Part shown: one piece after another, positions 1 to 40,231 of the stretch | How the letters are laid out: each line of letters starts with the position of its first letter | Numbering within the stretch: the first letter of the stretch is position 1 | NCBI GenBank assembly: GCA_030748575.1 | Contig: JASMLR010000015.1 | Span: 1-40,231, forward strand | Reading direction: 5' to 3' | Source of the DNA: Phycisphaerales bacterium | Lineage (GTDB): Bacteria > Planctomycetota > Phycisphaerae > Phycisphaerales > SM1A02 | DNA: 40,231 bases | Made by a program: the position numbers and the translations under genes | Notes under the pieces: generated by a model | What the model was told of the DNA's origin: nothing | Database searches by the model: none | Seen by the model: the letters and a program-made list of their open reading frames with translations, nothing else

Positions 1-30
1 CTGCAACATCCGCAACTAGAACGACATCTC

Positions 31-888
31 TCAGCCGTTGGACACCGAACCGTGCATGCTCAGAATCTGCTCAAGCAGCGTCGTTCCGCTGCGAGGCATG
101 CCGACGATGTACAGCGGCTTCCATTCAAATGTCTTGTCTGATCGCGTAAGCGCCTGGACGAGATCCCTGCTGAAGAACGACTGGAGGTTCTGGAGTTCTT
201 CGACCGCTCGATTGCAGTCCCATCCTCGGTAGGGTTCGTGGGCGGCCTCGGCAGCCGCCCAAGCCTCGTCGTAGGCCTTGGCGCGGTCGTACGTCTTGGC
301 GAGCAGGAACCAGGCGGTGGTCTTCTCCGGAATCTGCATGTGCTCGCTGGCGAAGTCGTCCCGCTGATCGATGTAGCCGCGAAGCAGCGCAACCCCTTCA
401 TCAAATCGCTTCTCCTGCAGGAGGATCTCGGCCTCGGTGTATTGCTTGACCAATCGAACGCCCAACTCGTCCTCGGGAATGCGGCTCAGCAGGGCTCTGG
501 CGGCCTCGAAGTCGAGTGATCGCATGTACATTTCGGCAACCAGCACTTGCGTACGCGGCTTGCGATGCGGGGGCACGCGATCCACCAGGCCGATGGCGGT
601 TTCAAGGGCAGCTTCCTGGTCCCCACACTTCTGCAGCAGCACCGGCAGTCCCGCGGCAGCCTTCAGGTCATCGGGGCTCTCCGTGTGGAGTTGCTCGAGG
701 ACTGACCTCGCCGCAATGTAGTCACCCAGTTCCGACAGGGTCTCCGCATACATGTGGCGGAGCGGACGGCTCGTGGGATTCTCCTCAAGGGCTTCACCAA
801 GCCGCTCGTGCGCCATCAGGTGGAGCTTGCGTTGAAGGAGTCCCTGAATGGTCTGCTCGACCGTCTTCGATCGGTGGGGCGGCTTCAT
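31..888 (-). pseudogene. TPR-sulfotransferase, interrupted by an apparent frameshift and cut by the window edge
   Basis: The readable part (285 residues from ATG 886-888) begins with about 230 residues of helical TPR-like repeats. It then enters a sulfotransferase domain at the PAPS-binding loop, GMPRSGTTLLEQIL, followed by SMHGSVSNG and a TGA at 31-33. Proteins of this TPR-sulfotransferase type, common in planctomycetes and marine bacteria, normally have some 200 more residues after this loop, including the 3'-phosphate site. Another reading frame past the stop gives LRDVVLVADVA with no stop to base 1, so a single-base indel near base 31 is likely, either a mutation or an end-of-sequence error. 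The predicted role is sulfate transfer from PAPS to an unknown acceptor. No Shine-Dalgarno precedes the start; TACTAT lies 7 bases upstream. It diverges from the trigger factor gene. Confidence 0.75.
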
Positions 889-895
889 GGCCTCT

Positions 896-901
896 ATAGT
901 A
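896..901 (-). promoter_or_regulatory. Putative -10 hexamer TACTAT for a leaderless TPR-sulfotransferase mRNA
   Basis: On the minus strand TACTAT ends 7 bases before ATG 886-888, so transcription would start at or just before the start codon. I see no convincing -35 and no Shine-Dalgarno. Confidence 0.4.
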
Positions 902-960
902 GTGACCGATGTCGACGGGACACGCCGTGTCTCCGACACGCCTATGAAGCAGGAGTGCCC

Positions 961-2223
961 ATGCCCGAGTCCCCAGCCATCAATCCCGATGAGATTCAGG
1001 TCGAGTTGGACCGAGAAGATCCACCCGATCGGTTCTACACGATCACCATGCCCGCCCACTGCGTGGTGCAGATCACGGAGCGGTTGGACGCGGCTGGCGA
1101 GCCGCACGAAGGAGAGCGGCTTCGCAAGCTGCTGACCACCATCTGCATCGAGGAGGCGGTCGGTCGGTTGGAGATCGAGTCGCTCTGGGGCCCGGCCCCG
1201 ATGGCCCCTGAAGGCGAGCCGGGAGATCCGACCAAAGGCGATTTCATCGTCCGGGTGGCCATCGATGAACGTCCTGAAGTCGCGTGGCCCGCATGGAACT
1301 CGTTCAACTTTGAGCGGCCATGCATGGACATTTCCGACGCCATGGTGGAGGCCGAACTCACGGAGCAGCGTCTGAACGCAGGCGAGCGATCCGAGACGCC
1401 CGGCCCGCTGGCGGTCGGGGAGGAGGCCGCCTGCGAAGTGTGCGTGACGCCCGACGGGTCCGCCGGGGCCGAGCAGCCTTTCACGTCGACCATTCGAATC
1501 CCGCCATCCGGCCAGCCGGCCATGGTGGAGGGCCGGCCGCTCCCCGGCTTGGCCGAGCAGCTCATTGGCGCGGGTGTAGGCGACACCGTCGAGGCGGTGT
1601 GCCCCGGCGCGGGACCCGGGGGTGGCCCGCTGCGGGTGACTGCACAGATCCAGCAGGCCTGGCGGGTCACACCCTCGACGATCGAGGAAGTGGTGACGGC
1701 GCTGGGCATGCCCAACGAGGCGATTCTGCGGATGAACATCCGGACCTCCATGGAGGCTCGCTTCAAGGATGCGCAGCGTGCCCATCTGGTCGACCAGGTC
1801 TTCACCGCGCTGGCCGAGCAGGTTGACATACCGATCTCCAACCGGATTCTGGCGGTGCGTCTGCGTGAGCGGGCCGGGCAGATGGCCCAGAAGCTTCAGG
1901 CAGCGGGTCACTCCCGCGAGGAGACGATCGAGATCATGAAGGACGCGGGGCCGGAGCAGGAGGCGATCACCCGCAGCCACCTGAAGCGGAATGCCATTGT
2001 CAATCTGATCCGTCCGGTCTTTGAACTTGGCATCGCCGAGCAGGACGTGGCGGCCGAGATTCAGAAACTGGCCGCAGCCCAGGGGCGGCGTCCCGAGGAT
2101 CTCCGCAAGGAGATTGTGGACGCCAACCAGATTGACATGGTGGCCAACCGCGTCTTCGAGCAGAAGATTGCCGACCGAATCCTTGCTGAGGCCACGGTGG
2201 TCGACGTGCCGGTTGCGTCATGA
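961..2223 (+). CDS. tig: Divergent trigger factor-like chaperone
   Basis: A 420-residue cytoplasmic protein with the length and order of trigger factor: an N-terminal domain, a central FKBP-like segment (about 140-230, VGEEAAC to QIQQAW) and a helical SurA-like C-terminal arm (about 235-400, with MNIRTSMEAR and VDQVFTALAEQ). Trigger factor binds nascent chains at the ribosomal exit tunnel. The N-terminal domain here is strongly divergent: I cannot find the GFRxGK signature that docks on ribosomal protein L23, and the FKBP segment is degenerate. The linker DERPEVAWPAWNSFNFERP does match the usual link between domains. The start is ATG 961, with AGGAG at 951-955; in-frame codons further upstream run into the divergent gene. 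The stop overlaps the next start as ATGA. No clpP or clpX follows, unlike many bacteria. Confidence 0.75.
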   Translation: MPESPAINPDEIQVELDREDPPDRFYTITMPAHCVVQITERLDAAGEPHEGERLRKLLTTICIEEAVGRLEIESLWGPAPMAPEGEPGDPTKGDFIVRVAIDERPEVAWPAWNSFNFERPCMDISDAMVEAELTEQRLNAGERSETPGPLAVGEEAACEVCVTPDGSAGAEQPFTSTIRIPPSGQPAMVEGRPLPGLAEQLIGAGVGDTVEAVCPGAGPGGGPLRVTAQIQQAWRVTPSTIEEVVTALGMPNEAILRMNIRTSMEARFKDAQRAHLVDQVFTALAEQVDIPISNRILAVRLRERAGQMAQKLQAAGHSREETIEIMKDAGPEQEAITRSHLKRNAIVNLIRPVFELGIAEQDVAAEIQKLAAAQGRRPEDLRKEIVDANQIDMVANRVFEQKIADRILAEATVVDVPVAS

Positions 2224-3641
2224 GTGTGCGGGGCCTCATTCTTCTGGTGTTGGGCGTGGGAGCAGTCATGGCGGGCTGCGAGCAGCCGCCGGTGGACGTT
2301 GCGGTCCCGGACCTCACCAAGGCCGACCCACTGGTCGAGGCCGCGGTGGTCAGGGCTGCGGACCATGTGGCGGCCTCGGGCGGCGGCCCGGAGGCGTGGG
2401 CCGAGTATGGACGCGTGCTCTATGGCAACGGATTCAATGAGGACGCGTTGCAGGCATTCAGCAACTCGATCGCGGTCGATCCTGCCCAGCCGCGGGTTGT
2501 GTACGTGCGATCGCTGGTACACAGGGCAAACTTTGACCGGGAGGCCGCGCTCGCCGACGCGGTCCGAGCCATCGAGTTGGCTGGCCCGGAGTTGACAGCC
2601 GACCAGGTGCACCTCCTCTGGCGAGCCGCGTGGATGGCCATGGAAGCTGCGGAGTTCGAGCGGGCCGCTGCCATGCTTGATCGAGCCGCCGCCACGGCCC
2701 CCGGGGATGTCAACACCCAGCGGGTGCGGGCCCGGCTGCATCTTGAGTTGGGCCAGGCCGAGGAAGGCCTCGCTGCGCTGGCGCCGCTGATCCGGGCCGA
2801 CCCAGGCAATAGCGACCTCAAGTGGTTGCAGTCACGGCTGCTTCGGGCGGCGGGCCGGGCCGAGGAGGCTCAGACCGCGGCCACAGGCTCCAGCGAGCGG
2901 ACGCCCGTGTACACCGATCCCTGGGCTGTCTGGGCCATGGGCCGCAAGACTGGCATTGGCGTTGAACGCGACCGGGCCCTGCGGTTGGCTGGAGCAGGCC
3001 GGCATCACGAAGCGCGGCGGATTCTGCAGACATTGAAGGATGTTGAAGCAGACCCACGCACGGTGGGATTTCTGGAGGCCCGGCTTCGGTTGGCGCGTGG
3101 TGAGCGTGGGTCTGCGGCCGCGGCGCTGACCAGACTGGTGGAGGAGTACCCCGACTGGGCGCCGCCTCATCACGAACTTGGCCGAGTGATGCTGGCGCGG
3201 CCGGCCGGCGGTGGGCGGCCGCCCGACGTGGATGTGGACCGCGCTGTCACGCTGCTGGAGCGGTCGGTCGAGTTGGATCCGTCCTCGGCCATCGCCCGCT
3301 TCACGCTCGCGCAGGCCTACGCCGCCCGCAGACGATTCGGGGAGGCTGTGTCGGAACTCCAGGCCTGTATCGAATTGGTCCCTGCGAATCGGGCATGGCA
3401 CTCGGCGCTGGCCGCGTCTCAACTCTCCGGCGGCGATCCCGAGGCCGCGCTGAGGACGATCGACCTGGCGGAGGGCATCTTTGGTGGCGATGAACCCGTG
3501 CAGGCGCTCGTCGTGCGGGTGCGGGCAAGTTCCAGACTGGGCGACAAGATCGCTGCAGCAGACGCCCTGGCCCGACTTCAGGTCGCGGCGCCGAACCACC
3601 CGGCGCTCCCGGTGCTGCAGCGGCTGGTGCAGAAGCCGTAA
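2220..3641 (+). CDS. TPR-repeat lipoprotein
   Basis: The 473-residue product starts with a hydrophobic signal ending VMAGC at residues 15-19, a lipobox-like site with Met at -3, so it is probably acylated at Cys19 and anchored in a membrane facing the periplasm. The rest is TPR-like helical pairs, for example AWAEYGRVLYGNGFNEDAL, PPHHELGRVMLARP and IARFTLAQAYAARRRFGEA. TPR arrays are scaffolds for protein binding, and no catalytic motif is visible. ATG overlaps the trigger factor stop (ATGA, 2220-2223), which implies translational coupling and perhaps a shared role in handling exported proteins (inference). It converges on the AlkP-fold gene across 132 bp. Confidence 0.75.
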   Translation: MSVRGLILLVLGVGAVMAGCEQPPVDVAVPDLTKADPLVEAAVVRAADHVAASGGGPEAWAEYGRVLYGNGFNEDALQAFSNSIAVDPAQPRVVYVRSLVHRANFDREAALADAVRAIELAGPELTADQVHLLWRAAWMAMEAAEFERAAAMLDRAAATAPGDVNTQRVRARLHLELGQAEEGLAALAPLIRADPGNSDLKWLQSRLLRAAGRAEEAQTAATGSSERTPVYTDPWAVWAMGRKTGIGVERDRALRLAGAGRHHEARRILQTLKDVEADPRTVGFLEARLRLARGERGSAAAALTRLVEEYPDWAPPHHELGRVMLARPAGGGRPPDVDVDRAVTLLERSVELDPSSAIARFTLAQAYAARRRFGEAVSELQACIELVPANRAWHSALAASQLSGGDPEAALRTIDLAEGIFGGDEPVQALVVRVRASSRLGDKIAAADALARLQVAAPNHPALPVLQRLVQKP

Positions 3642-3773
3642 GGACGCGGCCGCACCTGATACCTGCAGCAGTTCGCGGAACCGACGGCCGGCGCGGTGAC
3701 ACCAAACAGGTGGGCGTATAGGGAGCGGGGGTCGGCATGCCGCGAACCACCTTCCCGCGGGGCTCCTCGCGCG

Positions 3774-5255
3774 TTACTGCCCGGCGGCAGCGCGAACGTC
3801 GGCGTCGGCGGGATGCTGCCGGAGCAGGGCCCGTGAAAGGGTGTCAGCCGCCTGCCTGTCGCCGCATGCCTTCAGGATCTTGAGCCTGAGCAGTGCCCAG
3901 GCCTTGGGGCCGCCCGGGCCTCCGACGCCCCCCAAAGCAGCCCGGGCGTCCTGAGGCTGGCCGGCAAGCAGCAGGTGGCGGGCCAACGCCAGGCGGTCGG
4001 CGGCGGTTGCGCTCCCCGTCTGCATCGCCCGCTCCAACGCCGCCCGGCCTACCTCGGCGCGCCCGACGCGGAGGCACAGTCTGCCAAAGGGACCAGGCAT
4101 GGTGTCAAAGGGAAGGTCTTCGGGATCGATCGACTCAAGCGACCGCGCCGCGGCCTCCGGGTCCGTCGGCGCGGCCAGCATCGCCGCTGCCAGGTAGGCA
4201 AGCGGGGTGTCCGGGAACCGAGTGGTGCAGCGGTCGGCAGCGGTTGGCACATCGCCCTGATCACCCTGCTGAAACGCCGCCAGCAGTGCCATCCAGCACT
4301 CCGGCTGGTCACCGCGAACGGACGCGAGGTCTTCCGCGATGCTGGCGAGCCGCTCCCAGTCGCGCCGAATGAATGCGTACCGGCTCAGGCAGGTCAAGCG
4401 GCGAATCTGCACGCCGCGAAGCAGCGCAGCATCCGGCGCGTCAGGGGCCTCGGGCCATTGGAGCGTCTGTCCCGCGCTCAGGCGTGCGATGGGCCTGCTC
4501 GCCGCGTCGACGGGCGGAAGGTCAAGGCCGGGCAGTGGCCCGACCCCGCAGCCCAGAGGCAGTGTGCTGCCGACCAGCCGCCGGACGTTGCCGCCGACGG
4601 AAGACAGCGTGGTGCGGGCCGTGGCAGGTGATTCGCCCTCGGCCCCGCCAACCACTAGGAGGACGTGCTGCCTGGCGCGGGAGCCGCGATGCAGGATGAG
4701 CCCCACGGTGTCTGGCGGCGTGCTGGCGAAGACGGCGTCGATGGCTGCGGCCAGTGGGGCCGGGTCCTGGGTGTGCCTCGCGTCCGGGTCCAGCCCGGCC
4801 AGCGCCAGGGCCACCACGCGAACGTCGGCCCGGGCCGCTGCTTCGGCCATCATCTGAATGCCCGCAAGGCTCCGCTCGCCCGGCGCGGCGCCGGAGGTCG
4901 TGAGTCGGTTTTCGCTGGGCAGGTCCGGATCCTCGTCGGTCGCCGGCCAGTCGATGGTGACCGTCGCGCGGGCCAGATCGGCTTCACTCCAGAAAGCGGG
5001 GAACCGTCGGTGCGCGGCCGTGGGCGGGACCAAGTCGCCATCGCGCCCGGGCACGAGGTCGGTCACGATGTCATGCATCAATGGGCTGACGCCGGTGACG
5101 ATGGTGGTCGCCACGCCTGCCAGCGGTGTCAGGGGGGACCGGACGGGGATGGTGCGAGCGGATCGCCCTCCGATGGCCTCGGGCGAGGCGTCCCACAGGG
5201 GCCCGTTCGCGGCAATCAGGATGGTGAGCGGAGAGGTGCGTGCGGTGCCCGACAT
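3774..5255 (-). CDS. Degenerate alkaline-phosphatase-superfamily domain fused to TPRs
   Basis: 493 residues. Residues 1-240 follow the outline of the AlkP/phosphodiesterase fold: an opening strand ILIAANGPLWD where active members read like xxIGxDGADWD, then GVATTIVTGVSPLMHDI matching the block TxxATGxxPxxHGI, then a strand LLVVGGAEGES where active members read like VVSDHGF. The first metal Asp, the nucleophile Ser/Thr position and the late Asp-His pair all look replaced, so it may be a non-catalytic fold; this is a by-eye alignment. Residues from about 285 are TPR-like helices. There is no signal peptide, so it is probably cytoplasmic. I chose ATG 5253-5255 because TATACT lies 9 bases upstream; a GTG at 5307-5309 is an alternative adding 18 residues. 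It is the last gene after the cytochrome/FG-GAP/TPR gene and may be co-transcribed with it. Confidence 0.65.
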   Translation of the reverse strand: MSGTARTSPLTILIAANGPLWDASPEAIGGRSARTIPVRSPLTPLAGVATTIVTGVSPLMHDIVTDLVPGRDGDLVPPTAAHRRFPAFWSEADLARATVTIDWPATDEDPDLPSENRLTTSGAAPGERSLAGIQMMAEAAARADVRVVALALAGLDPDARHTQDPAPLAAAIDAVFASTPPDTVGLILHRGSRARQHVLLVVGGAEGESPATARTTLSSVGGNVRRLVGSTLPLGCGVGPLPGLDLPPVDAASRPIARLSAGQTLQWPEAPDAPDAALLRGVQIRRLTCLSRYAFIRRDWERLASIAEDLASVRGDQPECWMALLAAFQQGDQGDVPTAADRCTTRFPDTPLAYLAAAMLAAPTDPEAAARSLESIDPEDLPFDTMPGPFGRLCLRVGRAEVGRAALERAMQTGSATAADRLALARHLLLAGQPQDARAALGGVGGPGGPKAWALLRLKILKACGDRQAADTLSRALLRQHPADADVRAAAGQ

Positions 5256-5264
5256 CGTCGCGGC

Positions 5265-5270
5265 AGTATA
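5265..5270 (-). promoter_or_regulatory. Putative -10 hexamer TATACT before the AlkP-TPR gene
   Basis: TATACT on the minus strand is 9 bases upstream of ATG 5253-5255, giving a leaderless or almost leaderless transcript. It is five of six to TATAAT; no clear -35 is seen. Confidence 0.45.
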
Positions 5271-5333
5271 GGAGGCGGGGAGCGGTTCCCCGCAGAACGG
5301 CGGACTCACCGTCGCCGCCGCGTGTGCATGTCA

Positions 5334-8300
5334 CTACTGTCCCGCCCCTTCGAGGGCCTCCAGCGTCTGCCGGGCGCGGGTGAAGTCCGGCCGCAGCCGA
5401 ACGGCTTCCCTGAGCGCTTCGATGGCGGCCTGTGGATCGCCGCCGGCCCGGAGCGCTGCGGCGAGGTGGAACCAGCCGATCGCCAGATTCGGATCGATCG
5501 TCACGGCGGTGGAAAGCGTGCGGCGGGCCTCGTCGAGCCGCCCGAGTTGCAGCAGCGCGTATCCCCAGGCAGTGTGCCGTCGACCGGAGGGTTCGCCATG
5601 TTCGGCGCCGAACTGAAGGTGCGGAAGTGCTTCGTCATATCGCTTCCGGCCCAGCAGCACGTTGCCGTACCGAAACTGCGCCATGGGATCGCTCGGAAGC
5701 AGGTCGGCGGCGGCGGCGTACGCGGCAACAGCCTCTGCGAACTGTCCTTCCGCCTTGGCAGCAGCGGCATACTGGGTGAGCCAGTGCGCCCGAAGCGGGT
5801 CTTCAAAGCTTGCGCTGAAGGCGGAGTCCCGCGGAACCTCAACGCCTCGCCTGAAGAATGTCAATGCCCCGGCGTGATCACCGGAGGCCGCTCGCATCTG
5901 CCCGAGGTGGAAGAGCGACGGGGCGTGCCGGGGGAAGGCCTCGATGATGGCGAGCCACTCTGCGTTGGCTTCCTGACCGCGTCCAATCAGAGACGCCGCC
6001 CACGCCCGCCTGGACCGCACCTCAAGGTCGTCCGGCCGCGCGCGGTAGGCGGCGTCCAGCAGCGAGAACGCCTCGTCGATGGAGGCCTTCGTGGCGCGTC
6101 CGGGGCCGAGCAGCAGATTCGCCATCGCCACGGCAGCGTCCGTGTCTTCGGGGGCCGTGCGCATCGCATGCCGCAGCCATCGCTCAGCCTCGGCATGTCG
6201 GCCACGGATCACCGCGATCTGGGCTCGGTTGACCAGCGGCTCGGCGGTCAGGCTGCGTTCAAGCAACTCATCCCGCCACCGGTCGACCGGCTGCAAGCCC
6301 ATGTCAAAGGCCGCGACCGGGGGCTCCACCTCCAGACCAAGGGCCGCCCGGGCCTCAGCCCGCAGGGCAGCGGCGGTTGGCGCCGCGGTCGAAGCGAGCA
6401 GCGTCTCCACCTGGTGCCAGTCACCTCGAGCGGCTGCAATGCGGGCCCGCCCGATGATTGCCTCATCGCACTCGCCGGCCCGGAGCCAGGCGTGTTCTGC
6501 TTCCGAGTGATCGCCGCGGTTGAAGTGCAGCGCGGCCAGCCGCAGGTGAAGGGGCACATAGTCCTCGGCCAGCGTGGCAGCACGCAGGAAGTGCTGCAGC
6601 GCCTCCTCGGATCGCCCGACATCGAGGTCCAGCAGGCCCCGGAAGTACGGCCAGCGGCCACGCTCCGGCTGGGCGGCCTCCGCCTCGGCGTAGGCAGCAT
6701 CGGCCGCGGCGGTCTGGCCGTTGGCCTGCAGGATCATGCCTCGGGCGCCTGGCGTCGCGGCCGCGTCCGCGGCAGTCTGCACCGCAGCGGGAAGGGCGGG
6801 GGAGGCAGGTGCCAGAGGCGGCGCAGCGCCAAGCCCCTCGTTGCTCCACGCGACGATCCGCTGCACCCTGTCCATCGGCGGATAGAGCGCCATGCCACCG
6901 GCCACCAGATCCGGCCGGCCATCTCCGTTGAGATCTCCGGCGGCGAGCGTGACCAGGTGCGTCGGATCCGTGTCCAGATCCCCAGCGGCAAACCGGCCTT
7001 CGCCATCCTGGGCCCACCACCTCAAACTCGGCGGCGAGCCCTCACTCCATCGGGCGAACTCGCTCACCGCCGCAATGTCCATGTCGCCGTCCCCGTCCAG
7101 GTCCGCAATCGTGGGCCCATAGGCGCCGTCAAACTGACCGAGCCGATGGAACGCGAACTGGTGTCCGCCACGGTTCTCGAGCCACTGCACTCCATGCGTC
7201 GGGAGCGGGCGGTAGCCCACCGACACGAATGCGTCGCCATTGGCCCACGCGATGTCGATGTCGCCGTCGCCGTCGATGTCTCCTGTGTCAATGCCGCTGC
7301 TGGAGAAGTCCGGATCTGCAACGTCATGGAGTACGAGAGGTGTGAACCCCCCGGCTCCGTCGTTGATGAACCCCTGAACCGTTTCCCACTCCTGCGAGAA
7401 GAGCACGACGATGTCGAGATCTCCGTCCCCGTCCAGATCAACGACCGGGCTGTGGATGGCGCCCGATCGGTCCATGAGATGGTGGCTCTGGAAGTCCCAG
7501 TGACCGCGGTTCTCCATCCAGCGGACTTCGCCCTGCACATACCCGAACTGGGCCACGGCGAGGTCTGGATCGCCGTCGCCGTCCAGGTCGCCGGCGCGGG
7601 CATCGGTCACGCGGCGGATGCCCTCGATCAGGACGTGGGGCACGAATGCTTCATCGACCTGCTCCAGCACCAGGACGCGGCCGATCAGTGCATTGGAAGG
7701 CAGCATGACGCCCATGTCCGACACGATGACGTCGAGGTCGCCGTCTCCGTCCATGTCGGCTGTGTCCACGTGGACCGGCGCCGGGATCTCCCCGCCGATG
7801 GGCCGCTCTGTAAACACGCCCGCCGGACCTTGCTGCAGCAGAAACACGCCGTGCCGCGCTACATCACACGCCAGGATGTCCATGAGCCCGTCGCCATTGA
7901 CGTCCCGGGGGAGCACGTGGGCGATGAGGGCGTGCTCGCCGGCTGCGGGCCCCTGGCCGAGCGGCCGGGCCAGCGAGAGTTGGAGCGGTGGCGGCAGATC
8001 GGGGGCCGGATCATCGGGCGGGATGATGACATAGGGGGCACCGCCCATGCGTTCTGCGGCGACCGCCGGAAGTTCCTGTTGCGCGAACGTCGCGATGTCA
8101 ACGGCGCCCTGCAGGTCGCCGCCGGTTCGCGCCCACCCGGGCATGACCGATCCGGGCGCTCCGAAGCGAATGCGATGCAGAAGCCGCGCCGGATCATCGT
8201 CGGCCATGGTGCCGATCCACGCCGGATGTTGAGGTGAGCCGAAGTTCAGCCAGGCGCCCTCCGGGCCATGGCACGTGACGCACTGCAGCCCGCCCGATGC

Positions 8301-8726
8301 GCCGCTTCGGAAGAGCGAAGCGCCGGCAGTGGGGTTGCCGGTGAAGCGGCCAGCGGCGTCCAGCCACGCAGACGCTTCGATGTGGCTTTCTGTCGTGAGG
8401 TACGCCCGAAGGTCGGCGATGTCGGCGCGGGTCAGCCCGAGGCCACCGAAACCGTGCTCCGCGGCAACGGCGTGTTCAAAGGCCGCAGCGTCATCTCCTG
8501 GCAGCAAGGACCCGCTCCACCCGTGGCACTGGCTGCAGCGGAACGACTCCGGCCCCTGCAGCCCGCTGCCGCTCGCGAGCGGATGGGTGCCTGTTGGGCG
8601 CGGGGCGCCCGACTCAAGCCACCAGGTGTCCCACAGCCTTCCGCCGCGGACCGCGTCGGCCGCCCAGGCAGGCATCGCCAGGGCCAGAAGGGCCAGTGCT
8701 GCGGTGGAGGTGCCGCGCCGGCTCAT
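5334..8726 (-). CDS. Secreted cytochrome c / FG-GAP propeller / TPR fusion protein
   Basis: 1130 residues. A signal peptide (MSRRGTSTAALALLALAMPAW, likely cut after AWA near residue 22) is followed by two c-type heme sites: CSQCH at 64-68 and CVTCH at 149-153. A Met in GSVMPGWA could be an axial ligand. Residues about 265-620 hold at least seven FG-GAP/VCBS calcium loops such as DVNGDGLMD, DMDGDGDLD, DLDGDGDPD, DIDGDGDID and DLNGDGRPD, which build a beta-propeller. Residues about 680-1130 are TPRs (for example AQFRYGNVLLGRKRYDEAL). It is exported and probably periplasmic, with electron-transfer potential plus two binding scaffolds; the substrate is unknown. Its ATG overlaps the upstream CrcB stop (ATGA, 8723-8726). 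The reverse strand is open over a long stretch here, but that is a shadow. Confidence 0.85.
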   Translation of the reverse strand: MSRRGTSTAALALLALAMPAWAADAVRGGRLWDTWWLESGAPRPTGTHPLASGSGLQGPESFRCSQCHGWSGSLLPGDDAAAFEHAVAAEHGFGGLGLTRADIADLRAYLTTESHIEASAWLDAAGRFTGNPTAGASLFRSGASGGLQCVTCHGPEGAWLNFGSPQHPAWIGTMADDDPARLLHRIRFGAPGSVMPGWARTGGDLQGAVDIATFAQQELPAVAAERMGGAPYVIIPPDDPAPDLPPPLQLSLARPLGQGPAAGEHALIAHVLPRDVNGDGLMDILACDVARHGVFLLQQGPAGVFTERPIGGEIPAPVHVDTADMDGDGDLDVIVSDMGVMLPSNALIGRVLVLEQVDEAFVPHVLIEGIRRVTDARAGDLDGDGDPDLAVAQFGYVQGEVRWMENRGHWDFQSHHLMDRSGAIHSPVVDLDGDGDLDIVVLFSQEWETVQGFINDGAGGFTPLVLHDVADPDFSSSGIDTGDIDGDGDIDIAWANGDAFVSVGYRPLPTHGVQWLENRGGHQFAFHRLGQFDGAYGPTIADLDGDGDMDIAAVSEFARWSEGSPPSLRWWAQDGEGRFAAGDLDTDPTHLVTLAAGDLNGDGRPDLVAGGMALYPPMDRVQRIVAWSNEGLGAAPPLAPASPALPAAVQTAADAAATPGARGMILQANGQTAAADAAYAEAEAAQPERGRWPYFRGLLDLDVGRSEEALQHFLRAATLAEDYVPLHLRLAALHFNRGDHSEAEHAWLRAGECDEAIIGRARIAAARGDWHQVETLLASTAAPTAAALRAEARAALGLEVEPPVAAFDMGLQPVDRWRDELLERSLTAEPLVNRAQIAVIRGRHAEAERWLRHAMRTAPEDTDAAVAMANLLLGPGRATKASIDEAFSLLDAAYRARPDDLEVRSRRAWAASLIGRGQEANAEWLAIIEAFPRHAPSLFHLGQMRAASGDHAGALTFFRRGVEVPRDSAFSASFEDPLRAHWLTQYAAAAKAEGQFAEAVAAYAAAADLLPSDPMAQFRYGNVLLGRKRYDEALPHLQFGAEHGEPSGRRHTAWGYALLQLGRLDEARRTLSTAVTIDPNLAIGWFHLAAALRAGGDPQAAIEALREAVRLRPDFTRARQTLEALEGAGQ

Positions 8727-9238
8727 GGCTGCCGCCGCCCATGCGCGAGCAGCCCAACTTCCAGTCCAAGCACCACCCCTGCGGCGCCGCCGAGGACCGA
8801 CAGACCCAGATTCACGCCCGCCGTCACGAACAACCCGCCCTGCATGAGGGAAACCAGATCAAGCCCGAAGGCGCTGAACGTGGTCAGACCGCCGAGCAGG
8901 CCCGTAAATAGCAGGCCGCTCTCGACGCGGAGCCGACTGCGGGCCCGCGCAATCTCGGTCGGGGGGAGGGTCGGATCCGGCGCGAGCAGTCCGGGCACGT
9001 GGGCCAGGCGTTGGCCGCGCGGGTGGCGGGCGAGCCGGCTCTCGCCGGCGCGGTGAAGCCGGACCTCCAGCCAGACGATCAGGTAGCCGATCAGCACGCA
9101 GCCCAGCAGGTTGACTCCCAGAATTGCAGCCCAGCTCGGGACGCCCGCCGGAGCCGCCGCGTGCTCGATGAAGCCCCGCAACAGGGCGCCACACCCGCCC
9201 CCGACCGCGACACCGACCACCGTGGCGAAACCAGTCAC
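8723..9238 (-). CDS. crcB: Fluc/CrcB fluoride channel subunit 2
   Basis: 171 residues, four hydrophobic segments. Family landmarks are GGGCGALLRGF near the N terminus, VNLLGCVLIGYL in the second segment and GGLTTFSAFGLDL in the third, with the Asn and Phe residues that line Fluc fluoride pores. Fluc channels export F- as dual-topology dimers; tandem unequal copies are usually heterodimer partners. An unusual charged insert of about 45 residues (from RLHRAGESRLARHPRG onward) separates segments two and three. I chose GTG 9236-9238 because it overlaps the upstream crcB stop as GTGA and has GGAG 9 bases before it; a GTG at 9251-9253 would add five residues. Translation is coupled to the cytochrome fusion gene downstream. 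Confidence 0.88.
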   Translation of the reverse strand: MTGFATVVGVAVGGGCGALLRGFIEHAAAPAGVPSWAAILGVNLLGCVLIGYLIVWLEVRLHRAGESRLARHPRGQRLAHVPGLLAPDPTLPPTEIARARSRLRVESGLLFTGLLGGLTTFSAFGLDLVSLMQGGLFVTAGVNLGLSVLGGAAGVVLGLEVGLLAHGRRQP

Positions 9239-9726
9239 AGCGGACAGCTCCACTGACCGCCGGTCACTTTATCTCCTTCTCCGACAAGCACTTGCGCAAC
9301 CCCCCCATTCCTAAGTCCTTGTGGGACAGGCACATAAAGTGACCGGCGGTCAGTTGGGCTCAGCCAGGTGGCGGTGTACAGGCCAAGAACGACCAATCCG
9401 ACGCCGCCGACCACCGAGAGCCCGACACAGGCTGCCGCCTGCCTCCACGCCCGCGTGAGGCACAGGAAGGCCAGATCAAGGGCGAACGCGCTGAAGGTCG
9501 TGAGGCCGCCGCAGAACCCGGCCATGGCCAGGCCGCGAAGCCATGGTGAGGTGGGGTTGACGCCGGCGGCGAGCCCCATCAGCAGGCACCCGAGCAGATT
9601 GGCCAGCAGGATGCCCACCCAGCCGGGCCACGCCGTCAGCCTGATCTGGGCCAGAGCAATCCCATAGCGAAGGAGGGAGCCAATCGCGCCACCGCCAGCA
9701 ATCATCAACACCAGTTCAGACGTCAC
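9235..9726 (-). CDS. crcB: Fluc/CrcB fluoride channel subunit 1 with an element-derived C-terminal extension
   Basis: 163 residues, compared with about 125 for typical CrcB. The core carries GGGAIGSLLRYG, ANLLGCLLMG and GGLTTFSAFALDL and ends near LGLYTATWLS. The last 40 or so residues (PTDRRSLYVPVPQGLRNGG to the stop) are encoded by the inverted-repeat element at 9252-9354 plus a few native codons, so the insertion kept the frame open. The role is fluoride efflux as a probable heterodimer with the downstream copy. GTG 9724-9726 is taken as the start because TAGCAT lies 6 bases before it; an internal ATG at 9703-9705 is an alternative. No fluoride riboswitch is recognised upstream. Superoxide dismutase lies 100 bp upstream on the same strand. 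Confidence 0.87.
   Translation of the reverse strand: MTSELVLMIAGGGAIGSLLRYGIALAQIRLTAWPGWVGILLANLLGCLLMGLAAGVNPTSPWLRGLAMAGFCGGLTTFSAFALDLAFLCLTRAWRQAAACVGLSVVGGVGLVVLGLYTATWLSPTDRRSLYVPVPQGLRNGGVAQVLVGEGDKVTGGQWSCPL
9252..9354. repeat. 103-bp element with 21-bp perfect inverted ends (MITE/REP-like)
   Basis: The arms 9252-9272 and 9334-9354 are exact reverse complements over 21 bases and contain the palindrome TGACCGCCGGTCA; 61 bases separate them. The element lies inside the crcB1 reading frame, just before the crcB1/crcB2 overlap, and remains open in that frame. No target-site duplication is obvious. The size, perfect termini and intragenic position suggest a non-autonomous mobile element or REP-type repeat. 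A structural role in the crcB mRNA is possible. No second copy was noticed in the window. Confidence 0.7.
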
Positions 9727-9732
9727 AGCGGC

Positions 9733-9738
9733 ATGCTA
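9733..9738 (-). promoter_or_regulatory. Putative -10 hexamer TAGCAT before crcB1
   Basis: TAGCAT on the minus strand is 6 bases upstream of GTG 9724-9726, compatible with a leaderless transcript. There is no Shine-Dalgarno and no clear -35. Confidence 0.35.
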
Positions 9739-9826
9739 CGACGCAGCCGACGCAGTGGCGATGACGTGCAGAAGGCATCCACGTACGAACGTCGCGGCGA
9801 CGACGTGGAGGCCCGGGTGTGCCGGC

Positions 9827-10468
9827 TCAACTTGAACCGCAGCAGCAGGTCGTCTTGGCAAACCGAGCGCCGACAGCCTCCCAGTTCACCACGCTCCACC
9901 ACGCGTCAATGTAGTCAGGGCGTCGATTCTGGTAGTGCAGGTAGTACGCGTGCTCCCAGACATCCAGACACAGGATGGGCGTGCCGCCGCAGTGGCCTTC
10001 GATGGGCATGAGCGGGTTGTCCTGATTGGCGGTCGAGCAGATCTGCAGGCCGGCGTCGGTCTGGCAGACCCACGCCCATCCGGATCCGAACCGAGTCGCC
10101 GCGGCAGCCGCAAACTGCGACTTCATCTCGTCGACGCTGCCAAAGGACGCTTTGATGGCGTCGGCGAGCTCGCCGGTCGGTCCTTCGCCTCCACCGGGGC
10201 CCATGATCTTCCAGAAGACGGAGTGATTGAAGTGCCCGCCGCCGTTGTTGCGGACCGCGGTGCGGATGTCCTCCGGCACCTCGTTCAGGTTCGAGCACAG
10301 TGTGCCGGGGCACATGGCCTGAAGGTCTGCGCGACCGTCCACGGCCGCGTTGAGTTTGGCGACGTATCCAGCATGATGCTTGTCGTGATGAATCTCCATC
10401 GTGCGGGCGTCGATGGCGGGTTCAAGGGCGTCAAATGCGTACGGAAGATCCGGAAGCGTGAATGTCAT
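9827..10468 (-). CDS. sodA: Superoxide dismutase, Fe/Mn family, Mn-type
   Basis: 213 residues, normal for the family; converts superoxide to peroxide and oxygen in the cytoplasm (no signal peptide). Metal ligands are His27 (IHHDKHH), His82 (GHFNHSVFW), Asp169 and His173 ([12 protein letters not shown]); Tyr35 is the gateway tyrosine. Gly at the GGGHFNH position and Gln149 in ANQDNPL favour the manganese form. The C terminus is odd: [10 protein letters not shown], three consecutive cysteines. The start is ATG 10466-10468, with AGGAG 8 bases upstream. It is followed by the two fluoride channel genes on the same strand. Confidence 0.93.
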
Positions 10469-10578
10469 GGTGCGTCTCCTGAACGAGTGGAATGAGGCAA
10501 CGGATGATACCCGGCCCGGTTGACGCAGCGTCACTCGGACATCATCATCCGGTTTCATCACACGAGGGTTTGACGATC

Positions 10579-10695
10579 ATGACCAATCCAGAAGCGGGAC
10601 AACAGGACGAGGGCGGCTTCGGCTGCTGGTGGATGATCGTGATTGCGATCATCGTGATCTTTGCAGTGCTGGTCGGTTACATCGTGCTCGTCTGA
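10579..10695 (+). CDS. 38-residue single-pass membrane protein
   Basis: Starts at ATG 10579 with GAGGG 10 bases upstream. The product has a polar N terminus (MTNPEAGQQDEGGFG), then CWW and one hydrophobic helix of about 20 residues (MIVIAIIVIFAVLVGYIVLV) ending at the C terminus. No family is recognised. It diverges from superoxide dismutase (110-bp gap) and its stop is one base from the convergent esterase stop. The Shine-Dalgarno and a real-looking transmembrane helix support it as a gene, but length alone leaves doubt. A longer in-frame upstream start at 10492 gives an unlikely N terminus. Confidence 0.55.
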   Translation: MTNPEAGQQDEGGFGCWWMIVIAIIVIFAVLVGYIVLV

Positions 10696-10696
10696 G

Positions 10697-11362
10697 TCAC
10701 CGCGTCTGCATCCAGCCCCGCAGGGCAGCGGCCGTGTCGGGTCCGATCCCGTGGCCGACGGCCTCTTCGCACCAGGTAACCTCCGCGGGCGTGTCACGCT
10801 CGTAGAACGCCCGGATGGCATGGCCCGACGCGACCGGGATGAGTTCATCGAGGGTGCCGTGCGACAGAAACACGGGGAACTGCTCGGGCGTGGTGGCTTC
10901 GTCGGTGAACACTTCAGGGATCATGCGGCCGCTGCACGCGGCAAGGCCGCCGATCGGTACCCGCTGATGCAGGAGCAGGCCGTGGCCAAGCATGGCGCCT
11001 TGGCTGAACCCAAGGACGACCGCCCGCTCAGGCGCAAGCCCTGAGGCTTCGAGCGTCTTGGGAATCTCCCGCTCCAGCATGGCAATGGCTGCCTCGGCCC
11101 CTTCGGTGTCGTAGGCGATGCCTCCCCCAGGGTCAGGCGAGATGTGAAACCAGGCCCTTCCGCCCGGCATGCCCATCGGCCCCAGGTCAATCGGGGCTTC
11201 CAGGGCCACAGCCGTCCAGTTCGGGGCAAGTGCGTCGCGGAGCGGAAGCAGGTCCGCTGCATTGGCCCCATACCCGTGCAGCAGCACGAGTCCGCGGTCG
11301 GCAGGGGGGGTGTCAGAACTGGGAGGAAGCACGACGGTACGGAGCGCGGGTTCGGTGGTCAT
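10697..11362 (-). CDS. Carboxylesterase/phospholipase-type alpha/beta hydrolase
   Basis: 221 residues with the landmarks of the abhydrolase_2 (YpfH/acyl-protein thioesterase-like) family: LLHGYGANAADLL forming the oxyanion region, the nucleophile elbow GFSQGAM, the acid in SHGTLDELIP and a late His in AVGHGI. It hydrolyses ester bonds of an unknown substrate in the cytoplasm; no signal peptide. It is the third gene of a beta-CASP/EamA/esterase unit, 9 bases after the EamA stop. No Shine-Dalgarno; TAGAGT 6 bases before ATG 11360-11362 overlaps the EamA stop codon and could be chance. Confidence 0.87.
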   Translation of the reverse strand: MTTEPALRTVVLPPSSDTPPADRGLVLLHGYGANAADLLPLRDALAPNWTAVALEAPIDLGPMGMPGGRAWFHISPDPGGGIAYDTEGAEAAIAMLEREIPKTLEASGLAPERAVVLGFSQGAMLGHGLLLHQRVPIGGLAACSGRMIPEVFTDEATTPEQFPVFLSHGTLDELIPVASGHAIRAFYERDTPAEVTWCEEAVGHGIGPDTAAALRGWMQTR

Positions 11363-11371
11363 GGCGGGACT

Positions 11372-12271
11372 CTATCGCCCGCTGCCGAGCCGCGCCAGCA
11401 CAATGCCCACGATGACCAGCCCGCCTGCGGATACTTGCCCGACGCTCAGGGCTTCATCGAGGAACACCCAGCCCCAGACTGCCGTGGCGACCGGCTGCAC
11501 GAGCAGCGTGACGGCGGCGAACGATGCGGGGAGCGACGCCAGCGACAGGACGATCAGCCCCTGGCCCAGGCAGTGCGGCACGACCGCCAGCAGCACCAGC
11601 CAGCCCCAACCGCCACCGCTTGACGGCAGCAGAGGTTCGCTCGACCCGAGGGCGCACGCGGCCAGCACAACGGATGAAGCAATCGTGGCGACAGCCATGA
11701 GCGTTGCGGCGCCGGTCGTGGCCCGGAGATGTTTGATCGACAGAATGTAGGCCGCGTAGAACACCGCGGTTGACAGGGCCATGAGGTCGCCCCGAACCCG
11801 ATGCGGCGCTTCGCCCGGACTCTCGGCGACCAGAACAAGCCAGGCCACGCCGACCAGCGCGGCGGTGGCACCAATCAGATACCGCCCGTCGAGGTGTTCC
11901 TTCAGCCACAGCCAACCCGCGAGTCCGACCAGGACCACCCCGAGGTTTGCAAGGAGCGTTGCGCTGGCCGCCGTGGTCCACGCAAACGAAACGTGCCACG
12001 TCAGCAGATCCAGCGCAAAGAGAATGCCGGGGATGAGCAGCACCAGGTGCCGGCCGGCGACCGCGCTCCTCGCCTGCCGGCGGGCGGCGGGATACAGCAG
12101 GACGACCGCAACCAGCAGAGGCGCCGCAAGGGTCGTGCGCCAGAAAGCCGATGCAACCCACCCCACGCCACCGTCCTGCACGGCCAACTTGGCCAGCGGC
12201 GCCGCAAACGAGATGCCCACCGCCCCGGCGAGCAGCGCCGTCAATGCCCACCCCCGCCGCAGACCAGTCAC
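11372..12271 (-). CDS. EamA/DMT-superfamily transporter
   Basis: 299 residues with about ten hydrophobic segments in two EamA halves: AVGISFAAPLAKLAVQDGG and WRTTLAAPLLVAVVLL open the first, GDLMALSTAVFYAAYIL the second, and the tail repeats the pattern QPVATAVWGWVFLDEALSVG typical of EamA. Members export small metabolites such as amino acids from the cytoplasm; the substrate cannot be read here. The start is GTG 12269-12271, overlapping the stop of the beta-CASP gene as GTGA, so translation is coupled. Confidence 0.88.
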   Translation of the reverse strand: MTGLRRGWALTALLAGAVGISFAAPLAKLAVQDGGVGWVASAFWRTTLAAPLLVAVVLLYPAARRQARSAVAGRHLVLLIPGILFALDLLTWHVSFAWTTAASATLLANLGVVLVGLAGWLWLKEHLDGRYLIGATAALVGVAWLVLVAESPGEAPHRVRGDLMALSTAVFYAAYILSIKHLRATTGAATLMAVATIASSVVLAACALGSSEPLLPSSGGGWGWLVLLAVVPHCLGQGLIVLSLASLPASFAAVTLLVQPVATAVWGWVFLDEALSVGQVSAGGLVIVGIVLARLGSGR

Positions 12272-13641
12272 GCTTGAACCGCCTCGCCCAGGCCGGGCGT
12301 GTGCACCGTGTAGCCGGCCGATTGCAGCCGCGTGGCGAAGGCGGCGCGGGGCGCGGCATCGCCGTGGTTCAGGACGACTGGCGGTCGCGGACCGGGCATC
12401 GACGCAAGCCATGCCTGCAACTGAGGCGCATCGGCATGCCCGGAGAAGCACTGCAGTCGATCGATCGGCGCTTCCACGGGAACCCACCGCCCTCGAAGCC
12501 GCACGCGGGGCGGGTCGTCGGCGAGCGCGCCGCTCACCGTGCCGGGCATACAGAAGCCGGCCAGCAGTACGCGGCCGCTGCGGGAGGGGAGCCATCGAAT
12601 CAGGTGCTCCACGATGGGGCCGCCTTCACAGAAGCCGCTCCCCGCCAGGACGAGCGCCGGCCCGCGGAGGTCTTTGATGACCCGCGCGGCTCGACGACTT
12701 CGCAGTCGGGTGAGCTGCGGGAAGTCGAGCGGGTCGATGCCCCGGGCCAGCAGGTCCCGGGCTTCGCCACTGAGCTCGCCCGGATGTCTGGCATGCATGG
12801 GTGCCGTCACGGACGCGACCATCGAGTCGAGCATGACCGGCATGTCGACTTCGCCTCGCCGCGCGCACTGGCCGAGCCGGAACAGCAACTGCTGGCCCCG
12901 ACCGAGGGCGAACGTCGGGCACACGATCACCTGCGCATCGATCCTCGCCTGCGCCAGGACTCCGGCCAGTTGCACGTCTGGGCATGCCTGCGGAGGATCC
13001 TCCACGTCACCCCGCGTGCACTCCATCACGACCAGATCGGCCGGAGGCGGGGGTGGAGGGGGAGGGAGTGGCTGACCGTCGCGGTGCCCGATGTCTCCGG
13101 ACACGAGCACGTCGCCAGCAGGCCCTGAGATCAGCGCCGCGCGGGCGCCCAGCACGTGCCCCACCGGATGCAGCGTGACCCGGAGATCGCTCGCGACTTC
13201 GTAGGGGGCGTCGCCTGGCACCGGGACGATCTGCTCGCAGACGCGATCGACCTCATCGCCATCGAACAGCACGGGCGGCGGGGGGTGACCTGCGCGGCGG
13301 GCCTCGTCCGCGAGCCGCCGCTGCAGCCGCGCCGCGGCATGGAGGATCAGCGGGAGCATGTCCGCCGTGGCGGGGGAGGTCAGAATGGGGCCCGAGTAGC
13401 CCGCGCGAGGGAGCATCGGCAGGCGGCCGCAGTGGTCCGCATGGGCATGGGTCAGCACCACGGCGTCCAGCCAGTCCAGCCGGTCCAGCGGAAGGGCCAC
13501 ATTGGCCTCCGGGGCGTCTGGCCTGCCCTGCACGAGCCCCAGATCGACGAGCACGCGTCTGGACCCGACCTCCACGAGGGTGCAAGACCCGGTGACCTCG
13601 CCTGCGGCGCCGGCAAGGCGGATCTGTAGGTGGTTGGACAC
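12268..13641 (-). CDS. Beta-CASP metallo-beta-lactamase-fold nuclease-like protein
   Basis: 457 residues. Zinc motifs are THAHADHCG (His65, His67, Asp69, His70), HPVGHVLG (His162) and VSGDIGH (Asp183). The beta-CASP part contains LVLAGSGFCEGGP, an FSGHAD histidine and a final NHGD histidine, as in the YSH1/CPSF73-like RNase group (COG1236 type). It may process RNA in the cytoplasm. Two oddities: the usual ESTYG motif reads ECTRGD at 207-212, and eight prolines in a row (193-200) lie just before it. The start is GTG 13639-13641 with a distant AAGGGG. It leads the operon with the EamA and esterase genes and diverges from the subtilase. Confidence 0.85.
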   Translation of the reverse strand: MSNHLQIRLAGAAGEVTGSCTLVEVGSRRVLVDLGLVQGRPDAPEANVALPLDRLDWLDAVVLTHAHADHCGRLPMLPRAGYSGPILTSPATADMLPLILHAAARLQRRLADEARRAGHPPPPVLFDGDEVDRVCEQIVPVPGDAPYEVASDLRVTLHPVGHVLGARAALISGPAGDVLVSGDIGHRDGQPLPPPPPPPPADLVVMECTRGDVEDPPQACPDVQLAGVLAQARIDAQVIVCPTFALGRGQQLLFRLGQCARRGEVDMPVMLDSMVASVTAPMHARHPGELSGEARDLLARGIDPLDFPQLTRLRSRRAARVIKDLRGPALVLAGSGFCEGGPIVEHLIRWLPSRSGRVLLAGFCMPGTVSGALADDPPRVRLRGRWVPVEAPIDRLQCFSGHADAPQLQAWLASMPGPRPPVVLNHGDAAPRAAFATRLQSAGYTVHTPGLGEAVQA

Positions 13642-13686
13642 GGCTGGTACGACCCCTTCCCGGGGACAAAAACGGCCTCAGGGGGC

Positions 13687-13714
13687 TTGGATTCTGGCCA
13701 CGGCAGGGTACAGT
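13687..13714 (+). promoter_or_regulatory. Possible promoter of the subtilase gene
   Basis: TTGGAT at 13687-13692 and TACAGT at 13709-13714 are 16 bases apart and 40 bases upstream of the start codon. The match to consensus is modest. Confidence 0.3.
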
Positions 13715-13754
13715 GAGGCGGAGACAGGGTGGGAACCAACAGGAGACACATCTC

Positions 13755-16187
13755 ATGCTTCGAGCCGCGTTGACCGTGCTGGCTGTGACGTCCGTCGCAG
13801 CAGCGGGTGATTTGGAACCGAGCCTCGCCGCTGAAATGGCCGAAGTCGGGCCCGGTGGGCACGTCGACGCCCTGGTGTACCTGACGCATCAGGCGGATGC
13901 GCAGGCGATGAGCAGGCAGATGGTCGAGGACCGGGTTCCACGGCGTGACCGAAACTCGGTGATCGTGACGGCGCTTCAGGACGCCGCCGCCTTCGGGCAG
14001 GCGGACCTGCTGCAGTGGCTTGAGGCCCAGCCGGAGACGGCCGTCTCCGACGTCGTCCCGTTCTGGATCACAAGTGTTGTGGCGGTGAGGGCAACCCCCG
14101 CTGTACTCACAACGCTGGCAGACCGGGAGGATGTCTCGCTGGTCGCCCCCGACTATCAGATTGAGTTGATCGAGCCGACGCGGGTGCTGCCCGATGAAGG
14201 GGATGCCTCGTCGAGCCGCGCACCGGAGCAGGGACTCGTTGCGATCGGAGCCCCCGACGTGTGGGCGATGGGCTACACCGGACAGGGCATCGTGGTGTCC
14301 AACATGGACACGGGCGTTCACGGTTCCCATGAAGCGCTTGCGTCACGTTGGCGGGGCCTCAACTCGCTCTACGATGGACATCCGGAGTGGGCGTTCTACG
14401 ACCCGTACACCGGAAACCACGACTTCCCATTCGACAGTGGATCCCACGGCACGCACACCATGGGCACCGTGTGCGGCGGCGCACCCGGCGACGAGATCGG
14501 GGTGGCGCCTGGAGCAGAGTGGATCGCGGCAGCGCCCATCGACCGCGCCTCGATCTCACAGACCGTGTCCGATGCCATCCTGTCGTTCCAGTGGTTCGCC
14601 AATCCTGATGGCAACCCGCTGACCAGTTTCGATGTTCCGCACACCAACTCAAACTCATGGGGACTCGTCACCGCGCACGGGTATCCGGAGTGCGATCAGA
14701 CGTTCTGGTCCTTTATTGACAACTGCGAGGCCGCTGGCGTCATCGTGCTCTTCTCTGCCGGCAACGAAGGCAGTTCCGGCCTGCGGCGTCCGGGCGACCG
14801 CGCGCTCGACGACTTCCGCAATATGGCCGTTGCCGCAACGGACCCCTACAACGGCAACTCGATCGCGAGTTTCTCTTCCCGCGGGCCGACGTTCTGCACG
14901 TCCGACGGATCGTCGGCGATCAAGCCCGATATCGCCGCGCCCGGCGTGTCCACCCGTTCAAGTGTTCCGGGTGGCTACTCCAGTTACGACGGCACGTCCA
15001 TGGCATCGCCGCACGTCAATGGTGTCATGGCGTTGATGCTCTCGGCGAACCCAGACCTCAGCGGCGAGCAGGTCAAGCAGATCATTTACGACACTGCGAC
15101 CGACATGGGCTCCTCCGGCAAGGACAACAACTTTGGATACGGTCTCATCGATGCCGTCGCTTGCGTCGAAGCCGCGCTCGAGACGGTCAGCCTGACGGTG
15201 GACTACCCGGACGGCCGCCCGACGTGGGTGGATCCCAATGGTGGAACGCAGATTGAGATTGCGCTTGGTGGCAATGTGGCTCCGCTCGCCGGATCGGGCG
15301 TCCTGCACTGGTCGGCCGGTGGCATGTCCGGGGAAGAGGAAATGGCCGACATCCCTGGTGGGATGGTCGGGACATTCCCGGCATTTGACTGCGGCGCAGC
15401 TGTGAACTGGTACATCGCGGTGGAGAGCGTGGAGGGTGACCTCGTCGTCAGCCCATACAACGCGCCGGCCGACGCGTGGTACGCCGAGGCGTGGAGCGGC
15501 ATCGACATCGCCTTCGACGACGACTTCAACACGGACCAGGGCTGGTCGGTCTATGCCGGTGCTGGCACCGGAAACTGGGAGCGGGTCACGCCTTCTGGCA
15601 GTGGAGGCGCCCGTTGTGATGCAGCCACCGACGCCGATGGCTCAGGCATGTGCTTTGTGTCCGGCAATGGCGTGGACGAGGACGTCGACGATGGCTCGAC
15701 AACACTCACCAGCCCGGACATGGACGCCTCCAACGGTGGCACGTTGAGTTACGCTCGCTGGTACAGCAATGGCAACTCATGCGGCGGTGCCGACCCGATG
15801 AACGATGTCTTTGTCGTGGATGTGAGTGACGACGGTGGCGCCTCCTGGGTCAATCTGGAGACCGTCGGCCCAACGGGCGGCGAAGTCGATGGCGGCTGGT
15901 TCACCAAGGAGTGGGACGTGGAGGCAATCCCGGGCGTCACACCGTCCGACGTGTTCCGCATTCGATTCACCGTGTCGGACCTGAACGACGGATCGATCGT
16001 CGAGGCGGCCGTTGATGCCGTTGGTATCTCGACCAAGTATTGCGATGAACTGCCGTGTCCCGGCGATTTCACGGGCGATGGCATGGTGGATGTCGATGAC
16101 GTCCTTGAGGCGATTGCCGGCTTCGGCACCGACTACACCGTGGACGACATTCTGCTCGTTCTGGCGACGTTCGGCACATCGTGCTGA
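13755..16187 (+). CDS. Secreted subtilase (S8 family) with dockerin-like tail
   Basis: 810 residues. A signal peptide (residues 1-17) is followed by a prodomain-like region to about 160 and a subtilisin domain: Asp185 in NMDTGVHG, His231 in GSHGTHTMGT, the oxyanion Asn337 in SAGNEGSS and Ser415 in GTSMASPH. It is a complete catalytic triad, so an active extracellular protease is expected. After about 480 come beta-rich segments of unknown fold, then a 43-residue tail (16056-16187): CPGDFTGDGMVDVDDVLEAI followed by a short repeat ending ATFGTSC. The tail has one dockerin/EF-hand loop and a second repeat reduced to VDDILLVL. The start is ATG 13755 with AGGAG 9 bases upstream. A hairpin follows at 16209-16241. 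It is a single-gene unit. Confidence 0.93.
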   Translation: MLRAALTVLAVTSVAAAGDLEPSLAAEMAEVGPGGHVDALVYLTHQADAQAMSRQMVEDRVPRRDRNSVIVTALQDAAAFGQADLLQWLEAQPETAVSDVVPFWITSVVAVRATPAVLTTLADREDVSLVAPDYQIELIEPTRVLPDEGDASSSRAPEQGLVAIGAPDVWAMGYTGQGIVVSNMDTGVHGSHEALASRWRGLNSLYDGHPEWAFYDPYTGNHDFPFDSGSHGTHTMGTVCGGAPGDEIGVAPGAEWIAAAPIDRASISQTVSDAILSFQWFANPDGNPLTSFDVPHTNSNSWGLVTAHGYPECDQTFWSFIDNCEAAGVIVLFSAGNEGSSGLRRPGDRALDDFRNMAVAATDPYNGNSIASFSSRGPTFCTSDGSSAIKPDIAAPGVSTRSSVPGGYSSYDGTSMASPHVNGVMALMLSANPDLSGEQVKQIIYDTATDMGSSGKDNNFGYGLIDAVACVEAALETVSLTVDYPDGRPTWVDPNGGTQIEIALGGNVAPLAGSGVLHWSAGGMSGEEEMADIPGGMVGTFPAFDCGAAVNWYIAVESVEGDLVVSPYNAPADAWYAEAWSGIDIAFDDDFNTDQGWSVYAGAGTGNWERVTPSGSGGARCDAATDADGSGMCFVSGNGVDEDVDDGSTTLTSPDMDASNGGTLSYARWYSNGNSCGGADPMNDVFVVDVSDDGGASWVNLETVGPTGGEVDGGWFTKEWDVEAIPGVTPSDVFRIRFTVSDLNDGSIVEAAVDAVGISTKYCDELPCPGDFTGDGMVDVDDVLEAIAGFGTDYTVDDILLVLATFGTSC

Positions 16188-16208
16188 TCGCGCGAATCTG
16201 AACCTGAT

Positions 16209-16241
16209 GAAGCGGGCGGCGTCTGAGGCGTCGCCCGCTTC
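16209..16241 (+). terminator. Hairpin after the subtilase stop
   Basis: A perfect 10-bp stem GAAGCGGGCG/CGCCCGCTTC with a 13-base loop lies 22 bases downstream of the subtilase stop. No strong T tract follows, so it is a likely but weak intrinsic terminator. Confidence 0.55.
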
Positions 16242-16260
16242 CTGTTCACCGGCCGCGTGG

Positions 16261-16266
16261 TATCTT
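16261..16266 (+). promoter_or_regulatory. Putative -10 hexamer TATCTT before mog
   Basis: TATCTT ends 8 bases before GTG 16275, so the mRNA would start at about the start codon. No Shine-Dalgarno is present. Confidence 0.4.
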
Positions 16267-16274
16267 CGCCGGCC

Positions 16275-16805
16275 GTGACGGCCCGCATTGGCATTCTGAC
16301 GGTCTCCGACCGAGCGTCGGCTGGGGTCTATGAGGACCGCGGCGGCCCTGCAGTGCAGCGGTGGCTGGACGCAGCCCTCTGCTCGCCCTGGACGCCGGTC
16401 GCCCGGATCGTCCCGGACGAGCGTGGGGCCATCGAGGCGGCGCTTGCGCACTTGTGTGACACAGACGGCTGCGCGATGGTGCTGACCACCGGTGGGACCG
16501 GGCCGGCGGCCAGAGATGTCACGCCCGAGTCGACCGAGGCGGTGTGCGACCGAATCCTGCCGGGCTTTGGCGAGTTGATGCGTGCCGCATCGCTTCGAGT
16601 GGTTCCGACGGCGATCCTGTCGCGGCAGGTGGCCGGCACGCGGGGCAGCACGCTCATCGTGAACCTCCCAGGCAATCCGTCCGCGGTGGCGGACTGCCTG
16701 GATGCCGTGTTTGCGGCTGTGCCGTACTGCGTCGATCTGCTGGAGGGACCACGCCTGGAGACCAGGTCCGAGGTCTGTGACGCCTTCAGGCCCAGGGGCG
16801 CCTGA
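16275..16805 (+). CDS. mog: Molybdopterin adenylyltransferase (MogA/MoaB family)
   Basis: 176 residues of the MoCF_biosynth fold. It opens ARIGILTVSDRASAG, with YEDRGGP, then the nucleotide/molybdopterin motif LTTGGTGPAARDVTPE at about 80-95 and NLPGNPSAVADCL near the C terminus. It adenylates molybdopterin before molybdenum insertion, in the cytoplasm. The start is taken at GTG 16275, since this gives the usual family N terminus; GTG 16257 would add six residues. SufE starts 2 bases after the stop. No other molybdenum cofactor genes are in the window. Confidence 0.9.
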   Translation: MTARIGILTVSDRASAGVYEDRGGPAVQRWLDAALCSPWTPVARIVPDERGAIEAALAHLCDTDGCAMVLTTGGTGPAARDVTPESTEAVCDRILPGFGELMRAASLRVVPTAILSRQVAGTRGSTLIVNLPGNPSAVADCLDAVFAAVPYCVDLLEGPRLETRSEVCDAFRPRGA

Positions 16806-16807
16806 TC

Positions 16808-17224
16808 GTGCTGCCCACGTTGGATGAACTGAAGGAGGCATTCGCCTTCCTGGACGACTGGGAAGACCGCTACCGGTACATCATGGATCTGGGCGCCAAG
16901 CTCCAGCCACTGGATGCCGAAGATCGGATCGATGCCAATCTTGTCCACGGGTGCCAGAGTACGGTCTGGGTCGTTTTGAAACGCACTCGAGACGCGGTCG
17001 ACATGACCGCAGACAGCGACAGCCAACTCGTCAAGGGGCTCGCTGCGATCGTCATCTGCGCGCTGCAGGGCCGAACCCCCAAGGCCATCATCGACTTCGA
17101 TCTGGATGCTCTGTTCGCTGAACTCAGGCTGCATGAACATCTGAGCCCCACGCGAAGCAATGGTCTGCACGGGATGGTGCGACAGGTCCGGTCCAGGGCC
17201 GCCGCTATCGAAGCCAACTGCTGA
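16808..17224 (+). CDS. sufE: SufE-like sulfur acceptor
   Basis: 138 residues, the usual SufE length. Cys49 in VHGCQSTVWV is the sulfur-accepting cysteine; DDWEDRYRYIMDLG near the start, DSQLVKGLAAI and LSPTRSNGL are family blocks. SufE takes persulfide sulfur from a SufS-type cysteine desulfurase for Fe-S cluster assembly. GTG 16808 starts 2 bases after the mog stop, so they form one transcript; a shared link to sulfur-dependent cofactor synthesis is reasonable. No sufBCDS genes are nearby. Confidence 0.92.
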   Translation: MLPTLDELKEAFAFLDDWEDRYRYIMDLGAKLQPLDAEDRIDANLVHGCQSTVWVVLKRTRDAVDMTADSDSQLVKGLAAIVICALQGRTPKAIIDFDLDALFAELRLHEHLSPTRSNGLHGMVRQVRSRAAAIEANC

Positions 17225-17237
17225 TCTGCGTTTCCGC

Positions 17238-17243
17238 TACCGT
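17238..17243 (+). promoter_or_regulatory. Putative -10 hexamer TACCGT before the APC permease
   Basis: TACCGT ends 6 bases before ATG 17250. It may be a leaderless internal promoter or chance; the gene also follows sufE by only 25 bases. Confidence 0.25.
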
Positions 17244-17249
17244 GCGACC

Positions 17250-18704
17250 ATGCATGGAGCAGCGAAGTCCGGACGGCCCATCTCGCTGTTCGTTCTGGCG
17301 ATGATGAACACGGCCGTCGTGGTGGGCCTGGAAGGCCTGCCAGAGGTCGGTTCATTTGGACTCCCGCTGGTCCTGTACTACGCCGTCTTCACCCTGATCT
17401 TCTTTCTTCCGGTCGGCCTCGTGGCTGCCGAGCTCGGCGTGGGGTGGCCTCATGACGGAGGCGTGTATCGGTGGATTCGAGAGGCCCTTGGTGAGCGCTG
17501 GGCCCTTGTGGGCATCTGGTGCCAGTGGCTACAGATTCTGATCTGGTATCCGACCGTGCTGGCCGTCTGCGCGGTGTCCTTGGGCTATGTCTTCGATCCG
17601 ACGATGCGAGATGTGGGCTGGTTCATGGTGGCGATCAGCCTCTTCGTCTTCTGGGCCGCCACCCTCGTCAACTTTCGCGGCTTGCACTTCAGTGGCTGGC
17701 TGACGACAACCCTTCTGTACATCGGCACGCTGCTTCCGGTCGCCCTGGCGATCGTGCTTGCGGTCTGGTGGATCGGTTCGGGGCGGGAGTCAGCGATTCC
17801 GCTGGAGTGGAGCGGGCTGATTCCGAAGATTGACTCGATCGGTGAAGTGGTGGGGATCGCGGCCATCTTCTCCTTCCTGTCCGGACTCGAAGTCAACGCC
17901 GTGCACTTTCGGCACGTCACGAATCCGCAGCGGGCCATTCCCCGCGCGCTGCTGGCGTCCGGGCTTCTCGTGCTGGGCATCTCGGTGCTGGGTGCCCTGA
18001 GTGTGGCTGTGCTTGTCCCGATCGCTGAGATCGACCTGGCAGCGGGCACGCTGCAGGTGTTCTCCCACGTCCTTGGTCCGCTCGGCGTCGGATGGATGGT
18101 GAGCGTTCTGGCGGTGCTGGCGCTGGCGGGCATGGTCGGGCACATCATGGTGTGGGTGATCGGGCCGACGGAGTCGCTTCGGGTCGCTGCGGATGACGGG
18201 CTGATTCCGCCCCTTTTTCAACGGACAACCGAAGGCGGCGCGCCACGCAACGTCATGCTGCTCCAAGCCATCATCGTGTCGCTGCTCTGCCTGCTCATGC
18301 TGTTCCTGGATCTCAACAGGGTCTTCTACTTCCTGACGATCGCCTCGGCGCAGGTCTATCTGGTGATGTACCTGCTCATGTTCATTTCGGTCATTGTGCT
18401 TCGAATCACTCAGCCAGACGTGCCCCGCGCGTTTGTGATTCCGGGCGGCCGGACAGGCCTTTGGGTTGTCGCTGGTGGTGGCGGGCTCGCCGCGGTGTGC
18501 GGCATCCTGATCATGTTCTGGCCGCCGTCGACTCAGGACATGGCGATGGGCTGGGTCTGGTTCACGCTGCCGCTGATTGCGACGTTCGTGGTCCTTGTGG
18601 GCGCGCCCCTGGTGCTGTACTGCTTCCGCAATCCGCAGTGGAGGGGGCGCCCGGGCATGCCCTCATCTGATGAAACCCGATCCGCGTGGAAGCGAATGGA
18701 CTGA
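17250..18704 (+). CDS. APC-superfamily amino acid permease
   Basis: 484 residues with about 12 hydrophobic segments. [20 protein letters not shown] opens the first helix, then [20 protein letters not shown] (the APC 'PxxGGxYxW' block), [20 protein letters not shown] with [11 protein letters not shown], and [20 protein letters not shown]. This layout matches the glutamate/GABA antiporter-like branch of the APC family. It transports an amino acid or related amine across the inner membrane; the substrate is not readable. It lies between sufE and a sugar isomerase gene on the same strand, 61 bases before the latter. Confidence 0.88.
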
Positions 18705-18765
18705 GCGGGCCAGGCCATGGCTCGTACCATGCCTGAAGATCCTCTGGCTTTGCAAGGAGACCCGC

Positions 18766-19761
18766 ATGCCACGCCCAGTCACGCTCTTCACCGGCCAGTG
18801 GGCCGATCGACCGCTCGCCTCCCTTGCGGCGATGGCCGCGGACATGGGATTCGATGGCCTGGAACTGGCCTGCTGGGGAGATCACTTTGACATTGCTGCA
18901 GCGTGTGATGACGACGCGTACTGCCAGGGGCGGCATGACCTGCTGGAAACGCATGGCATGAAGACTTGGGCGGTATCCAACCACTTGGTCGGACAGGCTG
19001 TGTGCGACCGGATTGACGCGCGGCACCACCTCATCCTGCCTGACCATGTCTGGGGTCCGGGTGACCCTGAAGGCGTACGCACGCGGGCGGCGGAGGAGAT
19101 GAAGCGGACGGCACGCGCTGCGGCCAGACTCGGCGTTTCGGTCGTCAATGGATTCACCGGATCGTCCATCTGGCCCGACCTGTACTTCTTCCCGCCGACG
19201 CCGCCTGAGCACGTCACGCGGGGGTACGACGACTTTGCAGCGCGGTGGGGGCCGATCCTCGACGTCTTTCAGGAAGTCGGCGTGAAGTTTGCGCTGGAAG
19301 TGCACCCATCGGAGATCGCCTACGACACGGTGACGGCGGAAGCAGCGCTTGAGGCGGTTGGGCATCACGAAGCATTCGGATTCAACTTCGATCCCAGCCA
19401 CCTGGTCTGGCAGGGCGTGGATCCTGCTCGATTCGTCGATCGCTTTGCCGATCGCATCTTTCACTGCCACATGAAGGACGTCAAAGTACGGCTGGACGGT
19501 GAGGCGGGGATTCTGGGATCGCATCTGCAGTTCGGGGACTGCCGCCGAGGCTGGGACTTCGTGAGCGTCGGCCGCGGTGACGTGGACTTTGACGCCATCA
19601 TTCGATCGCTCAATCGCGGTGGGTACGACGGGCCGCTTTCGATCGAGTGGGAAGACAGTGGCATGCACCGCGAGCAGGGCGCGAGGGAGAGCTGCGCCTA
19701 TGTCCGGGGCATCGACATCACGCCGCCGTCCGCCGGGTTTGAGGATGCGTTTGAGGCATGA
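18766..19761 (+). CDS. TIM-barrel sugar phosphate isomerase/epimerase
   Basis: 331 residues of the xylose-isomerase-like TIM barrel family. Visible landmarks are [34 protein letters not shown] split over strands 1-2, [13 protein letters not shown] (metal Glu), [15 protein letters not shown] (Asp and His), [10 protein letters not shown] (His) and [10 protein letters not shown] (Glu), the set of metal-binding positions of the fold. It likely isomerises or epimerises a sugar or inositol derivative. ATG 18766 has AAGGAG 6 bases upstream. Its stop overlaps the ThuA-DUF1080 start as ATGA, so both act in one pathway. Confidence 0.9.
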
Positions 19762-21086
19762 TTGGGGCCGTGCTGCTGGCGGCGGTGATCATCGCAGCAC
19801 CTGATCCGTGCGTGCAGGTGTTCAGTAAGACCGCAGGGTTCCGCCACGCTTCCATTGAAGTCGGGGTAGAGGCGATGCAGGCGCTGGGCGAGGACCGCTG
19901 GCGCCTGTCTGCCACCGAGGACGCCGACGTGCTGATGCGGCGGCTCGGCGGGACGGACGTCGTCGTCTTTCTCAACACCTCAGGCGACGTGCTTGATGAC
20001 GATCAGCAAGCGGAGTTTGAGCGGTGGCTCCGGCGGGGCGGTGGCTTTCTGGGCATTCATGCCGCCGCCGACACCGAATATGCGTGGCCGTTCTATGGCG
20101 AACTCCTCGGCGGCGCATGGTTTGCGCGTCACCCGGCCATTCAGAAGGCGTTGATTCGCATTGAAGACAGCACCCATCCTGCGGTGTCTCACGCGCCCAC
20201 CGAGTGGACCCGCGTTGACGAGTGGTACGACTTCGTCAACTCACCCCGCGGCCGGGTCCACGTCATTGCAGCGGTTGACGAGTCGACGTATGCCGGGGGC
20301 AGCATGGGCGATGACCATCCGATTGTCTGGACCACGCCCGTGGGCCGGGGCGCCGCGTTCTACACGGGCTTCGGGCACACGGAGGCGTGCTGGGGCGAGC
20401 CGGCCTTCCTTGCGCACATTGCTTCGGCGGTCGACTGGGCCGCTCGCGACGGATGGCTGACGCTCTCGGGGGGGCTGGAGCCATGGGCCCACGCGGCCGG
20501 TTGGCGGCCCCGCGGGGCTGCCGCGGTCGGCGCGTCCGGGATGGCGTCCACGCCGGGGACCGGCGTGCTGATCAATGACGCCGGGCCAGCAGCCGGCGAC
20601 CTGGTCACGGCTGCATCCTTCGGGGACTGTGCGCTGCATCTGGAGTTCCTGATTCCGCCGGGGGGCAACTCTGGTGTGTATCTCCAGGGCCGGTATGAGA
20701 TACAGATTCTCGACAGCCACGGCGTGTCCAGCCCGACGCCGGGCGATTGTGGGGGTGTTTACGAGCGTTGGGATGAAACGCGAGATCCGAAGGGCTTCGA
20801 GGGGACCCCGCCGAAGGTGAATGCGTCGTCTCCGGCGGGCGCCTGGCAGTCGTATGACATCGTGTTTCGGGCGCCCCGATTCGGAAAGGATGGCCGCAAG
20901 ATCGAGGACGCCCGGATCGTACGCCTCCTGCACAACGGGATACCGGTGCAGGAGGGTGTGTCGCTCACCGGTCCGACACGCGGGGGCGGGATCGGTGAAG
21001 CTCCGACCGGCCCGCTTCGGTTGCAGGGAGATCACGGTCCGGTCGCCTATCGCAATGTGCGAATACGGCGGCTTGCTCTTGAGTAG
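19758..21086 (+). CDS. ThuA domain fused to a DUF1080 (3-keto-disaccharide hydrolase-like) domain
   Basis: 442 residues. A short hydrophobic N terminus ([14 protein letters not shown]) suggests export. Residues about 20-225 are Thu[31 protein letters not shown] and [12 protein letters not shown], a class I amidotransferase-like fold tied to sugar use. Residues about 255-440 are the DUF1080 lectin-like sandwich with [20 protein letters not shown] and IQILDSHG. Such pairs act in planctomycete and Bacteroidetes degradation of 3-keto sugars. ATGA overlap with the isomerase supports one pathway, perhaps fed by the upstream permease (inference). Its stop is 9 bases from the convergent beta-helix gene. 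Confidence 0.88.
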
Positions 21087-21095
21087 CCCCCGGTG

Positions 21096-22052
21096 TCACA
21101 CCGGGCAGAGGCCCCACGATTCGACGATCAGCAGCAGGTCGTCCACATTGACAACCGAGTCGCCCGTCAGGTCTTCGACGCAGACACAGCCGCCCCAGGC
21201 GCCGATGATCGCGAGGAGGTCATTCGCGTCAATCATGCCGTCGGCCGACACGTCATAGGGGCACTCAGGGCAGAGGTCGTTCCCGCCAAGGTCATCCCAG
21301 GTCCCCAGGATGTGGTCCGGTGTGTTGTTACACATGGAGGTCCCGGAAATGACGGCGTTGGAGCAGTCACAACTCTTGGACAGTCCGCCACCGCGAATCC
21401 CGGCGGTGTTGCCTTCAAAGACGCATGCTTCATGAACTCCGTTGCTGTCGTTTCCGTACGCCAGGCCGCCACCATGGACGGTCGCCGCATTGCCAAGGAA
21501 GGAGCACTGCTGCATGAGCGGGTGCGACAGGTGATGGATGCGCATGCCACCGCCGTCGACGGTTGCCTGGCAGTCTCGAACCACGACATCGATGAAGTGC
21601 GGATCGCCCTCCCAGATGCTCACGCCGCCGCCCATCTGGGCGTGGCAGTCGCGGACAATGCATGATTCGACGGTGGGTGAGGCGAGATGAATGTAGATGC
21701 CGCCACCACTGCGAAGACCCTCAAACAGCGTTCCGCCGCCGCCTCCGGTGATGGTGAAGCCTCGCAGCACGGCGTCCCGAGACTCGCCGTGCCCAAACAC
21801 GACGGCCGAGGGCGCGGCGCCACCGTCAATCGTCGTCTCCTCCGGCCCAAGCCGGCTCTCCACGACGATGTCCTTGCCCCTGAAACTGATCCACTCGGTC
21901 CAGACGCCTGCGGCGACGGACACCGTATCGCCCGGGCTCGCCGCGTTGATGGCCCCCTGGATGGTGGCGTGGTCCTCCGGGACCTCCAACACGTCCGCCG
22001 GTGCAGCGGTTGCCAGTCCAAGCATGCTTGCAATCAGGATGCTGTGTCGCAC
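21096..22052 (-). CDS. Secreted parallel beta-helix protein with dockerin-like tail
   Basis: 318 residues. A signal peptide ends near ATAAPA (about residue 18). VPEDHATIQGAINAASPGDT is the usual opening of right-handed beta-helix proteins, followed by turns with GGGIYIHLASPTVESCIV, GGGVSIWEGDP and GGGLAYGND. No catalytic carboxylate cluster is evident, so binding or a carbohydrate role are both open. The tail (21096-21263) has two complete calcium-type loops, DVSADGMIDANDLL and DLTGDSVVNVDDLL, with several Cys and the end SWGLCPV. The start GTG 22050-22052 is supported by AGGAG 7 bases upstream. Confidence 0.87.
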   Translation of the reverse strand: MRHSILIASMLGLATAAPADVLEVPEDHATIQGAINAASPGDTVSVAAGVWTEWISFRGKDIVVESRLGPEETTIDGGAAPSAVVFGHGESRDAVLRGFTITGGGGGTLFEGLRSGGGIYIHLASPTVESCIVRDCHAQMGGGVSIWEGDPHFIDVVVRDCQATVDGGGMRIHHLSHPLMQQCSFLGNAATVHGGGLAYGNDSNGVHEACVFEGNTAGIRGGGLSKSCDCSNAVISGTSMCNNTPDHILGTWDDLGGNDLCPECPYDVSADGMIDANDLLAIIGAWGGCVCVEDLTGDSVVNVDDLLLIVESWGLCPV

Positions 22053-22110
22053 GAATGAACTCCTGTGTGCGTGCAGCGGCACGCTCCGAACCTCCCACAG
22101 CCCGGCCCCC

Positions 22111-22139
22111 AGTATGGCCGAGCCTCGCTTGCGGGGCAA
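22111..22139 (-). promoter_or_regulatory. Possible promoter of the beta-helix gene
   Basis: On the minus strand TTGCCC (22134-22139) and CATACT (22111-22116) are 17 bases apart, placing a start about 50 bases before the start codon. Each matches four of six consensus bases. Confidence 0.3.
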
Positions 22140-22164
22140 GCCCGCGGGGCCCGGAGGCGCGGAA

Positions 22165-22234
22165 ACCCCCTCCCTCAAGCGAGGGAGGGGGTGGGGTACT
22201 TCCGAACGGGCACGCCGGGTCAGCCCAGCGTGCC
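22165..22234 (-). terminator. Two hairpins after the C25 peptidase stop
   Basis: The first, 22209-22234, has a 7-bp stem GGCACGC/GCGTGCC extended by GGG/CCC past a mismatch, 12 bases beyond the stop. The second, 22165-22192, is a perfect 12-bp stem ACCCCCTCCCTC with a 4-base loop AAGC, followed on the minus strand by TTTCC. Together they probably end the peptidase transcript. Confidence 0.55.
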
Positions 22235-22246
22235 AGAGACTCACAC

Positions 22247-25003
22247 TCAGAGGCAGGGGCCCCAGGCGGCAACGATCGCGAGGATGTCGTTGGTGTCGAC
22301 GGCACCGTCACCGTCCACGTCCGCTGCGCCACAGCCTGCGGTGCATCCGAACTCGCCAATGACCATCAGCAGATCGTCCGCGCCAACATCGCCGGAGCCG
22401 TCGGTGTCGCCCGTGCACGGCCCGGAGTCATCCGAGTCGACGGCGCTGATCACGACGTCGTCGATATTCCAGCCGCTGTATGCCCAGGCCCAATCACTGA
22501 CGGCATGTGTCCACCGCAGGTACACGGTCGACTCGCCATCGGCGACCGACGAGATGTCGTACTCCTGAAGGTTCCAACTGCTGTCGGCGGTTTCGCCGCT
22601 GGTGGGGTTCTCCCACAGCGTTGACCATGTCGACCCGTCACTGGATACCTCGAACTTGTCGATGACGTAGCTCTGGTAGTCGCAGTTCAACCACCGCTGG
22701 AAGGAGACCGACGTGTCGGTGTACGTGGAGCAATCGATGGCCTCCGATGTGAGGGCCCAGGGGCCGCCCGGATCGAGGCTGTAGTCGCCGTTGAGGTTGA
22801 CGCCGTAGACGTTGGCGCCCGTAGCGCCGCTGGTCGGGTCGGCGTTGCCGTAGTCGCCGCCTCCCTGGCCGGTCGGCTGTCCGAAGGCCCATTCGCCTTC
22901 CATGCTCCAGCCGGGGTCGCTGTCAAAGGTCCACTCCCGGACCGGCACCGGCACACCGACCGTGACGGAGACGTCCTTGGAGGTGTCACCGTCGTGGCTG
23001 TCAAGGTTGGTGAAGTACAGACTGATGGCGTGGTTGCCGTTGGGGAGGCTGTTGGCCGACCCATTCAGTTCGGCCGAAACGATGACTTCGCCGTCGACGG
23101 GAATGGCGCCTGAAGTCGGGAAGACATTGAGCCAACTGCCGCCCTCAATGCTTACGTCAAAGTTGATCGGAACGTCCTCATAGTTGGTCAAGACGAATTC
23201 GCATGCGTCTGGAAGGAACGGGCCCCCGAGCGGGCCCTCGGCAGCAAAGCCGCTGCCACCAACTCGCATGCCAGAGGGGGGCGCTGCCAGCCCAACGACA
23301 ACGAGTGAGGGGTCGCCAAAGATATGCCATGTGTCATACATATCCACGCCGGAAGATCCGTACTCGTCCATCATCTGGCACGAGCCGCCGTAGTAGAGGA
23401 CGCCGAGCGTTGTGTAGGTGGCGTCGGTGTAGAGATCGTAGATCTCGTCTTCCGCGCACATGGGCTCTGACCAGCTCTGGTTGATGGATGACGCATAGAT
23501 AGCGATGGCGCCCGTGGGTTCGCCGCCGTCTGTAGCGCGAAGCCATGATTCAGCGAAGCAGGTTCCGGACGCGTAGGCGCCATTGACGCAGGCGACCGAA
23601 ACGATCCACGGAAGCATCTCGGTGTTGGTGAGGCTGTTGACATCACTGATGCAGAGGGCCGCGCCATTTCCGAAGCAGGTCTCGCTGCCGTGTCCGCAGT
23701 ACGCGATGGTGCCAATGCCCATGTTGTTGAGCGCGTCCACGGCGTCGGGAATGCTCCCGCTCGGGTCGTACTCGCCCTGCGTGTACGTGTATCCGCTGGC
23801 CGCCAACTGGTTGAGGATGTTCTGGACGTGCTGGTCGTCCGTCTCCCCGTCGTCGCCAGGGCCCTGGTTTGAGGCGATACCGAGGGCATGCATGTACTCG
23901 GGCTTCTGGGTCCAGCCGTCAACTTCGTATGCGATCGTTCGCTCAACCTGCGTGTCGACATCGGCTGCCGACTCCGCCGAGAAGCGGCCGACAAAGATGT
24001 CCGGATAGTTATCTGCCGTCATCTTGCCGTACGTTGGATCAGAGAGACCGTTGTCGGCCGCCGTGTAGGCGGAGATGTGCTGCGCGTCACCGACGAGCAG
24101 GACGTAGCAGAGATCGCCCGAATCATACATGCTGTCGATGTACGCCTCGATGGAGGCGGGACTGTTGCCGATCGTCGAGATGCCGACGACGGTCGTGTTG
24201 ATGCCAATGCTGTTCTTGTGATCCGCAAGTGGTTGTACGTTTGGGATCCAGGCGTCATGCGAGATGATCAGCATGTCGCCACTGTTGTCCAGAGGGTCAT
24301 ACCGATGCTCGCCGGTGTAGTTGATGTAGTGCCGGCCGTACATCGTCTGCCAGGCAGCGTTGTCCGTATGCGTCTCAAGGGCGCTGCGAGTGAGCACATT
24401 GTGGGTGGTGGTGCCAGTGCTGGCTACATCAACGACCATGTCTGTCCACACTCGAAGCGTGCGGGTGGCAGGATTCCACTGCAGCGGGTTCACCGTCAGG
24501 ACCACGCCGCGGGTGTTCCGCATGACGTGCGGTTCCGCGAGCGTGGCGACCTCCGCTGGCCAGAAGTCCGCGGAGTCGTACACAGAGCCGAAGGTATACG
24601 GGACCTGCGACGGATCGGTGTCGCGGGAGATCGGCCCCTTGCTCGGCGCGATGTCGACATCTTCCACGTCGTACCACGAGCCGCTGACCACTCGGACTTC
24701 GATGGTGTCGTTGTCGCTGATCTGCACGGGCCGGCGGACATCCGGAAGCGCCGGCTCGCCGGCGGCGGTGGCCATGCTCTCGGAACCGAGGATGGGCGTG
24801 GCCCAGGGCATCCCGTCGATCCGGACATGTCGCATGTCCGGTGCCTCGAACTCAAACGCAATCCTGCGGTTGTCCGCGGCATTCTCGAGCATCGTTGTCT
24901 GGACGAACGAGGTGTCCTCGGCCGCGGCCGGCGCGGCGAAGCAGGCCAGCCCGAAGCTGGCGATCAGGCCTGTGGTGAAGCCCGTGGTGAATATGTTCTG
25001 CAC
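22247..25003 (-). CDS. Secreted gingipain-like C25 cysteine peptidase with dockerin-like tail
   Basis: 918 residues. A signal peptide ends near CFAAPAAA (residue 28). An N-terminal propeptide-like beta region is followed by the caspase-like C25 domain at about 240-580: LIISHDAWIPNVQPLADHK, CYVLLVGDAQ, PDIFVGRFSAES, catalytic His438 in AYCGHGSE and Cys472 in SVACVNGAY. HIFGDPSLVV is the usual end of the domain. Ig-like and jelly-roll-like segments follow. The tail (22247-22417) has two loops, DTDGSGDVGADDLL and DVDGDGAVDTNDIL, ending AAWGPCL. It is expected to be an active extracellular endopeptidase. GTG 25001-25003 is chosen for AAGGAG upstream (8-base spacing); an upstream in-frame start at 25039 lacks one. 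Confidence 0.92.
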   Translation of the reverse strand: MQNIFTTGFTTGLIASFGLACFAAPAAAEDTSFVQTTMLENAADNRRIAFEFEAPDMRHVRIDGMPWATPILGSESMATAAGEPALPDVRRPVQISDNDTIEVRVVSGSWYDVEDVDIAPSKGPISRDTDPSQVPYTFGSVYDSADFWPAEVATLAEPHVMRNTRGVVLTVNPLQWNPATRTLRVWTDMVVDVASTGTTTHNVLTRSALETHTDNAAWQTMYGRHYINYTGEHRYDPLDNSGDMLIISHDAWIPNVQPLADHKNSIGINTTVVGISTIGNSPASIEAYIDSMYDSGDLCYVLLVGDAQHISAYTAADNGLSDPTYGKMTADNYPDIFVGRFSAESAADVDTQVERTIAYEVDGWTQKPEYMHALGIASNQGPGDDGETDDQHVQNILNQLAASGYTYTQGEYDPSGSIPDAVDALNNMGIGTIAYCGHGSETCFGNGAALCISDVNSLTNTEMLPWIVSVACVNGAYASGTCFAESWLRATDGGEPTGAIAIYASSINQSWSEPMCAEDEIYDLYTDATYTTLGVLYYGGSCQMMDEYGSSGVDMYDTWHIFGDPSLVVVGLAAPPSGMRVGGSGFAAEGPLGGPFLPDACEFVLTNYEDVPINFDVSIEGGSWLNVFPTSGAIPVDGEVIVSAELNGSANSLPNGNHAISLYFTNLDSHDGDTSKDVSVTVGVPVPVREWTFDSDPGWSMEGEWAFGQPTGQGGGDYGNADPTSGATGANVYGVNLNGDYSLDPGGPWALTSEAIDCSTYTDTSVSFQRWLNCDYQSYVIDKFEVSSDGSTWSTLWENPTSGETADSSWNLQEYDISSVADGESTVYLRWTHAVSDWAWAYSGWNIDDVVISAVDSDDSGPCTGDTDGSGDVGADDLLMVIGEFGCTAGCGAADVDGDGAVDTNDILAIVAAWGPCL

Positions 25004-25080
25004 GATCCGCTCTCCTTCGGTACCCAAGGCGTACGTCACGGCCCGATCGCCCCATGATGCTGCCGTGAATGGTCGTTTAC

Positions 25081-25096
25081 GTACGCTTCAGCGTAC
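25081..25096. promoter_or_regulatory. GTACGCT-TC-AGCGTAC dyad upstream of the C25 peptidase
   Basis: A perfect 7-bp inverted repeat with a 2-base centre lies 77 bases before the peptidase start codon, in an otherwise gene-free stretch (25004-25210). It could be an operator; no regulator is encoded nearby. Confidence 0.25.
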
Positions 25097-25210
25097 AACG
25101 GTTCGGGTGGCTAGCAAAGGTGGTTCCGCTGATTGGCGGTGGATTCCCCATGAAAAAGCAGCCCTCAGCCCGCGTCGGGAGGGGGCCGTGGCGAGGCCCG
25201 GCAAAATGGC

Positions 25211-25248
25211 CGCCGCCTCCCGGCCCACAGAGCGGGCGGGAGGCGGCG
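25211..25248 (-). terminator. Intrinsic terminator of the thioredoxin/beta-helix gene
   Basis: A perfect 11-bp stem CGCCGCCTCCC/GGGAGGCGGCG lies 28 bases after the stop and is followed on the minus strand by GCCATTTTGC, giving a four-T run. Confidence 0.7.
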
Positions 25249-25276
25249 AGGATGAATGGTCCGTGGAGCCGCTGCG

Positions 25277-26629
25277 TCAGCAGGGGCTGCCGAAATTCTC
25301 GAGGATCGTCAGGATGTCATCGACGTCGTACAGGTCGCCGAAGCCACCGACGGCCTCCAGGATGTCGTTCACATCCACGATGCCGTCACCGGTGACGTCA
25401 CCGTCGCAGGGCTCGGTGTCGGGACAGACGTCCATCCACTCGTTGCCGCCGCCGTCGACCCACGTCACAGCGATGTTGTTGGGGTCGTTGCTGCAGAACA
25501 AGGTGCCGGAGAATGTGGGTTCGCCGGATGACAGGACGCAGTAGTTGCTCGTGGCTGTGTTGTCACGAATAATGCAGTTGGCAATCGTGGGACTGCCATT
25601 GATCTTGAAGGCCGACCCGATGTTGTTGTAGCCGCCCGTGATCGTGAAGCCTTCGATCGATCCGTTCTCATGTCCCATCAGGGTGATCGCCGTTCCCTGT
25701 TGGTTGGCGTCAATGATGGTGACTTCCGGCCCGTCCTGTGAGACAAGCGTGACGGATGAGCCGTCAAAGTCGAGGGGGCCGACATAGGTGCCGGGCATGA
25801 CCGTGATGGTGCTGCCCGAGCCCACGGCATCGAGGGCACCCTGGATGCTCGCATGGTCACCGCCCGGGCCAACCGTGACGTCGGCGGGGGGGAGCGCCCC
25901 GTGTTCGTGCCGGGCAGCGTTGTGGACATTGGCCGGCGCGGACGAGTTGGGTGTCTGGGCAATGCCGAGGTAGGTCACGTACTCCGTGCTTGCGAGGCTT
26001 TCGCCCGACAGAGAGAACGTGTGGCTGAAGGCGTGACTCTCGCCTGGCGAGAGGGTCACATCAAACGAACTCGCTGCCTGGCGAACCGTGTTGAACTGCA
26101 ACTCGTTGGCCTCGGGGTAGGTCTCCTCGTCGTAGCACTGAATCAACTGAATGCGGACGGTCTTGCCAGCGCCGCCAGCCTCGATCGCCACTTCGCCGTC
26201 CACCCTGTACTGGCTGCCGGAGACCTCCTCGCCGGAGAGGGTGAGCGTGACGTCGGTTGGTTGATTGAGGCAGGCGTTCAGTCTGTTGTTCAGGTCGTTG
26301 TAGTTGGCGCTGACCGAACCACTCGACCCGACCTTGGCGCTCCAGCCATCGAGCCACGTCGTTGGATATCCGCCAACGTTGTAGAAGTTCTCGCGGGCGT
26401 TCCCCCACGTCGTGGTGTAACTATCCCCACAGTGGATCATCATCCCGATGATCTCGCTTGGACGATCCTGCTGGAGGTTGTAAAGCGCTTCGGCCACCGA
26501 AGGGCAATACGTGCACCAGGTTGCGGTGAACTCCTCTGCAATCACCATGCGCTGGGCACCTGAGGCGGTGCCGACACCGACCGCGACGGCCAACAGACTG
26601 GGCGCGACTACGCGAACGCTTGTATTCAT
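25277..26629 (-). CDS. Secreted Omp28-like thioredoxin-fold / beta-helix protein with dockerin-like tail
   Basis: 450 residues. Signal peptide MNTSVRVVAPSLLAVAVGVG up to GTASGA. Residues about 27-110 are thioredoxin-like: VIAEEFTATWCTYCPSV carries a CxxC pair, and YPTTWLDG has the cis-Pro position, resembling Omp28-type secreted domains. A beta-sandwich segment follows, then a beta-helix opening VGPGGDHASIQGALDAVGSG and NIGSAFKINGSPTIANCII. The tail (25277-25408) is CDGDVTGDGIVDVNDILEAV plus the short second repeat and ENFGSPC. A disulfide or thiol role outside the cell is likely. ATG 26627-26629 has GGAG 8 bases upstream. Confidence 0.85.
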   Translation of the reverse strand: MNTSVRVVAPSLLAVAVGVGTASGAQRMVIAEEFTATWCTYCPSVAEALYNLQQDRPSEIIGMMIHCGDSYTTTWGNARENFYNVGGYPTTWLDGWSAKVGSSGSVSANYNDLNNRLNACLNQPTDVTLTLSGEEVSGSQYRVDGEVAIEAGGAGKTVRIQLIQCYDEETYPEANELQFNTVRQAASSFDVTLSPGESHAFSHTFSLSGESLASTEYVTYLGIAQTPNSSAPANVHNAARHEHGALPPADVTVGPGGDHASIQGALDAVGSGSTITVMPGTYVGPLDFDGSSVTLVSQDGPEVTIIDANQQGTAITLMGHENGSIEGFTITGGYNNIGSAFKINGSPTIANCIIRDNTATSNYCVLSSGEPTFSGTLFCSNDPNNIAVTWVDGGGNEWMDVCPDTEPCDGDVTGDGIVDVNDILEAVGGFGDLYDVDDILTILENFGSPC

Positions 26630-26642
26630 GGCCTCTGCTCCC

Positions 26643-26695
26643 GCTCGGTCACCGAGCATTGTTGAGGCTCACGCACCTTCGGTCTGATACAGACC
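26643..26695. promoter_or_regulatory. Two dyads upstream of the thioredoxin/beta-helix gene
   Basis: GCTCGGT-C-ACCGAGC (26643-26657) and GGTCTG-ATA-CAGACC (26681-26695) are perfect inverted repeats just before the Shine-Dalgarno. They could be operators or mRNA hairpins. Confidence 0.25.
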
Positions 26696-26784
26696 ATGGC
26701 CCTCTGGGCACCCGCCCTCCACCAGTGCCTGAGCTTGTTCTGGGGTCAAGCCTCCATGCCGAGTGCATGAAGGCAATACGCACA

Positions 26785-26818
26785 CAACGCCGAGCCGCAG
26801 GCCTGCGGCTCGGCGTTG
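26785..26818 (-). terminator. 34-bp perfect palindrome after the prepilin-like gene
   Basis: The two arms, centred on CAGGCCTG, are perfect reverse complements over 17 bases and begin 10 bases beyond the stop. The minus strand continues TGTGCGTATTGCCTT, moderately T-rich. It probably ends the prepilin transcript. Confidence 0.65.
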
Positions 26819-26828
26819 CCATGCTGGT

Positions 26829-27878
26829 TCAATAATCCTCGTCCCAGGTCAGGGCGCCGTCAAACGTGTTGTTGTTCAGGCCGTACTGGGCGTTGTCCGG
26901 GTCGGACATTGCCTTACGAGGGTTGTAGGTCTCAAGAATGTCAAGGCCACCATCATCGGAAGCGTTGTCTGCGTCGTACTCAAATGCGCAGAGCATGCCG
27001 TCGTAGGAGTCCGCGATGTAGCAGATGCCGCCCTGGGAATCCAAGGCACATTCGTAGGCATACAGGCTGTCACGGACATGGTCATCGACGGAGTCGGTTC
27101 CCTTGCCGATGAGGACCGGCATACGGGACGGCCAGAAGGAGTTTTCCTCGTGCACAGCGCCGCCGTTGTAGCAGATCAGGCCGATCCAGGCCTTGTCGTC
27201 GCCGTAGAACTGATAGGCGTCGTTGCTCGAATCGGGGTCGTGCTCGGCGCCATTGCGGACGGGCCCACGGGTGCCGATGATGGGGAACGTATCAGTGCGG
27301 TTTGCCTTGGCGGTCCACTGCTTGTCGAAGCGGGCGCCGACGAGCGGCATGAACTGATAGGACGTGTGACTCTGTGCGTCGCCGTCAAAGTTGATGGCCA
27401 GATTCGTGTCCCAGTGGACGTCATCGACACCACTGCCGACGACCGGATTGGGATTGAAATCGCCGTAGTTGTAGCCCTCGTAGACGTACACCGCGGGGGA
27501 GGGATCGGACGGCGACACGAGTTCGTTCGGTGAGAAGAGGTTCTCCATGACGCTGGCGGACTGGACCGCTGCGTGGTGGTTGAACCGCCAGGTCGGGATG
27601 CCGGAGCCGTTGACGTCTTCAAAGACGCCCGGGGACATCTGGACCTTCTCCCGATCGATGAACGCGGGCGTGGGGAAGTTGCCCTTGTGGCCCGAGGCAT
27701 ACCCGTCCCAACCCATCCAGACCTGCCGAAGGAGGTTCTTGTCGGTTTGGCGGCGGGCGCGTTCCTGGGCACCTGCCAGCGCAGGCAGCAGAATGCCCAT
27801 GAGGATGGCGATGATCGTGATCACCACCAAGAGTTCAATCAGCGTAAAAGCTCGTCGTTTGTTCATCAGTGCATTCAT
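26829..27878 (-). CDS. Prepilin-like secreted protein (type IV pilin/pseudopilin N-terminus)
   Basis: 349 residues. The N terminus MNALMNKRRAFTLIELLVVI is a classic prepilin peptidase site with Glu at +5 and a hydrophobic helix to about residue 30 (ending MGILLPALAGAQERARR). The large C-terminal globular part (GNFPTPAF, YVYEGYNYGDFN, GICYIADSYDGM) is the planctomycete type of pseudopilin head. It is likely processed by PilD-type peptidase and exported by a type II/IV pilus machine, none of whose genes is here. ATG 27876-27878 is used; ATG 27864-27866 (MNKRR) is equally plausible. Promoter-like sequences lie at 28020-28047 and a strong hairpin follows the stop. Confidence 0.88.
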   Translation of the reverse strand: MNALMNKRRAFTLIELLVVITIIAILMGILLPALAGAQERARRQTDKNLLRQVWMGWDGYASGHKGNFPTPAFIDREKVQMSPGVFEDVNGSGIPTWRFNHHAAVQSASVMENLFSPNELVSPSDPSPAVYVYEGYNYGDFNPNPVVGSGVDDVHWDTNLAINFDGDAQSHTSYQFMPLVGARFDKQWTAKANRTDTFPIIGTRGPVRNGAEHDPDSSNDAYQFYGDDKAWIGLICYNGGAVHEENSFWPSRMPVLIGKGTDSVDDHVRDSLYAYECALDSQGGICYIADSYDGMLCAFEYDADNASDDGGLDILETYNPRKAMSDPDNAQYGLNNNTFDGALTWDEDY

Positions 27879-28019
27879 CCTGTTGGGACCACAAGGGCCG
27901 ATCCATCGGTTTCCCAGCCTCTCGAGGCTGGACAGTGGGATTGGACATGGACTTGACTTGAATCCGGCGACCCCACAGTCCCGATGACCAAGCCTCTCAG
28001 AAAAACGTCCAACCCGTGA

Positions 28020-28047
28020 ACTATACGGGAATGCGGGGATGTTGCAA
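28020..28047 (-). promoter_or_regulatory. Probable promoter of the prepilin-like gene
   Basis: On the minus strand TTGCAA (28042-28047), a 16-base spacer and TATAGT (28020-28025) match the housekeeping consensus in four and five of six positions. Transcription would start near 28013, giving a 5' leader of about 135 bases. Confidence 0.45.
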
Positions 28048-28283
28048 GCACAGGTCCGTAGATCCCGGGCTTCAGGTTCCAGCGGAAACGGCAAATTCGG
28101 GGCCCGGCGGGGGTTTGAGGCCGCTCCCTCGTGGCTCCAGCGGGGGCCCTCCGCCCCCCGGCGTGGTCGCGGCGGCCCTCAACGAGCCTGCAGGGGGGCC
28201 GGAAGGCGGGTCAGGAGGGGCTGGTCATGACCCGTAAGGGGGAGCAAGCCACGTGAACGGGCCATACGAACAAGCCATAACGA

Positions 28284-28309
28284 ACAAGGCCGCCCGGAGG
28301 CGGCCTTGT
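28284..28309 (-). terminator. Hairpin after the unknown secreted protein gene
   Basis: A perfect 11-bp stem ACAAGGCCGCC/GGCGGCCTTGT with a CGGA tetraloop lies 28 bases past the stop. There is little T tract on the minus strand (TCGTTATGG). Confidence 0.6.
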
Positions 28310-28337
28310 AGGGAAACGCATGTGTGCGAGTTTCAGG

Positions 28338-29756
28338 TCAGCAGGGCGATCCGAAGGCCGCCAGGACCATCAGGATGTCATCGACATCCGTGTCGCCGTC
28401 GCCATCGACGTCGCCCCCGGGCCCGCCGTATCCAGCGATCACAGTGAGCACGTCATCGACGTTGACCATGCCGTCGCCGTTGATGTCTTCGGGGCAGGGC
28501 TCCTCGTCACAGTCCGGGACATCGGCAGCCACGACGTGGGAGGCTTCGCCGGGGCCAGAACGCCACAGGTCCACCGCGAGATCACCCATGACCGGTGCCG
28601 CATCGGCATCGAAGCGGAAGTTCGCCATGGTGGCCCAGCGGAGCGCTGGCGCTGTGCCGTCGTTCGCTTCGGAATGTGCGTCGGTCGAGAACGTCAGCAT
28701 GCCGCCGGAGTGCTCCCAGGTCCAGGGATCATTGGCGACGGTCTCACCGGAGTGGTACACCGGCCCGCGGTACTCCACGTTGCTGATCTCGACGCAGTCG
28801 GGAACCTGCACGCTGAAGCCGCCCACCGAACGATGCGAGTTCTGGTTGTGCACCAGGAACTCATAGTGCCAGGTGCCATCACCATTGTCAGTCGCGGCGT
28901 GGCCGACGTGGACCAGGCCATTGACGATGCCCTCGCCCCCCTGGCCGGTCTCATCGGTGAGGATCTCCACGACCGTCGCGTTCGAGTCGAGCGTCTCCCA
29001 CCGCTTGACGGCGGGAAGCTGGTCGACGGTCCCGCCGAGCCCGGAGCAGTTGGTCGTCGATGTGAACCGCACCGCGCGAGACGATGCATTGTTCAGTTGC
29101 ATGCCGAACACGCTTTCGCCTGGCTCGACGTACTGCCCCTCGATGAAGTACTGGGCGCCCGCGTTGAGGGAGGGATTGATGTCGTCGGGATGCATCTGCA
29201 AGCGGCCGCGAATCGACGATGGTCCGCTCGGGGCGAGATTGAAGGGGTAGGTGTACTCGCCGGTGGTCGCGTTGATCTCGGATCGGGGCGCATCGGCGTC
29301 CGCGTTGAGGTCCGCCCAGTACGTGTCGCCGCACCCCACGCCGAGCGTGTCACAACTGGTGCTCTGGCAGTTGCCGCCGGCAATCTCCTCGCACCCAGGC
29401 TCGCTGACCGCGCAGAAACTGTGCTTGAGCCAACTCATGCCGATCAACTCGAACCGGCCCGCCTTGTAGCGATACACCTGCTGGGCGATGACTGGCACAT
29501 CGTTGGTGCCTCCGTTCCAGGGCGCCGGGGTGTCGCCCAGGTTGCAGGCCGTCGTCGCGATGGCCCAACCGCCAATGTCGCCGCTGGACCCGTAGTACTC
29601 AACATCGGTGCCGCCGCCGCCATAGCCGTGCTCGCCGGCATACAGGGTGATGACGTCGTAATAGTCGACCAGATCCGCAACCGATGGAGTCGTCGAAGCC
29701 AGAAGGCCGCCGCCGATCAGTGCGCCGGTAACCGAAGCGCAAAAAGCAAGTCGCAT
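28338..29756 (-). CDS. Secreted protein of unknown function with dockerin-like tail
   Basis: 472 residues; I do not recognise a characterised family. A signal peptide of about 27 residues ends near TPSVA. The middle has a distinctive block: GGWAIATTACNLGDTPAPWN, then VPVIAQQVYRYKAGRFELIG and MSWLKHSFCAVSE, followed by a Cys-rich stretch (CEEIAGGNCQSTSCDTLGVG). I have a memory of similar blocks in other planctomycete secreted proteins without function. No catalytic motif is evident. The tail (28338-28496) has two complete loops, DINGDGMVNVDDVL and DVDGDGDTDVDDIL, ending AAFGSPC. ATG 29754-29756 has GAGAGG about 10 bases upstream. Confidence 0.8.
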   Translation of the reverse strand: MRLAFCASVTGALIGGGLLASTTPSVADLVDYYDVITLYAGEHGYGGGGTDVEYYGSSGDIGGWAIATTACNLGDTPAPWNGGTNDVPVIAQQVYRYKAGRFELIGMSWLKHSFCAVSEPGCEEIAGGNCQSTSCDTLGVGCGDTYWADLNADADAPRSEINATTGEYTYPFNLAPSGPSSIRGRLQMHPDDINPSLNAGAQYFIEGQYVEPGESVFGMQLNNASSRAVRFTSTTNCSGLGGTVDQLPAVKRWETLDSNATVVEILTDETGQGGEGIVNGLVHVGHAATDNGDGTWHYEFLVHNQNSHRSVGGFSVQVPDCVEISNVEYRGPVYHSGETVANDPWTWEHSGGMLTFSTDAHSEANDGTAPALRWATMANFRFDADAAPVMGDLAVDLWRSGPGEASHVVAADVPDCDEEPCPEDINGDGMVNVDDVLTVIAGYGGPGGDVDGDGDTDVDDILMVLAAFGSPC

Positions 29757-29919
29757 GGTTCTCTATCCTCTCTGTGGCAAGGGGTTCAAGGCCCTCGCTC
29801 GGTCTGCAATCCGCATGGTGCCGCCACAGCAGCGATCTCTCAAGGTACTGCGCAGGGGTGGCCCTGCGCCCTCAATTCGGCAAAAACGACCGTTTGGTTC
29901 CCTGGCCTCGGCCCGATTT

Positions 29920-31272
29920 CTACAGAGGCTCGGGGGCATCCAGCCCATGGTCCGGCTGCTCCGGCCGGGTGGGCCCCTCCCGCCGCCACTTCCACCGCAG
30001 CCACAGGGTCTGGGCCAGATTCCCGGTCGTGAAGGCGATCATGGCGACCAGCAGGCCGTTCCAGCGGCCCAACATCACGCCAAGGACCATGGGGGCCGAC
30101 ATGACGACCAGAAAGGCTATGACGGAACCGGTCACCGCCCGCGTCCGGTGGGCGTGGACCAGCATGCCCTGCCAGTAGGACTGCAGGAAGGTGAGCAGGG
30201 GAAGCGGGACGGCCAGCCAGAGCGCAGAGACGCCGAGGGCCACCAGTGGGGGCTCCAGACCGATGACATCCCGGAACCACATGTCCCCAAGTGGCGAGCC
30301 CGCGACGATGGCCAGCGTAGCGGAGCAGCCCAGGCCCCAGGACCACGCAAACCGCCGCAGCGTCGCCTCGGCCGCCGGGTCATCGGCATGGGCGATCACC
30401 ACCTCATTGAAGGCGATGCCCACCGATCGAGCGAGAAACGCCAGACCTCCGAGCGGCCCCCAGACCGCCAGCCCCTCCAGCGGCAGCGGCATGCGGGCGA
30501 TGCCGGCCGCCACGACAGGCTGGGCCGCCAGAATGAACATCGGTGTGAGCGCCAGGGGCATATAGAAGGCCAGCAGCGGCCCGCGATCGGGCCCGCGTGG
30601 CTGACCTGCCGCCGCAGCCAGCGGTCCGGGCAGGAGCACGCGGGCGCGGACCCAGACGAATGCCGCCTCGACGAACACCCCGAACGTCACGCTGCCGGTC
30701 GCGATCACAATGCCGCTCTGACCCGCGGCCCATAACACGGCGACCGCAGAAATCGTGCCCGCGAGACGAACCACGGTGCCGCGGGCGATGGTCTCGCGGT
30801 GGCCGAACCGAATGAGCGCGCCTTGCCTGAAGCGGCGGTCAGCGATGGCCCAGTTCCAGGGCACCATGATCTGCAGGCCCAGCCGGGCCGGCGCCTGAAC
30901 GGCCTCGGGCACGTCCAGCAGGGGGACCACCACCCACGTGTAGAGCGGCGTAAACGCGATGAGCGCGTGCAGCACCGTCAGGGCGATCGCCGCCCGCGTC
31001 GTGAACCGCTCCAACTGCTTGAAGGACGCCGTGTCTCTGGACCAGGACGTCGAGGCCGCCAGCATCATGATGATCGGCGACTCAACGAGCAGGGCGATCG
31101 GGAACACCACGCCGCCGAAGGCTGCCAGCATGATCTCCGCGTGCGCCTGCCTTCCCACCACGCCACTGATGGCGGGCAGCTCCGCGCCCATGAGCAGCCA
31201 GCTTGCGGCCAGTGGCCACCAGGTCGAGAAGATGCCGGGGACGGCGGTCGCCGCCGGGGGCCGAATGCTCAC
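29920..31272 (-). CDS. ANKH/MATE-like multi-pass membrane transporter
   Basis: 450 residues with about 12 hydrophobic segments. STWWPLAASWLLMGAELPAI near the start, FPIALLVESPIIMMLAASTS and LAFYMPLALTPMFILAAQPV resemble the repeat pattern of the MOP superfamily (MATE, progressive ankylosis protein ANKH) rather than a permease. ANKH-type proteins move small anionic metabolites; the substrate here is unknown. The start GTG 31270-31272 overlaps the nadB stop as GTGA, so it is the third gene of the NAD operon, suggesting a metabolite of NAD synthesis as cargo (inference). The C terminus is polar. Confidence 0.7.
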   Translation of the reverse strand: MSIRPPAATAVPGIFSTWWPLAASWLLMGAELPAISGVVGRQAHAEIMLAAFGGVVFPIALLVESPIIMMLAASTSWSRDTASFKQLERFTTRAAIALTVLHALIAFTPLYTWVVVPLLDVPEAVQAPARLGLQIMVPWNWAIADRRFRQGALIRFGHRETIARGTVVRLAGTISAVAVLWAAGQSGIVIATGSVTFGVFVEAAFVWVRARVLLPGPLAAAAGQPRGPDRGPLLAFYMPLALTPMFILAAQPVVAAGIARMPLPLEGLAVWGPLGGLAFLARSVGIAFNEVVIAHADDPAAEATLRRFAWSWGLGCSATLAIVAGSPLGDMWFRDVIGLEPPLVALGVSALWLAVPLPLLTFLQSYWQGMLVHAHRTRAVTGSVIAFLVVMSAPMVLGVMLGRWNGLLVAMIAFTTGNLAQTLWLRWKWRREGPTRPEQPDHGLDAPEPL

Positions 31273-32891
31273 GTGCCGACCTCAGCCCGGGGTTCGGCCT
31301 CGATGCGGAAGGCCCCGCCGTCCAACTTGCAGGTGGTGTGCAGGGCGGTCAACCCCATCTCGGGATAGTCCTGCCGATAGTGGGCACCCCGCGACTCGCA
31401 GCGGTGCAGCGCGCTGCCGGCAATCGCTCTGGAAATGAGGAGCATGTTTCTGAGCTCCCATGCCTCCGCGGTCGGCGGCGCCAACTTCGCGGTGACGTCT
31501 GCCCAGAACGAGAGTTGCTTTCGGGCCGCCTGCAGTTCAAGGCCGTCCCGCTCCACGCCGACCTCACGCCACATCAGCGACTTCATCGAGTACGTCAAGT
31601 CGGTGAGGTTCAACCGGACAGGGGGGTTCGCTGCGCCGGACTCGGCGTCGATGCGTCCCCGGGTCGGCTCCTTCGGCTCCAGCCGCGAGCCGCACCGATG
31701 GCCGATGACCAGGCCTTCCAGCAGCGAGTTCGAGCCCATGCGATTGGCGCCGTGCAGGCCTGAGCTGGCGCATTCGCCCACCGCCCAGAGCCCCCCGACG
31801 CTCGTGCGACCGTCCAGGTCGGTGCGGAGCCCGCCAATCATGTAATGGGCGCCGGGTCGCACGGGCACCGGATCGGTGGCAATGTCGATCCCGAATGCCG
31901 CGCAGGTGCGGCTGACGCCGGGGTACATCTCGTGTGGGTCGCCGTCGACTTCACTCAGATCAAGGAAGACATTCGTATCACCCAACTCGGCCATACGCGT
32001 GGTGATCGCCCGTGTGACGACGTCCCGCGGCGCAAGTTCAGCATCGGGGTGCGCATCGGGCATGAAGCGGTCGCCCTCTCGATCACGAAGGACACCGCCG
32101 CCGCCTCGAACGATCTCGCTGATCAGCACCCGCGCGGCTCCGGCGATGTAGAGGCAGGTCGGGTGAAACTGGTAGAACTCCAGATCCCTCGCCGTGGCGC
32201 CCACGCGAAGCCCCATGGCCAGTCCGTCGCCTGTGGCGAGCACCGGATTGGTCGTCTCTCGATAAATCTGCCCGGCCCCGCCCGTTGCCAGCACCACTTC
32301 GGATGCTTCCATCGCGACGACCTGTCCCCCGGCCAGACGCGCAATCAGCCCCCGCACGCGATCTCCGGACATCAGGACATCCAGCGCGAATGCGCCGGAG
32401 AAAAACGTGATCCGAGCCGCCGCCTCGATGCCCCTGCCGAGGGCCTGCTGCACCGTTGGCCCGGTCGCGTCCCCGGACGCGTGCACGATGCGGTGTCGCC
32501 GATGGCCACCTTCTCGGCCCAGTGCCAGCGAGCCATCCGCCTGGGTGTCAAACGCCGCGCCCAGCACGCTCAGCCGCTCGATGGCGGCAGGCCCGCCCTC
32601 GACCACGGCTTGAACGACTGCGTCATCGCAGAGTTCGCCGCCGCAGGCCACCGTGTCCTCGATGTGCTGTTGGTAGGAGTCATCGGAGCCAAGCACGGCG
32701 GCCACACCGCCTCGCGCCCAGTTGGTGTTGGTTTCTCGGGGATCGCCCTTGGCGATGACCGCCACGCGAAGGCCGCGGGAAGCGGCGGCAAGGGCGCAAC
32801 TGGCACCTGCGGCGCCACAGCCAACCACCACGACATCAAACCGCATGGTGGCGACGCGATCATGCGGCACGCCGATGGGAAGCGACGTCAT
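31269..32891 (-). CDS. nadB: L-aspartate oxidase
   Basis: 540 residues, the family length. FDVVVVGCGAAGASCALAAA is the FAD-binding GxGxxG-like site, TNTNWARGGVAAVLG the flavin/active-site segment of L-aspartate oxidases, and EGGHRRHRIVHASGDATG, EFYQFHPTCLYIAG and GLHGANRMGSNSLLEGLVIG the substrate and FAD blocks. It oxidises aspartate to iminoaspartate, the first step to quinolinate, in the cytoplasm. ATG 32889-32891 overlaps the nadA stop (ATGA). The product is passed to NadA, encoded just upstream. Confidence 0.95.
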   Translation of the reverse strand: MTSLPIGVPHDRVATMRFDVVVVGCGAAGASCALAAASRGLRVAVIAKGDPRETNTNWARGGVAAVLGSDDSYQQHIEDTVACGGELCDDAVVQAVVEGGPAAIERLSVLGAAFDTQADGSLALGREGGHRRHRIVHASGDATGPTVQQALGRGIEAAARITFFSGAFALDVLMSGDRVRGLIARLAGGQVVAMEASEVVLATGGAGQIYRETTNPVLATGDGLAMGLRVGATARDLEFYQFHPTCLYIAGAARVLISEIVRGGGGVLRDREGDRFMPDAHPDAELAPRDVVTRAITTRMAELGDTNVFLDLSEVDGDPHEMYPGVSRTCAAFGIDIATDPVPVRPGAHYMIGGLRTDLDGRTSVGGLWAVGECASSGLHGANRMGSNSLLEGLVIGHRCGSRLEPKEPTRGRIDAESGAANPPVRLNLTDLTYSMKSLMWREVGVERDGLELQAARKQLSFWADVTAKLAPPTAEAWELRNMLLISRAIAGSALHRCESRGAHYRQDYPEMGLTALHTTCKLDGGAFRIEAEPRAEVGT

Positions 32892-34225
32892 GAGGCAGCG
32901 GCCTCCGTGATATCAATCATTCGTTGAAGCGCGGCCGCTGCGTCCCGGACGAGGCTGGCCCGATCCGATTCGGCCATGCGGGTCCGGCTTCCTGACGCTT
33001 CGTCAACGACATCGCCCGGGAGTACGCGATTGATGTCCGGCGCCTCGCCTTTCCGCAGAAGGTCGAGCATGCCCGCCAGGTGGGGTGGGTCGTTCCGGCT
33101 CATCGTGGCGCAGCCGCAGCCGGCAGCGGGCGTTCCCGGAATGTCGGCGAGGTGACGCACTTCGACGCCTCGCCGCGATGCCTGCTCGGCCGCGTTCCGC
33201 ACGAAGTGACCTTCGGTGCCGATCGCCAGACGAGCGCCGGGCTCCGCCTCCGCAACGACCTTCCAGAGGTAGTTGGTACTGCCCGCGCCGTCGGCCGCCC
33301 GAACGACGTCGATCGGACACTCCGGGTGGACGTGAACCTCCCAGCCCGCCTCGCGCCACCACTGGACCTGCGAAACCTGAAAGACGGTATGGACGCCGCA
33401 GTAGCCACCCCAGGCGATGATGTCGGCCCGGTCGAGCGTGGGCAGATCGATCAGATCCTTCAACTCGGCATCCCGGGGAATGAGGTGCGGCGGCGGCAAC
33501 ACCGCCACCCGCTCAAGCCCGATCCGGTCCGCAGCGTTGCGGGCGAGATGTTCGTCCGGCACAAAGAAGATGCGCCGTCCCGTGTCGCGGACCGATTGCA
33601 CCACGTGGTGCGCATTGCTGCTGGTACACACGGCGCCGCCGGTCCGACCAGCCAGGGCCTTGAGCCTGCCAGACGTGTTCATGTAGGCCACGACGGCGAG
33701 GTCGTCGCCATAACGCTCGGCCAGAAGGGCGGCGACCGGATTGACCATCCAGTCCTTCGCCATCATCTCCATGGTGCAGCCCGCGCGGGGGTTCGTGATC
33801 CACACGGACTGATCTTCCGCAGCCAGAATGGACACCGTCTCGGCCATGAAGTGCACGGCGGACTCCACAATGACCTTCTTCTCCGGCCGCCGCATCGCCT
33901 GAAGCGCCAGCACATAACTGTCGGAAACGGCGCCGCCATACCGCTCGACCAGTTTGACGATCTCGCCGCCCATGTAGAAGTGCGCCAGCAGCAGCAGCGA
34001 GTCGCCAAAGTGGTCTCTGGCCGGCGCGACGTAGCGATCAAGCCACGGCAGCACGGTCTCAGGCGTCCGGTCTGGCAGCGCCAGATACTCCTCCGCATAC
34101 GGCCTGAAGGCATCTTCATACCGATCGAGGGGCAGGTCGCCCTGGCAGATGGGCAGGTCCGGCTCGAGCAGAATGCCGGTCGAGTTCGGCACGGAGGACG
34201 TCAGTGGTACGTCTGGACGAGGCAT
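32888..34225 (-). CDS. nadA: Quinolinate synthase
   Basis: 445 residues from ATG 34223-34225. Landmarks are LLLAHFYMGGEIVKLVERYG, SDSYVLALQAM, AVHFMAETVSIL and the three cluster regions: NPRAGCTMEMM, WGGYCGVHTVF and GCGCATMSRND, giving the cysteines of the essential 4Fe-4S cluster. It condenses iminoaspartate with dihydroxyacetone phosphate to quinolinate. The start 34265-34267 would add 14 residues but falls in a hairpin after the protease gene, so the shorter form with TACACT 10 bases upstream is preferred. It heads nadA-nadB-transporter; nadC is not in the window. Confidence 0.93.
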   Translation of the reverse strand: MPRPDVPLTSSVPNSTGILLEPDLPICQGDLPLDRYEDAFRPYAEEYLALPDRTPETVLPWLDRYVAPARDHFGDSLLLLAHFYMGGEIVKLVERYGGAVSDSYVLALQAMRRPEKKVIVESAVHFMAETVSILAAEDQSVWITNPRAGCTMEMMAKDWMVNPVAALLAERYGDDLAVVAYMNTSGRLKALAGRTGGAVCTSSNAHHVVQSVRDTGRRIFFVPDEHLARNAADRIGLERVAVLPPPHLIPRDAELKDLIDLPTLDRADIIAWGGYCGVHTVFQVSQVQWWREAGWEVHVHPECPIDVVRAADGAGSTNYLWKVVAEAEPGARLAIGTEGHFVRNAAEQASRRGVEVRHLADIPGTPAAGCGCATMSRNDPPHLAGMLDLLRKGEAPDINRVLPGDVVDEASGSRTRMAESDRASLVRDAAAALQRMIDITEAAAS

Positions 34226-34235
34226 GCAGCCGGTC

Positions 34236-34241
34236 AGTGTA
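34236..34241 (-). promoter_or_regulatory. Putative -10 hexamer TACACT before nadA
   Basis: TACACT on the minus strand is 10 bases before ATG 34223-34225, giving a leader of about three bases. No Shine-Dalgarno is present. Confidence 0.35.
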
Positions 34242-34264
34242 GAGCCGGCGGAGTGATCAAACGA

Positions 34265-34351
34265 CATCGCCCGCGACTTTCGTCACGGGCGATGCGCTCT
34301 TCACACCTCTCGCTCTGCCGGTGGCAGCCCTCGCGGCCCTCCGGGCCGCGA
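34265..34351 (-). terminator. Two hairpins after the trypsin-like protease stop
   Basis: TCGCGGCCC/GGGCCGCGA with a 3-base loop (34331-34351) begins 5 bases past the stop. CATCGCCCG/CGGGCGATG (34265-34294) extends inward past one mismatch with GAC/GTC. Neither is followed by a strong T run, but together they separate the protease from nadA. Confidence 0.5.
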
Positions 34352-34356
34352 CGCAA

Positions 34357-37300
34357 TCAGCAGGGGCTGCCGAAGTTCTCCAGCACGAGCAGAATGTCGT
34401 CGACAGTGTAAAGCGTGCCGAATCCGGCAACCGCCTCCAGGATGTCGTCCACATCCACAACTCCGTCGCCGGTCAGGTCGCCGTCGCATGGCTCGCCGCC
34501 GCAGTCGCCGTCAGGCCCTGCGATGGTGAGCACGCCCGTGCCCTGATCGCCGTCGTTCCAGCCGCCGACACGGATGATGACCACGTCGCCTTCGGTCACA
34601 TTGACCGTGACCTCGGACGTGTAGCCACCGCAACCGTCCGCGTCGTCATTGCAGGCGAGCAGGTCGCCTCCGCAGGCATCGGCGTACAGCACGAGGTCCG
34701 TGTCATAGTCGGCCGCATCGCATGTGCTGACAGTCAGGCTGCCATCGCCGCATGCGGTGTACCGGTACCAGATGTCGTGATACGTCTGGCCATCAAAGTC
34801 GCATTCGGTATGGGCCTGCCCGTCGGTCGTGGCATCCAGCGTACTGAAGTCCCACGATCCGTTCGGCAGATCAAACGCCTGGTGGCAATCGTCCGGACTC
34901 GGCGTCTCACCCACGGCAATCTGCACGAGGGCTTCATCCGAGTAGGCGCCGTCATACGTGCGGTAGGTGAACGCGTCCCCGCCCATGAACCCGGCGTCCG
35001 GCGTGTACGTCACGACATCACCGTATGAGGCCAGTGTGTAGGGGACGGACCCGATCGGCCCGCCATTCGGATCAGACAACCCGCCGCTGGCCGGCAGACT
35101 GGTGAGTTCGAATTCAAGCGGCAAGCCTTCCGAGGACGCGCCGTTGAGCTGAATGGCAACAGGCGTGTTCATGTCGGTTGCGGCGTCAACGTCTTCGGCC
35201 GAGGGCGGGCACGCATCGCCAGTGGATGCGATCTTGAGCGTCCACGCGTCCAGAGAACCCTGGTCGGCGCCGGCGTTGTCGCTGACGCGGAGCGTCCAGG
35301 TGCCTGTGACGATTTCGCCGACGAAGTCCGCCAGCTCACCCGGGCCGTCCGGCAGGTCGCCGCCGTCATCGTCGTAGTAGCGATGCAGATTGTCGGTGCC
35401 ACCGCCTGACCGATCGTGCAGGCGAACCGTGACACCACTGGGGGCTTCCAGATCGATGATCAGGTCACCGATGTAGGTGTGCGTGACGTCCAGTTCGACG
35501 TCGATGTCGCCGATGCAGTACGCATCGTTGACGTCCAGCGTGCTGGTGATCTCGGTGTTGTCCGTGATCGGAATGGGCGTGTCATACGCCGTGTAGGTGA
35601 ATCGACCCACGTCGAGCGTGACGTCACGGGTGGTATCGCCCTCGCCAATCGGGTCGAGGTTGTCAAACGTCACGGCGCCATAGGCGAGCCCGGCGGGAAG
35701 GCTGTCGGCGGCGTCAGAGAAGCCGACGACGATCGTGGCAGTCTCGCCCAGATCGTTGAACTCGTACTGCACGGGGCCGGTGGTGCCATTGAGAGAGATC
35801 CAGGGCATGTCAGCAGACACCTCGAGCGTGAACGGTGACGGGCGGTTGCTTACCACCGTGTAGGTCTGCGTGGTCTCAAACGGTCCGCCGAGGGGGCCGC
35901 CGGCGACGAAGTCGTGCTCGGGCGTCGTATCAAACCCGGTCAGCCCGATCTCCAGGACGTGCGTGCGGGCCATCTCGACGTCATTGGTCTCATCGAAGAT
36001 GGACAGCACGGCCTCATAGGTGCCGTTGCTCCAGCCATCGGCCTGCACTACGACCAGGAGGTCGACGGTGCCGTCCGGAGCGATCGAGCCGGAACTCGGC
36101 CCGCTGATCGTCAGGAACGTGCTGCCCTTGATCGACGCCGACCAGTTGATCGTGTCCGGTGAGGCATTCTGGATGGTGTAGAGCACCTGCGACGGAATCG
36201 GATCGGCGCAGCCGCCGGTGCAGACGTGCAGGGAGTCTCCGGCCGGCTGCACATTCATGCCACGTCCGGGCAGGGTGTCGCAGACCGTGTTCCCAGTGCC
36301 GTCGGGATCCAGGTGGTCACTCAGGCCGGCGTTCCACGACGTGTAGAGGCGGCCGTACCAGTCTTCGGAGTCGTTGCCGCATGCAGCGTACCCGCCATGC
36401 AACTGCCCGATGACGCGATGATTCTGATCGAAGAGGGGGGAGCCGGAGGAGCCTGGCTCGGTGGTCCCGAGATCCCAGTCGATGATCCGGATGTGGTCGT
36501 CGCCAGGGCTGCCATAGCCGTAGATCTCGCTCGGGTCATAGTCAATTGACCAGCGTTTGGCGTCCACGTTGGGATGGTGAATGGCAACCGACCACTCCGA
36601 GGCCTGTGGTCCGGCGTCCCAGCCGCAATAGGAAATCTCCCAGTCGTCCTGAGGTGAGTTGTTCAGGCGGACGATGGTGTAATCACTCGCTGAGCCCGAG
36701 GCCAGGAAGTCTGACCCGGTCAGAAACTGGTCCAGCGGCGCGGTTTCGTTCCCGGCGCCCGGGCAGTTCACCGCGGGGTCGTTCTCGTAGTTCCAGTACG
36801 TCACCAGCGATGCCGCGTTTCCTGCGCCCACGCCGCAGTGATCGGCGGTCATGAACAGCGGGTCGCGGTCGTTGCGGATGTTGTTGACCATGAAACCGGT
36901 GCAGAAAAGCGATCCGCCAGTCGAGATCGCCGCCACGCATGGGATCTCATCCTCCCAGCCGACGGTCTCGGGGCAGGTGACGTCGTAGTTGCACGAGCCG
37001 GACCGGTTGTACTCGATCATGTCATAGAAGCCGCGGTAGCCAACGTTGATGCTGGTGAGCGTCACCTGATTCTCAACGAGCGATCGCTCCTTCGGATGGA
37101 CCGCGATCGAGATGAGCAGGTCATCGCCCGGAACCGGTGGCGTCCAGAGTTCGCCGTGATGCTTGTTGTCATCACTGGTGAACGGGCGAATGGAGTGCCG
37201 GCCGTCCGGTGTCGACACGGTCATTTCGGCAGAGTGCGGGAGCACCCAGCGTTCAAAGCCGAGGTTCATGGACACGGCCAGGGGAGAGGTGATGCGGAGC

Positions 37301-37548
37301 CGCCAGTTCAGCCGGCCGTCCGCCAGCACTTCCCAGATGCCCGAGTTCGCGGGCGTGAGCACGGCTTCGTGCGGAATGGCATACCGGGGCGCCAGGCCTG
37401 CCGCTTCACGAACGGCGTCCTCGACTTCCACGGCGTGGAAGTCGATGGAAGGCACGTCGATCGTCGGAACGATCTCAACCGGGCTGGCCGACGCACCGAT
37501 GGTTCCGCCGGCCACCAAGCCGAGCACAGTGATGACGCGAGTAAACAT
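34357..37548 (-). CDS. Secreted trypsin-like serine protease with P-domain and dockerin-like tail
   Basis: 1063 residues. Signal peptide to about residue 21 (GASAS). A prodomain-like region precedes a chymotrypsin-fold domain (about 180-400) with His237 in FMTADHCG, Asp289 in SASDYTIVRL and Ser368 in PGSSGSPLF, resembling lysyl endopeptidase-type enzymes, with many Cys pairs. Then an Ig/ASPM-like segment, a proprotein-convertase P-like domain (about 670-790, IDVELDVTHTYIGDLIIDLE), a cadherin-like stretch (VVTYTPDAGFMGGDAFTYRT) and a Cys-rich module. The tail (34357-34488) is CDGDLTGDGVVDVDDILEAV plus the short repeat and ENFGSPC, close to the thioredoxin protein's tail. ATG 37546-37548 has AGGAG 6-7 bases upstream. 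It is a single-gene unit followed by hairpins. Confidence 0.92.
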   Translation of the reverse strand: MFTRVITVLGLVAGGTIGASASPVEIVPTIDVPSIDFHAVEVEDAVREAAGLAPRYAIPHEAVLTPANSGIWEVLADGRLNWRLRITSPLAVSMNLGFERWVLPHSAEMTVSTPDGRHSIRPFTSDDNKHHGELWTPPVPGDDLLISIAVHPKERSLVENQVTLTSINVGYRGFYDMIEYNRSGSCNYDVTCPETVGWEDEIPCVAAISTGGSLFCTGFMVNNIRNDRDPLFMTADHCGVGAGNAASLVTYWNYENDPAVNCPGAGNETAPLDQFLTGSDFLASGSASDYTIVRLNNSPQDDWEISYCGWDAGPQASEWSVAIHHPNVDAKRWSIDYDPSEIYGYGSPGDDHIRIIDWDLGTTEPGSSGSPLFDQNHRVIGQLHGGYAACGNDSEDWYGRLYTSWNAGLSDHLDPDGTGNTVCDTLPGRGMNVQPAGDSLHVCTGGCADPIPSQVLYTIQNASPDTINWSASIKGSTFLTISGPSSGSIAPDGTVDLLVVVQADGWSNGTYEAVLSIFDETNDVEMARTHVLEIGLTGFDTTPEHDFVAGGPLGGPFETTQTYTVVSNRPSPFTLEVSADMPWISLNGTTGPVQYEFNDLGETATIVVGFSDAADSLPAGLAYGAVTFDNLDPIGEGDTTRDVTLDVGRFTYTAYDTPIPITDNTEITSTLDVNDAYCIGDIDVELDVTHTYIGDLIIDLEAPSGVTVRLHDRSGGGTDNLHRYYDDDGGDLPDGPGELADFVGEIVTGTWTLRVSDNAGADQGSLDAWTLKIASTGDACPPSAEDVDAATDMNTPVAIQLNGASSEGLPLEFELTSLPASGGLSDPNGGPIGSVPYTLASYGDVVTYTPDAGFMGGDAFTYRTYDGAYSDEALVQIAVGETPSPDDCHQAFDLPNGSWDFSTLDATTDGQAHTECDFDGQTYHDIWYRYTACGDGSLTVSTCDAADYDTDLVLYADACGGDLLACNDDADGCGGYTSEVTVNVTEGDVVIIRVGGWNDGDQGTGVLTIAGPDGDCGGEPCDGDLTGDGVVDVDDILEAVAGFGTLYTVDDILLVLENFGSPC

Positions 37549-37649
37549 CCAGATCTCCTCTTTCCTGATTCCGCCCCCTGTCAGGGGGGCCCATTACCGT
37601 ACCCCCGGCTAGGCGGCCACACAACCCAAATCCCGCCCAGTCAGCAGGT

Positions 37650-38435
37650 TCAGTGGGCTTTGGCCGCGGCTTCGGCTGCTGCGGCGCGAACGGCCCGCAT
37701 GGCGACGCGGGCGACCACCACGCTGGCGATGATCGCGGCGGCCAATCCCCCGAAGAGCGTGATTTCATGCACCAGACTGTCGCCGGCGGGCAGGTGGCCG
37801 CCCGAGGCCTTGACCTGGCGTGCCAGATCTGCTGCGTGCCGCGCGGCGTAGCCCACGTACACCGTCGAGAGATTGCCCGGGAACATGCCCAGACAGGCCA
37901 GCAGGTATGGCCGGAACCTCGCGCGGCTGACGGCCAGCAGATAGCAGAGGAGCGTGTAGTTGAGCGGGGAGAGCCGCAGCAGCACCATCAGGCGGAAGCC
38001 GGCGGACGAGGCTGCCGCATCGACGGCCTTGATCTTGGGGTGCCGCTCCAGCACACGTTCGATGCGGTTCCGGAGCGCTTTGCGGCCGAGCCAGAAGATG
38101 AAGATGGCCGTCAGCGTGCCCGCGAGCACCACCCATACCAGCCCCATCCAGAGGCCGAACATGGCTCCGGCGGCGATGGCCAACGCCGACTCCGGCACAA
38201 AGATCGAGGTGCCGATCAGAAAGGCGGCGATGAAAATGAGCGGGGCCCACGCCCCCAGCCGGGCAATCGCGTCCTCCATCGGCCCCAGGTAGGGGGCGAG
38301 CACAAAGTGGAAGAGCAGAAACAGCAGGCCCACCACAGCGAGGGCAGCCACGACCTTGATGGTGACGCCCAGCCAGGTGTGGTGACGGGCCGGAACGGCG
38401 GCGAGATCGAGATGGAGCGTGGGCGCGTTCGACAT
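37650..38435 (-). CDS. TVP38/TMEM64 (VTT-domain) membrane protein
   Basis: 261 residues. Several hydrophobic segments surround the VTT core: FLIGTSIFVPESALAIAAGA, FGLWMGLVWVVLAGTLTAIF and GFRLMVLLRLSPLNYTLLCY followed by FPGNLSTVYVGY. Members are inner-membrane proteins of the DedA/TVP38 group, possibly lipid or small-molecule transporters. ATG 38433-38435 is preferred because TATGCT lies 7 bases upstream; ATG 38445-38447 would add four residues. It lies between the protease and sulfotransferase genes on the same strand. Confidence 0.87.
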   Translation of the reverse strand: MSNAPTLHLDLAAVPARHHTWLGVTIKVVAALAVVGLLFLLFHFVLAPYLGPMEDAIARLGAWAPLIFIAAFLIGTSIFVPESALAIAAGAMFGLWMGLVWVVLAGTLTAIFIFWLGRKALRNRIERVLERHPKIKAVDAAASSAGFRLMVLLRLSPLNYTLLCYLLAVSRARFRPYLLACLGMFPGNLSTVYVGYAARHAADLARQVKASGGHLPAGDSLVHEITLFGGLAAAIIASVVVARVAMRAVRAAAAEAAAKAH

Positions 38436-38442
38436 GTCCCGG

Positions 38443-38448
38443 AGCATA
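38443..38448 (-). promoter_or_regulatory. Putative -10 hexamer TATGCT before the TVP38 gene
   Basis: TATGCT is 7 bases before ATG 38433-38435, with TTGTGC (38467-38472) 18 bases further upstream as a possible -35. The transcript would be leaderless. Confidence 0.4.
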
Positions 38449-38486
38449 TGGCCCCGCCCCAAATCGGCACAAGGGGCCCGGCGGCC

Positions 38487-39344
38487 TCAGGTGCTCGCGT
38501 GCAGTTTGTACCCATGACGCAGAAGTTCGGCGCCGGCAATCAACTCGAACGCTGCGACCTGGTCGTGGGTCATCTCGCGTTGCCAGCGGGCAACCGTCTC
38601 GCTGGAGATGCTGCTGGTGAGTCGCCGGAAGTGTGCGAACTCGGAGCGTTGGTCCTTCCCGGTCTTGGTGGGGTCCAATTGCCCCGGCTCCTGTTCAAGT
38701 TCAAGGTCGAGCGAGGCCATGATGCCGGCGAGGACACGGCCGGGCTCGGCCGTGAAGTCCTCGTAGCGCACCGTGAACACATTCGGCACGTCTTCCACGT
38801 CCGATGCGCAGCAGATACAGGATCGCCAGTACCTGGCAAACGTCGCCACGCTGGATCGCTGTGGAATGTTCGGGTGTGATTGCGCCGAGCAGAAGCAGTC
38901 CCGCCCGTCCCGAACGATGTGGATGAACCTCGCCTCCGGAAAGTGCTTCACGAGAAAGCGAAGGTGCTTGACATGCTGGGGCGTCTTCTCGACGAAGGTG
39001 CCCTCGCCGTGCCGCGACTCGAGCAGGCCGACACCTCTGGAGAAGAAGTCGACGATGTCTTTGGACTGGACGAACAGGCTGGAGGTGTCTTCCTTCGAGA
39101 GCTTGAAGTGGTCTCTTGCGAAGATGTTCCTGGCCGAGAAAATGCCCGTCTCCCCCTGAATGCTGAACAGCTTGCTGTGCGAGGCGAGCACCCGCTGCAG
39201 GAGGGTCGTCCCACTGCGGGGCGCGCCCACGACGAAGATCAGTCGACGGTCGCTCACGGTCCGCGGCATCCGCCACCGGATGTTGCGAACGATCAGGTGC
39301 GGGGTACGCAGGTGCGATGAGACAACAGCGGTCAGGGCGCTCAT
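38487..39344 (-). CDS. PAPS-dependent sulfotransferase family protein
   Basis: 285 residues. The 5'-phosphosulfate loop is VVGAPRSGTTLLQRVLASHS (about 38-57), the 3'-phosphate site is IHIVRDGRDCFCSAQSHPN, and VEKTPQHVKHLRF lies between them as usual. It is full length, unlike the one at base 31. It transfers sulfate to an unknown acceptor, perhaps a surface glycan; no signal peptide. The start ATG 39342-39344 has no Shine-Dalgarno or clear -10, so it is uncertain; ATG 39267-39269 is shorter. The TVP38 gene follows. Confidence 0.88.
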   Translation of the reverse strand: MSALTAVVSSHLRTPHLIVRNIRWRMPRTVSDRRLIFVVGAPRSGTTLLQRVLASHSKLFSIQGETGIFSARNIFARDHFKLSKEDTSSLFVQSKDIVDFFSRGVGLLESRHGEGTFVEKTPQHVKHLRFLVKHFPEARFIHIVRDGRDCFCSAQSHPNIPQRSSVATFARYWRSCICCASDVEDVPNVFTVRYEDFTAEPGRVLAGIMASLDLELEQEPGQLDPTKTGKDQRSEFAHFRRLTSSISSETVARWQREMTHDQVAAFELIAGAELLRHGYKLHAST

Positions 39345-39440
39345 GGGGGAAGGGGGGTGTGCGTGTGGCAGGTGCCGAGCGGACTGGGCCAACGGTGACG
39401 CTCGCCTGCACGCGTCGCCCATCGGCTGGGACGGGTGCTG

Positions 39441-39446
39441 TAGACT
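39441..39446 (+). promoter_or_regulatory. Putative -10 hexamer TAGACT of the tRNA-Gly gene
   Basis: TAGACT lies 17 bases upstream of the mature tRNA 5' end. No convincing -35 is seen. Confidence 0.35.
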
Positions 39447-39463
39447 ACCAGACCCAAAACCGC

Positions 39464-39535
39464 GCGGGCGTAGCTCAATGGTAGAGCGTCAGCCTTCCAA
39501 GCTGAATGTTGAGGGTTCGAGTCCCTTCGCCCGCT
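39464..39535 (+). tRNA. tRNA-Gly (anticodon TCC)
   Basis: A 72-base cloverleaf: acceptor GCGGGCG/CGCCCGC, D arm GTAGCTCAATGGTAGAGC, anticodon stem TCAGC/GCTGA around loop CTTCCAA (TCC), T arm GAGGGTTCGAGTCCCTT, and discriminator T as usual for glycine. CCA is not encoded. It reads GGA codons (and possibly GGG). Reverse-strand reading frames across it are artefacts. Confidence 0.96.
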
Positions 39536-39764
39536 TTCTGCTTCTGTCTTCGGGAACGTCACACAATGCATCGCCATCACACGTTTCGCCGAGCGTTGTG
39601 AGGATCTCGCGCACGGCGGGATTGTCAGCAATGGCCCCGGATGGCCGTGCTTTCGCAGGATTGAGTGCAAGCGTTTCGCGGCGTCCAATCGCACCCTTGA
39701 CCCATCGGCTGCCGATGCTATCTTCGGGGGAAGCGGGGACCCGGGGTCCCGAGGGAGAGACGAC

Positions 39765-40231
39765 ATGATGCAACACATGATGATCGCAGCAGCGCTGGTA
39801 GCCACGTCTGCCACCTTCGCCGGGACAATTGAATGTGCGGCGCCGCTGCATACCGCCAAACTCACGGCGGATGATGGGGACAGTGACGACCGCTTCGGCT
39901 CCAGCGTCGCCATCTCAGGCGGCGTGGCGGTGATTGGGGCCGATGGCGACGACGACAACGGCTCCGACTCCGGCAGCGCGTATGTCTTCGAGCAGCAGGT
40001 GGATGGCACTTGGTCACACATTGCCAAACTCACGGCGGATGATGGGGACAGTGGCGACGAATTTGGCATCAGCGTCGCCATCTCAGGCGGCGTGGCGGTG
40101 GTTGGGGCCTGGGGCGACGAGGACAACGGCTCCTGGTCCGGCAGCGCGTATATCTTCGAGCAGCAGGCGGGCGGCACCTGGCTGCAGATCGCCAAACTCA
40201 CGGCGGATGATGGGGCCAGGAACGTAAACTA
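39765..40231 (+). CDS. Secreted FG-GAP repeat protein, 3' end outside the window
   Basis: 155 codons are visible and open to the edge. A signal peptide MMQHMMIAAALVATSATFAG is followed by integrin-like FG-GAP repeats of 56 residues: FGSSVAISGGVAVIGADGDD then GSAYVFEQQVDGTW, each starting with AKLTADDGD. These build beta-propellers that bind calcium or partners. GGGAG lies 7 bases before ATG 39765. The third repeat stops matching after base 40,214 (reading ADDGARNVN), perhaps a sequence-end error. Role unknown; probably surface or extracellular. Confidence 0.85.
   Translation, partial: MMQHMMIAAALVATSATFAGTIECAAPLHTAKLTADDGDSDDRFGSSVAISGGVAVIGADGDDDNGSDSGSAYVFEQQVDGTWSHIAKLTADDGDSGDEFGISVAISGGVAVVGAWGDEDNGSWSGSAYIFEQQAGGTWLQIAKLTADDGARNVN
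39855..40231 (+). repeat. 168-bp tandem repeats inside the FG-GAP gene
   Basis: GCCAAACTCACGGCGGATGA recurs at 39855, 40023 and 40191, a period of exactly 168 bases (56 codons). Copies one and two are highly similar, and the third is cut off. Confidence 0.85.

Follow-up and report, generated by a model that had tools for sequence, protein, structure and literature searches.

A REPIN-like palindromic unit as the probable source of the C-terminal tail of a CrcB fluoride channel subunit in a Phycisphaerales bacterium

The window analyzed here, a stretch of 40,231 nucleotides from a Phycisphaerales bacterium, carries a 103-bp inverted-repeat unit within crcB1, the gene for a CrcB/Fluc fluoride channel subunit. 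The unit is very probably a palindromic, non-autonomous mobile element, of the REPIN/RAYT (or TIR/TIRYT) type, that was captured in crcB1, where the protein tail it encodes is most likely tolerated. Because the GTAG foot is absent, the term REPIN/TIR-like is used here and the unit is not classed as a GTAG REP.

The unit and the crcB gene pair

The unit occupies positions 9252–9354, with no strand assigned to it as a whole, and has perfect inverted ends of 21 bp, ACTGACCGCCGGTCACTTTAT; one arm, containing the small palindrome TGACCGCCGGTCA, lies at 9252–9272 on the plus strand, and the other at 9334–9354 on the minus strand. According to a simple base-composition estimate, ~1e-5 such inverted repeats are expected in the whole window. 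The 103 bp include two bases outside the TGACC...GGTCA core (9254–9352), the length of which, 99 bp, is a multiple of three. A single frame is open through the unit, on the minus strand, and it is the frame of crcB1 (9235–9726, minus strand, 163 aa). Residues 125–158 of CrcB1 (34 aa) are encoded by the unit and read TDRRSLYVPVPQGLRNGGVAQVLVGEGDKVTGGQ; WSCPL and the stop codon follow. The crcB1 stop (9235–9237) forms a GTGA overlap with the GTG start (9236–9238) of crcB2, which encodes a second CrcB/Fluc subunit (8723–9238, minus strand). A longer crcB2 open reading frame (ORF), from 9253, would begin at the unit edge, and the GTG start was taken instead. A possible ribosome-binding site of crcB2, GGAG, was read by eye at 9248–9251 on the minus strand, adjoining the unit. 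The preliminary description of this DNA had placed a 103-bp unit with perfect 21-bp inverted termini inside crcB, with the frame and the GTGA coupling to the partner gene preserved, and all of this is confirmed. Its statement that the unit supplies the last third of the protein is overstated, as only 34 of 163 residues are involved.

The channel domain itself ends before the unit: the Pfam CRCB match in CrcB1 (75.9 bits) spans residues 7–116. In an AlphaFold2 model built from 6 sequences (mean pLDDT 72.6), the last long helix covers residues 94–122, and the successive blocks of the tail, with pLDDT values of 61, 52, 45, 45 and 51, have almost no secondary structure. In CrcB2, the CRCB match extends over residues 15–164 for a model of 103 positions; a stretch of ~45 residues lies between the two halves of this protein and is also present in same-genus CrcB2. 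No Rfam match was found in 8500–10600, and therefore there is no fluoride riboswitch in this region. Elsewhere in the window, a perfect G+C-rich 34-bp palindromic inverted repeat lies between two called genes (26785–26818); it is probably an ordinary hairpin or terminator, though without a T-run after it.

Is the extension of CrcB1 shared by related species? A crcB match was found in six of the eight same-genus genomes, G003 and G006 being those without one. In all six pairs CrcB1 is short, the NTGA overlap with crcB2 (ATGA or GTGA) is kept, and the unit was not found at E<=1. The identity of these CrcB1 proteins to that of the window is 47–55%, which is too distant to show the exact inserted bases or an empty site; a CrcB1 scan of genome contigs yielded five loci with 38–44% identity. 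Because the six same-genus pairs combine a short CrcB1 with the overlap and lack the unit, the GTGA junction must be old, and the unit entered crcB1 shortly before it. Alternatively, crcB1 may once have had an earlier stop at which the unit landed exactly, but this is less likely given the conserved overlap.

The repeat family and its transposase gene

A DNA search with the unit in its own genome (2.38 Mb in 85 contigs, 97% complete) yielded 37 matches; owing to the near-palindromic nature of the unit, most places were matched on both strands. An exact 13-mer occurred at 24 places; with up to one mismatch, it gave 64 strand-matches, versus 5 for a reversed control, and many of the 64 are one arm seen again from the other side. 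From these data we delimited a family of 17 units at 16 sites, including a tandem pair at C44 and a cluster with extra arms at C33:243 kb. Measured from arm to arm, five units are 99 bp long, eleven 98 bp and one 121 bp. The unit count excludes the lone arms at C17, C66 and C77 as well as other 13-mer matches with one mismatch; in three units (C44_181a, C22_293 and C1_7) one end was set by length because one arm departs from the pattern. In the family alignment of 16 of the 17 units (A1, from which the 121-bp unit C2_68 was excluded), the arms hardly differ between units, in contrast to the middle, which varies. Some frame is open throughout in 6 of the 17 units, and the frame of the crcB1 type is open, on either strand, in 3. 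Neither GTAG nor GTGG occurs at a fixed place beside the arm at any of the 34 ends listed, the inner side of most of them reading CTTTAT; no target-site duplication was seen by eye at these ends.

An assembly error is an unlikely source of the unit, given its recurrence in different contexts. The nearest pair in the family consists of the window copy and the copy at C11:314 kb (L009 207–309), which match at 87% over 116 bp and whose likeness extends some bases past both arms; perhaps the mobile unit is larger, or a copy was made together with its flanks. The 121-bp unit lies between two similar-looking long neighboring genes (L086, 618–2009 and 2203–3630), which we take to resemble a tryptophanase-type duplication.

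Among 61 genomes (the own genome and 60 relatives), a DNA match to the family was present in four, namely the own genome and three of the eight same-genus genomes. One copy in G002 has its outer flank in common with the copy at C22:293 kb and, judging from these sequences, was probably inherited. In G002 and G003, which are incomplete (83 and 87%), family units are present and no RAYT was detected (L051, L052).

The own genome possesses a single Y1_Tnp gene (C33:55441–56082), and this gene is bracketed by two units of the family (L025 1357–1479 and 2140–2262). The protein of 214 aa, with a C-terminal tail and the motifs NHWH, YQ and YIHWNP, has its best match in REP_Tyr_transpos (NCBIfam NF047646) at 66.1 bits, which is under the cut-off of 80, compared with 17.3 bits for IS200; its score with PF01797 is 51.1 bits. 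In an alignment of sequences from 7 of the 12 fetched loci (A2, without L064, L066, L067, L069 and the shorter L060), the HUH motif (HWH) and the catalytic Tyr are invariant. The profile of these seven sequences found TnpA-REP (4er8) as its best solved match (1.3e-5); phmmer with the RAYT sequence alone found no solved structure at 0.001.

A relative of the RAYT is present in 23 of the 61 genomes, within the genus only in G000 and G001. The own RAYT locus lies between prolyl-oligopeptidase and efflux genes; at the corresponding site, G005 and G006 show a weak, decayed unit match without a transposase, and G007 and G008 show no unit at E<=1. When the element profile was compared with the 12 RAYT loci, strong matches were obtained only in the own locus and sub-threshold ones in L068, and an exact 12-mer inverted-repeat scan of 11 loci detected gene-bracketing palindromes only in L058 (own) and L068. 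Thus, the association of repeats with RAYT genes in relatives is mostly not seen by this crude 12-mer scan. In L068, which belongs to another family of the order (G059), the palindromes at 1292–1414 and 2217–2345 have the end GGGACAGGTACATTTTAT and a middle like that of the window family, and they match the profile weakly.

The proposal of the preliminary description that a MITE/REP-type insertion had become protein-coding is supported. The search for the arm revealed further copies in the genome and in same-genus relatives, a RAYT-like Y1 gene lies between two of them, and the comparison with element-free crcB pairs showed neither repeat nor extension in all six; neither a solitary copy nor orthologues extended without the repeat were encountered.

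Units at gene ends and the route to the tail

The positions of the units relative to genes were established with a home-made codon score; gene ends are therefore approximate, and the distances were recounted. At 15 of the 16 sites, a stop codon lies in the outer arm or within 9 nt of it. At 10 sites, neighboring genes (12 in total) use the outermost TGA of the unit or cluster as their stop, and at five more the stop sits 1–9 nt outside the unit; the sixteenth site is crcB1 of the window. Two further ORFs, the RAYT and one at C44, terminate inside units. For scale, 162 of 2859 intergenic window positions lie within 10 nt of a stop. Unit-free sites in the genus agree with this picture. Seven same-genus amidohydrolases with a readable end terminate in a native TGA, TAG or TAA without a unit, five being equal in length to the own protein and two longer by one or two residues. 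RuvX has the same length as the own protein in six of eight relatives, and at its gene no unit was found at E<=1 in seven of them, G007 giving a very weak match (0.28). This comparison leaves out the aminotransferase, for which two of three loci gave no end, and L126, which lies at a contig end. Together, the empty sites and the stop counts indicate that a position at or beside a stop, with the arm often supplying the new stop, is the rule for the family. This near-confinement to gene ends may reflect either target choice or survival. It is rather unlikely that the family and its RAYT choose stop codons as targets, the arm TGA replacing the native stop with gene length unchanged, and that the crcB1 copy is a rare misframed landing turned into protein.

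Under the capture reading that we prefer, the lone Y1 transposase would have mobilized the element in single-stranded form, a mechanism proposed for related systems. The element entered the last few codons of crcB1 in a frame in which translation is stopped neither by the arm TGA nor by the middle, and the crcB1 frame was kept by its net length. Since the arm TGA is out of frame in crcB1, translation continues as far as the old GTGA junction with crcB2; ribosomes would thus read through the element to the stop/start overlap, and the channel would gain a tail of 34 residues behind the last helix predicted for it. This tail is most likely a tolerated passenger rather than a useful part of the protein.

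Alternative explanations and relation to known systems

Another explanation to be considered is that the element is kept as an mRNA hairpin between the cistrons, which would adjust crcB2 relative to crcB1 or stabilize the crcB1 message; the preliminary description had likewise envisaged a hairpin tuning the ratio of two subunits. The predicted transcript hairpin of the window unit is strong (-75.9 kcal/mol, z -5.85, with none of 200 shuffles folding as well), the end of the unit adjoins the GGAG that is likely the crcB2 ribosome-binding site, and E. coli REPs situated <16 nt from a stop are reported in PMC12306157 to lower translation. However, the arms can pair in every family copy whatever gene adjoins, which makes the hairpin a trait of the family rather than of crcB, and here the ribosome must translate through it. 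Across the family, 78.8% of cells are paired in register versus 33.3–43.4% when slid, and G-C/C-G exchange is frequent at two pairs (columns 37–67 and 40–64), but the covariation does not stand out from shuffles, its score being reached by 53 of 500. We consider this explanation unlikely: the tuning of a subunit ratio found no direct support, the strong predicted hairpin comes with the element, and a regulatory role is not needed to explain the data.

We regard it as improbable that CrcB1 has come to make use of the tail, for example in assembly with CrcB2. The tail is in frame and stop-free, which holds for few units of the family in that frame (3 of 17, on either strand), but its sequence is simply the family sequence read in that frame, it is absent from all six same-genus CrcB1 proteins found, and the model from six sequences assigns it low confidence and almost no structure. 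Nor do we give much credit to the unit being a MITE of an ordinary DDE transposase whose adjacency to the RAYT is coincidental. A length of ~100 bp, terminal inverted repeats and many copies would suit a MITE; the lack of visible target-site duplications, the small palindrome carried by each arm and the bracketing of the only Y1 gene in the genome by two copies argue against it.

How does the family compare with described systems? REPINs with their RAYT (REPtrons; Bertels and Rainey 2011, PMC3116915) consist of a pair of inverted REP-like arms around a variable spacer, which fold together into one long hairpin; their copies are dispersed between genes, and the same repeats flank the transposase gene. 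In all of this the window family is similar. Unlike them, it has no GTAG foot (a requirement covered in PMC8266576), comprises only 17 units and has a RAYT under the model cut-off; compensatory change in the spacer is a further REPIN feature, to be compared with the covariation score given above. TIRtrons and TIRYT (Di Nocera and others 2013, PMC3733652) are similar in that a RAYT-like gene is flanked by inverted repeats that lack GTAG, are in some cases self-complementary and have copies elsewhere in the genome, whereas the TIRtron motif GGGGWSAS given there was not recognized by eye in the family ends. The Y1 protein has no exact match to subclass 2.1 as tabulated in PMC6006769 (NHVH or NH[YF]H; W[EQ] or FQ; YIELNP or Y[IV]HLNP; median 238 aa).

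Coding capture is also on record. Intragenic REPs have been published for other families, and REP ends donating stop codons for GTAG REPs (PMC3733652), where the Rickettsia RPE is named among intragenic palindromic repeats; as in those cases, an in-frame palindromic insertion adds some tens of residues and the ends give stops, but the sequence is different and the donated stop is TGA in the window family and TAG there. The crcB1 capture is C-terminal, a location reported for slightly >10% of the cases in that source. In the subclass 2.4 RAYT genes of PMC6006769, a REP insertion likewise keeps the reading frame, but it sits in the transposase itself, between its HUH and Tyr motifs, whereas crcB1 is an unrelated channel gene. 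The window family was not found in the literature on REPs and RAYTs, searched by text and not by sequence.

The separate aspects, such captures included, are already known for other repeat families. The crcB1 copy is a clear example from nature of protein sequence derived from a mobile hairpin, and short orthologues are available for comparison. Moreover, the near-confinement of the units to stops, together with the empty same-genus sites, makes it testable whether REP-type elements choose gene ends or are tolerated there.
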